DNA from: Candidatus Poribacteria bacterium | GTDB lineage: Bacteria; Poribacteria; WGA-4E; WGA-3G | Direction: 5' to 3' | NCBI GenBank assembly: GCA_022827625.1 | Contig: JAJEIE010000014.1 | Coordinates: 1 to 64,000, forward strand | DNA length: 64,000 nucleotides | Shown: one piece after another, positions 1-64,000 of the stretch | Layout: every line of letters begins with the position of its first letter | How positions within the stretch are numbered: the stretch's first letter is position 1 | The notes under the pieces: generated by a model | What the model saw: only the letters and a program-made list of their open reading frames with translations | Database searches by the model: none | What the model was told of the DNA's origin: nothing | Position numbers and translations under genes: made by a program

Positions 1-81
1 CTTCACGGTTTCTAACCGCACCGGTGCTGAGTGTCCAATTAATTCTAAGGTTTACCATAAATGAAGATTAATTTATTAATT

Positions 82-172
82 CGGTAATTTTCAAACGTGC
101 GATAAATCGCACTACTACGAACGGATTGGTTTGTAGTAGGGAAACCATTCATGGTTCTCCCGTCAATTACCG
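82..172. repeat. Palindromic interspersed repeat
   Basis: The ends CGGTAATT (82-89) and AATTACCG (165-172) are inverted copies. Inside lie a perfect 7-bp hairpin (97-112, GTGCGAT/ATCGCAC), the word GTTTGTAGTAGG (129-140) and a hairpin with loop ATTCAT (147-152). GTTTGTAGTAGG plus an ATTCAT-loop hairpin recurs at 28490-28515 with a different stem. The 14-base word GTGTCCAATTAATT flanks the element as direct repeats at 31-44 and 215-228. CAGTTTGCGGTACAA (195-209) is the reverse complement of a word at 3676-3690. The rest of 1-271 is AT-rich with no gene I can support. Confidence 0.7.
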
Positions 173-271
173 AAATATTTTCTGAAACTTCATACAGTTT
201 GCGGTACAATAGAAGTGTCCAATTAATTATGGAATTCACTATAAATAGCCCTATTCATGTCCACAGAATGC

Positions 272-300
272 TTGATCTAAACGCCTAAAAGTTATATAAT
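272..300 (+). promoter_or_regulatory. Sigma70-type promoter of the kelch gene
   Basis: TTGATC (272-277), a 17-base spacer and a perfect TATAAT (295-300) stand 58 bases before the kelch start codon. Confidence 0.7.
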
Positions 301-358
301 ATGGCAAGATTGGGTATTTTTTCTATATTCACACGCCGAGAACGGATGGAGGTATAGC

Positions 359-1471
359 ATGAAAATGCGTTTGACTTTCGGTATCCTGATGCTAACTGCA
401 CTATCAGTTATCAACGTTGTCAGTCTTGTTGCTAAAGAAGATTGGACGCAGAAAGCAAACATGCCAACAGTCCGATCCGGATTTACCACGTGTGTCGTCA
501 ATGGAAAGATATTCGCAATCGGGGGCTATGTTGACGGACTCGGGGACTTGTCCCTTTCAACCGTCGAAATGTACGATCCGAAAACCGATACATGGGAACG
601 AAAGGCTGATATGCCAACGGCTCGCACTGATGCAGCGACCTCGGTCGTGGATGGAAAAATCTACGCGATGGGTGGAACAGTTCTGAATCGATTTGAGGTT
701 GACATCCTTGTAAATGGTGAGGTGAGAAGAATCCGAAGGTGGGAGTCTAAAGACCTGCCAACCGTCGAAATGTACGATCCAGATACTGACACATGGACAC
801 CGAGAGCCGACATGCCTACGCCAAGAAACACTAAGACGTGTGTCGTTGATGGGAAAATCTACGCAATTGGTGGAACATCAGATCAGGTAAAATCGTTTCG
901 TTTAGACACTGTTGAAGTGTATGATCCGGCTACAGACACATGGGCAAAGGCGAATAAAATGAACCGTGCGCGTGCGGGTGCAGCAGTCGGTGTTGTTGAC
1001 GGAAAGGTTTACGTCATGGGCGGCACCGGATTACCCCTGATTATAAACCATCCGGGTCCCTTTCTTTCCAGTATTGAAGTCTATGACCCGAAAAGAAATA
1101 ATTGGCGCGAAGTAGGGGACATGTATACCGCAAAAGCGGGGCATACCGCAAGTGTCATTAACGGAAAAATTTATGTGATGGGCGGTTATTTTCGGAATCA
1201 AGGACAAGCTACGAAAAATTTTAAAACAATAGAAGTCTACCACCCCCAAATCGGTCGTTGGACACAGAAATCCGACATGCCTGTTGCCAGAGTCGGACAT
1301 AAGGCTGAAGTCATAAACGGGGATATTTACATTTTTAGCGACGCAAGCCATAATGATGTGCCATTTACAACTGTTGCGGTCTACGACCCGGAAGAACACC
1401 AAGGTGTTAATCCAATCGATAAACTTCTCAAGACGTGGGGAACAATTAAAAAGGTTGACGGACGCCATTGA
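359..1471 (+). CDS. Exported kelch-repeat protein
   Basis: A 370-residue protein with an N-terminal hydrophobic signal sequence (residues 1 to about 25) and five or six kelch repeats filling the rest. The repeats show the pattern VVDGKIYAxGG ... VEVYDPxTDTW ... ADMPTxR. Kelch repeats form a beta-propeller that usually binds proteins or carbohydrates; no catalytic residues are evident. A clear GGAGG ribosome site precedes the ATG, and a strong promoter lies at 272-300. It is probably periplasmic or surface-exposed. The repeat fold is certain, the ligand unknown. It precedes a dehydrogenase and a Gfo/Idh/MocA gene on the same strand, suggesting a link to sugar catabolism by context only. Confidence 0.85.
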   Translation: MKMRLTFGILMLTALSVINVVSLVAKEDWTQKANMPTVRSGFTTCVVNGKIFAIGGYVDGLGDLSLSTVEMYDPKTDTWERKADMPTARTDAATSVVDGKIYAMGGTVLNRFEVDILVNGEVRRIRRWESKDLPTVEMYDPDTDTWTPRADMPTPRNTKTCVVDGKIYAIGGTSDQVKSFRLDTVEVYDPATDTWAKANKMNRARAGAAVGVVDGKVYVMGGTGLPLIINHPGPFLSSIEVYDPKRNNWREVGDMYTAKAGHTASVINGKIYVMGGYFRNQGQATKNFKTIEVYHPQIGRWTQKSDMPVARVGHKAEVINGDIYIFSDASHNDVPFTTVAVYDPEEHQGVNPIDKLLKTWGTIKKVDGRH

Positions 1472-1534
1472 TAAAGCGGGTTTGATTGCTTATACACATT
1501 TTACGAAAAAACTATTTAAGAGACGGAGATATGG

Positions 1535-2548
1535 ATGAAAGTCGTAGCGAAATTTGGTCCTGAAAGTGCTGGCTTAATTGACAAACCCGACCCGGTTGCT
1601 GAGGGTGAGTTCGTCGTCGTCAAAATCTATTCGGCACCCATGTGTACAGAATACAAAGGCTTCAAAAATGAAGGCACAGGCGACAGGTTCGGACACGAAG
1701 CCGCCGGTGAGGTCGTAGAAATCGCGCAGGAAGGCACTGTCAAGATAGGCGACCGCGTTGTCGTAATGCCACACTATCCCTGTGGAAAGTGTTACCTCTG
1801 CTTAGCAGGCGAATATGCCCACTGTCGGGACGACCAACAGGCTCCAAACGTTCCTGAACAAGCGGGTATGACGGCGACTTATGCGCAGTACATTCTTAAA
1901 CGCGACTGGCAGCTGGTGCCAATTCCGGAAGGCATCTCCTATCATCACGCCGGAATGGCGTGTTGTGGACTCGGATCGACGTTTAATGCCATGCGGTTGA
2001 TGAATGTTAACGCTTTAGATACCGTCCTCATTGCAGGGTTGGGACCTATTGGACTTGGGGGTGTGATTAATGCCGTCTATCGAGGCGCGCACGTCATCGC
2101 TGTTGAAAGCCACCCGTATCGCGCAGCCCTCGCGAAGAAACTCGGTGCTGCGGCGGTTGTCAATCCACAAGATGCGGATGTCGTTGATCAGATTCGGGAT
2201 TTGACGGGTGGCAGCGGCGTAGACAAAGGTATTGAATGTTCAGCGGCTTCCGAAGCCGTCCGATTGTTGATTGACATCACACGTCCGAAGGGACACATTG
2301 CATTGATTGGTGGGGTTCGTGAAGTGGCAATTCAGGGTGGTGAAATTATCAATAAAGGCTTGACCCTACACGGCACGCGGCATTACGACCTCCCAAGCAC
2401 ACCTGCTATGATGCGGATGATTACACAAGTGAAGCCGCAGCTGGATACGTTCATCACGCACTCCTTTCCTATGCGCCAGATTCAGGAAGCGTGGGCGTTG
2501 CAGTGTACACATGACTGCGGGAAGGTTGTCCTGGATCCATGGGCGTGA
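1535..2548 (+). CDS. Zinc-binding alcohol dehydrogenase (MDR superfamily)
   Basis: A 337-residue medium-chain dehydrogenase. Cys37 and the GHE motif (His54, Glu55) fit the catalytic zinc site. Cys83, Cys86, Cys89 and Cys97 form the structural-zinc loop, and GLGPIG (168-173) is the Rossmann NAD(P) motif. The family oxidises secondary alcohols or polyols to ketones; the substrate is not readable from sequence. It starts 63 bases after the kelch gene with a GGAG site, and a Gfo/Idh/MocA oxidoreductase follows 48 bases later, so these genes may be cotranscribed. Sugar alcohol or inositol-type oxidation is plausible by context. Confidence 0.88.
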   Translation: MKVVAKFGPESAGLIDKPDPVAEGEFVVVKIYSAPMCTEYKGFKNEGTGDRFGHEAAGEVVEIAQEGTVKIGDRVVVMPHYPCGKCYLCLAGEYAHCRDDQQAPNVPEQAGMTATYAQYILKRDWQLVPIPEGISYHHAGMACCGLGSTFNAMRLMNVNALDTVLIAGLGPIGLGGVINAVYRGAHVIAVESHPYRAALAKKLGAAAVVNPQDADVVDQIRDLTGGSGVDKGIECSAASEAVRLLIDITRPKGHIALIGGVREVAIQGGEIINKGLTLHGTRHYDLPSTPAMMRMITQVKPQLDTFITHSFPMRQIQEAWALQCTHDCGKVVLDPWA

Positions 2549-2596
2549 AAGTGCGCAGCCGATTCACCAAACCTGTTTTGATGAAAGGGGATCGTT

Positions 2597-3646
2597 ATGA
2601 ATGCTAATACAAACACTATGCCGCTCTCAACACCACTCGACATCCGGCGTGGCATTACAAGTGCAGCAGATGTCGCTTTTCCGTTGCGTTGGGGTATCCT
2701 CGGTGCTGGCAATATTTCAGGCATGTGGGTAGAGGCTTTGCACGCCTGCGAAGGGGCAACTGTAAGTGCTGTGGCAGCACGAGAACTCGACCGGGCGGAA
2801 GCGTTCGCGAGACGTTACGGCGTTAATGCAGCATACGGGGACTACCGAGAGATGGTCGCAGCCGATGATGTGGATATCGTCTACATCGGCACGATTAACC
2901 CGCTACATAAGGAACACACCCTTCTCGCTATTGCCGCAGGCAAGCATGTGCTCTGCGAGAAACCACTCACTGTAGACCTTTCTGATGCCCAAGAGATGTA
3001 CGCCGCTGCCGAAGCGCAGGATGTAATGATGCAGGACGGCGTATGGACGCGTTTTTTTCCAGCCGTAGAGCATGCCCGCGCTGCAATTGAAGCAGGCACT
3101 ATCGGCGAGGTTGTGCTAACACAGTCTGACTTCTTTGATCCGATTTATACCATCCAAGCGGCACCCCTCGCCTTTGGTGCGTCAGCAGTGCCGAGAAATG
3201 TCGTTGCTATTGGTACGAATGCCGGTGGCGCGATTGTGGATTATGGGAACGACAAATATGCTATTTTCACATTTCCACCGCGCAATTCTGAACTCCCAGA
3301 AGTAACGGAAATCGTTGGGACAGCCGGACGCATCACGCTTGAACGACCGGGACACTGCCCGACGCGTGTCTCTATCCGAATCCCACCGCCTAACGGTGTG
3401 CCTTCGCAGTACAGAACCCAAAACGCGCCTGCGCCGTTACACTATTTTGAGTATCCGTTACCGGGATCCGTAGCAATGACAAGGTCTTCCCCGAATCAGC
3501 ACGGCTTCCTTTACCAAGCCGAAGCCGTCCATCGCTGCCTTGCTGCAGGCTTACGCCAATGTCCACAATACAACAAGGAAGAATCGCTACATGCAATGAA
3601 CGTGCTGACGGAAATCAACAAAGCAAGACAGGCATCACGCTCCTAA
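2597..3646 (+). CDS. Gfo/Idh/MocA family oxidoreductase
   Basis: A 349-residue NAD(P)-dependent oxidoreductase. GAGNIS (36-41) is the Rossmann turn and EKP (121-123) carries the family lysine. The C-terminal alpha/beta domain binds the substrate, typically a sugar, inositol or sugar acid. About 25 residues precede the Rossmann strand, a little longer than usual. A second in-frame ATG gives MPLSTPLD, but the first ATG has the better site (AAAGGGG). It follows the zinc dehydrogenase in the same direction. Family certain, substrate unknown. Confidence 0.88.
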   Translation: MNANTNTMPLSTPLDIRRGITSAADVAFPLRWGILGAGNISGMWVEALHACEGATVSAVAARELDRAEAFARRYGVNAAYGDYREMVAADDVDIVYIGTINPLHKEHTLLAIAAGKHVLCEKPLTVDLSDAQEMYAAAEAQDVMMQDGVWTRFFPAVEHARAAIEAGTIGEVVLTQSDFFDPIYTIQAAPLAFGASAVPRNVVAIGTNAGGAIVDYGNDKYAIFTFPPRNSELPEVTEIVGTAGRITLERPGHCPTRVSIRIPPPNGVPSQYRTQNAPAPLHYFEYPLPGSVAMTRSSPNQHGFLYQAEAVHRCLAAGLRQCPQYNKEESLHAMNVLTEINKARQASRS

Positions 3647-3660
3647 TACTAACGTGAGTT

Positions 3661-3820
3661 CGGTAAAAGTCTGACTTGTACCGCAAACTGTTAGTTTGCG
3701 AAGCGCACGCCACAAACTCACAGTTTTGCGGCGTACTCGCCCCGGTGAATGCCATTGAGGCATTCATACCGTTGATTCATGCGATGTGCATCGTGCTACA
3801 CTTTATGGCGTTGATAGGTA
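3661..3820. repeat. Multi-hairpin interspersed repeat
   Basis: The gap between convergent genes holds several hairpins: CGCAAACT-GTT-AGTTTGCG (3682-3700), a GAATGCC/GGCATTC stem (about 3745-3767) and a CAAACT/AGTTTG-type stem (about 3712-3729). The minus-strand reading of about 3711-3800 aligns with 60413-60517, keeping the flanks but changing the stem sequences. It resembles a REP-type repeat and may also help terminate the two convergent genes. Confidence 0.7.
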
Positions 3821-3838
3821 AAAAAATAGAATCTTTAC

Positions 3839-4777
3839 TTACTTCTCCACCCAAGCAGAGGATTTGCCATCAGCATGGGTTTCAGGGACCTCCGCTTGAA
3901 ACCTTGCCTTTCTTGCCTCCCGATCGGTATCTTCATCAAACAGGGCAAGTAGACGCACCTCAATCGTTTCGCGAAGCGGCGCATTTTCTGGTGTTGTCGG
4001 ATCGTCTATCGCGCCATGAAATGCCACACGCATATTTGACTGTTCTTGGCGTGTGTCGTACTGCTTGAAAATTAGCGTTTCCTGTGGTGTCATCCGCGGG
4101 AAGTAGTACCAGCGTTGGTTCGGACTATGCACAAGCCGTAGACTGACGAGTCGTCTGGGTGTTTCGGTCTGCGACCACGCATCGGCGGCAATTATATCTT
4201 CTGGTGCGACCGTCGTCATGTCACAAATAGCGAGTGGCATAACGAGAATATCCTGTTCCAGGTTCGTGCTGCGCCACACATTATACATCTGAAAATGCTT
4301 GCCATTCACAATCTTTTCAAATCCGTCTTCGGAGTAAGGACTGACATCCGAGTGAATACCGCCATAAGTTCCCTCACTGCCATTTGCTGTCGGTTTGTTT
4401 CCACGTGGATGCCCGTCAGGGAGTCCGCCATATCCGTTTCGGTATTGATGTTGCAGCATACGTGTTTCCCTACAACCCGCAATCGCCGTAATAAGATTAG
4501 AACATTCCCGATAAAAGTCGGTCGTTATAGCATCTTGATCGTGCAGATTTCTCACCTGCGTCCCTGTGTCTACCAATTGAAAACCCTGCGTTTCAAGGGT
4601 TGGCGGTGGGTCCAGCAAGCGAGCGTTGTGGACCTTGATCGATTCCCGCACATACATGCTTCTTCGTTCATTGAGGTCTTCAACCCATTCTGGCGGTGGC
4701 ATACGGGTGCCTCGGTATCTCGCGTTCGCGAAGCTGCCAGTTGATTCCACGAAAGGTAGCGTTTCTCGTTGTGCCAT
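3839..4777 (-). CDS. CmcJ/NvfI-like Fe(II)-dependent oxygenase
   Basis: A 312-residue protein that I place in the CmcJ/NvfI (cephamycin methoxylase-related, asperthecin-type) family of iron and 2-oxoglutarate oxygenases. Supporting sequence includes VHNARLL near 49-55, an H-x-D metal pair (His142, Asp144 in IHSDVSPYS), MPLAICDMTTV, and a later VAFHGAI that could supply the third ligand. The reading frame extends 30 residues upstream, but the ATG at 4777 has AGGAG eight bases before it and is the likely start. Family members hydroxylate or desaturate small metabolites; the substrate is unknown. It is convergent with the Gfo/Idh/MocA gene and divergent from the sulfatase. Confidence 0.7.
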   Translation of the reverse strand: MAQRETLPFVESTGSFANARYRGTRMPPPEWVEDLNERRSMYVRESIKVHNARLLDPPPTLETQGFQLVDTGTQVRNLHDQDAITTDFYRECSNLITAIAGCRETRMLQHQYRNGYGGLPDGHPRGNKPTANGSEGTYGGIHSDVSPYSEDGFEKIVNGKHFQMYNVWRSTNLEQDILVMPLAICDMTTVAPEDIIAADAWSQTETPRRLVSLRLVHSPNQRWYYFPRMTPQETLIFKQYDTRQEQSNMRVAFHGAIDDPTTPENAPLRETIEVRLLALFDEDTDREARKARFQAEVPETHADGKSSAWVEK

Positions 4778-4903
4778 TGGTGTTCTCCTTTGTGTTGGGA
4801 GAAAGGGCGGTGTCGATTCAGATGTAGTACAATAGGTGTATTCACCAATATGATACGATAGGCACAATTTACAGTCAACGGTAAATTCGGTATAAAAGTT
4901 TTC

Positions 4904-4932
4904 TTGACATTTTTAAGGGTTTAATGCATACT
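4904..4932 (+). promoter_or_regulatory. Sigma70-type promoter of the sulfatase gene
   Basis: Perfect TTGACA (4904-4909), 17-base spacer, CATACT (4927-4932), 80 bases before the start at 5013. Confidence 0.6.
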
Positions 4933-5012
4933 AAAAATAGTCGTCTTAGTTTCCTTTCCCTTTTCTGATCTACCTGAATATCATAGGTTTCCAAACCGAG
5001 AATATTAAAAAC

Positions 5013-6341
5013 ATGAATAAACCCAATATAGTTTACATTCATTCACACGACACGGGTCGCTATGTCCAACCTTATGGACATGCGATTCCGACACCGAACA
5101 TACAAAAACTCGCCGAAGAAGGTGTTGTTTTCAGAAACGCCTTTTGTGCGAACCCAACCTGTTCACCCTCCCGCGCTGCACTCCTCACCGGACAATACGC
5201 CCATAGCTGCGGTATGGGGGGCTTAGCAAACCGAGGTTGGAGTCTCCCGGTCCCTGAGCATCTCATCACCTATACCTTGAATCAAGCGGGTTACACTACC
5301 GCCTTGGCAGGATTCCAACACGTCGTACGAGACCTCAAAGAGACGGGGTACCAACGGCTCTTATCCGAAGGCACGACGCGCGCAGGGGCAGAAGAACGCG
5401 CACGCGCGTTCATTGCGGAGGAACACGACGCTCCATTCTTTTTAGATGTCGGATTCGGAGAAACGCATCGGCGCGCAAAAGGGTTTGATCCGCCGCCTGA
5501 GGGAGAACCGAGAACCGATCCACGCTACGTGAAACCCCCGGCACCGTTCCCAGATACACCGATAACACGACAAGATATGGCGGAATATATAGACGCAGCC
5601 CGGACGCTTGATAGAAAAATGGCGGTCGTTTTTGATGCACTCGAAGAGAACGGACTCGCCGAGAATACGCTTGTGATATGCACCACCGATCACGGACTCG
5701 CATTCCCGCGTATGAAATGCCACCTCAGTGATCACGGTATCGGCATCATGTTGATTGTTCGCGGTCCGGGTGGTTTTCGTGGTGGACAAGTCGTAGACGG
5801 ATTAGTCAGTCAAATAGATCTTTTCCCGACGATCTGTGAGTTAGCGGGAATTGAAGCACCCGCATGGCTACAGGGCAACTCCATGCTTCCATTGGTGAAT
5901 GGAGAAGCGGACGATATCCGAGATGCTATTTTTGCTGAAGTCAACTATCACTGCTGTTATGAACCGCAACGCACCGTCCGAACCAAACGCTGGAAATACA
6001 TCAGACGTTACGACAACGCTGAGAAGTGGGCACTCCCGAACTGCGACGACAGTATTAGCAAGACCTTTATGATGGAGCACGGTTGGGGTGATGCGCCTGT
6101 TGAATCGGAACGGTTGTATGACCTCGTGTTCGATCCATCGGAAGCAAACAACCTCGCTGAAAACTCGGATTATGCCGATGTTTTGGCGGAGATGCGAAAC
6201 CGTTTGGAGCAGTGGCGTGTTGAAACGGACGATCCAGTGAATGAAAACCAGATTATGGAACCGCCTGAAGCCGCTGTATCAAACGATCCAACCGATATAT
6301 CACCCGGTGATAAGCACTATCCCGCACGTGAAATGATATAG
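5013..6341 (+). CDS. Type I sulfatase
   Basis: A 442-residue alkaline-phosphatase-superfamily sulfatase. C-S-P-S-R (Cys50 to Arg54) is the motif in which cysteine is matured to formylglycine, the catalytic nucleophile. TTDHG carries metal ligands in the second half, and the C-terminal LYDLVFDPSEANNLA motif is typical of the family. The usual N-terminal double Asp is replaced by HSHDTG, leaving a single Asp13, which resembles sulfamidase-like branches. No signal peptide is visible, so it may be cytoplasmic or the start may be incomplete. It likely removes sulfate from sulfated sugars or glycosaminoglycan fragments. Confidence 0.9.
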   Translation: MNKPNIVYIHSHDTGRYVQPYGHAIPTPNIQKLAEEGVVFRNAFCANPTCSPSRAALLTGQYAHSCGMGGLANRGWSLPVPEHLITYTLNQAGYTTALAGFQHVVRDLKETGYQRLLSEGTTRAGAEERARAFIAEEHDAPFFLDVGFGETHRRAKGFDPPPEGEPRTDPRYVKPPAPFPDTPITRQDMAEYIDAARTLDRKMAVVFDALEENGLAENTLVICTTDHGLAFPRMKCHLSDHGIGIMLIVRGPGGFRGGQVVDGLVSQIDLFPTICELAGIEAPAWLQGNSMLPLVNGEADDIRDAIFAEVNYHCCYEPQRTVRTKRWKYIRRYDNAEKWALPNCDDSISKTFMMEHGWGDAPVESERLYDLVFDPSEANNLAENSDYADVLAEMRNRLEQWRVETDDPVNENQIMEPPEAAVSNDPTDISPGDKHYPAREMI

Positions 6342-6356
6342 ATGTGATTTCCTGTT

Positions 6357-6389
6357 GCGCAGGATGGCTTCGGCTTTCGTGTCCTGCGC
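6357..6389. terminator. Hairpin between convergent genes
   Basis: GCGCAGGA (6357-6364) pairs with TCCTGCGC (6382-6389) around a TTCG-containing centre, followed by ATTT. It lies between the convergent sulfatase and ThuA genes and could stop both transcripts. Confidence 0.55.
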
Positions 6390-6400
6390 TATTTCCAAAT

Positions 6401-7036
6401 CTAAAGCCGATTTCCTGCCCACAGCGCGCCTCGGCGGATAACCGTCTGAAAACTTGGATTCTCAAGCACCGCCATGTCGTGTCCAAGTGCAAAATAGAAA
6501 ACCCTACCTTCACCGTACGTATGGTGAAACGCCATCACGTGCGTCTCATCTTTCATTTCGTCATAAGCGTGCATCAAATGATGCGATGTGGCAGGATTGT
6601 GCTTCAGATAATAAAGTTCGTCCGTGGCATCAAAATCGGCTAATCCTTCCGTAATTGGATGATCAGTGTTACTTACATTAACCGTGAAATCCATATACGG
6701 ACTATGTCCATCAAAAAACCCGTTCAGCATACCGTGATAGCCTTCAGCTTCCCGAAACGAAGCAGCTGCGGTGTGCAACCCGAAAAAGCCTCCTCCCCTT
6801 CGGATATAACTGAGCAAACCCGCTTCTTGTGCCGAAGTCAGCTCCCCGACATCGGTGTAAAAAAGCACAGTGTCATATCCACCAAGTCCATTAGCAAGTA
6901 CATCGTAGTCTTGCGAGAAATCCGCTGCAATGTTGTCAGTGTCGTTGAGCATTGATGTCAAGAACTGCCCGTTCCCTGCATGGTCGTGATAAATACCCTC
7001 TGTTCCTACAAATATGAGTAATTTGAGTTTTTCCAT
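6401..7036 (-). CDS. ThuA-like domain protein
   Basis: A 211-residue ThuA protein with a class I glutamine-amidotransferase-like fold. It shows an LLIFVGT start, RRGGGFFGLHTA (the central turn) and the late HTYGEGRVFYFALGHD motif. ThuA domains are tied to trehalose or keto-sugar metabolism, although their chemistry is poorly defined. It starts only 10 bases after the stop of the upstream dehydrogenase (7047-8078), so the two form an operon driven by the promoter at 8111-8139. Confidence 0.88.
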   Translation of the reverse strand: MEKLKLLIFVGTEGIYHDHAGNGQFLTSMLNDTDNIAADFSQDYDVLANGLGGYDTVLFYTDVGELTSAQEAGLLSYIRRGGGFFGLHTAAASFREAEGYHGMLNGFFDGHSPYMDFTVNVSNTDHPITEGLADFDATDELYYLKHNPATSHHLMHAYDEMKDETHVMAFHHTYGEGRVFYFALGHDMAVLENPSFQTVIRRGALWAGNRL

Positions 7037-7046
7037 TCTACCTCCG

Positions 7047-8078
7047 CTAATCGTTAGGCATCACGAGCACTTTAACAGACCCATGTTCATCACGACCTGC
7101 AGCAACAGCGAATGCCTCGTTAATAGCATCTAAGTCGAACCTATGTGTAACCAAGGGGTTCGGATCGAGTTTACCGGCGGCGAGTAGGTCGATAGCAATT
7201 TGAAACTCCGTCTTTCCGCCATGTCTGCCGTAACAGAACGACCAGACCACAGTCAGCTCCCGACTCCGGGCAAACCGTTCTGTGAAGGTGAGGGGTGTCC
7301 GATGCCCGCCTACCATACAGACCCGACCACGCTTGGTCGCGATCTCTGTCGCCTGTTCCAGTGTGTTCGCCGTGCCACCGACGGCTTCAAAAACGACATC
7401 CGCACCTCTGCCATCGCTCCAGTCCATAATCGCTTCGACAGCATCCGTCTTGTCCACATTGATAGGCACAGCACCCACCGCTTCGTGAGCAATCTGTATC
7501 GGTCCATCTGGTTTTCCGAGCATAGCGATGGAGGTTGCCCCTGCGACATCTGCCACCTGTGCAATTGTCAGTCCGACAGGACCGCTCCCGATAATAGCGA
7601 CGCGATCTCCCGGTGACACCATCGCTCTGTTGACGGCATGAACCGCTACAGCGTAGACCTCTGCCAGCGCGCCGCCCTCAGCCGAGACGCTCTCTGGCAA
7701 GGCATAGATGTTTGGTGTCCGAGCGACCATAAATTCTGCAAAACCGCCACCGCCGTGCCGTAAATTCCCACAGATATTATAATTGCCGTTATAGCACTCT
7801 GGGCAGTCGTTGCATGGACTAATCGGTTCAACTGCCACGCGTGCCCCTTTGTCATAGCCTGTAACACCGCTACCTATGTCAATAATTTCTCCCATCAACT
7901 CGTGTCCACCGATACGGGGAGATAGGGGTTTCTCCGGTTGATGGTGGTATCCGTGTAGATCGCTACCACAGATTCCTGCCGCTTCCACCTGTACCAGCAC
8001 TTGTCCTTCTTCAGGCGTTGGGTCTGGCACGGTTTCAACTCTAATGTCTTTTCCACCGTAAAATTGTGCAGCTTTCAC
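7047..8078 (-). CDS. Zinc-dependent polyol/threonine-type dehydrogenase (MDR)
   Basis: A 343-residue medium-chain dehydrogenase. Cys37 and GGHE (His59, Glu60) form the catalytic zinc site; Cys89, Cys92, Cys95 and Cys103 bind structural zinc; GSGPVG (164-169) is the NAD(P) motif. It resembles sorbitol or threonine dehydrogenases and differs clearly from the dehydrogenase at 1535. It is the first gene of an operon with thuA. AGGAGG before the ATG is a good ribosome site. Oxidation of a sugar alcohol or a 3-keto sugar intermediate is the likely role. Confidence 0.9.
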   Translation of the reverse strand: MKAAQFYGGKDIRVETVPDPTPEEGQVLVQVEAAGICGSDLHGYHHQPEKPLSPRIGGHELMGEIIDIGSGVTGYDKGARVAVEPISPCNDCPECYNGNYNICGNLRHGGGGFAEFMVARTPNIYALPESVSAEGGALAEVYAVAVHAVNRAMVSPGDRVAIIGSGPVGLTIAQVADVAGATSIAMLGKPDGPIQIAHEAVGAVPINVDKTDAVEAIMDWSDGRGADVVFEAVGGTANTLEQATEIATKRGRVCMVGGHRTPLTFTERFARSRELTVVWSFCYGRHGGKTEFQIAIDLLAAGKLDPNPLVTHRFDLDAINEAFAVAAGRDEHGSVKVLVMPND

Positions 8079-8110
8079 GATAGCCTCCTAAAAGTCAGTC
8101 GTCTGTTTGA

Positions 8111-8139
8111 AATATAACATAAGGTATGAATCGTGTCAA
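8111..8139 (-). promoter_or_regulatory. Sigma70-type promoter, extended -10
   Basis: On the minus strand TTGACA (8139-8134), a 17-base spacer ending in TG-T, and TATATT (8116-8111), 33 bases before the dehydrogenase start. Confidence 0.72.
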
Positions 8140-8212
8140 TCCTGATTCTGACAATTCGCTGACAAAAGATTTACACACCCCACCGATAACCCAAAACCAT
8201 TGCAATTTTCCC

Positions 8213-8242
8213 TTGACTTCCAAAAGACAAATAGGATAAAAT
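8213..8242 (+). promoter_or_regulatory. Probable promoter of the Gfo/Idh/MocA gene
   Basis: TTGACT (8213-8218), 18-base spacer, TAAAAT (8237-8242), 33 bases before the ATG at 8275. Confidence 0.5.
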
Positions 8243-8274
8243 CAAGAGCAGACATACCTAATAGGGAGACAAAA

Positions 8275-9333
8275 ATGAGAACAGTTAAATTAGGCTTGAT
8301 TGGTGCAGGTGGCATCTCACAAGCGCATTGTGGTACTATTGCTAACATTGATGGCGCAGAAATAATCGCCGCTGCCGACCTCGTGCCAGCAAACCTTGAA
8401 CGCGCAAAAGAACGTTGGGGCATCAAACGCACATTTTCTGACTACAACGAAATGCTCAAAATGGACGAGATTGAGGCAGTCTACGTCTGTACGCCAACTG
8501 GTGTGCATGCCGCACCGACTGTCGCCGCCCTCAACGCAGGTAAACACGTCTTCTGCGAAAAGCCGATGGAGGCGACACTCAGTGCCGCTGCTGCAATGTG
8601 GCGCGCCGCAAAAGAAAACGATAAAATTCTAATGATCGGACTCAAACTCCGATATTCAGCACAAGTCATTAAAGCAAAAGAAATTGTTGACGCCGGCACC
8701 TTAGGCGACATCTATTACGCCGAAACCGTTGCCGATCGTCGCCGTGGGAATCCAGGGGGCAGTTTCATCGTAAAAGCAACAGCCGGTTTAGGGGCATCTG
8801 CCGACATCGGGGTCTACGCCTTGGATACCGCACTCTATCTGATGGGACATCCGAAACCCGTTGCGGTGTCCGGGATTACCTCTAACTATCTGAGCCTCCA
8901 CAACACATGGAACCCAGCACTTAAAGAGACCGAAGTTGAAGATTTCGGGGTCGGTTGGGTCGTCTTTGAAAACGGGGCGCGCATGGTCTTTAAGACCTGC
9001 TGGTGCATGAACATGGATTCGCTCGGTGGGACGATTTTCCTCGGCAAAAAAGCAGGCCTCCGCCTCGGTATCGGTGAAGTCCGGGGACCCGAGGAAGGGG
9101 TCCGCGTCTACGGCGACAGAGATGGTGAAATCTTTGACGAGGAGTTCACTGAATTTGAATCCGTTGATGTCTTCCACGCAGAAGATACGGCGTTTGTGGA
9201 TGCCGTCCGTGAAGGTAAACCCTCACCGATCGACCCGTACGGCGTGATGCTTACCAACGTTATCATTCAAGGTGTTATCGATTCCTCAAACGCCGGTGGA
9301 CGCGAAGTCGCAGTAACTGTGCCGACTTTATGA
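8275..9333 (+). CDS. Gfo/Idh/MocA family oxidoreductase
   Basis: A 352-residue oxidoreductase starting at the ATG after GGGAG; the open frame extends 25 residues further upstream but overlaps the promoter. GAGGIS (10-15) is the Rossmann turn and EKP (95-97) carries the catalytic lysine; IGLKLRY follows at the domain junction. It is divergent from the dehydrogenase-thuA operon, so the three may serve one keto-sugar or inositol pathway. It is only distantly similar to the paralogue at 2597. Confidence 0.9.
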   Translation: MRTVKLGLIGAGGISQAHCGTIANIDGAEIIAAADLVPANLERAKERWGIKRTFSDYNEMLKMDEIEAVYVCTPTGVHAAPTVAALNAGKHVFCEKPMEATLSAAAAMWRAAKENDKILMIGLKLRYSAQVIKAKEIVDAGTLGDIYYAETVADRRRGNPGGSFIVKATAGLGASADIGVYALDTALYLMGHPKPVAVSGITSNYLSLHNTWNPALKETEVEDFGVGWVVFENGARMVFKTCWCMNMDSLGGTIFLGKKAGLRLGIGEVRGPEEGVRVYGDRDGEIFDEEFTEFESVDVFHAEDTAFVDAVREGKPSPIDPYGVMLTNVIIQGVIDSSNAGGREVAVTVPTL

Positions 9334-9388
9334 TATATTGGATGCGGTATCTGTGACTTCGCCCTCTCACACTTAGGAGGTCTACCAA

Positions 9389-9994
9389 ATGGCTTACAGC
9401 AATTTTACTTTGGAATCAGTCCGATCCGTGTTTAAATTAGAAACTGTTCAATCTATAGACCTTTTTTCTGAAATAGAACCTGTAACGCTGAGTTCACATT
9501 TCACGGAGGAATTGCGAAAAAAAGTCCCTTTAGCCGTTGCGATAGGAACAGAGAAAGCACGCTCCGAACTGATTGTGACGGGAGTCTTGTTTGAACTCCG
9601 CGAACACTTCGATCGCCGCATCAGTCTCTTTTCGGGTATCGACTTCAGTGTTGATGCGGAAAGCGGTTTAGTCGGTGTCTGTGATTTCTTGATAAGTTTG
9701 TCGCCAGAGCAATTTTTCTTGGAAGCACCGGTTATCGCACTGGTCGAGGCAAAAAATGCTGATGTGAAACTTGGGTTGGGGCAGTGCGTTGCTGAAATGC
9801 TTGCTGCACAACGTTTTAACGCCGAAAAAGGGAATAGCATTTCCTCCGTTTACGGCACGGCAACCTCTGGAACGGATTGGCTCTTTCTCAAATTGGAGGG
9901 GCAAAAGCTGCATATTGATATGGCAGTCTACACAATTGCACAGTGCGACAAGATCCTCGGTATTCTCGCAAGTATGGTAGAGCAAAAAGCGTAA
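9389..9994 (+). CDS. PD-(D/E)XK-like protein of unknown function
   Basis: I do not recognise a named family for this 201-residue protein. It has the hallmark spacing of a PD-(D/E)XK nuclease fold: an early Glu60 (KARSE), Asp99 (GVCDFLI), Glu120-Ala-Lys122 (LVEAKN) and Gln132 in GLGQCVAEM. The protein at 59789 is a clear paralogue with the same residues in order. A GGAGG site precedes the ATG. It may be a nuclease or a nuclease-fold protein; no partner is evident, and an RDD-PspA fusion gene follows 101 bases downstream. Confidence 0.6.
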   Translation: MAYSNFTLESVRSVFKLETVQSIDLFSEIEPVTLSSHFTEELRKKVPLAVAIGTEKARSELIVTGVLFELREHFDRRISLFSGIDFSVDAESGLVGVCDFLISLSPEQFFLEAPVIALVEAKNADVKLGLGQCVAEMLAAQRFNAEKGNSISSVYGTATSGTDWLFLKLEGQKLHIDMAVYTIAQCDKILGILASMVEQKA

Positions 9995-10095
9995 AAAAGA
10001 AGTATAGGCATACCGCGTTACGAAGGGTCCTAAATTTACCTATCCTTTTTTCTTCTTGTGTACTCTATGTTAATAAGCAAGGAGGCTATCCCAGA

Positions 10096-11274
10096 ATGAA
10101 GTCTATTAAAATCGCAGGTAAAGCGTTTAAATTAGGCTCCCGATTTGCGCGGTTGTCCGCGTTCTTGATAGATGGAATCTTTATAGCAGGTCTTCTATCG
10201 CTTATCGTCTTCGTTTTCAGTGCCCTGACTTCCGTGATTGGTGCGGGCCTCCGGATTGGATTGCTCAGCGTCCTTCTATGGACGCTCGGGCCCAGAACGA
10301 AAATAGATCGGGATGTGTTCCCGCTCATTCAAGTGGGTATCGTTGTCTTGTTCGGCCCATGGATAAACTACGGTCTTGAGACTTTAGTCTTAGGTGGAAC
10401 AGCGATAGGGGCAGCCCTTCTGTTTTTCATGGACGGTTTTAACAACGGACAAGGACCCGGCAAAAAGCTTCTGTCCCTACAAGTGCTCCGACTCAAAGAT
10501 GGCAAACCTTGCACAATGAAAGATTCTTTTATTCGACGTCTCACAAGTATCTTTCAACCCCTTGATTCTTTTTGGACATTTGGAAAACAACGACAGCGGA
10601 TGGGGGATAAATTAGTAGAGACTGTGGTTGTGAAACTTGCCTCGGAAGTAGAAGCGGTGGAAACCGATACCGAAGACCCTGAGAAAGTTTTAGAGAACGC
10701 TATTGTTGAAATGACACATCGACTCTCAGAGGGTCGTCAGAAGGTTGATGCTTCTGTCGCTGTTGAAAACCTGTTTCAGAACGCCTATGAAGGGGCTGTT
10801 GCCCAAGCAAAAAACTGGCAAGAACGTGCAATTATTAACCTCAACGCTGGACGCGAAGATTTGGCTCGTGAAGACCTTGAAAAACGGAACGAATATCGAC
10901 GGTTAGCAGATAAATACAAAACGCAGTGGGAAGAACAGAAACAGGTTGTTCAAGCACTCGGTGATCTCCTTGAACATCTTCAGCAGCAGATGACGCAGCT
11001 CGAAGGGAAAAAAGCAGTTGTCGTTGCACAACATAGGAACGTTGATGCCGAGGCACACCTCCGTGAGATGTTAAAAGAGATACAAGACAATAAAGCGTTT
11101 GAAGCACTGACGAAAATGGAACAGGATGCAAGCGAGGCAGCGACTTTGGCAAAAGCTGCCGCTGAAATAGATGTCGCATATCAAGATACGAAATCTGAGC
11201 GCGAATTTTCGAGTTATGCGAAAGAAGCTTCAATTGACAAGGACCTCGCTGACCTAAAGGCGAAATTATCATAG
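10096..11274 (+). CDS. RDD membrane domain fused to a PspA/IM30-like coiled coil
   Basis: A 392-residue protein. Residues 1-180 form an RDD-type membrane domain with hydrophobic segments near 22-45, 50-66, 76-92 and 95-112, the RLSAFLIDG segment, GQGPGKKLLSLQV and RMGDKLVETVVV. Residues about 192-392 are a long alpha-helical coiled coil like PspA/IM30, with the characteristic AGREDLARE (251-259). PspA normally binds stressed membranes peripherally; here it is covalently tethered. The start follows GGAGG with nine bases between; the open frame continues 51 residues upstream with no domain. Likely role: envelope stress or membrane remodelling. The fusion is seen, the role inferred. Confidence 0.75.
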   Translation: MKSIKIAGKAFKLGSRFARLSAFLIDGIFIAGLLSLIVFVFSALTSVIGAGLRIGLLSVLLWTLGPRTKIDRDVFPLIQVGIVVLFGPWINYGLETLVLGGTAIGAALLFFMDGFNNGQGPGKKLLSLQVLRLKDGKPCTMKDSFIRRLTSIFQPLDSFWTFGKQRQRMGDKLVETVVVKLASEVEAVETDTEDPEKVLENAIVEMTHRLSEGRQKVDASVAVENLFQNAYEGAVAQAKNWQERAIINLNAGREDLAREDLEKRNEYRRLADKYKTQWEEQKQVVQALGDLLEHLQQQMTQLEGKKAVVVAQHRNVDAEAHLREMLKEIQDNKAFEALTKMEQDASEAATLAKAAAEIDVAYQDTKSEREFSSYAKEASIDKDLADLKAKLS

Positions 11275-11315
11275 GCGCGATGCTTCATCGCCACAACGCC
11301 AATTTGGAGCCTGCA

Positions 11316-12788
11316 ATGGACACACATAACTTGCCCAATATTGTTTTTATCATGGCAGACGATATGGGATACGGCGATGTCGGCTGCTATAATCCGGACT
11401 CAAAGATTCCCACCCCCAATATGGATAAACTCGCGCAAGAGGGGATTCGCTTCACCGATGCCCACTCGCCTTCTGCTGTTTGTACACCCACGCGATATGG
11501 CGTACTCACCGGACGCTACTGCTGGCGGAGCCGACTCAAACACGGCGTGCTTTACGGATACGAACCACCCCTGATTGAACGCGAACGTTTGACGGTCGCT
11601 GGACTCCTGAAAGATGCTGGCTACAACACCGCCTGTGTCGGTAAATGGCACCTGGGACTCGAATTCTCAACAGTCCCCGGCTACGATTTTGACTTCAACG
11701 CTCCACTACCCTGGGGCAATGCAAGCCGTGAACTGGAAGACCATATTGACTTTACTGCACCGCTGACGGGCGGTCCTGTGGATATCGGCTTTGACTATTT
11801 CTACGGAAACGCCGGTTGCCCGACATGCCAACCCCCTTACGGCTTCATTGAGAACGATACCTTTGTCGAAATTCCAAGCACCTATCACGATGTGCCTGAG
11901 TTTACGAGTCGCCGTGGCATGATGGTTCCGGGATGGAAGCACAAGGATGCCGACCCAATGATCGCACAAAAAGCGGTCGAATACATTGAAGGGCAAGCCG
12001 ATGCTGATGCCCCTTTCTTCTTATATCTCACCCCTTCTGCCCCACACGAACCTTGCACAGAGGCAGTCGTGCCTGACTTTGCGCGCGGGAAAAGCAGTGC
12101 CGGTCCACGCGGTGATCTCGTCTGGCTTGTCGATTGGATGGTCGGTGAGGTTATGGACGCATTAGAGCGCACCGGTAAAACAGACGATACACTCATCTTT
12201 GTTACGAGTGATAACGGCGCACTGCCCGGCGATCGCATCCAAGGCGACAATAGTCCGATGCCGTATCATCTCTACGACCATAAGTCGTGTGGTGACTGGC
12301 GCGGCTACAAAGCACATATCTGGGAGGGTGGACACCGCGAACCGCTGATTGCACGTTGGCCCGGTGTCATCGCACCGAATACCGAAACCGATGCGCTCAC
12401 CTGCCTCACAGACCTTATGGCGACGTGTGCCGCTATTGTCGGAACAGAAGTCCCCGAAGCCGCTGGACAGGACAGTTGTAACATCTTACCGGCACTGTTA
12501 GGCGAAGAGACAGAACACCCTTTGCGGACGGCGATTGTACATCACTCCAGCACCGGTGTGTTTTCTATCCGGCACGGCGATTGGAAATTGATCATCGGAA
12601 CGCAAGGTTCAGGCGGGTGGCCCCCACCCCGTGACGGTGGTCCCAATCCCGATACGCCGGGGCAACTCTATCATATTTACGATGATCCAGGGGAAACAAA
12701 CAATGTGTGGGATACGTATCCTGAGATTGTTGGAAGATTAGCAGCACTGCTGCAGAAGTTTGAGGAAGAGGGACACAGCCGGATGTGA
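11316..12788 (+). CDS. Arylsulfatase (type I sulfatase)
   Basis: A 490-residue arylsulfatase A-type enzyme. ADDMGYGDVG supplies the paired metal Asp15 and Asp16, C-T-P-T-R (Cys56 to Arg60) is the formylglycine motif, GKWHLG and TSDNG are the other active-site blocks, and the protein ends with the usual LYHIYDDPGETNN region. The ATG at 11316 follows GGAG by six bases and is preferred over an upstream in-frame ATG at 11280. No signal peptide is visible. A PhyH-type dioxygenase follows 33 bases later and may be cotranscribed. It desulfates a sugar or aryl sulfate. Confidence 0.93.
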   Translation: MDTHNLPNIVFIMADDMGYGDVGCYNPDSKIPTPNMDKLAQEGIRFTDAHSPSAVCTPTRYGVLTGRYCWRSRLKHGVLYGYEPPLIERERLTVAGLLKDAGYNTACVGKWHLGLEFSTVPGYDFDFNAPLPWGNASRELEDHIDFTAPLTGGPVDIGFDYFYGNAGCPTCQPPYGFIENDTFVEIPSTYHDVPEFTSRRGMMVPGWKHKDADPMIAQKAVEYIEGQADADAPFFLYLTPSAPHEPCTEAVVPDFARGKSSAGPRGDLVWLVDWMVGEVMDALERTGKTDDTLIFVTSDNGALPGDRIQGDNSPMPYHLYDHKSCGDWRGYKAHIWEGGHREPLIARWPGVIAPNTETDALTCLTDLMATCAAIVGTEVPEAAGQDSCNILPALLGEETEHPLRTAIVHHSSTGVFSIRHGDWKLIIGTQGSGGWPPPRDGGPNPDTPGQLYHIYDDPGETNNVWDTYPEIVGRLAALLQKFEEEGHSRM

Positions 12789-12821
12789 GAAGGTTATAGA
12801 CCTCTTGAAGGAGTTACGACT

Positions 12822-13658
12822 ATGGAGACTATCACTAAACTTGATTCACTTTTCCGACTATCCGCGCCCTCTCAAGCGGATATCGACGCTTTTCATAACG
12901 ACGGCTACATCGCCTATCCAGACGTATTCACGGATGATGGACGAGAAGGGCTGATTGAAGAGATTACACAACGTTTTGAACCCGTGTGTCAGTACCTTGA
13001 AGCGTTGAATAACGGGGACGACCAACGGCGTCCGTATTTTATCCGTCCATGGAACGATCGCGGTGAATACAGCGACAGGCTCATCGATGATCCGTTCATT
13101 ACGACCCTGATACGCGCCACTATCGGCGAGGCATACCACTTCTGCCATTCCGCACTTAACATTGCACCCCGTGGGGTCGGGCCACTCGGATACCATCAAG
13201 ACCATCACCACTGGAAACATGAGAATCCTGTCAATCTCGCCGAGCGCGATAACTACTATATCCAAATTCTTTACTATCCCAACGGCTTCACACGTGGCGA
13301 TCGGAACCTCAAAGTGATACCGGGCAGCCATAAGGTCGCACCGACGAAAGAAGCAACCCCAGAACGGATGCTCGCAGGCGACTTCGACCATGAGGCAGGA
13401 CACAAGTTAGAAGAAAAAAGGCTTGAATTGCCGCCCGGAAGTATGGTCTACATCAACGCTCGTATCTTCCACGCAGTTGAGGAGAAACCGATAGGTTCTC
13501 CACAACCTTACCGCATTTTCGCCATTGACATCTTCAAGGAAGCCGGTCCACCCCACCGCTACACCCAAGAAATCCCGGATGAATGGATGGCGAACGCAAC
13601 ACCGTTCCGTCAGAAGTTATTCAACCGCAAGGCGTATACAGAAGGATGTTGGGCTTAA
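12822..13658 (+). CDS. Phytanoyl-CoA dioxygenase family protein
   Basis: A 278-residue Fe(II)/2-oxoglutarate oxygenase. His125-x-Asp127 (YHQDHHH) and His217 (FHAVE) form the metal triad and Arg231 likely binds 2-oxoglutarate; KVIPGSHK is a family block. Members hydroxylate lipids and small natural products. It follows the arylsulfatase closely, with GAAGGAG before the ATG, so it is probably in the same operon. The substrate is unknown. Confidence 0.9.
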   Translation: METITKLDSLFRLSAPSQADIDAFHNDGYIAYPDVFTDDGREGLIEEITQRFEPVCQYLEALNNGDDQRRPYFIRPWNDRGEYSDRLIDDPFITTLIRATIGEAYHFCHSALNIAPRGVGPLGYHQDHHHWKHENPVNLAERDNYYIQILYYPNGFTRGDRNLKVIPGSHKVAPTKEATPERMLAGDFDHEAGHKLEEKRLELPPGSMVYINARIFHAVEEKPIGSPQPYRIFAIDIFKEAGPPHRYTQEIPDEWMANATPFRQKLFNRKAYTEGCWA

Positions 13659-13707
13659 TCTTCGATTTCTTCTGTCTCAATTGCCTCAGACGCCAACACA
13701 TTTTCTA

Positions 13708-13737
13708 TTGGATTTTGGACTGAGAATATGCTATAAT
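13708..13737 (+). promoter_or_regulatory. Promoter with extended -10
   Basis: TTGGAT (13708-13713), 18-base spacer, TGC then perfect TATAAT (13732-13737), 79 bases before the aldo/keto reductase start. Confidence 0.65.
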
Positions 13738-13816
13738 TTTTTTTCGTATTTGCTCGATATTCTATAATTCAAAAGACACGACTTGAATGATCACATAGAG
13801 AAGGAAACCGCTCATA

Positions 13817-14767
13817 ATGAAACACATAAAGATTCCTGGAGTCAGTAAAGATATTTCACAACTGATTCTGGGTACCATGATGTTTTCGCCACTAAAATTT
13901 GACTATAGCATTGAAATGCTGGACGCATTCTTTGAAGCAGGTGGGAACGCACTTGACACAGCGCACGGCTATGGCGGTGGTGATAGCGAAATGCTCATCG
14001 GACTCTGGATGCGCCAACGCAACAACCGCGACGAAGTATTCCTCATTGATAAAGGTGGACACCCACAAGGGAGAGTACCACGACCACGGCTTTCCCCCGA
14101 AGAACTCAAAGCCGATCTTGATGAGAGTATCGCTCGGCTCCGCACCGACTATATCGATCTCTACATGCTCCATCGTGATGACCCAGTGATCCCAGTCAGT
14201 ACAATTATCGGCTATCTAAATGAGGAGATAGGTGCAGGGCGTATCCGCGCCATTGCTGCTTCAAACTGGGAACCACAACGCATCATTGATGCCAACACCT
14301 ACGCCACTGAAAATGGACTCGCTGGATTTGTGTCTTGCAGCAACAACATCAGCCTTGCAGTCCCGATGGAACCGATGTGGGCAGGTTGTGTTTGTGTTGA
14401 CGATGCCGCTCGCAAATGGCACATAGAGAGCCAGTTCCCGTTGATGCCATGGTCCTCACAGGCACGTGGTTTCTTCAGTGGTGCATTTACACCGGAGAAC
14501 CGCGAAAACCGAGATATGGTCCGCGTTTATTACAACGACGATAACTTTAAAAGACTTGAACGCGCAAAGGCATTAAGCGCAAAATCCGGTTACTCCCCTA
14601 TTCAGGTGTCCCTTGCCTATTGCCTAAATCTTTCTTTCCCGGTTTTCCCGGTTGTCGGACCGCTAACTTTAGCAGAGTTAGACTCCTCACTCGGATCGTT
14701 GGCACTTGAACTCTCCGATGCCGAAGTCCAGTGGCTCAACTTGGAAACAGATGGGGACCCCCTATGA
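13817..14767 (+). CDS. Aldo/keto reductase
   Basis: A 316-residue AKR-fold enzyme with the catalytic tetrad Asp47, Tyr52, Lys79 and His119 (DTAHGYG, DKGG, LHRDD). It reduces carbonyl groups with NADPH. GAGRIRAIAASNW and the C-terminal cofactor-binding stretch are typical. Its stop codon overlaps by two bases the ATGATG that opens a signal-peptide reading frame (14764), so a downstream exported protein was once translationally coupled to it. The substrate is unknown; the setting suggests sugars. Confidence 0.9.
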   Translation: MKHIKIPGVSKDISQLILGTMMFSPLKFDYSIEMLDAFFEAGGNALDTAHGYGGGDSEMLIGLWMRQRNNRDEVFLIDKGGHPQGRVPRPRLSPEELKADLDESIARLRTDYIDLYMLHRDDPVIPVSTIIGYLNEEIGAGRIRAIAASNWEPQRIIDANTYATENGLAGFVSCSNNISLAVPMEPMWAGCVCVDDAARKWHIESQFPLMPWSSQARGFFSGAFTPENRENRDMVRVYYNDDNFKRLERAKALSAKSGYSPIQVSLAYCLNLSFPVFPVVGPLTLAELDSSLGSLALELSDAEVQWLNLETDGDPL

Positions 14768-14841
14768 TGGCTCGGATTCTTTTGCTACTGATCTGCTCCC
14801 AATTTATCTTGCTACCTCTCGGTTTCGCACAAGAAAGCTGA
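14764..14841 (+). other. Orphan signal-peptide reading frame
   Basis: ATGATG overlaps the aldo/keto reductase stop and encodes a 25-residue signal peptide (MMARILLLL ... LPLGFAQES) ending at TGA (14839-14841). A second in-frame TGA lies at 14848-14850, after which the same frame stays open into the beta-barrel gene. A perfect 8-bp hairpin (AATCCCGC/GCGGGATT, 14862-14880) sits just after the stops. It looks like the export signal of the next gene, cut off by an insertion or mutation. Confidence 0.65.
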
Positions 14842-14898
14842 GGGGCGTGAAGCAACCCTGCAATCCCGCGTGGCGGGATTCGGTTAAGTGAAGTCAGT

Positions 14899-15849
14899 TT
14901 GACTGCAGAAGAGATGAAGCGATTCCAGGGAACCATCAGTATGATGCGATGGTTCGACGCACAAGGTGGACACTTAGAAACAAAAGGAATTTCGGTGGAG
15001 GGAAGGGTGATTGATGTCCCGCTACATCGACACCACGTTACGCTGAATATTTATCGCGTTGATGTCGGGTTGCAATACCAAGTCAACCCACAGTGGACGC
15101 TCGAAGCGAATATCCCTTACGAGGCTAAAGTCCAAGAGGCAACTATTGAGGAAATTGAGCCTGTTTCCCAAGCGGAACTCGAAGCAATTATCCGTAATCG
15201 GGATAACCATCATCGAAATGAGACGTACACAGGACCCACAGATCCAGACGTTTTGTTGGGGTACCGTGCGACAGGGTTCTTGATAAAAAACGATTTCTTA
15301 ATGGGACGTATCGGAACAACCGTTCCGTTTGGCAAAACGGAAGAAGACCCGTGGAAATTAGGGAATGCTGGACTCGAACATCTTCATATCCAGTTCGGCA
15401 CTGGCACATTTAATCCAATCGCTGATCTGCATTATAGTTTTCCGCTCTACAAAGGATTGGGTGCCAATGCAAGTCTCCGCGGGAAGCTCCCATTGTATGA
15501 AAATAGCAAAACGTATCGCGGCTCCAAAGAGATTGCCTACACAGCCGGTCTAAACTATCGGTTCAACGATTGGCTTTCGCTTCAGACAAGTTATCTCGGT
15601 TTCTATCAATCCTACGCCTATTGGGCAGGGGAACTCGACATCAACTCTGGACTCCGGTTCAGCATGGCATCCGTCGGTGCTTCGATTTTAACACCCTATG
15701 ACATTCCGTTATCTCTAACGCTCATGTTGCCTTTGACGCAAGAGACGCTCTATGATGACAGTGAGGCGTTGTTAGACGGTGTATATGAGGAGAGAGATGC
15801 CTTTGAATTCGGGCCTTTGGTATCCCTAACTATTCTATATGCGTTTTAG
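14899..15849 (+). CDS. Outer-membrane beta-barrel-like protein lacking its signal peptide
   Basis: A 316-residue product with alternating amphipathic strands, paired aromatic residues and a C-terminal Phe (TILYAF), as expected for an outer-membrane barrel or a transporter-like MetA-pathway protein. From ATG 14899 it has no signal peptide. The matching signal sequence lies upstream in the same frame but is separated by two UGA codons. It may be a pseudogene, or the break may be an assembly or strain variant. The open frame reaches back to 14851. Confidence 0.6.
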   Translation: MTAEEMKRFQGTISMMRWFDAQGGHLETKGISVEGRVIDVPLHRHHVTLNIYRVDVGLQYQVNPQWTLEANIPYEAKVQEATIEEIEPVSQAELEAIIRNRDNHHRNETYTGPTDPDVLLGYRATGFLIKNDFLMGRIGTTVPFGKTEEDPWKLGNAGLEHLHIQFGTGTFNPIADLHYSFPLYKGLGANASLRGKLPLYENSKTYRGSKEIAYTAGLNYRFNDWLSLQTSYLGFYQSYAYWAGELDINSGLRFSMASVGASILTPYDIPLSLTLMLPLTQETLYDDSEALLDGVYEERDAFEFGPLVSLTILYAF

Positions 15850-15866
15850 CAATACGGATCTATTCA

Positions 15867-15924
15867 TCTTAGGACTTACGCACTCCACCGGTAGGTGCGG
15901 TTTCTAACCGCACTGATCCTAAGA
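15867..15924. repeat. Palindromic repeat
   Basis: TCTTAGGA (15867-15874) and TCCTAAGA (15917-15924) enclose a hairpin, GTGCGGTT-TCT-AACCGCAC (15895-15913). The inner hairpin core GGTTTCTAACCGCAC also occurs at 8-21, so it is an interspersed family. It may also terminate the upstream transcript. Confidence 0.65.
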
Positions 15925-15964
15925 GTGGATTGAAAGTGGGAGTTCCTCTATTTAAAGAAAATCA

Positions 15965-18100
15965 ATGAGAACCAAACCGTCTAAATTTTCAGGTCAATAT
16001 TGCACAATCCTAATGCTGGCTGTTTTCTGCATCAGTTGTGGCGTTCCGAATAACCCATATCCGAAGTCTGAACAGAATGCGGCAATCTACTACAATACGT
16101 TCCCCGAAGAGCCAAAGCACTTCGATCCGGCAATGTCCTATAGTTCCGACGAATACAGATTCATCCAGCAGATCTACGAACCGCCGTTACAATACCACTA
16201 CCTGAAACGTCCGTATGCGTTAATCCCACTGACAGCAGCGGCGGTTCCACAACCTCGCTATTTCGATGCCGATGGCGAATCCTTGCCATTGGACGCACCC
16301 GCAGCGTCTGTCGCACGCGCTGTGTATGAGGTACGTATCCGCCCCGGTATCATGTATCAGCCGCACCCCTGTTTCGCCAAAACTGAAACCGGTGAGTGGC
16401 TTTATCACAACTTAACAAAGGCAGACGTAAAAGGATTTACACAAGTTACAGACTTTCCGATGACCGGGACGCGTGAACTTATCGCCGCTGATTACGTCTA
16501 CCAGATTAAACGCATGGCGGATCCCAAAGTCACATGTCCTATTTCGAGCACGTTAGAAGATTATATTCTCGGCATGAAAGCCTACGCCGATGCCCTATCG
16601 AACGGACAGGTAGATCCGCCCTTCCCTGGGGTGGAGGTTGTTGATCGCTACACCTATAGGATTATCCTCACAGCAAAATATCCGCAATTCGTATACTGGT
16701 TAGCGATGCCGTTCTTTTCGCCGATGCCTCACGAGGCAATCGACTTTTACGGGCAACCGGTTATGAAAGAACGGAATATCACGATTGACAGATTTCCTGT
16801 CGGAACGGGTCCTTATCGTATAGACACCCTCATCGCACACAAAGAAATAGTTCTCGTCAAAAATGAGAACTTTAGGATTGAACATTATCCATCACGTGGT
16901 GAATCCAGCGATAGAGAGGCGGGACTTTTGGATGACGCATCGAAAATCATTCCCTTTATACCAAAAGCCGTCTACAAATTAGAAAAAGAGTCCATTCCGC
17001 GTTGGAACAAGTTCTTACAGGGTTACTACGACAATTCCGGCATCCCTTCAGATACATTTGATAGAGCGGTCGCCTTCGATGATACGGGTGATCCGGGGGC
17101 AAGTGAGGTATTGAGGTCAAAACAGATAGCATTACGTATCAACGTAGATCCGACAACCGTTTACTTCGCTTTCAATATGCTTGATGACACTGTCGGTGGA
17201 TACTCGGAAGAGAAACGGAAACTTCGGCAAGCGATTTCGATAGCATTGGATAACGAGGAATACATTGAAATTTTCCTCAACGGACGCGGCGTTTCAGCAT
17301 ACAGTCCACTTCCACCCGGTATCTTCGGTTATCTGGAGGGTCCAGATGGGATAAACCCTTATACACACGATTGGGACCCACAGTCCAACCGACCGAGTCG
17401 CAAATCTATTGAAGAAGCTCGGCGACTCCTCGCAGAGGCAGGCTATCCGGGCGGACAGGATAGTAAAGGAAACCCGCTCATTATCTCCTTTGACAACACA
17501 TGGACATCCGCGGGTGCCTCGGCCGCCTTAACGTGGATGCGGAAACAGTTAGAACAACTCGGTATCACTATGGAAAGCCGCACCACCGATTACAACCGTT
17601 TTCGCGATAAAGTCAAGAACGGAAACTTTCAGATCATCCGTTGGGGATGGCATGCCGACTATCCCGACCCAGAAAACTTCATGTTCCTGCTTTACGGACC
17701 CAATAGTAAGGCACTACAGGACGGCGAAAACGCTGCCAATTATGATAACCCAGAATTCAATCGTCTTTTTGAAGAAATAAAAAATATGGCAAATTCACCG
17801 GAACGCTTGGGGATAATCCGAGAGATGAACCGTCTGCTGCAACGCGATGCGCCTTGGGTCTTCGTCTATCATCCTGTTAATTTTGGTTTGTCACACCAAT
17901 GGCTGAAAAACAGAAAGCCGACTTCTACTGGGTACAACACACTTAAATATTTTCGTATTGATGGAGAACAGCGCTCCAAAAGTCGTCAAGAATGGAATCA
18001 GCCGATCCTCTGGCCCCTATGGATATGCGCGGCATTTCTCATTTTAGGGACAATTCCAGCAATCATCACAATTTGGAAACGCGAACGAGGTACCCAATAG
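15965..18100 (+). CDS. Peptide-type ABC transporter substrate-binding lipoprotein (SBP family 5)
   Basis: A 711-residue extracellular solute-binding protein family 5 member (DppA/OppA-like). A lipobox ends at Cys25 (FCIS-C). The body carries family blocks such as FDPAMSYSSDEYRFIQQIYEPP, VGTGPY, YFAFNM and the RWGWHADYPDPENF segment. It has an unusual C-terminal hydrophobic helix (about residues 680-702, WPLWICAAFLILG) followed by basic KRERG, predicting a second membrane anchor. A DppB-type permease follows 50 bases later. It likely binds oligopeptides or related solutes. Confidence 0.85.
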   Translation: MRTKPSKFSGQYCTILMLAVFCISCGVPNNPYPKSEQNAAIYYNTFPEEPKHFDPAMSYSSDEYRFIQQIYEPPLQYHYLKRPYALIPLTAAAVPQPRYFDADGESLPLDAPAASVARAVYEVRIRPGIMYQPHPCFAKTETGEWLYHNLTKADVKGFTQVTDFPMTGTRELIAADYVYQIKRMADPKVTCPISSTLEDYILGMKAYADALSNGQVDPPFPGVEVVDRYTYRIILTAKYPQFVYWLAMPFFSPMPHEAIDFYGQPVMKERNITIDRFPVGTGPYRIDTLIAHKEIVLVKNENFRIEHYPSRGESSDREAGLLDDASKIIPFIPKAVYKLEKESIPRWNKFLQGYYDNSGIPSDTFDRAVAFDDTGDPGASEVLRSKQIALRINVDPTTVYFAFNMLDDTVGGYSEEKRKLRQAISIALDNEEYIEIFLNGRGVSAYSPLPPGIFGYLEGPDGINPYTHDWDPQSNRPSRKSIEEARRLLAEAGYPGGQDSKGNPLIISFDNTWTSAGASAALTWMRKQLEQLGITMESRTTDYNRFRDKVKNGNFQIIRWGWHADYPDPENFMFLLYGPNSKALQDGENAANYDNPEFNRLFEEIKNMANSPERLGIIREMNRLLQRDAPWVFVYHPVNFGLSHQWLKNRKPTSTGYNTLKYFRIDGEQRSKSRQEWNQPILWPLWICAAFLILGTIPAIITIWKRERGTQ

Positions 18101-18150
18101 CCTTTTACTATTGCTGCGAATCAAAGACGATTGGGGCAAATTATTAACAC

Positions 18151-19131
18151 ATGCTGACTTATATTATCCGTCGAACCCTTTATGCCATTCCAATTTTAAT
18201 CGGTGTGAATATCCTCGTCTTTCTGCTCTTTTTTGTCGTTAACTCACCAGACCAGATGGCGCGCAAGATACTTGGTGAAAAGAACATTACCCAAGAAGAT
18301 GTGGATAATTGGAAAAAACAGAACGGCTATCACTTGCCCCTCTGGTTCAATACGGACGTATCTGGAAGCAAGCACTTTACGGAGACAATCTTTTTCCAGA
18401 AGTCGATTAAACTTTTCGTCTTTGATTTCGGGACTTCTGACAGGAACAACATCGACATTACATCGCAAATTTCACAGCGAATGTGGGCAAGTTTTGCTAT
18501 CGCACTGCCAACATTTTTACTCGGTCTCTCTGTGAATATTACCTTTTCAATGATTGTGGCTTACTATCGGGCGACCTACGTCGATTTTTGGGGCACAATC
18601 CTCGCCGTTATCCTTATGTCTGTTTCCGCACTCTTCTACATCATTGGTGGACAGTGGATATTCGGTAAGATATTGCGGCTTTTCCCGATTTCAGGATATG
18701 ATGCCGGACCGAATATGTTCAAGTTTGTAGCACTGCCCGTCGTGATAGGTATTGTGAGTGGGATTGGCGCGGGAGTCCGTTTCTATCGGACAATATTTCT
18801 TGAGGAGGTCAATCAAGACTACGTCCGGACAGCACGGGCAAAGGGATTAAGCGAGAGGATCATTCTCTTTAAACACGCACTTAAAAACGCCATGATTCCA
18901 ATTTTGACAAGTGTTGTATCGACAATCCCGTACCTCTTTCTCGGAAGTTTACTCATAGAGGCGTTTTTTGCAATCCCCGGACTCGGAAGTTTTATCATCG
19001 AAGCCATCCAAGCGCAAGATTTCGCAATCGTCCGAAGCATGGTCTATCTCGGATCGGTACTATATATCATCAGCCTGCTCCTGACTGACATCAGTTATAC
19101 TTTAGTCGATCCTCGGGTCCGATTTGAATAA
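18151..19131 (+). CDS. DppB/OppB-type ABC transporter permease
   Basis: A 326-residue inner-membrane permease with about six transmembrane segments. The N-terminal YIIRRTLYAIPILIGV helix and the EAA-like loop (YVRTARAKGLSERIILFKHALKNA) that contacts the ATPase are both clear. It works with the preceding binding lipoprotein. No DppC-type permease or ATPase is encoded nearby, so the transporter must be completed from elsewhere or this is a partial locus. Confidence 0.88.
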   Translation: MLTYIIRRTLYAIPILIGVNILVFLLFFVVNSPDQMARKILGEKNITQEDVDNWKKQNGYHLPLWFNTDVSGSKHFTETIFFQKSIKLFVFDFGTSDRNNIDITSQISQRMWASFAIALPTFLLGLSVNITFSMIVAYYRATYVDFWGTILAVILMSVSALFYIIGGQWIFGKILRLFPISGYDAGPNMFKFVALPVVIGIVSGIGAGVRFYRTIFLEEVNQDYVRTARAKGLSERIILFKHALKNAMIPILTSVVSTIPYLFLGSLLIEAFFAIPGLGSFIIEAIQAQDFAIVRSMVYLGSVLYIISLLLTDISYTLVDPRVRFE

Positions 19132-19142
19132 GAAGGTGGGAA

Positions 19143-19580
19143 ATGATTTCACATAACAGAAATTATCAAGTGCTACAAGGCGTGATGAGTCTGCTACTCG
19201 GAAGCATCAGCATCTGCTTACTGGTAGTGCTTCGACATTCAGGTTATCCGGGCGTGATGCTCTCCACTTTTCTGATAGTGGGACTCACTCTGATTTTTTC
19301 GGGCGATTACCTTATTAACCCTTTTAAATTACCGGTCACACCGTGGAAACAGGCGTTCGCAAGTGATATTGGTCTCATCGCTTACGGCGTGCTCTATTTC
19401 AGTATCGCCATGTCAAAATTACTGCAACCGCGTTGGACGACTATTAATTTACCCGCCTTTTTGCAACCGGTTTGGGTGCGGCGCGGGTTAGCAGGCGTCG
19501 GAATCGTCCTGATCGCCGCAGGCGTCTACGGCATTTATCATTTATATACAGAACAATTAGCGGAAGATGCATCAAAGTAA
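19143..19580 (+). CDS. Four-helix membrane protein of unknown function
   Basis: A 145-residue protein with four predicted transmembrane helices (about 12-32, 38-56, 74-92 and 112-132). I do not recognise a family. AAGGTGGGAA just before the ATG gives a ribosome site, and it starts 11 bases after the permease stop, so it is cotranscribed and may assist or replace part of the transporter. It occupies the position where a DppC gene would be expected but is far too short and has no EAA loop. Confidence 0.7.
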   Translation: MISHNRNYQVLQGVMSLLLGSISICLLVVLRHSGYPGVMLSTFLIVGLTLIFSGDYLINPFKLPVTPWKQAFASDIGLIAYGVLYFSIAMSKLLQPRWTTINLPAFLQPVWVRRGLAGVGIVLIAAGVYGIYHLYTEQLAEDASK

Positions 19581-19595
19581 CAGAAACTTTTCCCG

Positions 19596-19901
19596 TCACT
19601 TGGCGATAATCACGGCGTAACGGAGCGGTGTCTCGCCGATATTACGTATCCCATGTAAGATTTGGCAATCGACGTGAACGGCTTCATTGTCTCTGACGCG
19701 ATGCGTCTCTTCACCAAATAGCACCTCACCTTCCCCAGAGAACACGTAAAAAATTTCTTGCCCATCGTGTGTATGCGGTGGATGGGCGCGCTGCCCAGGT
19801 CCGACTTCAGAAATATGGAGATGAAGTTGTTCCCGATCCGCCCCAGTTTCAAGAATAAACCGATCAATCCCTTTAACATCGCCTCTAATCTCTTTTTCCA
19901 T
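19596..19901 (-). CDS. Small cupin-domain protein
   Basis: A 101-residue single-domain cupin. PPHTHDGQEIFYVFSGEGEV holds the first metal-binding motif (two His and a Glu) and the second half ends HVDCQILHGIRN. Such proteins bind a metal and act as small isomerases or dioxygenases, or as sensors. It is convergent with the membrane-protein gene and has no partner on its strand. GGAGGG stands before the ATG. Confidence 0.88.
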   Translation of the reverse strand: MEKEIRGDVKGIDRFILETGADREQLHLHISEVGPGQRAHPPHTHDGQEIFYVFSGEGEVLFGEETHRVRDNEAVHVDCQILHGIRNIGETPLRYAVIIAK

Positions 19902-20298
19902 GAGAATCCCTCCACTTCAGTAATGTCCTATAATTTAACACTCTTTTCCAGAATTGTCAATTCCAATTTGAAGAAGTCCAACCTTCTGCTATCCTTATGA
20001 GTCAAGCACCCCTCGAAAGGAAAGATAAGGATGGACGCCAGTCGGCAAGAAGATTCTTCCCACAATCCACAAAAAGTTGACTAAAACTCTAAAGTATTAT
20101 GCACTTTTCAAGCAAAATAGCAATTTTTATTGGACATAATTTGTGTTATGTGTGAAAATATCGTATGATTGAGTTTTGTATAGACTTTATTAGTTATTAA
20201 TTATGATATAATAAAAATTGGCTTATTATAACTTCAACGACTTGTGCTAATTATTTTTGAGGTTTGAAGAAGTCCAACCTTTCCAAACGGGGGGTTTC
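19902..20298. other. AT-rich intergenic region flanked by a direct repeat
   Basis: There is no gene here. TTTGAAGAAGTCCAACCTT occurs as an exact 19-base direct repeat at 19967-19985 and 20263-20281, bounding about 315 AT-rich bases. Near the left copy, an inverted pair around ATCCTTAT and ATAAGGAT is visible. The promoter of the aquaporin gene lies inside. Confidence 0.6.
20204..20212 (+). promoter_or_regulatory. Extended -10 promoter of the aquaporin gene
   Basis: TGA followed by perfect TATAAT (20207-20212) with no convincing -35 box, 86 bases before the start codon. The transcript would include the right copy of the 19-base direct repeat. Confidence 0.5.
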
Positions 20299-20946
20299 AT
20301 GAATACAAAGAACTTAATCGCCGAACTTATTGGGACCTTTGCGTTGATTTTTATTGGGGCGGGCGCGTTAGCAATTGGCGAAGGCGGTTTAGTCGGTGTT
20401 GCCCTCGCCCACGGCTTAGTCATTGTGGCGTTTGCTTACGCGTACGGACACATCTCCGGCACGCATATCAACCCAGCCGTGACGCTTGGTCTCCTAATAG
20501 CAGGAGAAATCCAATTCGTCGCAGCCATCGGTTACTGGATTGTCCAATTCCTTGGCGGAATTTTGGGGGCAGTTGTACTTAACGCTGTGTTGCCGAATCC
20601 AGGCGATCTCGGTGTGACAATTCTCAGTGAAAACGTCGGCGTAGGTCAAGGACTCGTCGTCGAAATCGTGCTCACCTTTTTCCTCGTCAATACGATTTTT
20701 AACACTGCTGTCAGCGGTAAAGCAGGAAATTTTGCGGGACTCGCTATCGGGTTGACGCTGGTACTGTGTATCCTAATGGGCGGACCGTTGACGCGGGCAT
20801 CTCTTAATCCCGCACGGACGATCGGACCTGCCATTGTCAGCGGCAATTATGCCGACATTTGGCTCTACTTTGTAGGACCCTCTGTAGGCGGAATCCTCGC
20901 AGCACTCCTCTATATCGGTGTCCTGAAAGACAAAGGAGACGCATAG
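20299..20946 (+). CDS. Aquaporin (MIP family)
   Basis: A 215-residue six-helix channel with both NPA motifs (Asn58-Pro-Ala60 and Asn170-Pro-Ala172) and the selectivity-filter Arg173. The second motif reads NPART rather than NPARD, and loops are short, favouring a water-type aquaporin over a glycerol facilitator. The helix-5 filter position that is His in AqpZ appears to be Ile158, as in archaeal AqpM, which suggests broader selectivity. The ATG at 20299 has GGGGGG before it; an upstream in-frame start at 20257 overlaps the direct repeat. It is a single-gene transcript with a strong terminator after it. Confidence 0.88.
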   Translation: MNTKNLIAELIGTFALIFIGAGALAIGEGGLVGVALAHGLVIVAFAYAYGHISGTHINPAVTLGLLIAGEIQFVAAIGYWIVQFLGGILGAVVLNAVLPNPGDLGVTILSENVGVGQGLVVEIVLTFFLVNTIFNTAVSGKAGNFAGLAIGLTLVLCILMGGPLTRASLNPARTIGPAIVSGNYADIWLYFVGPSVGGILAALLYIGVLKDKGDA

Positions 20947-20966
20947 TCCGCGCATCACAAAAAAAG

Positions 20967-21000
20967 AAAGGCTGGCACATTCACGCGCCAGCCTTTTTAT
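20967..21000. terminator. Intrinsic terminator, bidirectional
   Basis: A perfect 10-bp stem AAAGGCTGGC/GCCAGCCTTT with a 10-base loop, followed by a T run on the plus strand and an A run before it. It lies between convergent aquaporin and hsp20 genes and can serve both. Confidence 0.9.
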
Positions 21001-21020
21001 TTACTTCTAATCGTAGTCCA

Positions 21021-21473
21021 CTAAGATGCGGTTGTAATCGGAATTTCAGCCGGTTTAGCGGCTTCCGGTTTCGGGATTGAGACCGTTAGCACGCCATCCG
21101 CGTATCCCGCCTTGATATTAGAGGTCTCAACGTTCCTCGGTAGCGTAAAACTCCGTTGGAAGTTACCGTACCGTCTTTCCACACGGTGGTAGCTCTTGCC
21201 ATCCGTTTCCGCTTCCTGACGTTTTTCGCCTTTGACAGTCAGACGGTTATCGGTTACCGAGATGTTGACATCACTCTCCGAAACCCCCGGCAGTTCTGCA
21301 CGGATTTCAAAATAGTTCTCAGTTTCAGAAATATCCACCGTCGGCATCCAATAGGTCTCTTCCGTATCCGTTCCGCTTTCATGAGAACCAAAGAGATCTC
21401 CAAAAGCACGTCCCATTTCGTTGTGGAGGTTGAACAGATTTCTCATCGGTCTGCGAGTCGTTAAGTAATTCAT
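21021..21473 (-). CDS. Hsp20/alpha-crystallin small heat-shock protein
   Basis: A 150-residue small heat-shock protein. The alpha-crystallin domain spans about residues 42-138 (WMPTVDISETENYFEIRAELPGV ... GVLTVSIPKPEA), and the C-terminal EIPI is the IXI-type oligomer contact. It is an ATP-independent holdase. AAGGAG precedes the ATG. Two perfect sigma54 promoters lie upstream (21518-21533 and 21582-21597), so expression probably needs RpoN and an enhancer-binding activator. Confidence 0.95.
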   Translation of the reverse strand: MNYLTTRRPMRNLFNLHNEMGRAFGDLFGSHESGTDTEETYWMPTVDISETENYFEIRAELPGVSESDVNISVTDNRLTVKGEKRQEAETDGKSYHRVERRYGNFQRSFTLPRNVETSNIKAGYADGVLTVSIPKPEAAKPAEIPITTAS

Positions 21474-21517
21474 TTTTTTCTCCTTTTGAATTTTGTTTGT
21501 CTATGTAGATGTTAGAT

Positions 21518-21533
21518 GCAAATTCCGTGCCAA
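21518..21533 (-). promoter_or_regulatory. Sigma54 promoter, proximal
   Basis: On the minus strand TTGGCACGGAATTTGC matches the -24/-12 consensus TGGCACG-N4-TTGC exactly, about 45 bases before the hsp20 start. Confidence 0.85.
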
Positions 21534-21581
21534 CCTTTTCTGAGGCAATCCGAAGATATTCGCCTCACTGCTTGCATATAA

Positions 21582-21597
21582 GCAAATTCCGTGCCAA
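21582..21597 (-). promoter_or_regulatory. Sigma54 promoter, distal
   Basis: An exact second copy of the 16-base sigma54 motif, 64 bases upstream of the first, followed by T as in the consensus. The two together form tandem promoters for hsp20. Confidence 0.8.
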
Positions 21598-21604
21598 ACT
21601 TAAT

Positions 21605-21746
21605 TTTTAGCTATTGGTGAACCAAGGTGTGCGGTTTCCCAGTCAATGTGGGGCAAGCTGCGATAGGCGATTAGCAAAGAAGAAAAAACTTCCTTCGGAA
21701 AAAATCTACCGATGCTGACTGCTGATGGCTGAAAGCCGACAGCCAT
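21605..21746. repeat. Word-repeat element copy
   Basis: The stretch between the hsp20 promoters and udk carries repeated short words (GGCGATTAGC, GACTGCTGATGGCTGA, CGACAGCCAT). It ends like the dxs-tlyA junction element (AAAAAATC ... CAGCCAT). The remaining bases to 21862 hold no gene I can support. Confidence 0.5.
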
Positions 21747-21862
21747 AGAAGGGTTTGCCAAATTGACACCACCCTTGCCACTGTGGCATTCGTAGGATGT
21801 CAAAATGGCTTTAGTGAATGGAGCGCATAGATGACGCGCGTTTTCGACATTGCTGGATTGCC

Positions 21863-22516
21863 TTAAGCTGATACGGTATTTTCTTGGATCCGGGTTCGGA
21901 TGCTTGCAACAAGCGTTTGTAAGGCAACAGGGTTTTCATTTTGGAAAGGGATAATCAGGTCAGCGTACTGTTTATAGGGTTCTGTATAGACCGGGAAATT
22001 CGGGAGGACATCGCGGCGATACCAATTGATAGCCCACTCCAAGTCACCACCACGTTGCGCAACGTCCCGGAGCATCCGTCGGAGAACACGCTCGTGGGCA
22101 TCTACATCAAGGAACACTTTGATATCCATTAAGTCGCGAAGGGCTTCACTCCAGAAAATCAGATGTCCCTCTACAATAACGACATCACTCGGTTGAACCC
22201 TCGATTTTTCGGTGCCACGTTGTGAGGCACGAGTGCCAGGTGTCGGTGTTTCAATGGCATTCCGATCGCGAAGTTTTTTGATGTCTGTAATGAGGGCGTC
22301 CCATAAGACAGCATCCGGGTGATTTGCGGTAATCACGCGCTCGCGTTCCGCCTCTGAGTATTCCGACCAGTTACGGAAATAAGAGTCTTGGTTTAGGACG
22401 ACGGGCGAGAATTCCGAGAGTTGTTCTTCCAAAGCACGGGCGAACGTTGTCTTTCCAGAGGCGGAACCGCCCATGATTCCAAGGGTGATTGGTGTAAAAT
22501 ATTCTTCTTTTTTCAT
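21863..22516 (-). CDS. udk: Uridine kinase-like phosphotransferase
   Basis: A 217-residue P-loop kinase. GGSASGKTT (16-24) is the Walker A motif; LNQDSYFR, NHPDAVLWD and VIVEGHLIFW match uridine/phosphoribulokinase-family blocks. RRMLRDVAQRGGD is the lid region. It phosphorylates uridine (and cytidine) for pyrimidine salvage. Its promoter diverges from that of the aroF-leuA leader. Uridine kinase is the best fit; a related nucleoside kinase is possible. Confidence 0.85.
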   Translation of the reverse strand: MKKEEYFTPITLGIMGGSASGKTTFARALEEQLSEFSPVVLNQDSYFRNWSEYSEAERERVITANHPDAVLWDALITDIKKLRDRNAIETPTPGTRASQRGTEKSRVQPSDVVIVEGHLIFWSEALRDLMDIKVFLDVDAHERVLRRMLRDVAQRGGDLEWAINWYRRDVLPNFPVYTEPYKQYADLIIPFQNENPVALQTLVASIRTRIQENTVSA

Positions 22517-22545
22517 AGTCTACCTCATAACCTCGTTCTTTTTCT

Positions 22546-22574
22546 ATGTTAGCACACATTGATTTATGGGTCAA
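22546..22574 (-). promoter_or_regulatory. Promoter of udk, extended -10
   Basis: On the minus strand TTGACC (22574-22569), 17-base spacer ending TGC, TAACAT (22551-22546). Confidence 0.6.
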
Positions 22575-22597
22575 CGCTCTTTTGCGTAAAAAGAAAT

Positions 22598-22626
22598 TTG
22601 ACTTGTGTTAAAAAGTATGTTATTAT
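22598..22626 (+). promoter_or_regulatory. Promoter of the leader-aroF-leuA transcript
   Basis: TTGACT (22598-22603), 17-base spacer, TATTAT (22621-22626), with an overlapping TATAAT at 22626-22631. It stands about 90 bases before the leader peptide. Confidence 0.6.
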
Positions 22627-22719
22627 ATAATAAAATCTGTGATTTCATTAAAAAAAGTATAAACGCTTTTTCATAAATAACGTCTTAGGTTACAAGAATA
22701 TCCATTCCATGGAAACTTG

Positions 22720-22926
22720 ATGATGCAAACGCTTCAAAGCAAGACCACTACAACACGAGTACCCCGGCTACAGATTGCCCCAATTTCTTTACAGAACGGT
22801 TCTCTTTACGCGTGGGCTATCTTTACGCCTTTTGTGCAGTTTGAAGGCGAAAACCTGCTTTTAAAAGCCGGCCTCGGATTGTATCTATACCTGTACCTTT
22901 ATCTGTACAGCGATGCCAGGTGGTGA
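22720..22926 (+). CDS. Leu/Tyr-rich attenuator leader peptide
   Basis: A short frame of up to 68 residues whose end is packed with Leu and Tyr codons. From 22855, NLLLKAGLG is followed by five consecutive Leu-Tyr pairs (22879-22908), then SDARW and TGA (22924-22926). Nine Leu codons use all six leucine codons (CTG, CTT, TTA, CTC, TTG, CTA), and both Tyr codons occur. The operon behind it makes a tyrosine-pathway enzyme (DAHP synthase) and a leucine-pathway enzyme (isopropylmalate synthase). The exact start is uncertain (TTG 22717, ATG 22720 or 22723) and the ribosome site is weak (GGAAA). The role is inferred from codon content, position and the hairpins that follow. Confidence 0.75.
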   Translation: MMQTLQSKTTTTRVPRLQIAPISLQNGSLYAWAIFTPFVQFEGENLLLKAGLGLYLYLYLYLYSDARW

Positions 22927-22972
22927 AGCTCCGTAAGCGATGCTATTTTAAACCAATTTCATTATCACCACC
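22919..22972 (+). promoter_or_regulatory. Candidate antiterminator pairing
   Basis: GGTGGTGA (22919-22926), which includes the leader stop codon, is perfectly complementary to TCACCACC (22965-22972). The second half overlaps the base of the terminator stem. A ribosome stalled on the Leu-Tyr codons would leave GGTGGTGA free to pair, while one reaching the stop would cover it. Confidence 0.6.
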
Positions 22973-23011
22973 CAGCGTTGAAGAAAAATTCGATGTTGGG
23001 TAATTTTTTTT
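22970..23011 (+). terminator. Attenuator terminator before aroF
   Basis: ACCCAGCGTT (22970-22979) pairs with GATGTTGGGT (22992-23001), ten base pairs including G-T pairs, followed directly by AATTTTTTTT. It lies between the leader stop and aroF, so read-through is needed for operon expression. Confidence 0.75.
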
Positions 23012-23046
23012 AACCAAACTTGATTTCTGACAGACAGAGTTATTTT

Positions 23047-23163
23047 CGGTGCAGCTTGCAAACCGAAAACTTGCTATTCAAAAGACGGTGCAGCTTGCAA
23101 ACCGAAAACTTGCTATTCAAAAGATCGAGCAACTTACAAACTGAAAACTTGCTATGAAAAAGG
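23047..23163 (+). repeat. Three tandem 39-base repeats
   Basis: Units at 23047-23085 and 23086-23124 are identical; the third (23125-23163) is diverged. Each contains GCAAACCGAAAACTTGC or a variant. Thirty-nine bases is 13 codons: the plus frame, shared with the leader and aroF, reads RCSLQTENLLFKR twice and ends at TGA 23155. No ATG or ribosome site supports translation. The array fills the 5' region between the attenuator terminator and aroF. Confidence 0.85.
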
Positions 23164-23181
23164 TGGAGGTAGTTGAAAAGC

Positions 23182-24201
23182 ATGGTAATCGTGACCAAAA
23201 CCGATGCAACACAGGCAGACATCGACGCGGTTGTTAAACGGATTGAAAGCGTTGGGTTACAGGCACAAGTCTCAACCGGCGAACGCCATACAGTTATCGG
23301 TGTGATTGGAGATAAAACATTGCTTGGTGATATTCCCATAGAGTCAATGTCCGGTGTGGAGCGAACGATGGCTATCACAGCACCATTCAAATTGGCATCC
23401 CGTGAATTCCGAGGCGATGAACCCACGGTTATTGTCGTCAACGGCACAAAGATTGGCGGACGGCAGATACCCGTTATTGCGGGTCCATGTGCTGTGGAGA
23501 GCACGGAGCAGATTGTAACGATCGCCCGACTGGTTCAAAAAGCGGGTGCCAGTTTCATTAGAGGGGGTGCCTTTAAACCGAGAACGGGTCCTTATAGCTT
23601 CCAAGGCTACGGCAAGAAAGCGCTCAAAATGCTACAAGAGGCGAAAGATGAAACAGGACTCGGCATCGTCACCGAAGTGATGACCCCACATGAAGTCGAA
23701 CTCGTCGGGGAATATACAGATATGTTCCAACTCGGCACACGGAACATGACAAATTTCTATCTGTTGCGTGAGGTTGGACGCGCACAGAAACCGGTTATCC
23801 TCAAGCGGGGCATGTCCGCAACTATTGAAGAATGGCTACTCGCCGCTGAGTATATTCTCTCAGAAGGCAATCCGGATGTCATTCTCTGTGAACGCGGGAT
23901 TCGGACGTTTGAAACGCATACCCGCAACACCCTTGATCTGAACGCGGTACCAGTCGTTCACGAATTGAGCCACTTACCTATTGTTGTTGATCCAAGCCAC
24001 GGCACAGGTATCAGGAGTTTGGTCTGTGATATGACGAAAGCGTCCGTAGCCGCTGGTGCAGATGGACTCTTACTTGAGGTACACCACGACCCAGACCATT
24101 CGATGACAGGTGACGGCGCACAGTCGCTGTTCCCGGAACAATTCGAGACGCTGATGCAGGAACTCAAGCCTATCGCTGTTGCTGTCGGACGCGAAATTTA
24201 A
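23182..24201 (+). CDS. aroF: 3-deoxy-7-phosphoheptulonate synthase (DAHP synthase, type I beta)
   Basis: A 339-residue enzyme that condenses phosphoenolpyruvate and erythrose 4-phosphate, the first step of aromatic amino acid synthesis. Residues 1 to about 70 form the ferredoxin-like regulatory domain ([21 protein letters not shown]); in relatives such as the Thermotoga enzyme it mediates feedback by Tyr or Phe. The barrel carries [40 protein letters not shown] and [11 protein letters not shown] 23182 has GGAGG 12 bases before it; an in-frame TTG at 23173 is closer to that site. leuA follows 18 bases later. An attenuator precedes it. Confidence 0.93.
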
Positions 24202-24219
24202 ATTTGGAGGAACACCCCC

Positions 24220-25773
24220 GTGGACGATTTTGAAGCCAATCAGCAAAAAGTCTACATCTTTGATACAACACTCCGCGATGCAGAACAGACCCCCGGAGCC
24301 GCACTCGGCATCCAGGAAAAACTGGAGATTGCGAAGCATCTTGCCAGATTAAATGTTGATGTCATTGAAGCCGGATTCCCAATTTCGTCGCCCGGTGATT
24401 TCGATGCCGTTAAACAGATCGCAAACGAAGTGGAAGGTCCCGAAATCTGCGCGCTTTCGCGTGTCGTGGAGAAGGACATCACTGCTGCGTGGAAGGCGAT
24501 TGAAGACGCACCGCGCGCCCGTATCCACACGTTTGTCGGAACCTCTCCCATCCATATGGGACGTATCACGCGTACAACGCCCGAAGATACACTTCGCATG
24601 GCGACCGATGCTGTTGCCTACGCAAAAAGCCTCTGTGAAAACCACGCCGATGCAAACGTCGAGTTTTCACCGATGGACGCCGGACGCACGGAATTAGGGT
24701 TCCTTTATGAAGTCGTTGAAGCGACTATCGCTGCTGGCGCAACTGTTGTCAATATCCCGGAAACCGTTGGTTGGACAGTCCCCACTGAGTTCGGTGAGTT
24801 GATTAAGGGCATTATGGAAAACGTTCCAAACGTTAACGATGCCATTATTAGTGTCCACTGCCACAACGATCTCGGATTAGCCGTTGCAAACAGCCTCATA
24901 GCAATCGAGCAAGGCGCACGGCAAGTGGAATGCACAATCAACGGGCTTGGCGAGCGTGCCGGGAATACCTCACTCGAAGAGGTCGTCATGGCAATCCGCA
25001 CACGGCGTGATTATTTCAAAGCGTATTACACAGACATTAACGCCAAGGAAATCGTCCCGATTAGTCGGCGCGTCAGCCGAACGATGGGTATTATGGTGCA
25101 ACCGAACAAGGCAATCGTCGGTGCAAATGCTTTCGCACACAGCTCGGGTATTCATCAAGACGGGATCATCAAATCGCGCGTAACTTTTGAGATCATTGAT
25201 CCGAAAGAAATTGGCTGGAAAGAGAGTCAACTCATTCTCAGTCCCCGTTCCGGACGCAACGCGCTCCGGCATCGTCTCAGTGAACTCGGCTACGAGGTGA
25301 AACCGGAAGAGTTGGACAAAGTTTATGAACGGTTCCTCAGTGTCGCAGATAAGAAAAAGTCGATTCAGGATGCCGATCTTGAAGCAATTATGAGTGATGA
25401 GATTCGTGCAATCCCTGCTGTCTATGAATTGGATTATATTCAAGTCGTCAGTGGAACGAAAATCTCGCCCACCACAACAGTTGGTGTTCGGACGAAGGGT
25501 GAGGTTGTTGAAAGAGCGTCTACTGGAGATGGACCGGTCGATGCAGCGTTTAAGGCAATTAGTCAAATTGTTGACATCCAACTGAATCTCATCGACTACC
25601 AAATCCGTTCTGTAACCGAAGGAGAAGACGCTATCGGTGAAGTCTCGTTGAAGGTCCAGGACAACGGGAACATCATCACAGGACACGGTGCCAGCACGGA
25701 CATCATTGAGGCGAGCGCACGCGCATATATCCACGCCGTTAACAAACTCATTCAGATCCGATCTGAGGGATAG
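24220..25773 (+). CDS. leuA: 2-isopropylmalate synthase
   Basis: A 517-residue enzyme condensing acetyl-CoA with 2-ketoisovalerate, the first step of leucine synthesis. [13 protein letters not shown] (14-26) and HCHNDLG bind the metal and substrate, and [14 protein letters not shown] is the family signature. The C-terminal domain (about 390-517) is the LeuA regulatory dimer domain that senses leucine. It starts at GTG with GGAGG upstream and lies 18 bases after aroF, so aromatic and leucine synthesis are tied in one transcript. Homocitrate- or citramalate-type specificity is less likely. Confidence 0.92.
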
Positions 25774-25780
25774 TGTTCAT

Positions 25781-25924
25781 TAGTGGTTAGTTATAAGTTA
25801 TAAGTTATAAGTTAAGAGGTTAGTTTGTAACAATCTACTGCTACTTGGCGTACACCAAGGGAAAACGAATTGTTACAGAGAAACCTCTTAACTAACCACC
25901 AACAACTTATAACCAACAACTATT
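25781..25924. repeat. Junction element A (word-repeat palindrome)
   Basis: Between convergent leuA and pepA. Tandem copies of the word TTATAAGT build the left arm, then AAGAGGTTA and TTGTAACAAT. A small CTTGG/CCAAG hairpin lies at the centre, then GAATTGTTAC, AACCTCTTAACT and a right arm of ACTTATAACC words. The whole folds as one long imperfect hairpin. It is one of at least nine related elements in the window. Confidence 0.8.
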
Positions 25925-25927
25925 AAG

Positions 25928-27415
25928 CTACCAATCCTCAACCAGTTGCACGAGCAACCTGACACCATAACCCGACGCGCCTTCAGGAATATACGTAGAG
26001 CCTTTCATCCCCCAGGCAGTCCCGGCGATGTCGAGGTGAACCCACGGATAGCCTTCCGCGAACTTCTTCAAGAACGCAGCCCCCGCAATTGTGCCAGCAC
26101 CCCCATCACCGATGTTTTGGACATCCGCAACCTTACTTTTAACGCCTTCATCGTAATCGTCCCAAAGCGGTAATTCCCAGACGCGCTCGTGCGTCTTTGC
26201 GGCCGCCGACTTCACTTTCTCCATCAGTTCTGGGTCTGTACCCATTGCGCCAGCGGCGATATGTCCTAAACACGTAATCACAGCACCCGTAAGCGTGGCT
26301 AAGTCGATAACCCCTTTCGGATTATACTGCGCCGACCAACCGAGGGCATCTGCTAACACGAGTCGACCTTCTGCGTCTGTGTTGAGAATCTCAATCGTTT
26401 TCCCGCCATAGGAGGTAACAACGTCGCCGGGTTTAATAGCGGTTCCGCTCGGCATATTCTCAGTCGCAGCGACGACACCCATCACACGCACATTCGGTTT
26501 GAGCTGACCGATGGCTTGCATCGCACCAATCACAGCAGCGGCACCCGACATATCGTGCTTCATCTCGTGCATACCGCTGCCACCTTTGAGCGAAATACCG
26601 CCTGTATCAAAGGTGATTCCTTTTCCGACAAGCACGACGGTATCCTGTCCTTCACCGTCTGGGACGTATTCAAGAATAATAAAGCGGGGTTCTTCAGCAC
26701 TCCCCTGTGCAACGGCGAGAAGGGTTCGGAACCCTTTCTCTTCGAGTGTCGCTTTGTCAAAAATTTCACAACGCAATCCTGAACTTTCTGCCACCGTTAT
26801 TGCCTTTTCAGCGAGTTGTGTTGGTGTGAGATGATTACTCGGCTGATTACTCAAATCCCGGGCGAGAAGCGTACCGTTGGCTATTATTTCTCCACGTTGG
26901 ACAGCCGCTTCCACGGTTTCCCTGCTCTGTTCGTTTTCGGCTAAAAAGGTCATGGACTCAATCTGTTTCTTCTCTTCTCCATCACCACTTTCGGTTTTAT
27001 GCTCGTTGAATTGATAGAGCGAAAGGAGACACGACTCCGTAGCCCCTTGGATTATTTCGGGTGTGGCTTCTATCGGGATGGGAATGCTAACCGTCCTTAA
27101 ACCCATATCCCGAATCGTCCGTGCAGCGTGTCCCGCTGCCTGACGTACCCGCTCAGGCGTAAGATCGTGATATTCACCCAAACCCACCAGTAGTATACGC
27201 GGCGTACTGATAACCCCGTTTGTATACAGCCAACTCGTCGTTTTATGCTTACCTGTGAAGTCTCCGAGGTTCATAAGTTCACGAATCCGGCCACCGAGTG
27301 CCTGTTCTATATTTTGAAGCGGGGCACTATAAAAATCCGGGTTTTCCAGCACACCGATGGCAATAACATCGCTCTGCTCTTGACTAAACCCACCGGTTTT
27401 GACAGTAATGTTCAT
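25928..27415 (-). CDS. pepA: Leucyl aminopeptidase (M17)
   Basis: A 495-residue cytosolic aminopeptidase. The C-terminal catalytic domain has VGKGITFDTGG, KHDMSGAAAV and the signature NTDAEGRL, which together bind two metal ions. The N-terminal domain (1 to about 170) is the macro-like domain of PepA. It releases N-terminal residues, preferably Leu. AAGGAAA precedes the ATG. It is convergent with leuA. Confidence 0.94.
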   Translation of the reverse strand: MNITVKTGGFSQEQSDVIAIGVLENPDFYSAPLQNIEQALGGRIRELMNLGDFTGKHKTTSWLYTNGVISTPRILLVGLGEYHDLTPERVRQAAGHAARTIRDMGLRTVSIPIPIEATPEIIQGATESCLLSLYQFNEHKTESGDGEEKKQIESMTFLAENEQSRETVEAAVQRGEIIANGTLLARDLSNQPSNHLTPTQLAEKAITVAESSGLRCEIFDKATLEEKGFRTLLAVAQGSAEEPRFIILEYVPDGEGQDTVVLVGKGITFDTGGISLKGGSGMHEMKHDMSGAAAVIGAMQAIGQLKPNVRVMGVVAATENMPSGTAIKPGDVVTSYGGKTIEILNTDAEGRLVLADALGWSAQYNPKGVIDLATLTGAVITCLGHIAAGAMGTDPELMEKVKSAAAKTHERVWELPLWDDYDEGVKSKVADVQNIGDGGAGTIAGAAFLKKFAEGYPWVHLDIAGTAWGMKGSTYIPEGASGYGVRLLVQLVEDW

Positions 27416-27481
27416 AAATTTTCCTTTCTATTTGATTGTCTTAACCAGAATTTACAAGATTAAAAGATTTATGGTGAGGTG

Positions 27482-28051
27482 CTATTCAAAAAGCGCGGCT
27501 ACCTCGTAAGAGAATCCTTTGACGACTTCTCCTCCGCTAAGCGTGTCATTCCGCGTGAGCACTGTGATATCTGTTTCTGAACGGTAAACAGTCACTGTTT
27601 TAGAGGGAGGCTTAATCACCCATACTAACTGTGTGCCTGCCTCAAGGTAGGCAAAAGCCTTCTCTTCAACTTGGTACAACTTGTCTGTAGGAGAAACGAC
27701 TTCCACGGCAAGGTCTGGCGGGACTGGAGATGTTTCGCGCTGATCGTCAGGAAGCCGGTCAGTTGAAATAAAGGCGATATCAGGGACCAGCATCCGTTCG
27801 CCAACACGGAAGCCTGTATCTGATATCAGGACACGCCCAAGTTGGTTTTCACGGACGTACAAGTGTAATGGCGAACTTAAGTTCACACTAATGTACCCAT
27901 GTTCCAATGAGGTCGGAGGCATCGGCACTAATTCTCCTTCCATATATTCATATCCTTCTAAATCGCTTTCGAGGAATTCCGCTAACGTCATCTTGAGGGT
28001 CTCATGAGAAAGACGCTCAGGCGAAAATTGACGAACTTCTTGCGTGTCCAT
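27482..28051 (-). CDS. Uma2 family (DUF820) putative nuclease
   Basis: A 189-residue Uma2 protein with a PD-(D/E)XK-like core: Glu40 (EYMEGEL), Asp91 (LVPDIAF) and Glu117 (LAVEVVSP), then the YLEAGTQLVWVI stretch. Uma2 proteins are abundant in cyanobacteria and some other uncultured lineages; their biological role is unsettled. AGGAGAGCC precedes the ATG. It lies 66 bases before pepA in the same direction and may be cotranscribed. Confidence 0.9.
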   Translation of the reverse strand: MDTQEVRQFSPERLSHETLKMTLAEFLESDLEGYEYMEGELVPMPPTSLEHGYISVNLSSPLHLYVRENQLGRVLISDTGFRVGERMLVPDIAFISTDRLPDDQRETSPVPPDLAVEVVSPTDKLYQVEEKAFAYLEAGTQLVWVIKPPSKTVTVYRSETDITVLTRNDTLSGGEVVKGFSYEVAALFE

Positions 28052-28131
28052 TTTGGCTCTCCTATTGCCTCTATTGTCAGAACTGCACCACTTATGGTAG
28101 ATTTTAGAATGCCCTAAGTAATTCTACACTC

Positions 28132-28437
28132 CTAAGTCCTTCGCATTCCTGTCAAAACGACCAGAGGTTCCGCGCTCGTGACAGTAATTGAATGGTAGGT
28201 ATTCGCAGGAACATCCATCCGGTCCCCGGCTTCAACCATCCCGTGTGCATCCGCAACTTTCACATCTGCCGTGCCAGACAAGACACAAACGACCTCATCT
28301 TGCGCGTGGATATAGTCGAGGTAAGCACCACCGGGGTGACCACTCCACTCATAAGCATTAAAACCTTCAGATTGTAACTGTTGTTTTAAAGCGTCCACAT
28401 CCGTATGCTGTTCCGACCAACGCGATTTCCAACCCAT
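28132..28437 (-). CDS. Small cupin-domain protein
   Basis: A 101-residue cupin with DYIHAQDEVVCVLSGTADV as motif 1 and AGDRMDVPANTYHSI as motif 2. The usual HxH of motif 1 is reduced (only one His, IHAQDE), so the metal site may be altered. It lies 80 bases upstream of the Uma2 gene. Function unknown; the fold is clear. Confidence 0.85.
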   Translation of the reverse strand: MGWKSRWSEQHTDVDALKQQLQSEGFNAYEWSGHPGGAYLDYIHAQDEVVCVLSGTADVKVADAHGMVEAGDRMDVPANTYHSITVTSAEPLVVLTGMRRT

Positions 28438-28489
28438 AAGTCTCTCCTTAATTCCATTTACCTATACGCCTATCTCTTAACAGAATTGC

Positions 28490-28515
28490 GTTTGTAGTAG
28501 GGCGATTCATCGCCC
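28490..28515. repeat. Interspersed hairpin repeat, second copy
   Basis: GTTTGTAGTAGG (28490-28501) leads into the hairpin GGGCG-ATTCAT-CGCCC. The copy at 129-161 keeps the word and the ATTCAT loop but has a different, still complementary stem. A further short run of TAACTAACAACC words lies at 28556-28592. Confidence 0.65.
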
Positions 28516-28592
28516 GTCCTGACGAAGTGTTTTTCTATTCATGGCACGAATCACTTTTAACTAACAACCGATAACTAATAGCCAACAACCAA

Positions 28593-31307
28593 CTAAAGCG
28601 GCTCTAACCTGACTGGGCACACCTTCAGTTCCGCCGTATGCGTAACCGGGTCGTAGCCAGAACCCGTCAACAGGTTGACCGGCACATCCGCGAAACTGAA
28701 ACTGGCGAAAACCGTGCCACGCGGCGAACGATCCGTCGCTTTGACTTTGATGTTGATGCTACCCCGCGCACTACTCATTTTACACCATTCCCCGTCTGCT
28801 AATTGCCACCTCTCAAGGTCAACAGGATTGACTTCTAAGGATTCTTCCGGTAAAAGGTAATCAATTCCTTCCGCTCTACCTGTTTGCGTTCGCGTGTGAT
28901 AGGATTGCAAGCGTCTACCGGTTGTAAGCCATACCGGGAACGCTTCACTAATCGTCTCAGCAGGATCGCGGTAATGGACATTCGAGAAGATACCGCGTCC
29001 ATTGACAAACGTCTCCTCGTGAAGTCTCGGTGTCCCTGGATGTTCTTTATACGGGACGGGCCATTGATACGCGCCGCTCTCAATGCGGTCCCAGTCCAAT
29101 CCAGCATAAATAGGCGAGACCCGACAGAGTTCGTTGAAAATCGGTTTTGGTGTATTAAAGTCAAAACCTGTAAACCCAAGGCGTTGCGCAATCTGACAGA
29201 TAATCCACCAGTCGGGTTTAGCATCACCTGGGGGTGGCACTGCAGCCCGCAGCCGTTGGACGCGACGTTCTGTATTCGTGCATACGCCATCTGTTTCACC
29301 CCACGCTGTCGCGGGCAAGACAACATCCGCAAGCTCGGCAGTCTCAGTCAGAAAAATGTCAATAACAACCAGATGCGCCAATGAACGGAGTGCGTGCTCG
29401 CAATGCTCGCGATCCGGGTCAGAGATTAACGTATTTTCACCATCAATCAGCATCGCATGGATACTATCACCACAAAGTTCTAACGCCGTCACTTTCGTGA
29501 TACCCTTCTCCAAGTCAATTTCTCTACCGTATTCCGCTTTAAACTTCGCCTGATGCTCTGGATCCGTGACGGCTTGGAAACCCGGGTAGTTGTTTGGCAA
29601 TGCGCCACTATCGCCTGCCCCTTGGATGTTGTTTTGCCCGCGCATCGGGTTGATTCCCGTTCCTTCTCGCCCGAGATTACCTGTCATTAAAGCCAGATTG
29701 CACAGACTTTGGACATTCTCAACACCACAGATGTGTTCTGTGATTCCTAATGTGTAGTAGATAGCACCTTTGTTTCCGCTACCATACCACATCGCAGCCG
29801 TTTCAATGTCCTTCGCTGGCACACCCGTAATCGTTTCCGCCCATTCGGGTGTCCATTGGCTGATATGCTCAAAGAACGCGTCAAATCCGGTCGTGCGGTC
29901 TTTAATAAAGTCTTCGTCAATCAAGCCTTCACGAGCGATAACGTGCGCCATGCCGAGAAGCAGTGCTGTATCTGAACCGACGCGGAGTGGGAGATAAAGG
30001 TGTGACAGCTCCGCCAATCCGATGCGTCTCGGATCGGCAACGATGAGTTTTGCACCACGGGCGACAGCCTTTTTCAACCCCGTCGCAGCGACTGGATGGC
30101 ATTCCGTCATATTCGTACCGATACAGAAGATGACATCCGGTTTCTCCATATCAACGAGTGGGTTAGACATCGCCCCACGTCCGATTGTCGCTGCCAGACC
30201 GGCAACGGTCGGGGCGTGTCAGGCACGGCTACAGTTGTCAATATAGTTTGTCCCGAACCCCGCACGGATAAACTTCTGCATGAGATATGCCGCTTCGCTC
30301 GGTGCGCGCCCAGAAGCAACACCGTAAACGCTATGCCTACCGTGTGTCGCATTGACCTTTCGGAAACCTTCAGCGGCTTTATCAAGCGCATCCTCCCATG
30401 TCGTTTCGTGGAGTTCACCGTCATCACCGCGAACAAGCGGCGTTTTCAACCGATCAGGATGCTGAACAAAGTCGTAGGCGAACTGTCCCTTGACACAGAG
30501 CGCGCCTTGATTCGCAGGTCCGTCCATCGCTGGATGGATACCGACAATCTTTTCATTTTTCGTCAGCATATCAACAGAACACCCGACCCCGCAATACGGA
30601 CAGATTGTGCGTGTTTTTTCAATATTGAGTTCGGTAGGAGGGATTTGTAATCCCGACTCAGCATGACGCAGTGCCTTCTTATCGCCGAGTGCGCCGGTCG
30701 GACAGGTCTGGATGCACTGTCCACAAAACGTACACGCCGAGTCCTTGAGGAGTCCGTCAAATTCGGTCGTAATCTGTGTATGGAAACCGCGATTCATGAC
30801 GTTAATGGCGTGGTCACCCTCTTGCTCTGCACAGACGCGGACACACCGATAACACGAGATACAGAGTTCATAATCTCTGAGGATAAACGGATTGTCATCA
30901 TCGACTTTGTTTGTGCCGGATATTGCCCCCGTTATGCTTCCGTCGTTAATCTCATATTTGTCGCGGAGGTCTGCGAGTTCGCCAGCGGCATAACCTCGCA
31001 ATGGGGAAACATCAACTTCGCGATTCTCGCCAACAACCATCTCAAGTAGCGTCTTCCGATACGCCTCTATTGTATCGGTTGAGGTGCGGACAACCATCCC
31101 CGGTGTGGCTTGTGTTGTGCAAGCCGCCACAGGATTCCGTGCCCCTTCTAACTCGACAATACAGAGACGACACCCGCCGAAAGGCTCAAGCCTTGGATCG
31201 TAGCAGAGCGTTGGAATCTCTTTTTGATAACGTTGTGCGATTTCAAGGATCGTTTCACCGACAGAAAACGTTACGTCAACGTCATCAATTTTCATTTTAT
31301 TTTTCAT
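28593..31307 (-). CDS. fdhA: Formate dehydrogenase alpha subunit, selenoprotein
   Basis: One 904-residue gene that looks split by an in-frame UGA (30219-30221). The frame continues across it as DNCSRA-U-HAPTVAGL, the exact place of selenocysteine in formate dehydrogenases (Sec363 here). Domains in order: a 2Fe-2S ferredoxin domain (CYDPRLEPFGGCRLC), 4Fe-4S clusters (CISCYRCVRVC and CTFCGQCIQTC), the CPYCGVGC cluster site, then the molybdopterin domains. It oxidises formate to CO2 and may pair with NADH or another acceptor subunit not seen here. A TTG at 31322 or ATG at 31295 are alternative starts. It follows a BMP lipoprotein gene by 20 bases. Confidence 0.92.
30190..30206 (-). promoter_or_regulatory. 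SECIS hairpin of fdhA
   Basis: Twelve bases after the UGA, GUUGCC-GGUCU-GGCAGC forms a 6-bp stem with loop GGUCU, the same loop core as the Escherichia coli fdhF element that recruits SelB. Confidence 0.85.
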
Positions 31308-31327
31308 CAGGCTAAACCCCAATCATC

Positions 31328-32395
31328 CTATTCTCCAAAATCAAGCTGCGGCACCGTTAGCGTGCCTGCCAAGATTTGCTGCCTTGCTGCCGCAACCTCT
31401 CGCTGCACGACTTCCGGCACTTTATCTTTCAATGCCGGATTATAGGTAAGCGCGATCGCCCCATCAGTTAGCATTGTGAAAATATAGAGTTTTGGCTCAA
31501 ATGTTCCCGAACGGACAGCACTCGCAAGCTGCTGATAGGCTTTCGGTGTAATCACGGCATTCGCGAGGACCGCTCGAGGCGAAACTGCGCTCTGATCTCT
31601 ATTTGCACCGAAGGAGTAGACGGTTTTGCCTGCGTCCTGTGCTATTTCTACGGCTTCAAACACGCCAAGTCCGGCTTCATTGGCGTTATGGAAAATAAAA
31701 TCGACCCCTTTTTGTATCTGTGCAAGGCTGAGTTCCATCGCCTTATCAATACTCTCCCAGTCACCAACATAGTCACGTTGCAGGACAGCATCAGGATTGA
31801 CGCTTTTCACACCGCCTTCAAATGCCATAAACACACTATTACCGGATGGAAGTTCCTGTCCACCGACCATACCAATCATATCTGTTTGCGTCATCAGACC
31901 TGCAATCATACCTAAGAGATAAGTAGCCTGTTCAAGGCGAAAGACGATCGGTGAGACGTTCTCACGAATCGCCCCACCCGCCCCCGCGGACGTAATAAAG
32001 ACGATTTCGGGGTAGTCTTCTGCAACTGCTATCGCTGCGTCCTGATACTCGTACCCATGTCCAAAAATGAGGTGATAGCCAGCCATCGCGTAGGCGCGAA
32101 AATCGGATTCCCAATCCGCAGGAATCAAACTCTCAACATAGTCTACTTCTGCACCGAGTTCCGCTTCAATCGCTTTTAAGCCGTCGTAAGCCAAGGCATT
32201 CCAGCCCTGATCGCTAATAGCACCAGGGAGCAGCATACCCACCTTAAACATTTCAGGTTCAGGCGTATAGATATCCTTGCTTACCTCTCGCATGTTCTGA
32301 CAACCCAGCATAGATCCGATTGCCAAGAGACCGAAAATTAAGACAGCGTTTGCAATTCTACCCATCAATTTCCAATAAATCTGTTGTTTCATCAA
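31328..32395 (-). CDS. BMP family nucleoside-binding lipoprotein, copy 2
   Basis: A 355-residue BMP (basic membrane protein) substrate-binding lipoprotein of nucleoside ABC transporters. The lipobox ends at Cys32 (GSMLGC). VGMLLPGAISDQGWNALAYDGLKAIE, FGHGYEYQDAA and the YLLGMIAGLMTQT block are diagnostic. It is a tandem duplicate of the gene upstream (32458-33525). The ATPase and permeases lie in the divergent operon (34605-38521), so the two probably act together in purine nucleoside uptake. Confidence 0.9.
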   Translation of the reverse strand: MMKQQIYWKLMGRIANAVLIFGLLAIGSMLGCQNMREVSKDIYTPEPEMFKVGMLLPGAISDQGWNALAYDGLKAIEAELGAEVDYVESLIPADWESDFRAYAMAGYHLIFGHGYEYQDAAIAVAEDYPEIVFITSAGAGGAIRENVSPIVFRLEQATYLLGMIAGLMTQTDMIGMVGGQELPSGNSVFMAFEGGVKSVNPDAVLQRDYVGDWESIDKAMELSLAQIQKGVDFIFHNANEAGLGVFEAVEIAQDAGKTVYSFGANRDQSAVSPRAVLANAVITPKAYQQLASAVRSGTFEPKLYIFTMLTDGAIALTYNPALKDKVPEVVQREVAAARQQILAGTLTVPQLDFGE

Positions 32396-32457
32396 TATTC
32401 GGTTCCTTTAGGTTAGGGAGGAAGCCTATCTCTTTTGTTTAGAATAGAATGCCAACC

Positions 32458-33525
32458 TTAGTCCCCTTCCTTTTCACTGAAGTCGATCTGTGGCACCTTC
32501 AACTCACCTGCAAGAATTTTCGCTTTTGCAGCTTCAACGGCTTTTTGCACATCTGCCGGGATTTTATCCTTCAGTGCTGGATTGTAAGTAAGTGTGATCG
32601 CCTCGTCTGTTACCATGTTAAAAGTATAAATCTGCGGTTTAAAACTGCCATTTTTAACAACCTCAGCAATTTGTACAAACGCGTTCGGTGTAATCACAGC
32701 ATTGGCAATCACAGTCGTCGGGGATATATCACTTTTGTCGCGATTCGCCCCAAAGGTGTATACCATTCTGTTCTCCTTTTGGGCAGTTTCAGATTTATTA
32801 AAAATCTCAGCCGCCTCATAAGCACCGAGACCCGCTGCGTCTGCGTTTGGGAAGATGAAATCAACCCCTTCATTAATCTGTGCGAGCGCGAGTTCCTTCC
32901 CTTTGCCGATGTCCTCCCAATTGCCGACGTATACCCAAGAAACCTCTACATCAGGGTTCACACTTTTCGCGCCCCCTTCAAACGCCATAAACGTGCTATT
33001 CACAGACGGGATGTTTTGTCCACCCATAACACCGAGTTTATTCGTCTGGGTCATCATGCCTGCGATCATTCCTAAGAGATAAGCGGGCTGCTCAACACGG
33101 AAGTTGGCTGCTGAGATGTTATCGGTGACCGTACCCCCCGAAGATGTAATGAAAATTGTCTCTGGAAAATCCGGGGCAACCGCCTTCGCCGGGTCCTGAA
33201 ACTCATATCCGTGTCCAAACACCATGTGGTAACCATCGAGGGCGTAAGAACGGAACTGTTCTTCCTGGTCGGTAGGCGTTCGGGTCTCAGCATGACTGAT
33301 TTCCGCACCGAGTTGTTTTTCAATCGCTTTCAGTCCTTCATACGCCAAAGCGTTCCAACCCGCATCACTGATTGACCCCGGAAGCAGCAACGCGACTTTA
33401 AATTTCTCATGATCTTTTGCATCAAGACTCACATTCCCGATAAGCATGAACCCAATCGCCCAAAGGCATAGGCATAAAACGTAGATTGCTACATTATTCC
33501 GTAACTTATAAAATATTTGTATCAC
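32458..33525 (-). CDS. BMP family nucleoside-binding protein, copy 1
   Basis: A 355-residue BMP paralogue of the next gene, similar along its whole length (KVALLLPGSISDAGWNALAYEGLKAIE). Its N-terminus is hydrophobic (residues about 12-34) but has no clear lipobox near the cleavage region (LIGNVSLDA), so it may be soluble or membrane-anchored, unlike its lipoprotein twin. Strong promoter at 33564-33592. The two copies may differ in substrate preference. Confidence 0.9.
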   Translation of the reverse strand: MIQIFYKLRNNVAIYVLCLCLWAIGFMLIGNVSLDAKDHEKFKVALLLPGSISDAGWNALAYEGLKAIEKQLGAEISHAETRTPTDQEEQFRSYALDGYHMVFGHGYEFQDPAKAVAPDFPETIFITSSGGTVTDNISAANFRVEQPAYLLGMIAGMMTQTNKLGVMGGQNIPSVNSTFMAFEGGAKSVNPDVEVSWVYVGNWEDIGKGKELALAQINEGVDFIFPNADAAGLGAYEAAEIFNKSETAQKENRMVYTFGANRDKSDISPTTVIANAVITPNAFVQIAEVVKNGSFKPQIYTFNMVTDEAITLTYNPALKDKIPADVQKAVEAAKAKILAGELKVPQIDFSEKEGD

Positions 33526-33563
33526 GTCAAAATTTCCTCTTCTTTACAAAAAAGTTTGATACA

Positions 33564-33592
33564 AGTATAGCACGTTTATGCGAAAATGTAAA
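33564..33592 (-). promoter_or_regulatory. Promoter of the BMP genes, extended -10
   Basis: On the minus strand TTTACA (33592-33587), 17-base spacer ending TGC, TATACT (33569-33564), about 40 bases before the first BMP gene. Confidence 0.7.
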
Positions 33593-33752
33593 GTTCTAAC
33601 CTTTTGAAAAAAATAAAGGTTGCTTTATCTGGGTCAATAGGTTACACTTTTAATTCGTTATCAGCTACCAGTTTTCAGTTAAGAGATGTTTAAGGCAGAG
33701 AAGTTGTGAACCACTCTCATTTAATTACGAATTTCACGATATATAAGAAAAT

Positions 33753-34604
33753 ATGAAAAGCACTTTTGAAGTTAAAATAAATGCCAAAACGCACTTGGTC
33801 GTTCAAAGCGATACAGGACGCTGCTTAGGCGGCGTTGGCGCGAATTTTTATCGTCCTTTCGTCTTTCCATTTTACACACCCGCAGGACATACCGTCGTCC
33901 AAGAGTTCGCCTTCGATCATCCCTTCCACAACGGCATTTTCGTCGGACAGGGACCGGTGCAGGTCGGCGAAAGAGAAGCCGGTTTCTGGGCATCACCGCC
34001 CCGTCGTTCCTTTACGGACAAAGTCTTTGAGAAATTGGGACGGATGGACACACAGAAAACAATTGACATTCCGCAAGCCGAGGGTGTTCAGTTCGTCCAA
34101 AGCGTTGTCTGGCGGGACGAGAACGAAGTGCCGATGATTGACGAGATTCGGACTGTCAACCTTTACGTCCTCCCTGATGCGACTGTTTGCGATATGACCA
34201 GCGAAAAGATTGCCGCTTACGGTGCGGTTACGTATCCACAGACGAAATTCGGGAGTATCGGTATCCGTGTTGAACCAAGACTCTTGCCTGTCATGGGCGG
34301 TGTCGTACTGGCGGACAGCGGACGTAGAGGGGGTGTTGATGTCGTTCATGAAAGCGAATCAGATTTCGTCGTCTACCAGAATATGCTAACCGGACACGGG
34401 CAGTTCGGGGTCTTGATGAGCATACTCGATGAAGGGGTTCGCGGGCCCTGGTTCATTCGGGATTACGGGATGGCACTCTATAACCCAACGTGGACGGGTG
34501 CGATATCTACGCCAGCAGGTGAAAGTTGGAAAATCTCGCTTCGGATCATCGCTTACGATGGAAATCTGACAAGGACAAGAGCAGAAAATTGGTGTCAATT
34601 GTAG
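33753..34604 (+). CDS. PmoA/DUF6807 family protein
   Basis: A 283-residue DUF6807 (annotated as PmoA) protein. DHPFHNGIFVGQG near residue 52, REAGFWAS and RGPWFIRDYG near the end are the family blocks. The fold is a large beta-sandwich resembling sugar-mutarotase-like proteins; the name PmoA is historical and a methane role is unlikely. The next gene starts immediately at its stop codon, so it is translationally linked to the nucleoside transporter and may process the imported sugar or nucleoside. Confidence 0.8.
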   Translation: MKSTFEVKINAKTHLVVQSDTGRCLGGVGANFYRPFVFPFYTPAGHTVVQEFAFDHPFHNGIFVGQGPVQVGEREAGFWASPPRRSFTDKVFEKLGRMDTQKTIDIPQAEGVQFVQSVVWRDENEVPMIDEIRTVNLYVLPDATVCDMTSEKIAAYGAVTYPQTKFGSIGIRVEPRLLPVMGGVVLADSGRRGGVDVVHESESDFVVYQNMLTGHGQFGVLMSILDEGVRGPWFIRDYGMALYNPTWTGAISTPAGESWKISLRIIAYDGNLTRTRAENWCQL

Positions 34605-36191
34605 ATGAGAGAAAAAAACATACTTGAGCTTCGGAATGTGACAAAAACCTTTGGTGATTTTGTTGCAGTTGATAGTGTAGACTTTGAACTCCAAGCCGGT
34701 GAGATCCACGCCATCTTAGGTGAAAACGGTGCCGGTAAGTCCACCTTGATGAACCTTATCTATGGGCTTTACCAACCCTCGGCAGGACGGATCTATGTTA
34801 CAGACCGTGAGAACTGGCGGTATAGGTTAAATGCAAAGTCACCACGCGATGCGATTGCCAGTGGTGTCGGTATGGTGCATCAACACTTCATGCTGATTGA
34901 AAACCTGACGGTTGCTGAGAATATCGCCTTGAGTCTGGGGCAATTGGATCAGAATACAGCGCGGAAAAAATCCTCGGACGGCTCTGACGAAAACGGGTTA
35001 GGAAAGTTTCGCTTCAAGAAGGAAGAGGCTGTACGTATGACTGAATCACTCTCTGAGCGGTTCGGTCTGGCTGTCGATCCCAGTGCACTGGTCCGCAGTC
35101 TATCCGTCGGCTTAAAACAACGCGTAGAGATCCTAAAAGCACTCGCTGTTGATGCCCGAATTCTGATTCTTGATGAACCCACAGCCGTCCTCAGTCCACA
35201 AGAAGTGGAAGGCTTCTTCACCGTCCTCCGCAAGCTCCAAGCCGATGGGCGCGCCATCATCTTCATTAGCCACAAAATGAAAGAGGTTTTAGAGATTAGC
35301 GATAGGATAACCGTCTTAAGACGCGGCAAAAAGGTCTACCTCGGTCCGACCGGAGAACTCACTGCAAGGGAACTCGCAAGGGAGATGATTGGCGCGGATG
35401 TCGAAGATGTTCGACGTTCAACCACTTCAGAACCCGAAAACGAGCTCCCAGAAACCGTACTCCAACTCACAAATCTGAGCGTCCGCGGGGATCGGAACGA
35501 AGTCGCAGTCTCTGAGGTCTCCATGGAGATCCGTCGCGGTGAAATCGTCGGCATCGCTGGCGTTGACGGCAACGGGCAGCGCGAACTCGCTGAGGCAATT
35601 ATGGGGTTGCGACACGGCGTGTCTGGAAAAATAAATATCTTGAACGCTACGCCAAAAGGAATAAAGGCGGTCCGACACCGCGGGGTTGGCTATATCCCTG
35701 AAGATAGACAGACAACAGGAGTCATCGCAGCGTTTTCAGTCACGGAGAACCTTCTCCTGAATGTCACACACTTAGAAAACCTCGCGCGCTGGAACATCCT
35801 CAACCAAAAGCGGAAACAGGAAACCGCAGCGCAGCTCATCGCCGATTACGACATCCGCCCACCCGTCGCTGATATTTCTGCGGCATCACTCTCCGGGGGC
35901 AACCAACAGAAAATCGTCCTTGCCCGAGAAATCTCGCTGCAACCCGACCTCCTTATCGCTGTGAACCCGACACGCGGTTTAGATGTCAACGCCGCCCGTT
36001 ACGTTCATGAGAATTTATTAGCGCAACGCCAGGAAAAAAAATCCGTTTTATTAATTTCAACAGAGTTAGACGAAGTTTTATTGTTGAGCGACCGACTCTA
36101 TGTCATGTCGAGAGGCAAACTGATCGAAGCCACGGCACAACGCAACGACATTGAGGCGTTGGGACTCCTCATGACGGGGGAATGGTTATAA
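34605..36191 (+). CDS. Nucleoside-type ABC transporter ATPase (two domains)
   Basis: A 528-residue ABC ATPase with two nucleotide-binding halves, like YufO/NupO and RbsA. The first half has GENGAGKST (Walker A), LSVGLKQ and ILDEPTAVLSP (Walker B); the second has a degenerate GVDGNGQRE, LSGGNQQK and NPTRGLDV. It drives the two permeases encoded next. It begins at the base after the DUF6807 stop. Its last codons TTA-TAA are part of the repeated word TTATAAGT in the following junction element. Confidence 0.93.
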   Translation: MREKNILELRNVTKTFGDFVAVDSVDFELQAGEIHAILGENGAGKSTLMNLIYGLYQPSAGRIYVTDRENWRYRLNAKSPRDAIASGVGMVHQHFMLIENLTVAENIALSLGQLDQNTARKKSSDGSDENGLGKFRFKKEEAVRMTESLSERFGLAVDPSALVRSLSVGLKQRVEILKALAVDARILILDEPTAVLSPQEVEGFFTVLRKLQADGRAIIFISHKMKEVLEISDRITVLRRGKKVYLGPTGELTARELAREMIGADVEDVRRSTTSEPENELPETVLQLTNLSVRGDRNEVAVSEVSMEIRRGEIVGIAGVDGNGQRELAEAIMGLRHGVSGKINILNATPKGIKAVRHRGVGYIPEDRQTTGVIAAFSVTENLLLNVTHLENLARWNILNQKRKQETAAQLIADYDIRPPVADISAASLSGGNQQKIVLAREISLQPDLLIAVNPTRGLDVNAARYVHENLLAQRQEKKSVLLISTELDEVLLLSDRLYVMSRGKLIEATAQRNDIEALGLLMTGEWL

Positions 36192-36312
36192 GTTATAAGT
36201 TAAAGAGGTTCCTTGTAGCAATTCAACGTATCTTGAAATATTCCAGAGTAGGGTTAATTGTTCCCAAACGCCTCTTAACCAACAACTAATAACTAACAAC
36301 TAATAACTCTTA
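36183..36312. repeat. Junction element B (word-repeat palindrome)
   Basis: Arms of TTATAAGT and ACTAATAAC words flank AAGAGGTT and CCTCTTAACC. The centre carries GTAGCAATTC and TTAATTGTTC, like elements A and F. It begins inside the stop codon region of the ATPase gene and fills the gap to the first permease. Confidence 0.75.
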
Positions 36313-36316
36313 AAAC

Positions 36317-37408
36317 ATGATATTAAAGAAAATCAATATTCGTTGGTTCACAACACCTGCGCTAATCCTCGCAAGTGCGTTTATCACAAACGCCATCATT
36401 ATGTTGTTATGCCACTATAATCCACTCGAAGCCTATCAAGCAGCAGTGAGCGGCGCATTCGGAAACGGAAGAAAATTCGGGGAGACGCTGGTGAAAAGCA
36501 CACCATTTTTGATGGCTGGGCTGTCGGTTGCCATGGCGTTTCGGTGCGGGATTTGGAACATCGGTGCTGAAGGACAGTTTCTGATAGGGGCATTAACGGC
36601 GACGTGGTTCGGGACAAAACTCGCCCCAATTTTTCCGCAAACCCCGTGGATTGCCGTGCCAATCTGCCTCTGTTTCGCCACAGTTGCAGGCGGCGTTTGG
36701 GGACTCATTCCCGCAATCCTCAAAGTAACGCGCGGGGTCAACGAAGTCATCAGTACAATCATGTTGAACTACGTCGCCCTCCATCTCGTGAGCATGATGA
36801 TAGATGGCGGCCCGTTGCAGGAAGCAGCGCAGCGCGGCCCACAAAGCGATCGAATAGCCGAATGGGTGTTCTTGCCTCGTATTTTGCCGCCGCACCGCGT
36901 CCACCTCGGCATTGTTATCGCTGTCGTCTTGGCGATTATTCTTACGTTTATCCTCTTTCGGACGGCATTCGGATTTCAGCTCCGGGCAGTCGGAGAGGGC
37001 GCGGCCGCGGCAGAGGCTGCGGGGATTTCGATTGTGCAGAACACGCTCCGCGTCTTCTTTATCAGTGGCGCGCTCGCAGGACTCGGCGGCGCTATTGAAC
37101 TCACAGCACTGACGCGCCGACTGTTTCTTAACTTTTCACCCGGATACGGCTACACGGCGATTGCTGTTGCCTTGTTAGCGAAACTAAATCCTTTGGTAAC
37201 GGTTGCAGCTGCGTTGTTGTTTGGCGCGCTTTCTACAGGTTCATACAGTATGCAGCGAACGGTAGGCATTTCTGACAAAGTGACGTTCGTGATGCAAGCG
37301 ACAATCCTCCTTTTCGTTATCGGCTATAGTTCTGTCCAACTTTTTCGGAAGCGGACATCTGCACATACTGGGGTAGAAAAAGAAGAGGTGTCAGCAGAGG
37401 GTTTGTAA
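36317..37408 (+). CDS. Nucleoside-type ABC transporter permease 1
   Basis: A 363-residue inner-membrane permease of the RbsC/YufP (BPD_transp_2) family, with about nine hydrophobic segments. FRCGIWNIGAEGQFLIGALTATW is the conserved entry motif, and GFQLRAVGEGAAAAEAAGIS is the ATPase-contact loop. It pairs with the permease at 37592. Nearest functional relatives import purine nucleosides. Confidence 0.9.
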   Translation: MILKKINIRWFTTPALILASAFITNAIIMLLCHYNPLEAYQAAVSGAFGNGRKFGETLVKSTPFLMAGLSVAMAFRCGIWNIGAEGQFLIGALTATWFGTKLAPIFPQTPWIAVPICLCFATVAGGVWGLIPAILKVTRGVNEVISTIMLNYVALHLVSMMIDGGPLQEAAQRGPQSDRIAEWVFLPRILPPHRVHLGIVIAVVLAIILTFILFRTAFGFQLRAVGEGAAAAEAAGISIVQNTLRVFFISGALAGLGGAIELTALTRRLFLNFSPGYGYTAIAVALLAKLNPLVTVAAALLFGALSTGSYSMQRTVGISDKVTFVMQATILLFVIGYSSVQLFRKRTSAHTGVEKEEVSAEGL

Positions 37409-37591
37409 ACCCGCTTATTGCGTCAATTTCAGAGACATTCAATTCTTCGATTATGCCTGTGAATTAGCAGAATTCGAGGAAATTACTTGATCGGATTGCC
37501 AACGACTCAGACACGATCAGAGGGGTATAGAATTAACCGAAAACCTGTGCGAAACGAAGTGGAGCACAGACCAGATTAAATAGTTAAAAAA

Positions 37592-38521
37592 ATGTTTGAA
37601 GATATTCTTTCAGCAACAATTCGCGGGGCAACCCCGCTCTTACTTGCCGCATCAGGCGAGGTTATCTCCCAACGCGCCGGTGTGCTTAATATCGGTATTG
37701 AAGGGATGATGCTCTTCGGCGCATTTTTCGGCATGGTCGGCTCCTTCTACACAGCAGAAGTCGCCATAATTGCGCCGTGGTTCGGGCTTTTGATAGCAGG
37801 ACTCAGTGGACTGATTGCCGCTGCCTTGTTTGCGCTGTGCGCCATAAAACTCAGGGGCGACCAAGTCATCATCGGCACCGCAATGACCCTCCTGGCATTA
37901 GGCTTAACAGAAGTTATCTATCAACGACTCTTCGGCATAACAGGAATCGCACAAGGCGTGCCGGCATTTCAGCAGATAGATATTCCCCTGCTCTCCCAAA
38001 TTCCTATCTTAGGACCGGCACTGTTTTCACACAACATTCTCGTCTACATTGCATTTCTACTGGTACCGTGCGTCTATTTTTTTCTCTACCATACGCAACC
38101 CGGACTCCGTATACGCGCCTGCGGTGAGCATCCAAAAGCAATCGCCGCCGCCGGTGCTAATGTTCTCTGGCTGAGAACACTGTGTCTGCTATTTGCGGGT
38201 GCAATGGCGGGTATCGCTGGCGGTTATCTCTCCCTCGCCGATGTCCCCTATTTTACACCCGGCATGACAGTCGGTCGCGGATTTATTGCTTTAGCGATCG
38301 TCATTTTTGGGAAATGGCATCCTGTGAAGGCGGGGGGTGCAGCGTTGCTTTTCGGACTCGGTACAGCCCTCGATGCCCGGTTTCAGGCACTCGGATGGAG
38401 AATTCCGTATCAGATATTCTTAATGCTGCCTTACGTGCTCTGTTTGGCAGTTTTAGCAGGTTTTGTCGGGCGCGCCGAGGCACCCCTCGCGTTAGGGAGA
38501 CCCTACGAACAATCAGATTAG
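37592..38521 (+). CDS. Nucleoside-type ABC transporter permease 2
   Basis: A 309-residue permease of the YufQ/NupQ type with eight to nine hydrophobic segments. RAGVLNIGIEGMMLFGAFFG and GLRIRACGEHPKAIAAAGANV are the matching motifs. A 183-base gap separates it from permease 1, wide for such an operon, with no gene I can support in it. It is convergent with the Omp85 gene; the gap between them (38522-38595) holds repeated ATTCGCG and GCTAATCGC words. Confidence 0.9.
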   Translation: MFEDILSATIRGATPLLLAASGEVISQRAGVLNIGIEGMMLFGAFFGMVGSFYTAEVAIIAPWFGLLIAGLSGLIAAALFALCAIKLRGDQVIIGTAMTLLALGLTEVIYQRLFGITGIAQGVPAFQQIDIPLLSQIPILGPALFSHNILVYIAFLLVPCVYFFLYHTQPGLRIRACGEHPKAIAAAGANVLWLRTLCLLFAGAMAGIAGGYLSLADVPYFTPGMTVGRGFIALAIVIFGKWHPVKAGGAALLFGLGTALDARFQALGWRIPYQIFLMLPYVLCLAVLAGFVGRAEAPLALGRPYEQSD

Positions 38522-38595
38522 CCATTCGCGAATCGCAATTCGCGGTTTGCTAATCGCGGTATACGGTTCGCGGTCAGCGGCCTGCTATCTGCCGA
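38522..38595. repeat. Word-repeat junction, convergent end
   Basis: Tandem variants of AATCGC and TTCGCGG fill the whole gap between the convergent permease and Omp85 genes. The same words occur at 55797-55834, next to another stop codon. Confidence 0.6.
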
Positions 38596-41500
38596 TTAAA
38601 ATGTACTACCGAGGCGAAGGTGAACGCTATTTGTATCGGTGGGCAGGGCGTACCCAAACGGAATCGCATAATCAATACCAGCCGTGAGCGCCCCTAAATC
38701 TACATAAACCCCAATACCGACCGAGGACGGCAGACGCACCGATGCGTTAACATCCGCCAACGAACCCCAGACATTCCCCGTATCTAAAAAGACAGCACCG
38801 CGGAGCGCCGAGTAGATCGGAAACCGGAGTTCTGTATTAAAAATGAACTGCACATCGCCACGATGGATACCCGCTCTATCCTCTGGACCGAGAGAACGTT
38901 CCGCATAGCCGCGAACCGTCGTACTACCGCCTGCCCAAAACCGCTCAAAGGAGATGAGTTGTGCGCGGCGATTTGAACGCAAGCCTGTTGTGACACCGAC
39001 CCGAAGTGCCGTCGCTAAAACAAGTCCCCCCACCAACTTCTGGTAATAACGTGTATCAGTCGTTGTTTTGACGAAACCTGTTTCCCCTTGCAAAAAGCCA
39101 CCAGCATATTCAAGCGTGAGTGCGTTATATACACCGTCTGTTGGGTTCAGGTACCGCACACGGCTATCATAGGTCCAAGAGAAACGCAAACTACTGACAG
39201 TCGTCTGGAATGGATCCAATTCTGCCGGTAATGCTGCGCCCTGTCCAGCTTGCACCAGTGGTGAAACCGGTTCGCTCAAATCTCGGTAGCTATATCGTAA
39301 ATCAACGTAGTTCGATTGCGATAATCTCCTGCTAAGGATGAAACTCCCTTGCAACGCCCGCACGTAATCGTCTATCTCCAATTTCCTTGCAGATAACTGT
39401 AAACTGCCACGCGTCCGTCCGATAAGCCACGGCTTAGTCAGCGTCGCATTCAAGAGATACCCTAACTCATTCCGCCATCCGATACCCCCACGCAAACGGC
39501 CTCGGATGTTCCGTTTAAGCAGAAAATTGCTGTCCGTCAATTCACCTGTCAAGCGGGGCCCCTCTGCTAAACTATAGCCGCCCCCAATGCTATAGGTCCG
39601 CGATTCCTGTTTCTCCACTCGTATCAAAACGGAATTGGTTTTAAGAGTTGCCTCGATCCCATTCTGACCCGTGAGTTGTTCAGTTCTAATCCGCTCGGCT
39701 TGAACGCCGTGAAAAAGTCCGAGACTATAGAGGCTTTGTTGCGCACGGCTTAACTTCTCCGATGTCCAAAGCGTCCCTTCAAGATGTCGGACCTCCCGTT
39801 CAAGCACATGCTGCATCACCACGTCCGTATCGCCTTCAAAATAGAACTTCCCGAACGCCACTTGTTCACCTTCCGTAACCACAGTAAGGTGGAGAACACC
39901 GTGTTCAAAAACTTCGAGGTGCGTGGCGTGTTGTATAAGTGTATAGCGAGGGTTACCCTCAAAGTCTTGGAGGCTCCAGCGTTCGCCAACATTGGTCGCT
40001 ACGAAAACCGTTTCAAGTCCAAGGTTATGCTTTCTAAAGGTATTCCGAACTTCTAAGGGGAGTTTGCCTTCTGTGAGCGTTGCCGAAAAATCGCCTGCTA
40101 TTTGAAAGACGGATGTTTCCGTCTCTGGCACGTAGGTGGCAATGACAACGGCATCAATGTATCCGAGTTCACGATAGGCTTTCAGAATCGCATCTTGATA
40201 GGCATTCCGTTTCAGTGACGTGTTCGGTTGTGGAAGCGGAAGTTCGTCTCGCAAGCGTTCGAGAAGGGGCGCAGTATCCAATGCACGGTTCCCACTGATG
40301 TCCCATCGGTGGATCATTTCCTTGTGTTCTTCAACAATGCTAATATGTATGCCGATTTCACCGACAGTCTGCCCTTCTGATTTCTGTTTATTGAGGGTCG
40401 CTCTGAGAGCCGCGTTTGGATACCCCGCCTTTCCGTATAAAAGGCTCAGCTTATGTACATCTGTATCAAGTTCTTGTTGAAAAAAAAGGGGTCTCTGTTC
40501 GCGTCGGAACAACCCTTTAGCAATACGGGCTCGCAGATTTGGTATAAAACCGGTAATCGGTTTTATCGTCATTTCCCGTAGGAGTTCTACATCCGAAAAC
40601 GCACGATTCCCCGTAAAACTGACACGACTGACCACATATTGCATCCCTGGGTTAATCGTAAGCATGACTTCGGAAACATCCACAACCGTTTCCGCCACAA
40701 TTGTGTCGTGGTAACCCGACGCTTTAAAATAAGATTTTATCCGCGGTTCCCACACAGCAGTTGTGGAAGTATTTATTAACGGAACTATATCCGCCTTGAA
40801 TGTATCTTGGAGCGATAAGGGAACTTCACCGTCATCTACCTCGAACTTAAAATTCACTCGCTTGCCTTCACTCACTTCAAAGCGCAGCATACCGGTTTCA
40901 CGGAAAAAGGTCGGGACGATAGTCGCCGTCGGATAGCTATTTTCTCGGTAAATTGCTTGTATCGATGCGACATCGGTATCCACCCCGAATTTGTTATAAA
41001 CCGGATGCTGTTGGCTAAAGGTACAGGCTCCTTCAAGCAGGTAGGTGGGGATAGCAGAATTTCCCTGAATTTGCAGATCTTTAATAAGGGAGGCTTCGCT
41101 CAAGATTATCTGATAGATTAACTTGACACTTGCGGGGTGGTACTTTTCTGATGGCTGCGGTTCAACTGCGCCTCCCGTATCTGAAACTCTAACACTCGCC
41201 CCAAAATATCCGTAATCTTCGCATACCTTCTTAATACGGCTAATATCGGTCTTGACAATCTCTGGGATGTATGTATCCTCCGGTTTCAATGTCAGGACTT
41301 CGTTGATGGCAAGCTTAAATTCACTGTCCGAAACACCCAGGATCATGATTTCTTCGATGCGCGCGAAAGGGGTCAGTTGATAAGTTAGCGTAACCCCATC
41401 AATTCCATCTTGGGTATAGACCTTGATTTGCGCATACCGCTGTGTTGCGTAGAGTGCCTTAACGCTCTGTTGAATAGCATGCCGAGAGAACGTACCACCA

Positions 41501-41676
41501 ACTCGTACCGCTGTCTGGTTTCTGAGGATATTGAGTTGTTCTGTGGTTGACGTTACAGGTTGTCTATCAATCCGATATTCTATCGCTGCGACGCGCTCCC
41601 CAGTAGTCTCTATCTGTGCATCCGCACCCACAGAGCCGACAAAAAAGCAACACAATAATAGGATAAAATAAATCAT
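38596..41676 (-). CDS. Omp85 (BamA/TamA-like) outer-membrane assembly protein
   Basis: A 1026-residue exported protein with a signal peptide (1 to about 20), several POTRA-like repeats (to about residue 690) and a C-terminal 16-strand barrel (about 690-1026). The barrel has the lid motif (TVRGYAERSLG) and ends with LGSTF, the signal for Bam recognition. Next to tamB it probably works as TamA, the barrel partner that moves material or lipid to the outer membrane. The periplasmic part is longer than the three-POTRA TamA norm. Confidence 0.88.
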   Translation of the reverse strand: MIYFILLLCCFFVGSVGADAQIETTGERVAAIEYRIDRQPVTSTTEQLNILRNQTAVRVGGTFSRHAIQQSVKALYATQRYAQIKVYTQDGIDGVTLTYQLTPFARIEEIMILGVSDSEFKLAINEVLTLKPEDTYIPEIVKTDISRIKKVCEDYGYFGASVRVSDTGGAVEPQPSEKYHPASVKLIYQIILSEASLIKDLQIQGNSAIPTYLLEGACTFSQQHPVYNKFGVDTDVASIQAIYRENSYPTATIVPTFFRETGMLRFEVSEGKRVNFKFEVDDGEVPLSLQDTFKADIVPLINTSTTAVWEPRIKSYFKASGYHDTIVAETVVDVSEVMLTINPGMQYVVSRVSFTGNRAFSDVELLREMTIKPITGFIPNLRARIAKGLFRREQRPLFFQQELDTDVHKLSLLYGKAGYPNAALRATLNKQKSEGQTVGEIGIHISIVEEHKEMIHRWDISGNRALDTAPLLERLRDELPLPQPNTSLKRNAYQDAILKAYRELGYIDAVVIATYVPETETSVFQIAGDFSATLTEGKLPLEVRNTFRKHNLGLETVFVATNVGERWSLQDFEGNPRYTLIQHATHLEVFEHGVLHLTVVTEGEQVAFGKFYFEGDTDVVMQHVLEREVRHLEGTLWTSEKLSRAQQSLYSLGLFHGVQAERIRTEQLTGQNGIEATLKTNSVLIRVEKQESRTYSIGGGYSLAEGPRLTGELTDSNFLLKRNIRGRLRGGIGWRNELGYLLNATLTKPWLIGRTRGSLQLSARKLEIDDYVRALQGSFILSRRLSQSNYVDLRYSYRDLSEPVSPLVQAGQGAALPAELDPFQTTVSSLRFSWTYDSRVRYLNPTDGVYNALTLEYAGGFLQGETGFVKTTTDTRYYQKLVGGLVLATALRVGVTTGLRSNRRAQLISFERFWAGGSTTVRGYAERSLGPEDRAGIHRGDVQFIFNTELRFPIYSALRGAVFLDTGNVWGSLADVNASVRLPSSVGIGVYVDLGALTAGIDYAIPFGYALPTDTNSVHLRLGSTF

Positions 41677-41797
41677 TGGTTATTGGTTGTTAGTTTTTGG
41701 GTAAGAAGGTTCCTGTTAAAATTTACCCTTTCATCAGTGGGTCCCAAGTTGAGTTAGATTGTCACCAGAGCTCTCTTAACTTATAACCTAAAATAAC
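41677..41797. repeat. Junction element C
   Basis: The gap between tamB and the Omp85 gene. Words TTGGTTATTGG and ACTTATAACC flank AAGAAGGTTCC and TCTCTTAACTT. It is a diverged member of the junction family and begins right at the Omp85 start codon side. Confidence 0.6.
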
Positions 41798-44700
41798 TTA
41801 AAACCGTCCCTTAAACTCAATATCGACACCGTGCTCGCCTTGATCGTTTGTCTCAATTTTGATGGACATATTTTCGCCAAGTGGGTACTCTGCCTGATAA
41901 CGCGCATCCTCCTCAAACGGACGCTGAACGCTAAACGTAAATCCGCCGAACGTTCTTGAGATCGCAGTATTACGGAGCAGAAACTCTATGATGTCTTCGT
42001 GTGTGAGGACCTCGGTTGTTGTCGTAGTCGGTGCACTGAGTGTAAAATTTGGATTATTTAAGGTGCCGGTGAACGTCGCATAAACCTGGATGTCTACGAT
42101 ACTTTCATCTCTCGGCAGGACCCCACGGATACGGTTTGGGGTTCGGAGAAGGATATTCAGATCCGGATTAAAGTTGAAGGAATCCCGATTGCTAATCGTT
42201 GAACCTTCAATGAATTCAAAAGGTTGTAAAACCAGTCCTATTTTTCCATCACGCACCGACACATCCCCCGTGAGAACCGGCTGATTGATCGGTCCAATGA
42301 GTTTCCCTAAGCAAGCGATTTCAAAATCTGTCGGTCCCGTAATCGACGAGAGGACTCGGAAATCGGAGGGTATATTGAGGTCCAGATCCAGATAGAGATC
42401 CCGTAGGATTGGATAATCCAACGCAACGTCGGCTTCGTTTATTGAGACACCCGTGAGCCAATCTCTGACGCTCTCCCAATTTTGCTGATAGTAGCCGCCG
42501 TCTATGTTCAAACTACCCGTTAGATACGGTTTCAGCAATCCGCCATGCAGACGGAATTCGGCGGAATTAAGGTTCGCCCGATACGCCGCTGGCTGCTCAA
42601 AGACGACATCTGCGATATTGGCAGAGATGTCCAGCACCGGCGGGGTTTGCCATATCCGTCTATCTGGTGGTGCGGTAATTGAACCTCGAATCGAAAAGGT
42701 TCCACCGTTCAATACACCGTCAAACGCTGTAATGCTCGCGCCTTTTTCGGATAACCGAATTTCACCCGCAGTCTCCTTAACGTCAATACCAGCGTCTGGA
42801 AATTCAAGTCCGACATCCTTGAAAGACACGTTGCCGATCGCTTGCGGTGCTTCAATCGTGCCTGTCAATTCAACGTGAATATTGCCTGTCCCCGTCGCAG
42901 AGCCGAGTCCAGACACCACAAACGGTAGCATATCAAGATCTGTCACGATAACATCCAGAATACCGTCCATTGGGGTCTGTTGGAACTCCTGCCAGACTGT
43001 CTCTGGTGTTTGTTGAATTCTCTGAATAAAAGGAATTAACGCCATTTGATAGGGCATCGTCCATGAGAAAGTCAGCAAATTTTCACCGAATGTCGCTTCA
43101 ACATACCGTTTTTTTGAAATCTCCCATTTCCCGTTTTGATACCGAACCCGCCACCGCAGATCAATCGGCACATCGTGCAGATAAAGTTCAGCAGGATCGC
43201 TTGTATGTCGCCGGATTGTTATCTTCGGATTCTCACTCGTTCCATTCAACTGAAAAGTTCCCGACAGTGCACCTGTAACCCTGTAAGACAGGGGCCAAGC
43301 CGCTGTCAATGCCGAGACGTCGAAATTTGCCACTCGGAGTGCTACATCAAATTCACCGTTTGTCCGCCAGATGGGCGCGGCATCAATGCTCAGCGTCGTT
43401 TTACCTGAGATCGTCCGATCATCGCCGAGGAGCTCTTCCGGCTTCCTGTCTTCGTCGCTAAAGGTCTGTTTGATTAAGAATGTCTCTTGGTTTTCGAGAC
43501 GAAACGCCTCGGTTAGCGTAACAGCACCATCACTGATAGCTATAAGTACCGGCTGCGGGTCTTGGAAATCGTAACGCCGATTGAGTGCCTTGAAAGCGAG
43601 ACGGACGCTATTAATCGATAACATTGCCTCTGAAACAGCCACAAGATCCACAAGTGAAGGTATCTCTTGAATCTCCGGAACCGGTAGCATCTCTCCAACC
43701 CCAAAAAACCTGTCAAGCGGCACCCTGAGTTCTCTGAGTGAGACTGTTAGATGACCTTCGATGTCTTCCATTACCTCTAAGGGGACAATTTCTCGCACCG
43801 TCGAACCGAGCGGAAATAGTTCAAACCGCAGCCCCTCTAATCTGATCCCTTTAGGAACCAGCCCGTCTAACACTAATCGTCCGCTTTGCAATCTACAATA
43901 GCCCGACCCCATTTCAAACGCAAAATTCGGAACATCAATCCTATTTTCCTCGGCAATCAGTTGGACCTTCATGTTTCGGATCGGTTCGTGGAAATTTTTT
44001 AAAATAAGTTGTAACGCCTCAAGAGACACGTTTCCCACCAGATAAGGGGATTGCGTCGTGCCTTGCAGTCTGATATCTATATCAACAGTGCCGTCTGCCT
44101 GAGAAAAAAGCGTGTCGATACCGGGGAAAAAATCCAATGGCAGTTCACTTCCCCGGAAACGCAGATGAATCGGTGCTTCGAGATGGCGTTCAGAAAGGTC
44201 CATTGACGCAAACGCCAAATTAAACGGAACAACGCCGCTCAGTGTTAGCGTGTCCGCACCGTCTTTTAGCGAAATATCTTCAATAGTTATCTGATTGTTG
44301 CTGTACTGGAGGTCTCCTGTCCACACCTTTTCATTCAGGTTCCCGTTCCACACGCCTGAGATAGTAGGCGCGTCAAGCGTACCCCCTACGCCGATACGTA
44401 CCGACGCACGCATTGTGGGAGACGTAATTTGTAGCGGGATCTCTACAGCGAGAGGCTCCGATTTCCCGTTAGTAGATGTTGACCCTGGATCAGAACGGAA
44501 CAGGAGTGGCGCGCTATTCACGAGATGGAAATCATAGCCATCAAGAACGAGTTCATTAATTTCACCAACGACTGTCATATCTTCTGGGACTAAACCCGTC
44601 CCGCTAAGTCTAACGTGTCCTGAGGCGACACCATAATCCGCAATTTCCACCTGTGATGCCGACACATCAATAGCGAACTGCATCACGTCAGTATCTCGGC

Positions 44701-47700
44701 GTGAGAATGCCGCTGCTCCTTGCACACGGTAGGTCCCGATCCCCATCTGTCCGTTTGCTTCCACTTTTGTGATATGTATGGATTCTAAACCGAAGTCGAT
44801 ATCAACACGCAATCTTTCCAATGTGATGGACGGAACATAGGATGCAAAAGAAATGGGACCTTGAACTGCCGTTTCAGCATAGAGTAGCACGTGCGGTTTC
44901 GCAAGCGTGCCTCCAATCTCCATGGAAGCCTCTAACACCCCTGTTATGTCACTATCGGCAACCTTCATGGGCAACGTAGCGAGATCCAGTGCGATGGTGT
45001 CAACACGGAGATGCAACTCGGAATTGTCAACATCTTCTGGTCGAACATCAATGCTCCCTTCCACGTTCACAGCGTTACCGAGAAGTTTGAAAGCACTGTC
45101 TTCGAGGCGTAGTGTTTCGTCCTGATATGCAACCTTACCACCAGCATCGCTTATCTCAATGTCGCCAACCTCGGTTTTCAATGTTAAGGTTGGCAGCGTC
45201 CATTTTAACGCAAGCACTGGAAGCGCAGGTGTCCCCGTTATGTCTACAGTATACCCCACCGTGCCACTCTGCAATATCTCATCATGCAACCCGAGTGCTG
45301 GAGCAAAGGGTGCCAGTGCAAAGCCGTCAGCACCGCCCTGAAAATTCATCGCTTCAGTTTTCGCGTCAAAGGTTCCCGTCAATTTAACGAAAGGATCGCT
45401 ATCTCCTAAGGTCTTTAAGGCAAAGGTCTCAATCGTCCATCTATCGTCTTTGAGGTGTAGGCGAATCGGTGCTGCGTTTGTGAACGGCATCCTGTGTCCG
45501 GTTTCCGAGTTCTCGTAATGGAGTTGACTCGTGGCAATGTGAATGTCAACATCGTAAGGATACACCTTCTTTTCTTCGGGTTCAGTAGATGCCGGTGCGG
45601 GTGCTAAGTCGGCTATCGTCCCACTTATCGAAACCTGACCGTCAGCGGTTCCCGTAACTGCCGCAAGTGTTGGGTGTAGGATACGCAGAAATGGAGCAAC
45701 ATCGATTCCGTTACCCGCTACGACGAAACGGTACGGATTACCCTCTGTCGTACCCACAGTCCCTCTAATCCGACTTGTCCCGTCAAAGCCGTGTCCCTGA
45801 AAATCAAAATGGCTATCAGCTATCAGAGCGTTCCGCTCCGCTCCACTCTCGGCAGTTAGTACTCCCTTTGTGGCGGTAAAAACGTCTTCACCTGCCACAA
45901 GGTTCTCTTGCTGACGGCTGATTGCCGACGGCTGATTGCCAGTCTCCACAAGTTTACCGAACAGGTACGCATCACCGAGAAGATGCTTAGATTCTGGTCC
46001 AGCGTGTAGATAGGTTATATCCGAGATGTCCAGTTCCACCCGAAAATCAGCGTCCTCTGATGCCCTGAGTATCCCGATGAACTGAACATCAAATTCGCCT
46101 TCAAAAGGAAAATCGGCTATATTTGCGGCTTTAGCAATCTCTTCAAAGCGGACAGGCGCGTCGCTTTCCACAAGGAGATCAAGATCGCCGTTAGGAGCCA
46201 TGGCGACATTCATCGTAAGCCGCTGCCCGCGCGTGGTTATCTTAAAATCGGAAATGCTAACGTTATAATCTTCAATCCTCAACGGGAGCGTTAGCGGATC
46301 TAAATGGACGCCCCATGCCACACTGTCGGTAACGCTGAAGTCAGCACGCCCATCAAGATTTATGAGTGTTCCATCTAATTTAAGTTCGCCGCTGAGTTCA
46401 CCCGTCACAGGATACTCCGCCCCCAACAACAATTTGGGATAGTGCTGAACATAAACAGGGTCAGCGATGATACTGAACACCACTGGAAACTCGCCTTTAA
46501 CGTCCACAATCCCGTTAATCGTGGCACGACTTTCATGTTGGCTTTCCGGCACAAGATTATCTTCGCCAATCGCTGACTGCTGACTGCTATCAACTTGATC
46601 GCTATACGTTAGCAATCCGTCTTCAATAAATACCCGACCCTCCTGATACCGATAATTCCCCGTCAGAACGCCGAGGGGGATGTCGTTGAAGGTCGCATCC
46701 GGTACCTCCAAAACCCCTTTTAGGATGCCATCTGACGACAATGTTGCAGACGATGTCCCCATACCTCCGATATCCGCGGTGTTCGCAATCTTTGTCAACG
46801 TGTCGAAATTGATACCTACTGCTTGAATGTCCAAAACGTCCTGCTGTCCCAACGGAAAAGGTGCAGCGACATCAATCGTGGTCACATCAAAGTTTCCGTT
46901 TGCCTTCAATTGACCGGCTTCAATCGTGCAATTGAGCCTTGAATCTTCAAGGACGACTTCATTGAGCGTCGTTTCAGTCAACGCTATTTCGCTGTCGAGA
47001 TTGAGATTTGAGAGGTCGGTGCCGGTTCCGCTGAATTTTGCGGTACCTGAGAGGTATCCTATCCCGTCTGAAAGGTATTCTGGGAGCGGCGTAAACATTG
47101 ACAAAAATGGGATGAGTTGAATTTCTGTGGCGTGCCACTGTCCGGTGTAGTGAAAGGGATGTGTCGTCAGTTGTCGCAGTTGCGTCAGCAAATTGTCTTC
47201 AAGCGGATTTTCCATACGGATGTCTCCCTCACCCGACAGGCTCCCATCGGCAATTTGTGCGCTGAGAGTCGTTAGTGTTAACGTCGGCGTGGGTGCGTGC
47301 TTGATATGTCCTTCAACTTTTAATTCTGCCAATACTATTTTTCGACCATCCCCTCCCTGGACCATAGAAAACGTCGGCATACTCGCAGTGAATGTCTTAA
47401 CGTCTAAAGCCGAATCCGTGCCTTCCGCTTCCAACTTCGCTTTCAGCAGACCTTCAAGTTCTATATCTTCGCCGAGAAACTGCTGGACATCCGCGACATC
47501 CAATTCGAGATTAAGAACCCCATCCCAAGTGAAGCCCAAACGATCTTCGCGCTTCTCGGTGCCATTCTCTTCGTGCCTAAATCCACCTTTAACTCTCAGT
47601 GCCGAATCGCCAAACGTAAAATAAAAGTCCTCTAACCGACTACCGTCCGCCAATAGCACAAAGTCCGCATCGAAGTTATTAATCGCCGTCTCAGCACCGT

Positions 47701-48352
47701 TGAACGTCAGACTCCCCTTGCCAATCCGTAGACTTCCATCATGGTCCCATGTGTTAAGCGTGCCATTCACTCTGATAGAAATGTCATTGATAGTTATGCG
47801 GAGGTCCTGTTGTGTATCGAGATAAGTAATTCTGCCACGATTCAATCTAATAGATTCAGCCTTGAAATCGAAGGATGAAGCTTCTCGTGGTGTGTCCTGC
47901 TGCTCTTCTTGTGGTGTGTTCTGTTGTTTAAGAATATGTGTAAGATTGAGGCTACCGTCAGCGTTCCGCACGACGTGAATCTGCGGTTCAGATACCTCCA
48001 GATTCTTTACCTCAAACCTGCGGATGAGGAGTCCGAGCAGATTGTATTTGAGAACAACTGTCCCTGTGGCGATTACGGGTGAGTCCGGTGCTTCCTTGTC
48101 TGAAATCGAAAGACTACCAATCGTAACATTCCCTAAGATATTCCCCTGTATTTCCCCAATGTCCGCAGTATAGTCGTCTGTTATCCGATTTCTGAGTTCA
48201 ACCTCAAGCCGTCCTTCTACCCAATCCAAGAAGGTCCCTGAACGGATAAAGAAAAACGTACCACAGATGAACGCTATGCCCAGAAAAACGAATATTTTGA
48301 TGAGGTTGGCAGGTCTCCAAAACCGCCTAATCATGCTATCGGCTTTTTCCAT
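41798..48352 (-). CDS. tamB: TamB-like translocation and assembly protein
   Basis: A very large 2184-residue protein with one N-terminal transmembrane helix (about 20-38) and a long repetitive beta-rich body, ending in the DUF490/TamB domain (about 1850-2184). TamB bridges the inner membrane to TamA and carries phospholipids or barrel proteins across the periplasm. The ATG at 48352 has GAGGA seven bases before it; an upstream TTG at 48370 is less likely. Residues about 800-848 are encoded by an in-frame copy of the junction element. About 586-611 (SSQQSAIGEDNLVPESQHES) may be a second, shorter trace. Confidence 0.9.
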   Translation of the reverse strand: MEKADSMIRRFWRPANLIKIFVFLGIAFICGTFFFIRSGTFLDWVEGRLEVELRNRITDDYTADIGEIQGNILGNVTIGSLSISDKEAPDSPVIATGTVVLKYNLLGLLIRRFEVKNLEVSEPQIHVVRNADGSLNLTHILKQQNTPQEEQQDTPREASSFDFKAESIRLNRGRITYLDTQQDLRITINDISIRVNGTLNTWDHDGSLRIGKGSLTFNGAETAINNFDADFVLLADGSRLEDFYFTFGDSALRVKGGFRHEENGTEKREDRLGFTWDGVLNLELDVADVQQFLGEDIELEGLLKAKLEAEGTDSALDVKTFTASMPTFSMVQGGDGRKIVLAELKVEGHIKHAPTPTLTLTTLSAQIADGSLSGEGDIRMENPLEDNLLTQLRQLTTHPFHYTGQWHATEIQLIPFLSMFTPLPEYLSDGIGYLSGTAKFSGTGTDLSNLNLDSEIALTETTLNEVVLEDSRLNCTIEAGQLKANGNFDVTTIDVAAPFPLGQQDVLDIQAVGINFDTLTKIANTADIGGMGTSSATLSSDGILKGVLEVPDATFNDIPLGVLTGNYRYQEGRVFIEDGLLTYSDQVDSSQQSAIGEDNLVPESQHESRATINGIVDVKGEFPVVFSIIADPVYVQHYPKLLLGAEYPVTGELSGELKLDGTLINLDGRADFSVTDSVAWGVHLDPLTLPLRIEDYNVSISDFKITTRGQRLTMNVAMAPNGDLDLLVESDAPVRFEEIAKAANIADFPFEGEFDVQFIGILRASEDADFRVELDISDITYLHAGPESKHLLGDAYLFGKLVETGNQPSAISRQQENLVAGEDVFTATKGVLTAESGAERNALIADSHFDFQGHGFDGTSRIRGTVGTTEGNPYRFVVAGNGIDVAPFLRILHPTLAAVTGTADGQVSISGTIADLAPAPASTEPEEKKVYPYDVDIHIATSQLHYENSETGHRMPFTNAAPIRLHLKDDRWTIETFALKTLGDSDPFVKLTGTFDAKTEAMNFQGGADGFALAPFAPALGLHDEILQSGTVGYTVDITGTPALPVLALKWTLPTLTLKTEVGDIEISDAGGKVAYQDETLRLEDSAFKLLGNAVNVEGSIDVRPEDVDNSELHLRVDTIALDLATLPMKVADSDITGVLEASMEIGGTLAKPHVLLYAETAVQGPISFASYVPSITLERLRVDIDFGLESIHITKVEANGQMGIGTYRVQGAAAFSRRDTDVMQFAIDVSASQVEIADYGVASGHVRLSGTGLVPEDMTVVGEINELVLDGYDFHLVNSAPLLFRSDPGSTSTNGKSEPLAVEIPLQITSPTMRASVRIGVGGTLDAPTISGVWNGNLNEKVWTGDLQYSNNQITIEDISLKDGADTLTLSGVVPFNLAFASMDLSERHLEAPIHLRFRGSELPLDFFPGIDTLFSQADGTVDIDIRLQGTTQSPYLVGNVSLEALQLILKNFHEPIRNMKVQLIAEENRIDVPNFAFEMGSGYCRLQSGRLVLDGLVPKGIRLEGLRFELFPLGSTVREIVPLEVMEDIEGHLTVSLRELRVPLDRFFGVGEMLPVPEIQEIPSLVDLVAVSEAMLSINSVRLAFKALNRRYDFQDPQPVLIAISDGAVTLTEAFRLENQETFLIKQTFSDEDRKPEELLGDDRTISGKTTLSIDAAPIWRTNGEFDVALRVANFDVSALTAAWPLSYRVTGALSGTFQLNGTSENPKITIRRHTSDPAELYLHDVPIDLRWRVRYQNGKWEISKKRYVEATFGENLLTFSWTMPYQMALIPFIQRIQQTPETVWQEFQQTPMDGILDVIVTDLDMLPFVVSGLGSATGTGNIHVELTGTIEAPQAIGNVSFKDVGLEFPDAGIDVKETAGEIRLSEKGASITAFDGVLNGGTFSIRGSITAPPDRRIWQTPPVLDISANIADVVFEQPAAYRANLNSAEFRLHGGLLKPYLTGSLNIDGGYYQQNWESVRDWLTGVSINEADVALDYPILRDLYLDLDLNIPSDFRVLSSITGPTDFEIACLGKLIGPINQPVLTGDVSVRDGKIGLVLQPFEFIEGSTISNRDSFNFNPDLNILLRTPNRIRGVLPRDESIVDIQVYATFTGTLNNPNFTLSAPTTTTTEVLTHEDIIEFLLRNTAISRTFGGFTFSVQRPFEEDARYQAEYPLGENMSIKIETNDQGEHGVDIEFKGRF
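45811..45955. repeat. Junction-family element inside tamB
   Basis: The word GCGTTCCGCT with flanks CAGAG and CTCCACTCTC (45825-45852) nearly matches the elements at 49476-49504 and 54505-54533. About 60 bases later TCTTGCTGACGGCTGAT (45908-45924) matches the end of the 54474 element. The insert is in frame and adds about 45 residues. Confidence 0.75.
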
Positions 48353-48370
48353 CTTCTGTTCCTCGGACAA

Positions 48371-48490
48371 AAGTTTAAAAGTTGGGAAGTGTGCTAAAGT
48401 GTGCTAAAGTTGAAAGTTGTTAAGAGGTGCGTGGTGAACCAAAAGTCTCTTTCAACTTTACAGACTTTCAAACTTTCAACTTTCAAACTT
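48371..48490. repeat. Junction element D
   Basis: Words GTGTGCTAAA, GTTGAAAGT and CTTTCAA in inverted arms surround TTAAGAGGTG and TCTCTTT. The tlyA stop codon (TGA within AAGTTTGAAAG on the minus strand) lies inside the arm. Confidence 0.7.
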
Positions 48491-49445
48491 TCCCGCCCTT
48501 CTTCTGTTCAAATGCTGCTGCTACAATCTCTGCTGTTGTCTGATTAGATAAAGGCGCGGCCGCTTGGACGTTCCGATCAACCGTGAGCCAAAGCAAATAC
48601 TCAATATTTGCGATGTCCTTGTGAATCGGTGAATAGGTGAGTCCCATCACGGTTGCATCGAGTTTCTGGCTAACAAAAGCACTAAGGTTGTCTATCGTCT
48701 CAATATGAACCCGTTTGTCAGACACAACGCCTCCCTTTTTGACGTGTACTTTTCCTGCTTCAAACTGCGGTTTAAGGAGCGCGATAATGTCAAGAGGGTT
48801 ATCGGTTAAAGGAGACTCTGGCTCAACGAATCCACTTCTTAACGGCTCACTATTCTGTTGTGTTAGAAGTGCGATGACTTTCGGCAGCACCGTTCGCAAC
48901 GAGATAAAAGAGACATCAATCACAGCAACAGAGATTTTTTTACTTGTTAAATCTGGGTGCCGCTCCGTTCCATTTCGCGGGGGTTTTCGATTAATTTCAG
49001 AGGTTCCCTTCGGATGTCTGAGGCTTGTTAAGTGTGACAACGTTAGATGCCGGATGTTCATTTTCTCAATCGGTAGGACCTGTGGATGGGTGCGTAACTT
49101 CCAAGCGAGCTGCCCGTAACCGACATCAACAGCGTAGACGAACTTGGCACCGTGTTGGAGAAGACAATCTGTGAAACCACCCGTTGATGCACCAACATCA
49201 AGCGCGACTCGATCCCGTACGTTCACGCTAAAAGTAGATAGTGCCTTTTCCAGTTTGAAGCCGCCGCGGCTCACGTACTTCTGCTGCGCCTGCACAACGA
49301 CTTTCGCATCGGCGGGAACCCGTTGGCCCGGCTTAATCATGGAGTCGCCATTGACAGTCACCGCACCCGCAAGAATGAGGCGTTTCGCCTGCTCGCGACT
49401 CTCCACGAATTGATGTTCTACTAAGAAAGTATCTATCCGTTTCAT
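48483..49445 (-). CDS. tlyA: TlyA family rRNA 2'-O-methyltransferase/hemolysin
   Basis: A 320-residue protein with an N-terminal S4 RNA-binding domain (1 to about 60) and an FtsJ-type methyltransferase domain (VALDVGASTGGFTDCLLQ, VYAVDVGYGQLAW, LLKPQFE). TlyA methylates cytidines of both ribosomal subunits in other bacteria. Residues about 142-169 are an insertion (KGTSEINRKPPRNGTERH) that matches the repeat at 55673-55740. The last two codons and stop lie within a repeat word. It is typically clustered with dxs and xseAB, as here. Confidence 0.9.
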   Translation of the reverse strand: MKRIDTFLVEHQFVESREQAKRLILAGAVTVNGDSMIKPGQRVPADAKVVVQAQQKYVSRGGFKLEKALSTFSVNVRDRVALDVGASTGGFTDCLLQHGAKFVYAVDVGYGQLAWKLRTHPQVLPIEKMNIRHLTLSHLTSLRHPKGTSEINRKPPRNGTERHPDLTSKKISVAVIDVSFISLRTVLPKVIALLTQQNSEPLRSGFVEPESPLTDNPLDIIALLKPQFEAGKVHVKKGGVVSDKRVHIETIDNLSAFVSQKLDATVMGLTYSPIHKDIANIEYLLWLTVDRNVQAAAPLSNQTTAEIVAAAFEQKKGGKV

Positions 49446-49599
49446 ATTGGTTGTCGGCTATTGGCTATCGGCTGTCAGGGCGTTCCGCTACGCTCTACTC
49501 TCAGTTGTCAGTTATCGGTAACTGGCCAAAAAAGTCTCTTGACTGACCGCTGAGAGGATTTTTTTTTGAAAAAAAATCCGACCTGATGGCTGACAGCCA
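49446..49599. repeat. Junction element E with hairpin
   Basis: Words GGCTATTGGC and ATCGGCTGTCAG, then CAGGGCGTTCCGCTACGCTC (49476 onward), a centre with AAGTCTCTTGACTGACC, then GGATTTTTTTT-TG-AAAAAAAATCC (about 49557-49580), which could terminate dxs transcripts. It ends GGCTGACAGCCAT at the dxs stop. Confidence 0.75.
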
Positions 49600-51450
49600 T
49601 TAAACCATCATCTTCGCAGCGCGAGCGATGGCGTTCGCATCACACTGACACAGCGCATAAAGGTGTTGGACATCACCATGCTCAATAAACTCATCAGGGA
49701 TACCGAGGTTCGTGACCTGTACATTTGTGACATCTGCCGCAGCGAGTGCTTCCAAGACAGCACTACCGAAACCGCCCATCACGACACCATCTTCAATCGT
49801 AATCACCTTGCCGATACTCTCTGCAAGCGGAACTATCGTCTCAGTGTCCAGCGGCTTTACAAACCGAGCATTAATAACCGTCGCCGAGATGCCCGAATCC
49901 GCCAAGGTTTGCGCCGCTTCCAATGCAGGATAGACGCGGTTGCCGATAGCGAGAACCAGCACGTCTTCACCTTCCCGTAGAATCTCGCTTTTACCAATCG
50001 GGAGCGGTTGGAGTTCGAGTGCCATCTTTACACCGACACCCGTCCCACGCGGATAACGGAACGCGATCGGACCCCCTTCATAAACAAGTGCCGTCTTCAC
50101 CATCGACTGCAACTCGTTCTCATCTTTCGGTGCCATCACCACCATATTCGGAAGCGAACGGAGATATGCCAAATCGAAAACGCCGTGGTGCGTCGGGCCG
50201 TCTGCCCCGACAAGTCCGGCTCTATCCAACGCAAAAATGACGGGAAGGTTTTGGATACACACGTCGTGTAAAACTTGATCGTAACTCCGCTGGAGAAATG
50301 TCGAATAGATCGCCGCAATCGGACGCATGCCCTGCGCTGCGAGACCACCAGCAAACGTGACAGCACACTGCTCTGCCAACCCGATGTCAAAACACCGACT
50401 CGGAAACACTTCAGCGAACTTATCGAGTCCTGTTCCACCCGGCATCGCTGCCGTTACGCCCACGATCCGTGTATCGCGTTTCGCTAACGCAATTACCGTT
50501 TGGCTGAATACCTCTGTATAAGAAGGGGTTGCAGGTTTCGGTTTCGTCGTTTTCCCTGTTTCAAGGTTAAAAGGACCGCTGACACTATAGAAGCCGACCG
50601 GATCCGCTTCGGCTGGCGCATAACCGCGTCCTTTTTCGGTCACAACATGCAGTAAGATTGGACCCGTGAGGTTACGGATGCCTGTCAACACGGGTATCAG
50701 TGCCTCTAAATCGTTGCCATCAAGCGGACCGAAGTAGCGGAACCCGAACTCCTCAAAAAGCGTTCCCACCTTCAACGATGCCTCGATTTTACGGGCTATC
50801 TGCTTAGCGTCTTCCGAAATCATGTTCATGAACTCTTTCACACTGGAGCGAAGAAAATTGTATTGTGGAGAACTCGTGACTTTATGGAAATGTTTTGAGA
50901 ACGCACCGACAGTCGCGGAAATCGACATGTTATTGTCGTTAAGGATCACAAGCATATCGTTTCTGAAATCGCCAGCAGCGTTGAGCGCTTCAAACGCCAT
51001 CCCACCCGTTAAACCACCGTCACCGATGATCGCAACGACTTTGTAAGTTTCATTGATCAGATCGCGTGCCGTCGCAATCCCTAACGCAGCGGCGATAGAG
51101 GTACTCGAGTGTCCGGCACCAAAAACGTCGTACTCACTCTCGGCTCTGCTGAGAAATCCGCTAATCCCACCACTTTGGCGGATCGTCGGAAACGCTTCTC
51201 TTCTACCCGTAAGCAGTTTGTGTGGGTAGGCTTGATGCCCAATATCCCAAATCAGTTTATCGCGCGGTGTATCGTAAATGGTATGCAGTGCTATCGCTAA
51301 CTCAATTGTACCGAAGTTCGGCGCGAAGTGCCCCGGATGTTCGGAAAGCACTTCCAATAGGTAGGCGCGCATCTCCTCAGCAAGTGCTTTCAATTCATCA
51401 ATCTCAAGTGTTTTAAGGTCCGCGGGACTGTTGATTTTTTCTAAGAACAT
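49600..51450 (-). CDS. dxs: 1-deoxy-D-xylulose-5-phosphate synthase
   Basis: A 616-residue thiamine-diphosphate enzyme making DXP from pyruvate and glyceraldehyde 3-phosphate, the first step of the MEP isoprenoid pathway. WDIGHQAYPHKLLTGR, IGDGGLTGGMAFEALN (cofactor motif) and DGPTHHGVFDLAYLR are present, and the C-terminal transketolase domain is complete. Length is normal. It lies in the standard xseA-xseB-dxs-tlyA order, but junctions are filled by repeat elements. Confidence 0.96.
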   Translation of the reverse strand: MFLEKINSPADLKTLEIDELKALAEEMRAYLLEVLSEHPGHFAPNFGTIELAIALHTIYDTPRDKLIWDIGHQAYPHKLLTGRREAFPTIRQSGGISGFLSRAESEYDVFGAGHSSTSIAAALGIATARDLINETYKVVAIIGDGGLTGGMAFEALNAAGDFRNDMLVILNDNNMSISATVGAFSKHFHKVTSSPQYNFLRSSVKEFMNMISEDAKQIARKIEASLKVGTLFEEFGFRYFGPLDGNDLEALIPVLTGIRNLTGPILLHVVTEKGRGYAPAEADPVGFYSVSGPFNLETGKTTKPKPATPSYTEVFSQTVIALAKRDTRIVGVTAAMPGGTGLDKFAEVFPSRCFDIGLAEQCAVTFAGGLAAQGMRPIAAIYSTFLQRSYDQVLHDVCIQNLPVIFALDRAGLVGADGPTHHGVFDLAYLRSLPNMVVMAPKDENELQSMVKTALVYEGGPIAFRYPRGTGVGVKMALELQPLPIGKSEILREGEDVLVLAIGNRVYPALEAAQTLADSGISATVINARFVKPLDTETIVPLAESIGKVITIEDGVVMGGFGSAVLEALAAADVTNVQVTNLGIPDEFIEHGDVQHLYALCQCDANAIARAAKMMV

Positions 51451-51601
51451 ATTTATGAATTCCTTTTTTATCGTTATGAGTTGTTGGTTATAAGTGGTTA
51501 GTTAAGAGAACTTTGGGAACAAACCAATTCAGTTTCGCGGATGCCAACGCAGCGTGAATTGTTACCCAGAAACCTCTTAACTTATAACTTATAACCACCT
51601 T
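51451..51601. repeat. Junction element F
   Basis: Words GTTGGTTATAAG and TTATAACTTATAACC form the arms; AAGAGAACTTT, GTTTCGCGGATGCC, GAATTGTTACCCAG and AAACCTCTTAAC make the core. It shares GAATTGTTAC and AACCTCTTAACT with element A, although the flanking genes are unrelated. Confidence 0.78.
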
Positions 51602-51790
51602 TTAAAAGTTATCTGTTTCAAGGAGGTTTGTTACCCGCTGCTCCGCATTTTCGAGCATTTCCCTGCAAGATACGACCAAGCCAATACCTTCTTCAAAAAG
51701 TTTCAGAGAACTCTCAAGAGGTAAATCGCTGCCCTCCTCTAATTGTTCAACAATTTGTGATAGTTTAGTGATCTTTTCTTCAAAAGTCAT
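51602..51790 (-). CDS. xseB: Exodeoxyribonuclease VII small subunit
   Basis: A 62-residue XseB with the family pattern FEEKITKLSQIVEQLEEGSDLPLESSLKLFEEGIGLV, a helical hairpin. It binds XseA to form the multi-subunit single-strand DNA nuclease ExoVII. It begins 11 bases after the xseA stop, the only junction in this run that carries no repeat. Confidence 0.93.
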   Translation of the reverse strand: MTFEEKITKLSQIVEQLEEGSDLPLESSLKLFEEGIGLVVSCREMLENAEQRVTNLLETDNF

Positions 51791-51801
51791 ATATTATTAC
51801 C

Positions 51802-53037
51802 TCAATCCTTCTCTGTATCATCAAGTTCTTCAACGCGACACACAAGATGTCCGTGTGCCAACTGCACCTTGATGCTATCGCCTACCGACACCTGTCGCGT
51901 TGAGGTCAACACTTCCCCATCCGTTTTTCGACTGATGCTATAGCCGCGTTCCAGTGTCGCCAACGGACTCAGTGCATTGAGACGGTGCGCAAACGCTTGG
52001 AGATCGCGTTTACTGTCAGAGAGCCGTCGCTCCATAGCATGCCGACTTGCAGTTTCTAAGTCGTCTACCCGCTGAGAAAGTTGATGGATAGCCTCCATAC
52101 GGCGTGTCGGAGAGAGGCGCGTCTCAAACTCCTGAAGCTGCGTTTTATGGGCTGCAAACCGATCTAATATTATTTTACGGAGCCACGTTTCAGTGCCTTC
52201 CAATCTCCCGAAAAGTTCATACTGATCAGGAACGATGTGTTCGACCGCTGCAGAAGGTGTCGGTGCCCGATGATCTGCTACCATATCGGAGATTGTAAAA
52301 TCCGTTTCATGTCCTACTGCAGACACCACTGGAATCCTTGAAGCGAAAATCGCACGCGCAACGACCTCTTCGTTAAATGCCCAGAGATCTTCAACCGAAC
52401 CACCGCCGCGACCGACGATTAGCACATCTATATCATGGCACGCATTCAGCATCCGAATCGCGTGAACGATGCCATCTGCTGCACCCTCACCTTGGACAAG
52501 CGTCGGATGTAGCACGATTTCAGCCAATCGATACCGCTTATTCAACTGTTGGTAGATGTCTTGAATCGCTGCACCGGACGCTGATGTAACGACCCCGATC
52601 TTCCTCGGAAAACCGGGTAACGGTTTTTTATGCGCCGGATCAAACAGCCCCTCCTCAGTGAGACGCTGCTTCAATTCTTCAAACGCTCTTTGTAACGCCC
52701 CGACCCCCAACGGTTTCACTTGACTAACCGTTATCTGATATTTGCCTTGCGCACCATAAACGGTAACCTTGCCTTGTATCTCTATCGCTTCACCGTCGCG
52801 GAGGAAAGAACGAAAACGAGCCGCATTGCTTCGCCAAAGGACACAACTCATTTGGGTGTTCTCATCCTTGAGCGTGAAATAGATATGCCCAGAACGAGGG
52901 AAACTGCAATTTGACACCTGACCGAGAACCCACACATTTTGAAAAGGTTGATGCTGTTCTATCAACCTTTTCAACATCGCTGTTATTTCACTGACACTGT
53001 GGACAGTCTTTTCTGGCGCGAACATTTCCATCTGCAT
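51802..53037 (-). CDS. xseA: Exodeoxyribonuclease VII large subunit
   Basis: A 411-residue ExoVII large subunit. The N-terminal OB fold (about 8-100, SVSEITAMLKRLIEQ ... VWVLGQVSNC) precedes the catalytic core with GVVTSASGAAIQD, RGGGSVEDLWAFNEE and HETDFTISDMVADHRAPTPSAA. The longer open frame to 53406 is antisense of the next gene and lacks domain sense. ATG 53037 is chosen, with ATG 53031 and 53025 close by. Upstream, the repeat word TTAAGAGGTTCCC lies about 15-20 bases before the start, so the ribosome site may be supplied by the repeat. Confidence 0.92.
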   Translation of the reverse strand: MQMEMFAPEKTVHSVSEITAMLKRLIEQHQPFQNVWVLGQVSNCSFPRSGHIYFTLKDENTQMSCVLWRSNAARFRSFLRDGEAIEIQGKVTVYGAQGKYQITVSQVKPLGVGALQRAFEELKQRLTEEGLFDPAHKKPLPGFPRKIGVVTSASGAAIQDIYQQLNKRYRLAEIVLHPTLVQGEGAADGIVHAIRMLNACHDIDVLIVGRGGGSVEDLWAFNEEVVARAIFASRIPVVSAVGHETDFTISDMVADHRAPTPSAAVEHIVPDQYELFGRLEGTETWLRKIILDRFAAHKTQLQEFETRLSPTRRMEAIHQLSQRVDDLETASRHAMERRLSDSKRDLQAFAHRLNALSPLATLERGYSISRKTDGEVLTSTRQVSVGDSIKVQLAHGHLVCRVEELDDTEKD

Positions 53038-53111
53038 AATTGTTACAGGGAACCTCTTAACCGAAAACTGGCAACTGAAAGGATTACGCAGTAATTCGTA
53101 CTGACAACCCA
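53038..53111. repeat. Junction element G (half copy)
   Basis: ATTGTTACAGGGAACCTCTTAACC (split here as ATTGTTACAGGG and AACCTCTTAACC) followed by AACTGGCAACTGAAAGG. It matches the right half of elements A and F and forms the 5' leader of xseA. Confidence 0.7.
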
Positions 53112-53888
53112 TCAATATTGGTGCTGGAGCGGTACGATACTTACCGCCATTCCTGTGTTGTCGTCGAGTTCTATTTCGACTCCACAAAGTTTCACATTGT
53201 TTTTGGCGACAGTAAAGCGTGTCGGCATCATCGTCAAAAATCCGTTGATCACATCGTCTATCCGTGTGCCAATCACGGAATCGTAAGGTCCAGTCATACC
53301 GACATCGGTAATGTATGCCGTGCCTTGTGGAAGCACACGCGCATCCGCTGTCTGCACATGCGTGTGCGTGCCGACCACCGCGCCGACCTTGCCGTCGGCG
53401 TGCCATCCCATCGCGATTTTCTCGGAGGTTGCCTCCGCATGGAAATCGAGAAGGACGTACGGCGTTACTGCTTTCACTTCAAGGAGAATTTCATTTAGGG
53501 CATGAAACGGGTTGCTATATCTGTTCATGAAAATCTGTCCAGCGAGGTTGATGACCCCAAGTTGGATCTGTCCATCACCTGACGTGGCAATCCTGAAACC
53601 ACGCCCTGGCACCTCTGCTGGATAGTTTGCGGGTCGGATGAGTTGAGGGGTTGTATCTATAAAGTCAAAAATCTCTTTTTTATCCCAGACATGGTTCCCT
53701 GTTGTAATAACAGAGACCCCTGATGCCAAGAGTTGATCAACAATTTCAAACGTCAATCCTTTACCACCTGCTGCGTTCTCTCCATTTGCAACAATGAAAT
53801 CATATTCATCTTGATGTTCATTCAGAAATTGCGTCGTCGCTGTTCTGCCGGGATTTCCAACAATATCTCCGATAAACAGTATCTTCAT
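53112..53888 (-). CDS. YmdB-like metallophosphoesterase (TIGR00282)
   Basis: A 258-residue calcineurin-like phosphoesterase. Asp8 (FIGDIVG), NGENAAGG, TGNHVWD, LDFHAEATSEK and GTHTHVQTAD hold the two-metal site. Relatives hydrolyse 2',3'-cyclic AMP and influence biofilm and sporulation switching. Full length, with a good start. It lies between pyrE and xseA in the minus-strand run. Confidence 0.93.
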   Translation of the reverse strand: MKILFIGDIVGNPGRTATTQFLNEHQDEYDFIVANGENAAGGKGLTFEIVDQLLASGVSVITTGNHVWDKKEIFDFIDTTPQLIRPANYPAEVPGRGFRIATSGDGQIQLGVINLAGQIFMNRYSNPFHALNEILLEVKAVTPYVLLDFHAEATSEKIAMGWHADGKVGAVVGTHTHVQTADARVLPQGTAYITDVGMTGPYDSVIGTRIDDVINGFLTMMPTRFTVAKNNVKLCGVEIELDDNTGMAVSIVPLQHQY

Positions 53889-53945
53889 TTTGCCTCATTC
53901 ACTTTCTGCATAGCAATTAGCGCACTATCTGCTATCTGCTATTCG
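53889..53945. repeat. Junction element, CTATCTG words
   Basis: Tandem words CTATCTGCTATCTG then CTATTCGCTATTCGC. On the minus strand the pyrE stop lies in GGCGAATAGCGAATAG, so the last two residues (Gly-Glu) and stop come from the repeated word. Confidence 0.65.
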
Positions 53946-54473
53946 CTATTCGCCAACCGCTTCCAACGCTTCAAGCGTAAAAACCGACGCAAACGAACAT
54001 CCAAGTGCGTCGATTTTCTCAGTACCCCCCGCCTGCCGATCAATAACCGCCACGACGTGTTCCACCGTGTAACCCGCTGCGCGTATCTGTTCAATAGATG
54101 TACAGACCTGTCCAGCAGTCGTAATTACATCTTCTATCACGACCAGATTGCTTCCAACCGCAGCACCACCTTCTATGAGGTTACAAGTACCGTAGGTTTT
54201 CGCCGCTTTACGCACATAGAAACACGGAATTCCTGTCTGCAACGAGACTGCAGTCGCAAGTGGGATACCCCCTAATTCCAAGCCTGCTAAGCCGTCACAA
54301 TCCGATGGAAGCAGTTTCGCCATCTCCTCAGCAATTGCCGTCAACAGTGCCGGATCACTCTCAAATCGGTATTTATCCCAATAGAAATTACTAATATTCC
54401 CAGAACGGAGTTTGAATTCACCCGTGAGATATGAAGCATCACGGATCTGTTTTGCAAGTTCTATTTTTGTCAT
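53946..54473 (-). CDS. pyrE: Orotate phosphoribosyltransferase
   Basis: A 175-residue enzyme joining orotate to PRPP in pyrimidine synthesis. GEFKLRSGNISNFYWDKYRF binds orotate, FYVRKAAKTYG and the PRPP motif VVIEDVITTAGQV are intact. The protein is slightly short (typical about 180-215) and its end is set by a repeat word (GGC-GAA-TAG), so the natural C-terminus may have been replaced. Confidence 0.92.
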   Translation of the reverse strand: MTKIELAKQIRDASYLTGEFKLRSGNISNFYWDKYRFESDPALLTAIAEEMAKLLPSDCDGLAGLELGGIPLATAVSLQTGIPCFYVRKAAKTYGTCNLIEGGAAVGSNLVVIEDVITTAGQVCTSIEQIRAAGYTVEHVVAVIDRQAGGTEKIDALGCSFASVFTLEALEAVGE

Positions 54474-54617
54474 TTTTTTATTCGCTATTAGGTCGCTGCG
54501 CTTTCAGGGCGTTCCGCTACGCTCCACTCTCAGCTGTCAGTAAAGAGAAAGAGGTGTTCTGGCACGCTTGCGTCTTTGCTATCTTGCTGACGGCTGATGG
54601 CTGATGGCTAACCGCTA
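54474..54617. repeat. Junction element H
   Basis: CAGGGCGTTCCGCTACGCTC (54505-54524), then ACTCTCAGCTGTCAG, a centre with AAGAGAAAGAGG, then words GCTGACGGCTGATGGCTGATGG. It has the same plan as element E and as the insert in tamB. Confidence 0.78.
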
Positions 54618-55661
54618 TTAAAACACCTCAATATGCGCCGTGTCCTCCGCTATTACCTCTCCAACAACAGCGGCTTCCGGGCAATCCGCAGCGTGGAGTT
54701 CCGCCACCGCCGCATCCGCATTCTCAGCAGGTAGAGAGAATAGCAAACCGCCGGATGTCTCCGCTTCCATCAAGATATGACGCATCGCTGCGTCATCCGT
54801 CCGGAACGTAACCTTGTCCGCAAGGAACGCCATATTCGCAAGATAGGCTTGCGTATAGGTATCCTGTGCAACAAGTCCGGGGGCATCAGGAAAGTAGGGA
54901 ACAGCACGGCTATCAATCTTTAAACGGACCCCGTTGCCCGCTGCCATCTCCGAAGCGTGTCCCAACAAACCGTATCCAGTGACATCCGTACACGCACTCA
55001 CCCCATACTTCAGCATCACCTTCGACGCAGACGCGTTGAGACGGGTCATTGATTCAACGAGTTGCGGCAAGACCGCATCGCTGATTTTATCAAACTTCAG
55101 TCCTGTCGTAAGGATACCGATGCCGAGATTTTTGGTCAGAATGAGGACATCTCCGAGACGCGCCCCGTAGTTCTTGACGAATTTTTCAGGATGCACAAGA
55201 CCCGTCACCGAGAGTCCATACATCAGTTCCGGCGCATCTACGGTGTGACCGCCGACCAATGCAGCTCCCGCTTCGATCGCTTTTTCGGTACCCCCTTGAA
55301 CAATCTCACCCAGTATCGACAAATCTAAGTCTGCTTTGGGCCAGCAGGTGATGTTCAATGCCGTTTTCGGAACGCCACCCATGCTGTAGACATCGCTGAG
55401 TGAGTTCGTCGCGGCGATGGCACCGAATGTGTACGGATCGTCCACAATCGGCGTGAAGTAGTCCACGGTATTGACGAGTGCAAATTCGTCGGAGATACGA
55501 TAAATCCCGGCATCATCGGAAGTTTCAGTACCCACGAGGAGATTGGGGTCTGTGGACTTCGGAATCTTATCTAAAATGTGCGCCAGCTCCCCCGGAGCCA
55601 GTTTTGACGCTCATCCCGCACATTTCACAGTCGCTGTAAGTCGAACCTTCTGTTTTGTCAT
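54618..55661 (-). CDS. selD: Selenide, water dikinase, selenocysteine form
   Basis: A 347-residue SelD making selenophosphate from selenide and ATP, the selenium donor for Sec-tRNA. Translation from ATG 55661 crosses an in-frame UGA (55611-55613) at codon 17, giving CAG-U-ASKLAPGEL; Sec17 and Lys20 fall on the Cys17 and Lys20 of the Escherichia coli enzyme. DPNLLVGTETSDDAGIY and FTPIVDDPYTFGAIAATNSLSDVYSMGG are signature blocks. Only the part after UGA appears as a long standard frame. No strong ribosome site is seen and the leader is a repeat. Confidence 0.93.
55585..55599 (-). promoter_or_regulatory. SECIS hairpin of selD
   Basis: Eleven bases after the UGA, GGCUCC-GGG-GGAGCU forms a 6-bp stem with a G-rich loop, the arrangement expected for a bacterial SECIS. 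Confidence 0.7.
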
Positions 55662-55834
55662 CTTTTAAACTATTAAATCTGGGCACCGTTCCACTACGTT
55701 TCACGGTGATTTTTGGTGAAGATTAACCGCCTCTGGATTATAAAAACGCTTGACGGCTATCTATAAAAAAGGCTTTCTGATAAATTAAGGGTACTTCACT
55801 AACCGCTAATCGCGATTCGCGAACCGCTATCGCG
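55662..55834. repeat. Repeats between the isomerase gene and selD
   Basis: TTAAATCTGGGCACCGTTCC (55673-55692) with following TTTCACGGTGATTTTTGG matches the insert in tlyA (48947-49010). Farther right, words CTAATCGCGATTCGCG and AACCGCTATCGCG match 38522-38595 and contain the stop codon region of the sugar isomerase (GGGGAATAGCG on the minus strand). Confidence 0.7.
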
Positions 55835-56734
55835 CTATTCCCCCAAATCAGCCAAGACAGATTTCACGTACGCAACACTCCGACCATCTTGCAGGAACTG
55901 GTCGCCGTAGCGAACCCCTTCAATCGCACAATAGCCGCTGTAGTTCGCCTCTACCAACGCCGAGATCGCAAAGCGGTAGTCGATTTCACCGTCAGGGAGT
56001 GGGACTTGGACGTAAATAGCAAGTTCCTGATCCGGGAGGTGCACCCGATAGAGGCTCTTACAGTGCCAGTAGTTGACGTGTGGGGCAAGTGCAGCGATCG
56101 CATCTTCACACGACTCCTCTGGGATGTCGTAGGTCCAATAAATATTGCCTAAGTCCGGATTTAAACCGACGTTTGGCGCATCGATTAAGTCAAGCAGATG
56201 CAGTGCCGACCAACTGTTATCCGCGATGGAGTTCTGATGGATTTCAATGGAGAGCTCCACGCCGAGATCCGCAGCAACACCAGCAACTTCGCTTACAGCA
56301 CTCGCCGTCCGTTCATAATCCGAGTTCGTCGCCAGACGACTGGATCCTTGGGAAACAGATTCTCCGCGATACGTGCCTTTCCCATTCGGATCGCGCGGTG
56401 GCGTAGTAACCGTGGAATTAACAACACCCGCACCGACCTTTGAAGCGAAGTGGACCGCATTTGTCATGCTCCGTTTGTTCGCAGCAGCGACCCGCGGATG
56501 CGCCGCGCCACCGCCGCCACGTATCGCAACACACGGCACGCCTGCACCTTCCAATTCGGAGCGAAGTCCTGCAACGTCGGCATCAGATAGGTTCATCGCC
56601 GGGAGTTCAATCCCATCAAACCCGATCTCTTTAACTTTCTTCAAAAACCGTTGTCGATCCGCTGCATCGGTTGGGAAACCCGCACCGTTGTAGGGATACA
56701 ATGCACATCGTCTAAAAGCGTACGCAATCTTCAT
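55835..56734 (-). CDS. Sugar phosphate isomerase/epimerase (TIM barrel)
   Basis: A 299-residue xylose-isomerase-like TIM-barrel protein. IGFDGIELPAMNLSDADV, VELSIEIHQNSIADN (metal Glu and His), GLNPDLGN and YCAIEGVRYG are the metal-site blocks. Such enzymes isomerise or epimerise sugars or cleave hydroxypyruvate-type compounds. ATG 56734 overlaps the stop of the upstream HD gene (TGATG) and follows GGAG by eight bases; a TTG one codon earlier is less likely. Coupled translation is likely. The substrate is unknown. Confidence 0.88.
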   Translation of the reverse strand: MKIAYAFRRCALYPYNGAGFPTDAADRQRFLKKVKEIGFDGIELPAMNLSDADVAGLRSELEGAGVPCVAIRGGGGAAHPRVAAANKRSMTNAVHFASKVGAGVVNSTVTTPPRDPNGKGTYRGESVSQGSSRLATNSDYERTASAVSEVAGVAADLGVELSIEIHQNSIADNSWSALHLLDLIDAPNVGLNPDLGNIYWTYDIPEESCEDAIAALAPHVNYWHCKSLYRVHLPDQELAIYVQVPLPDGEIDYRFAISALVEANYSGYCAIEGVRYGDQFLQDGRSVAYVKSVLADLGE

Positions 56735-57300
56735 CAAGATTCTCCTTCAAATAGATAGGCTACAGCTTGTTGGAACTGTTGAAAAAGTTGGGGATTTACA
56801 GTATCTTCGGAAATCGCCTCAAGAACACTACAATAATACCACGCCTGATCTTCGACACCGCCGTGAAACCGTTCCCAGACAGCATCGCCAATCACATCAT
56901 ATTCCGATATAATCGTCCGTAGGTTATGAAGTTTATCGGCACAGGTTACCGTGCAGACTTCGGGACTCGCGCGCCTGAGTGCCTCAATGCGTTCCGTCTT
57001 GCGTGCCCGCCACCGCAACGCTTTGTTCTCCGAGCAGCCGTCAACGATGTTCGCGATGTATTCGCCGAAACGTTCCTGAATAAATCCCAACGTCAGATCG
57101 GTATCTTCCACCGTGTCGTGCAAGATACCCGCAACAATCACGGCTGCTGAGCATCCGGCTTCCATTAAGATGAGTCCGACAGCGTAAGGGTGTGTAATAT
57201 AAGGCGTGCGGGTCCCCTTCCGATACTGACCTTGATGCGCTTCAGCAGCAACTTCTATCGCTTCCTCAATCTGGTTCTTCCGAGTCCCATTTTGCGTCAT
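56734..57300 (-). CDS. HD-domain small alarmone hydrolase-like protein
   Basis: A 188-residue HD phosphohydrolase resembling the hydrolase half of RelA/SpoT and stand-alone MESH1-type enzymes. YITHPYAVGLILMEAGCSA, the HD pair in ILHDTVEDTD, ERFGEYIANIVDG and CADKLHNLR are all present. It would remove pyrophosphate from (p)ppGpp or a related nucleotide. There is no synthetase domain. It begins the long minus-strand run, with a promoter at 57366-57395. Confidence 0.85.
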   Translation of the reverse strand: MTQNGTRKNQIEEAIEVAAEAHQGQYRKGTRTPYITHPYAVGLILMEAGCSAAVIVAGILHDTVEDTDLTLGFIQERFGEYIANIVDGCSENKALRWRARKTERIEALRRASPEVCTVTCADKLHNLRTIISEYDVIGDAVWERFHGGVEDQAWYYCSVLEAISEDTVNPQLFQQFQQAVAYLFEGES

Positions 57301-57365
57301 GCTCGACGTTCTGACTCCAATTCCTGTTTGTAAACAATTATCGACTTTACTATAAATATGGTTAA

Positions 57366-57395
57366 ATGATACACTATTTCCAGTACACCCGTCAA
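57366..57395 (-). promoter_or_regulatory. Promoter of the alarmone hydrolase run
   Basis: On the minus strand TTGACG (57395-57390), 18-base spacer, TATCAT (57371-57366), about 65 bases before the start codon, in the gap shared with the divergent M81 gene. Confidence 0.5.
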
Positions 57396-57439
57396 TAGAT
57401 TTTTATAGGTTATAACTAAAAACCAAAAAGGACCCCACC

Positions 57440-58900
57440 ATGACCACAATCGCCATCGGCGGCATCATGCACGAATCGAATACCTTCAGCGACACACCTA
57501 CCGATTATGCAGCCTTCTCTCACACCTTCGCCAGCAATATAATTAAGGTATGGGGAGAAGCACATCACGAAGTAAGTGGGTTTATTCAAGGCGCCACCGA
57601 TTACAATTATACGATTTATCCGACAATGATGGCTTCCGCGACGCCCGCAGGACGCGTGACGGACGATGCTTTCGACCGACTCACCAATATGCTCATCCAG
57701 CACCTCAAATCCGTTCCGAACTGTGAAGGGGTTCTGCTCGCACTCCACGGCGCAATGGTCACCGAGAGTTATCCTGACGGCGATGGTGAAGTCCTACGGC
57801 GACTGCGAGATGCCCTTGGTCAAGACCTACCTATCGTTGTTACCCTCGACCAGCACGCCAACGTCTCTGAACAGATGGTCGCCGAATCGACAGCACTCGT
57901 CATCTACAAGACCACCCCACACATAGATCAACGGCAACGCGGGCTACAAGCCGCAGAACTCATGATGCGGATATGCAAGGACGGTGTTACCCCTACGCAA
58001 GTGCTCGCCAAACCGCCGATGCTTCTCAATATCCGGTATCACGTCACGAGCGCGGCACCGATGAACGCTATCCTGAACGCCGCAAAAGCGTTAGAACAAG
58101 AACCTAACGTCCTCGTTGCCAACGTCGCCGTCGGATACCCGTATGCCGATGTCCATGAGGCAGGACCTTCCTTCGTCGTCGTCACCGATAACAACCCGCA
58201 ACTCGCGCAGGAAGAAGCCGACCGGTTATCCGATATGTTGTGGGGAATCCGCGATCAACTCACACTCGACTTACCCGATGCCGCACAAGCCGTACAGCAA
58301 GCCATCTCTCTTGATTCCTCTCAACACCCTGTTATTCTCGTTGAAATGGGGGATAACATCGGGGGCGGTTCACCGGGAGACAGCACCTTCATTTTATCGG
58401 AATTGCTCCAGCAAGGCGCGTCAGGATTCGTCGTTGTCGTCTATGACCCAGAAGGCGTGCAAAGCTCCGTTCAGGCGGGTGTCGGTGAAGCCGTCTCGCT
58501 CCAAGTCGGTGGGAAGATGGACAATCGGCACGGCGATCCGGTCGCAATCAACGGCAAGGTGCGTCTTATCCATGACGGTCAATACATCGAGACGGAACCC
58601 CGACACGGCGGGCAACGCTACCACAATCAGGGGCTAACGACTGTTATTGAGGTCGGGAATTCGTTGGTTGTCTTGACGAGTAGACGGCAGACACCCTTCA
58701 GCTTACAACAATTGTTCAGTCTCGGCATCAACCCATCTGATATGCGGATGATCGTCGTCAAAGCCGCCGTCGCTTACCGTGCCGCCTACGAACTGATCGC
58801 AGGAAACATTATCGAGGTAGACACACCCGGATTGACCGCCGTGAATCCGTTACATTTTGAATACCATGACCTCCGAAGACCTCTGTTTCCATTGGATTGA
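57440..58900 (+). CDS. M81 family metallopeptidase (MlrC-like)
   Basis: A 486-residue M81/MlrC protein. GGIMHESNTFS near the start, LALHGAMVTESYPDGDGE, VTLDQHANVS and VEMGDNIGGGSPGDST carry the zinc ligands and family signature. MlrC acts late in microcystin breakdown, but most M81 proteins have unknown peptide or amide substrates. AAAAGGACC precedes the ATG. It is divergent from the alarmone hydrolase gene. Confidence 0.92.
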   Translation: MTTIAIGGIMHESNTFSDTPTDYAAFSHTFASNIIKVWGEAHHEVSGFIQGATDYNYTIYPTMMASATPAGRVTDDAFDRLTNMLIQHLKSVPNCEGVLLALHGAMVTESYPDGDGEVLRRLRDALGQDLPIVVTLDQHANVSEQMVAESTALVIYKTTPHIDQRQRGLQAAELMMRICKDGVTPTQVLAKPPMLLNIRYHVTSAAPMNAILNAAKALEQEPNVLVANVAVGYPYADVHEAGPSFVVVTDNNPQLAQEEADRLSDMLWGIRDQLTLDLPDAAQAVQQAISLDSSQHPVILVEMGDNIGGGSPGDSTFILSELLQQGASGFVVVVYDPEGVQSSVQAGVGEAVSLQVGGKMDNRHGDPVAINGKVRLIHDGQYIETEPRHGGQRYHNQGLTTVIEVGNSLVVLTSRRQTPFSLQQLFSLGINPSDMRMIVVKAAVAYRAAYELIAGNIIEVDTPGLTAVNPLHFEYHDLRRPLFPLD

Positions 58901-58940
58901 AACTTATTCACAGAATTCCGAAAACTATAAGGAGAAGACT

Positions 58941-59741
58941 ATGAAGTCCCAACCCCTAATCGTTCAAATAGGCGTAACCCTTATCTGTACCCTCATCACA
59001 ATTATCGCAGTGGAGGCTTATGTCCCAGATGGGTTAGTGAGTTACTACAGATTTGATGAAGACGACATCGCTGGCGATACTGTTAAAGATGTTGTAGGTG
59101 ACAAGGATGGAACAATCGTTGGTCAGCCGAAGGCTATTGAAGGGCATCTCGGCGAGGCACTCGAGTTCGGTGGACAACCCGAGTGTGTGGAGCTACCGAG
59201 CATTTTCAACATCGGGGAGAGTCCAGCCTCGTATGAGGCATGGTTTTTGAAACAACCCGACAGCCGCATCGGTTGGCAATATCTCCTGACAAATAAGACG
59301 GATTTCAACGATCATTTCTTTCGACTTGGTTTTAATCAGAATACTGGGCAACTTCGGTACTATACGGAACAAGCGAACAATGTCAGGAAAGCGTGGGTAA
59401 CCGATGCTGATTATGCCGATGGCAAATGGCACCATGTGATAGCGACCCGCGAAGCCGATGTGGCGAAGTTGTACGTCGATGGCGTTCTTGTCAAAGAGGA
59501 AGAGGCGATGGCTGGCGATATAGGGGGCGGCGGAACGAACTGGTACATCGCTCAAAACGGCAACACAGCTGAGTACTTGATAGGCGCAGTGGACGAAGTG
59601 CGCATCTATAAGAAGGCGTTGACGTTAGAAGAAGTCGAACAGAATTTTGAATCACAGGGCTTAGCAGTCCAACCAACCGGCAAGTTGAGTCTCATTTGGG
59701 GACAGATTAAAGCCTTGCAATCTTATCGTTCGCTAAGATAA
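58941..59741 (+). CDS. Exported LamG-domain protein
   Basis: A 266-residue protein with a signal peptide (about 1-26, LIVQIGVTLICTLITIIAVEA) and one LamG/concanavalin-like domain (about 27-235). Blocks GLVSYYRFDEDD, GHLGEALEFGG, YEAWFLKQ, GKWHHVIATREADVAKLYVDG and GAVDEVRIYKKALTLEEVEQNF are typical. It probably binds carbohydrate outside the cell. ATG 58941 has AAGGAG before it; the longer frame back to 58857 overlaps the M81 gene. Confidence 0.88.
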   Translation: MKSQPLIVQIGVTLICTLITIIAVEAYVPDGLVSYYRFDEDDIAGDTVKDVVGDKDGTIVGQPKAIEGHLGEALEFGGQPECVELPSIFNIGESPASYEAWFLKQPDSRIGWQYLLTNKTDFNDHFFRLGFNQNTGQLRYYTEQANNVRKAWVTDADYADGKWHHVIATREADVAKLYVDGVLVKEEEAMAGDIGGGGTNWYIAQNGNTAEYLIGAVDEVRIYKKALTLEEVEQNFESQGLAVQPTGKLSLIWGQIKALQSYRSLR

Positions 59742-59788
59742 TATATAATAATTGACACACTCCATTGGTTTGACAGAGGGACACCATT

Positions 59789-60409
59789 ATGGCATTTAGC
59801 GATTTCAAAACAATCTCCGAAGTTCAAGAGAAGTTCAGAATCACATACGCTGATGCCGATTTTATTGAGGTCCAACCATCAAACCCTTCAGTGGAATTCT
59901 TGCGCGATTTTGAATTTACCCGGGAACATATTTATGTGTTCGGATCTGAAGCCGCGCGGTGTGAGGCTGTTATCTTTCCTATCTTAAAGGAGAGTTATAA
60001 AGCTTACGCCGATAAATGTGCACTCTGGATAAAGCAATCCATCGCTTATGACGACATCTTGAATGGGACCCCAGACTATTTTGTTTCTACGAGATCTGAA
60101 TTAGGCAAAACCATTGTCGGAAGCCCGTTGATACTTTTCGTTGAGGCAAAGAAAAACGACTTTGAGCAGGGGTGGGGACAATGTCTGGCGGAATTGGTCG
60201 CCGTCCAAAAGATAAATGCCAAAAATATGAATGGCAGTGCTGCCTTCCCCGTGTACGGCATCGTCACCGATGGGACATTATGGCAATTTGGACAACTGAT
60301 TGGTGATACCTTCACCCAAAACAGAACGGACTTTGCCTTGTCTAATCTACCGACCCTATTTGGGGCAGTCGATTCCGTGTTCAAAGCCGTAACCAATCAA
60401 CGGACATAA
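59789..60409 (+). CDS. PD-(D/E)XK-like protein, paralogue of 9389
   Basis: A 206-residue unknown protein matching the gene at 9389 in layout: Glu59 (ARCEA), Asp96 (GTPDYFVS), Glu119-Ala-Lys121 (FVEAKK) and Gln131 in GWGQCLAEL, followed by a VYGIVTDGTLWQF strand. The order fits a PD-(D/E)XK nuclease fold. GAGGG before the ATG. A decayed ATPase-like gene follows, which may have been a partner. Confidence 0.62.
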   Translation: MAFSDFKTISEVQEKFRITYADADFIEVQPSNPSVEFLRDFEFTREHIYVFGSEAARCEAVIFPILKESYKAYADKCALWIKQSIAYDDILNGTPDYFVSTRSELGKTIVGSPLILFVEAKKNDFEQGWGQCLAELVAVQKINAKNMNGSAAFPVYGIVTDGTLWQFGQLIGDTFTQNRTDFALSNLPTLFGAVDSVFKAVTNQRT

Positions 60410-60412
60410 TAG

Positions 60413-60517
60413 TCGTAGCATGATGCACGTCGCATAAATCAACGGTATAAAGCCTATAAAGGCTTTACCGGGGCATGAACCGGGGGCGAGTACGCCGCAA
60501 ATCTGTTAGATTGTGCC
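60413..60517. repeat. Multi-hairpin interspersed repeat, second copy
   Basis: Aligns with the minus-strand reading of about 3711-3800. Shared flanks include GATGCAC, ATCAACGGTAT, ACCGGGG and CGAGTACGCCGCAAA; the hairpin stems differ (AAAGCC/GGCTTT and CAAATCT/AGATTG here). A CATGAACCGGGGG duplication is extra. Confidence 0.75.
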
Positions 60518-61225
60518 TTCGCATCGACTCACAATAGCCTCTTTCAAGGTGATAGTCCAAAAGAAGCTACCAAACACCTAAACTCGGCACACCAAATTCT
60601 CAAAACCATCCTCGCACATAACGCACTCAACGCAAGCCGACAAGTCGAGGACATAACGCCGAAAAACGTGAAGCGTCTCGAAGGCACCCAGAAAGCCTTA
60701 TCCGAACCACCCAAAGCGGACGGTTAGCGAACAACACCGCCACCTCAATCGGACAATATACAAACGAAGTCGGACAAGCCTTCGCACCGGATGTTATTGA
60801 ATCTATCCATAAACAGACCGCCGGACAACCCGTACTCGTCAACCGTTTTGCACAGATTCTCACGGAAGAACTGGACATCCCAAAAACAGAAACCATTACA
60901 ATGTCACACTTTTCAGAGGCACATGTACGGATACTTCGTGGACGGAATACCAACATCGAGCATTTGACGACAAACATCCGCAGGCAGCCGCGCTTTGAAA
61001 GACTCCTGATGCACATTATGGAACGTGATGAAGGTGTAGACTTCAACAAAGAAACAACTTGCGGCATATCTGAAGTTAGAAGGAACAACGAAGGGATACT
61101 ATATTGTTTTCGACCATCGCCATGACCCCGAACCACGTGTGGAAACAGAGAGAATCGACGGTGTAACAGTTCGGAGTTATGTTATTCCCGTAATGCAGGA
61201 GCGTCCTTCATTGAACGAGGCGTAA
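60518..61225 (+). pseudogene. Decayed AAA-ATPase-like gene
   Basis: At least three reading-frame pieces. The first ends at TAG about 60724-60726 (LNSAHQILKTILAHNALNAS). The second runs from about 60622 to TGA 61123-61125 (IGQYTNEVGQAFAPDVIESI, HKQTAGQPVLVNRFAQIL, RGRNTNIEHLTTNIRR, MERDEGVDFN). The third, in another frame, is 61091-61225 (GYYIVFDHRHDPEP, VTVRSYVIPVMQERPS). The middle resembles the C-terminal part of AAA-like ATPase-domain proteins. Walker motifs are missing, so the front is lost. It is a broken gene with frameshifts next to the PD-(D/E)XK-like gene. Confidence 0.7.
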
Positions 61226-61256
61226 CCATGCGGCAATTAGACCTAAGGAATCTTTA

Positions 61257-63392
61257 TTACATCTGCACATAATGCTCGCGCGGCTCCGCCAAATCAACAA
61301 GCACCCGCGAACCGACTTGCAGAAACCGACCGTTCAGCATCACAAACCGAAAGTTAGCATCAGCAGGACCCTGGCGTAAAAACAGATATTCCCCAATAAA
61401 CGTAATATCCGCCGCCGACATCTCCGCCAAACCATCGTCAGAGATAAGGAATGTATCCGTTGTGTCCCGTAACCGAAGCGTAAAACCCGTCCCCAAGACA
61501 TCCGCATCCGTGTGTACAGGGAGGTCTGTAAGCGTCGGATGGATGTTAGTATCAGGTCGCATCGGAAACAGAAGCGTGTTCAGCACCATCGGTGATTCAC
61601 TGTTCCGCCGGTAGATAACAGTATCTCCATCTAACGCTACCGTGAGATCCCTTGTCTCAGTCGCACCAATGAAAAGATTACTCCTGTCCCGTTCCTGCGT
61701 CCATGCATATCCCGCATCCGCTGAGACGTGAAGGGGTGTCCCGCGACCGAAACAGAAATCCTGCGCCAGTGCTTCCGCCGCCGCACCAAGAACAAGATCG
61801 TGCAAAATAAAGTATTCACCCTTGAGGTAGAAGATAGCCCGCTTGTGATGAATATCTGAGGCTTGCGGGTCTTCGGACTTCGGAGCTAACGCATACCATC
61901 TTTCAAGCCAATCAAATACCGAGGTCGTTATCCACTGCGTCCCATACCCATCGCCACCCAACGGCACGCTGTCAAGCACACGCACAGCACCCCTCGTCAG
62001 TTCTCGCCCGTGGGCATAGAGTGAAAGCTGTGATAGGTCAGCGGCGTTCGTTTTTTCTTGCGGATGGGTATCCACAAAGAGATATTGGGCATCCGGCTTC
62101 CAGTTGTCTCTCATCACATAACAGCCAGTCTCAGGCAGCGCGTGCGAGGTAGTATCAGGATACGGAAAATCCTCACGCCGAAAACCACTATCAACAATCG
62201 TGCCGAGTTCGAGGGCATCAAAATTCGGTGCAGGTAAATCACCCAGCGGTGGAAATGAAAAATCAGGCCGGCTTAAATGGATACACGCTTCTATCTGCTT
62301 CTTGAGCGACGCTTGTATGGCTCCAGTTTGTGAATCGGATTGAAAACGGAGGAATATGTCAAAATCAGCGATCGCTTCAACTTGGGAACGGAGTGTCCGA
62401 TCCTTGTGGAATCCATCCGAGTGGAAAAACGTCTCAACAATCCACTGATAGCGACGCAATGCTAACAGAAGCAGTGCCTCACTGTGACGGAATTCAGGAA
62501 ACAAGGGTACAGCAATACTGATGTCCGTTGCCGCTTGGATCGCAGGAGTCGGATGGATAGACAACCAAAGCAGACACTGAAGATAGGTTTTTGCAGTGGC
62601 GTATGTATCGGATCTTTCCGATAGATTCACGACTTTTCGCTCAATCTCTGAATCCAAGAACGATCGCCGAAAAGCAGTATATTCGGATTTCGCAGCGGGT
62701 ATATCCGCTGCCAATACCGCCGCTTTCACGGCTTCCATTCCCGGAAAATCCAAGTTGAGCAGATCAAAGAAGTTGCTGTCGTTCAGCGGTAATTTGTATA
62801 GGTTGTTAGGCGTGAGATTGCGGTTGAGAACGGTATTATAGGCAGTCACCGCGCTCTCCAGAATTGGGAGGTTCCTTTCATTTGCCAACAAGAACGCAAC
62901 ATCAAGAGGGCGCGTAAGGTGATCATCTGTCGGGGTAGGCGCGATCTCGGCAAGGACAGCCGAAACCCGTCCGAATCCAGCAAGCCGCCAGAGTTCAGAC
63001 TGTGGCAATGCAGCACAAACGCAGCCTGCCAATGCCAACGCGCTGCCGGCTTCGAGTCTCGGACGCGGTTCACCCTCTGGATAGGTATAGAGGTACTCGG
63101 CGTGTTCCAGCAAAACACGCGCGAGTTCTGGGTAACCCGCATCGAGAAGCGGTTCATGCGCAGCGACTGCAACCCCCTCGACGATGCGCGCCGCAACCGC
63201 CTCTGACTGCCACACTCGGTTCTGCGGTGAGAACACAACCGGTGTCGGATTCGCTGCCGCGAAGGTATAGAGCTCCTCAAAATCAGCGACCGGTTCAAGT
63301 TTATCAATGACAGGCAGCTTCCCAGATGCCAGTTCTTGTGAGAGTTGATGGATATGTTCAGTTCGGACAGTCGTCCATTCCTCAAGCGACAT
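61257..63392 (-). CDS. Heparinase II/III-like protein
   Basis: A 711-residue protein with an alpha-helical N-terminal half (to about 380) and a C-terminal beta-sheet half that matches heparinase II/III-like lyases: LPETGCYVMRDNW, QYLFVDTHPQEKTNAADLSQLSLYAHGRELTRG, then HKRAIFYLKGEYFILHDLV. These enzymes cleave uronic-acid-containing polysaccharides by beta-elimination. No signal peptide is visible, so an intracellular oligosaccharide lyase is likely. It would complement the sulfatases in breaking down sulfated glycans. Confidence 0.82.
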   Translation of the reverse strand: MSLEEWTTVRTEHIHQLSQELASGKLPVIDKLEPVADFEELYTFAAANPTPVVFSPQNRVWQSEAVAARIVEGVAVAAHEPLLDAGYPELARVLLEHAEYLYTYPEGEPRPRLEAGSALALAGCVCAALPQSELWRLAGFGRVSAVLAEIAPTPTDDHLTRPLDVAFLLANERNLPILESAVTAYNTVLNRNLTPNNLYKLPLNDSNFFDLLNLDFPGMEAVKAAVLAADIPAAKSEYTAFRRSFLDSEIERKVVNLSERSDTYATAKTYLQCLLWLSIHPTPAIQAATDISIAVPLFPEFRHSEALLLLALRRYQWIVETFFHSDGFHKDRTLRSQVEAIADFDIFLRFQSDSQTGAIQASLKKQIEACIHLSRPDFSFPPLGDLPAPNFDALELGTIVDSGFRREDFPYPDTTSHALPETGCYVMRDNWKPDAQYLFVDTHPQEKTNAADLSQLSLYAHGRELTRGAVRVLDSVPLGGDGYGTQWITTSVFDWLERWYALAPKSEDPQASDIHHKRAIFYLKGEYFILHDLVLGAAAEALAQDFCFGRGTPLHVSADAGYAWTQERDRSNLFIGATETRDLTVALDGDTVIYRRNSESPMVLNTLLFPMRPDTNIHPTLTDLPVHTDADVLGTGFTLRLRDTTDTFLISDDGLAEMSAADITFIGEYLFLRQGPADANFRFVMLNGRFLQVGSRVLVDLAEPREHYVQM

Positions 63393-63406
63393 GCTATCAC
63401 ACCTTC

Positions 63407-63441
63407 AAAAAAAGGGGACCGGTAAAACCAGTCCCCTTTTT
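63407..63441 (-). terminator. Intrinsic terminator of the STAS gene
   Basis: A 14-bp stem AAAAGGGGACCGGT/ACCAGTCCCCTTTT with one mismatch-type pair and a three-base loop, with a T run on the minus strand after it. Confidence 0.85.
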
Positions 63442-63464
63442 CGGATTTAATTGAATTTCAGATT

Positions 63465-63806
63465 TTAGGCAGACAGTGCCGTAACCGCGGTGTCCTCGTC
63501 GTCGTAATGCTCGAACAGGTTGACCACCCGACTCAGCACGACCAAGTTCTTGATGTTTCTCCCGACATTGATCGCACCCATACGCCCGTTCTTGCGAGTC
63601 GCAGCAGCGCGTGCCTCCATCAGAGTCCCGAGTCCTGAACTGTCAATCATACTGACATTCCCGAAATTGATGAGGATGCGAGGCGTATCAGAAGTCTCTA
63701 TCTGCGGTAAGATGACTTCCCGTAATTCCGATACAGAGTCTCCTACAATCTTTCCAGTGGGTTCCAAAATCGAAATGCCATTTTGCTGGCGAATTTGCGT
63801 TGTCAT
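63465..63806 (-). CDS. STAS-domain anti-sigma factor antagonist
   Basis: A 113-residue single STAS domain. MIDSSGLGTL carries the phosphorylatable Ser, and LINFGNVSMIDSSG and VVLSRVVNLFEHYDDEDTAV are typical of SpoIIAA/RsbV proteins. In relatives, the unphosphorylated form binds an anti-sigma kinase and frees a sigma factor. No kinase or phosphatase partner lies in the window. It has AGGAG before the ATG and its own terminator. The region to 64000 is AT-rich with no gene seen. Confidence 0.92.
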   Translation of the reverse strand: MTTQIRQQNGISILEPTGKIVGDSVSELREVILPQIETSDTPRILINFGNVSMIDSSGLGTLMEARAAATRKNGRMGAINVGRNIKNLVVLSRVVNLFEHYDDEDTAVTALSA

Positions 63807-64000
63807 TTTTTTTCTCCTACTGTTTTTTAGAAAACATTGTGAATTTTAATTGTGTTACTCTTTAAGCGTTCAATATTAATAAACGTCATTTTTCGATATT
63901 CGTTTACTTAGTCTGATTTTAAACCAAAAAAGTTCGTTTTTTTTTATTAATTTGAAGTTCAACAGCGAAAAATTATTTGGCTGCCCTGCTACCGCTGGCG

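Follow-up and report, generated by a model that had tools for sequence, protein, structure and literature searches.

PspA is a bacterial relative of the membrane-sculpting ESCRT-III proteins; it is normally peripheral and associates reversibly with membranes. Candidatus Poribacteria are uncultured, sponge-associated bacteria. In PspA, Vipp1 and ESCRT-III, the membrane work that comes from polymerisation hinges on alpha0, the N-terminal amphipathic helix, and on reversible binding. PspA deprived of alpha0 still builds rods, but membrane tubulation is lost (PMC12358876), and the alpha1-3 hairpin can bind membranes by itself (PMC12636044). In Vipp1 (IM30), alpha5 and the interface residues F197 and L200 matter for assembly (PMC8281802). 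More than 98% of PspA homologues show little variation, and fusions are rare, at less than 2%; those named by Ravi et al. 2024 involve NlpC/P60, PspAA and tandem PspA (PMC11237479). The same survey describes an actinobacterial Snf7-RND fusion, in which an ESCRT-III-like domain is joined to a transporter-like membrane protein. RDD proteins are a separate membrane family, of which one, from Halobacillus andaensis, is reported as a Na+(Li+,K+)/H+ antiporter (PMC5996927).

The gene described here joins an RDD domain to a PspA core. It lies in a window of 64,000 nucleotides, the whole stretch of DNA that was analysed, from a Candidatus Poribacteria bacterium, with the following parts.

10079..10085, + strand: Shine-Dalgarno sequence aaggagg, 10 nt 5' of the ATG, read from the sequence
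10096..11274, + strand: RDD-PspA fusion gene, 392 aa plus stop
10096..10635, + strand: RDD membrane domain, residues 1-180, with four predicted TM helices and the R19/D26/D171 motif
10636..10677, + strand: acidic, low-confidence linker, residues 181-194, occupying the place of alpha0
10678..11268, + strand: PspA/IM30 core alpha1-alpha5, residues 195-391, with F371 at the position of Vipp1 F197

The start is placed at ATG 10096 because of the aaggagg at 10079-10085 and because the N-terminus (MKxIKIAGKKFKLASR) is common to the window protein and its relatives; the same two features rule out a longer ORF opening with GTG at 9943. An earlier note, made from the letters alone, had recognised RDD features in the N-terminal part and PspA in the C-terminal 200 residues or so, and profile searches bear out both. 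PF06271 (RDD) matches residues 15-172 with 39.9 bits (curated cut-off 24.1, E 6e-10), with the motif complete, and PF04012 (PspA_IM30) matches residues 182-390 with 77.1 bits (cut-off 33.9, E 2e-21). Each half also scores when searched alone. With phmmer against the PDB, Vipp1 and PspA are the best sequence relatives (E 2e-15). A generic coiled coil with no PspA_IM30 match, the outcome that would have overturned the note's reading, is ruled out by the profile, PDB and fold searches. Scores fall under the cut-offs of the NCBIfam models for PspA (TIGR02977, 60.8 bits against 242.95) and LiaH (NF045984, 42 bits against 380). By its sequence, the protein is a holder of a PspA_IM30 domain and not canonical PspA at the equivalog level.

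An assembly or frame artefact is ruled out, as the architecture recurs in 56 genomes, mostly in intact frames of 340-400 aa. All ten relatives located in named genomes are labelled Candidatus Poribacteria. The Poribacteria sample comprised 85 genomes, 59 in the window's family and 26 others. The fusion, intact or broken, was found in 56 of the 59 (the exceptions being G027, G066 and G072) and in none of the 26. Among 160 genomes of other phyla, matches fell on the PspA or the RDD side and none spanned both halves; these genomes are a sample and no census, and the fusion may occur elsewhere. A scan of 387 genomes with a strict RDD pattern returned a single match, the pattern being too strict. 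Arrays hold one to four copies, tandem arrays of two to four being frequent, and copy number across the family ranges from 0 to 4, with broken copies in G011, G074 and G013. In one genome (G064, L082:6986-8067) RDD and PspA occupy two overlapping frames, with a TTG start for PspA; the gene may truly be split there, or the assembly may be wrong by one base. The window gene is the sole RDD match in its genome.

The main text of the Ravi et al. survey (PMC11237479) mentions neither RDD nor Poribacteria, nor does a second PspA survey (PMC9239133), and none of the PspA fusions named in the former is to a multi-pass domain that replaces alpha0. The fusion thus seems unreported in these PspA surveys and in the open literature searched, though a database may well contain it without comment.

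An AlphaFold2 model of the window protein, a monomer predicted with moderate confidence (pLDDT 70, pTM 0.35), contains four TM helices (residues 16-47, 52-67, 75-91 and 94-114), a disordered linker, and helices alpha1 (195-250), alpha2/3 (254-311), alpha4 (317-358) and alpha5 (369-391). Searched with Foldseek, it places Vipp1/PspA assemblies on top, including PspA alpha1-5 (9hzm), with E from 3e-6 to 5e-4. The alpha1-alpha5 helical fold with a long hairpin, which marks PF04012 members, is therefore present in the model and in its best structural matches. A shorter paralogue, also modelled as a monomer, has two TM helices and a low-confidence alpha4 region. The flanks of the TM region are positively charged (+6/0 at residues 1-20, +13/-6 at residues 113-181). 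From the two predicted structures, the even number of TM helices in both proteins and the positive flanks, the PspA part is predicted to lie in the cytoplasm. The likeness to PspA/Vipp1 thus extends to the alpha1-alpha5 core, the DPE start, the REDLARE motif, the F197 equivalent and the best Foldseek matches; the difference is a multi-pass RDD domain in the place of alpha0, which would make the protein integral and not peripheral. With the RDD family, including the Halobacillus antiporter, it shares the TM domain and the R-x6-D plus distal D motif, but it carries a 200-residue PspA tail, and two or four TM helices are predicted in the fusions where three are predicted in the Halobacillus protein.

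The exchange of alpha0 is best seen against free PspA of neighbouring Poribacteria families. These proteins score 180-204 bits with PF04012, from profile position 1-3 and with alpha0 included (MGIFDRVSTIFKANVNSALDKAEDPEKML in L070, for example). In the fusions the match begins at about position 10-25 (position 11 in the window protein). The 18 residues preceding the DPE motif are acidic and weakly amphipathic in the fusions (net -2.8, moment 0.24) and basic and amphipathic in free PspA (net +1.0, moment 0.50); a few fusion rows were placed at the wrong motif, which dilutes the difference and does not create it. No N-terminal amphipathic helix alpha0 was recognised in the window protein. The late profile start and the acidic segment indicate that, in the sequences, alpha0 has given way to the RDD domain plus a short acidic linker, alpha1-alpha5 being kept.

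What has been kept includes residues of the Vipp1 assembly contacts. In the phmmer PDB alignment, read by eye, F371 aligns with F197 of interface 3 and Y374 with L200; the former is invariant in 76 of 76 fusion copies, and the latter is Tyr in 74 of 76. Given that PspA without alpha0 builds rods, and that alpha5, F197 and L200 matter in Vipp1, the fusion, as judged from these alignments, keeps the parts needed to polymerise and has swapped the part that grips the membrane. A TM domain that replaced alpha0, apparently once, and has been retained across a family lets one ask, as in an experiment set up by nature, what purpose alpha0 serves. It bears equally on whether a polymer of the ESCRT-III type can function when it never leaves the membrane.

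The explanation we favour, with moderate confidence, is an integral-membrane, cytoplasm-facing, ESCRT-III-like PspA polymer. The RDD domain would span the cytoplasmic membrane, its two ends facing the cytoplasm, and would perform, permanently, the bilayer attachment that is the job of alpha0. The core alpha1-alpha5 would project into the cytoplasm and polymerise sideways through ESCRT-III-type hairpin and alpha5 contacts, the product being a membrane-fixed scaffold or carpet, perhaps of benefit by stabilising the membrane. Against such a polymer, subunits that each carry a TM domain might not pack as tightly as they do in rods. PspA rods without alpha0 do not tubulate membranes, moreover, and RDD may not make up for the loss; any remodelling by the fusion may thus be unlike that by canonical PspA. 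The earlier note had proposed a permanently anchored PspA, of distinct design, for envelope stress or membrane fission. The anchoring, and with it the distinction from peripheral PspA, holds up in the two predicted structures, the even TM count and the positive flanks. The stress and fission part fares less well: PspC (PF04024) gave no match in the window's genome, which is 95% complete, whereas 7 of 14 control genomes were positive, and PspA without alpha0 does not tubulate.

In a tree, all sampled PspA domains of the fusions form one clade (support 100) beside free PspA of a neighbouring family (f4). The simplest reading of this placement is a single origin by fusion of a resident PspA. When the two ORFs to either side of free PspA in the sister families were inspected by eye, no RDD gene that might have been the precursor was recognised. 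A long stem branch, of 1.19 changes per column, leads to the clade, and the function of the fusion may therefore have shifted. Copies in the last array position from two genera group together in the tree, so the duplication is old. The window species has one copy, nearest to the first-position copies. Its closest relatives by sulfatase (L056, L057, L109) have a second-copy-type RDD (window 10096-10635 against L057:6274-7350); neighbouring species have therefore lost different array members, or recombined.

Purifying selection acts on both halves, to judge by coding changes, as synonymous change far exceeds nonsynonymous change in each. Between the window copy and that of L042, pN and pS are 0.07 and 0.59 in the PspA half and 0.12 and 0.53 in the RDD half. 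This disfavours a degrading or selfish tandem gene, that is, a fast-evolving insertion without much function. The varying copy number, the broken copies, the absence from G066 and G072 and the long stem branch would suit such a gene, but its retention in 56 of 59 family genomes and the near invariance of the motif residues across 76 copies would not, and we regard it as very improbable.

Within one locus, the PspA halves of paralogues resemble each other more closely (70% identity) than the RDD halves do (52%; 52 pairs). As synonymous sites are near saturation in both halves of these pairs, stronger constraint on the PspA core accounts for the difference better than general gene conversion; pairs in L081 and L043 do suggest local conversion. 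Similar cores with divergent anchors suggest a mixed bacterial polymer. In the polymer we favour, two to four paralogues would most likely mix through their similar cores, giving one polymer with different RDD domains. A bolder form of this idea is improbable: the tandem paralogues would assemble together into an integral ESCRT-III-like coat, a heteropolymer with a common core and different TM modules, and this coat would give the poribacterial cytoplasmic membrane its shape or divide it up. Poribacteria have long been suspected of cell compartmentation, but membrane-coat-like proteins were looked for in them and not found (PMC3909097); the papers examined on this compartmentation, that one included, mention neither phage shock nor sulfatase.

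The same divergence between halves is what one would expect of carriers that share a tail but differ in substrate, and it belongs to the main rival explanation, that of a regulated transporter. Here the RDD domain would carry ions or solutes, and the PspA part would be a cytoplasmic sensor or clustering tail by which the carrier is gated or gathered, without membrane remodelling. The RDD motif is nearly invariant among 76 fusion copies (R19 in 76, D26 in 75, D171 in 76), RDD residues 116-180 are strongly constrained (pN 0.04, pS 0.44 against L042), and, by analogy, antiport by the Halobacillus RDD protein depends on conserved Arg and Asp residues (PMC5996927). However, the TM helices are the least conserved part of the protein (mean column identity 0.37-0.39), and paralogues have between two and four of them, a variation not usually seen in a carrier with its path in those helices. 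We consider a transporter of this kind a serious candidate, yet unlikely.

The neighbourhood of the fusion is conserved, and in the window it consists of the following genes.

6401..7036, - strand: ThuA-like protein, divergent conserved neighbour
7047..8078, - strand: zinc alcohol dehydrogenase, divergent conserved neighbour
8278..9333, + strand: Gfo/Idh/MocA oxidoreductase, conserved upstream neighbour
9389..9994, + strand: 201-aa protein; 8 loci have homologues, most of which lie between Gfo/Idh and the fusion
11319..12788, + strand: type I sulfatase, 489 aa, conserved downstream neighbour
12822..13658, + strand: PhyH-like dioxygenase, conserved, further downstream

Family-wide, the order is Gfo/Idh, RDD-PspA array, type I sulfatase and PhyH; in many loci the alcohol dehydrogenase and ThuA genes are oriented divergently. 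The 201-aa protein has no Pfam or NCBIfam match. The sulfatase is nearest to a putative secreted sulfatase (7oze), N-acetylgalactosamine-6-O-sulfatase and S1_15 enzymes; it begins at the catalytic domain, and no signal peptide was seen in its sequence. The fusion could be an accessory of the operon that anchors or clusters a cytoplasmic sulfatase/oxidoreductase pathway at the membrane, for instance by a sulfated-sugar importer. In loci with enough contig, the array does lie between Gfo/Idh and the sulfatase, with gaps to the latter that are mostly 2-45 nt. But common descent in one family alone can account for the constant position, and the fusion evolves faster than the enzyme (pN 0.07-0.11 in its PspA half, 0.03-0.05 in the sulfatase). 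Moreover, in two genomes, G072 (L120:5604-9055) and G066 (L121:6168-9622), Gfo/Idh, sulfatase and PhyH are directly adjacent with no RDD-PspA, and a third (G049) has close Gfo/Idh and sulfatase orthologues, likewise without it. Thus the fusion is separable from the enzymes, and these fusion-free versions weaken a tie to the sulfatase as main explanation; we find it improbable.

In a Gfo/Idh-sulfatase tree, G066 and G072 are sister to the remainder of their genus (g20, support 91). With a single origin, the fusion must have been lost there. It is not essential, since these two family genomes have an intact operon without the gene and others have broken copies. Comparison with the operon of G066 and G072 could show what the insertion contributes.

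In the window's family, a profile search of the genomes found no canonical high-scoring free PspA. Other PspA-like genes of the window's genome are divergent: a free one, beside an ABC transporter, scores 60.6 bits, and another, in a 298-codon frame, 29 bits. At L061:7777-10882 in this genome, genes for an ABC ATPase and an ABC_tran_2 protein come immediately after a divergent free PspA, and similar trios occur in L075 and L077. In other Poribacteria families, canonical free PspA adjoins a protein of 133-151 aa (MSKLNT... and similar; L067:7263-8453, L070:7117-8267, L064:6959-8119, L080:7598-8755), which is possibly the CesT/Tir-like PspA partner of Ravi et al. A 101-aa protein (MFIEII..., with no Pfam or NCBIfam match) is found in or just after RDD-PspA arrays in 14 loci (for example L044:7918-8223). 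Elsewhere in the window, an ORF of 2190 aa occupies 41798-48370 on the - strand.
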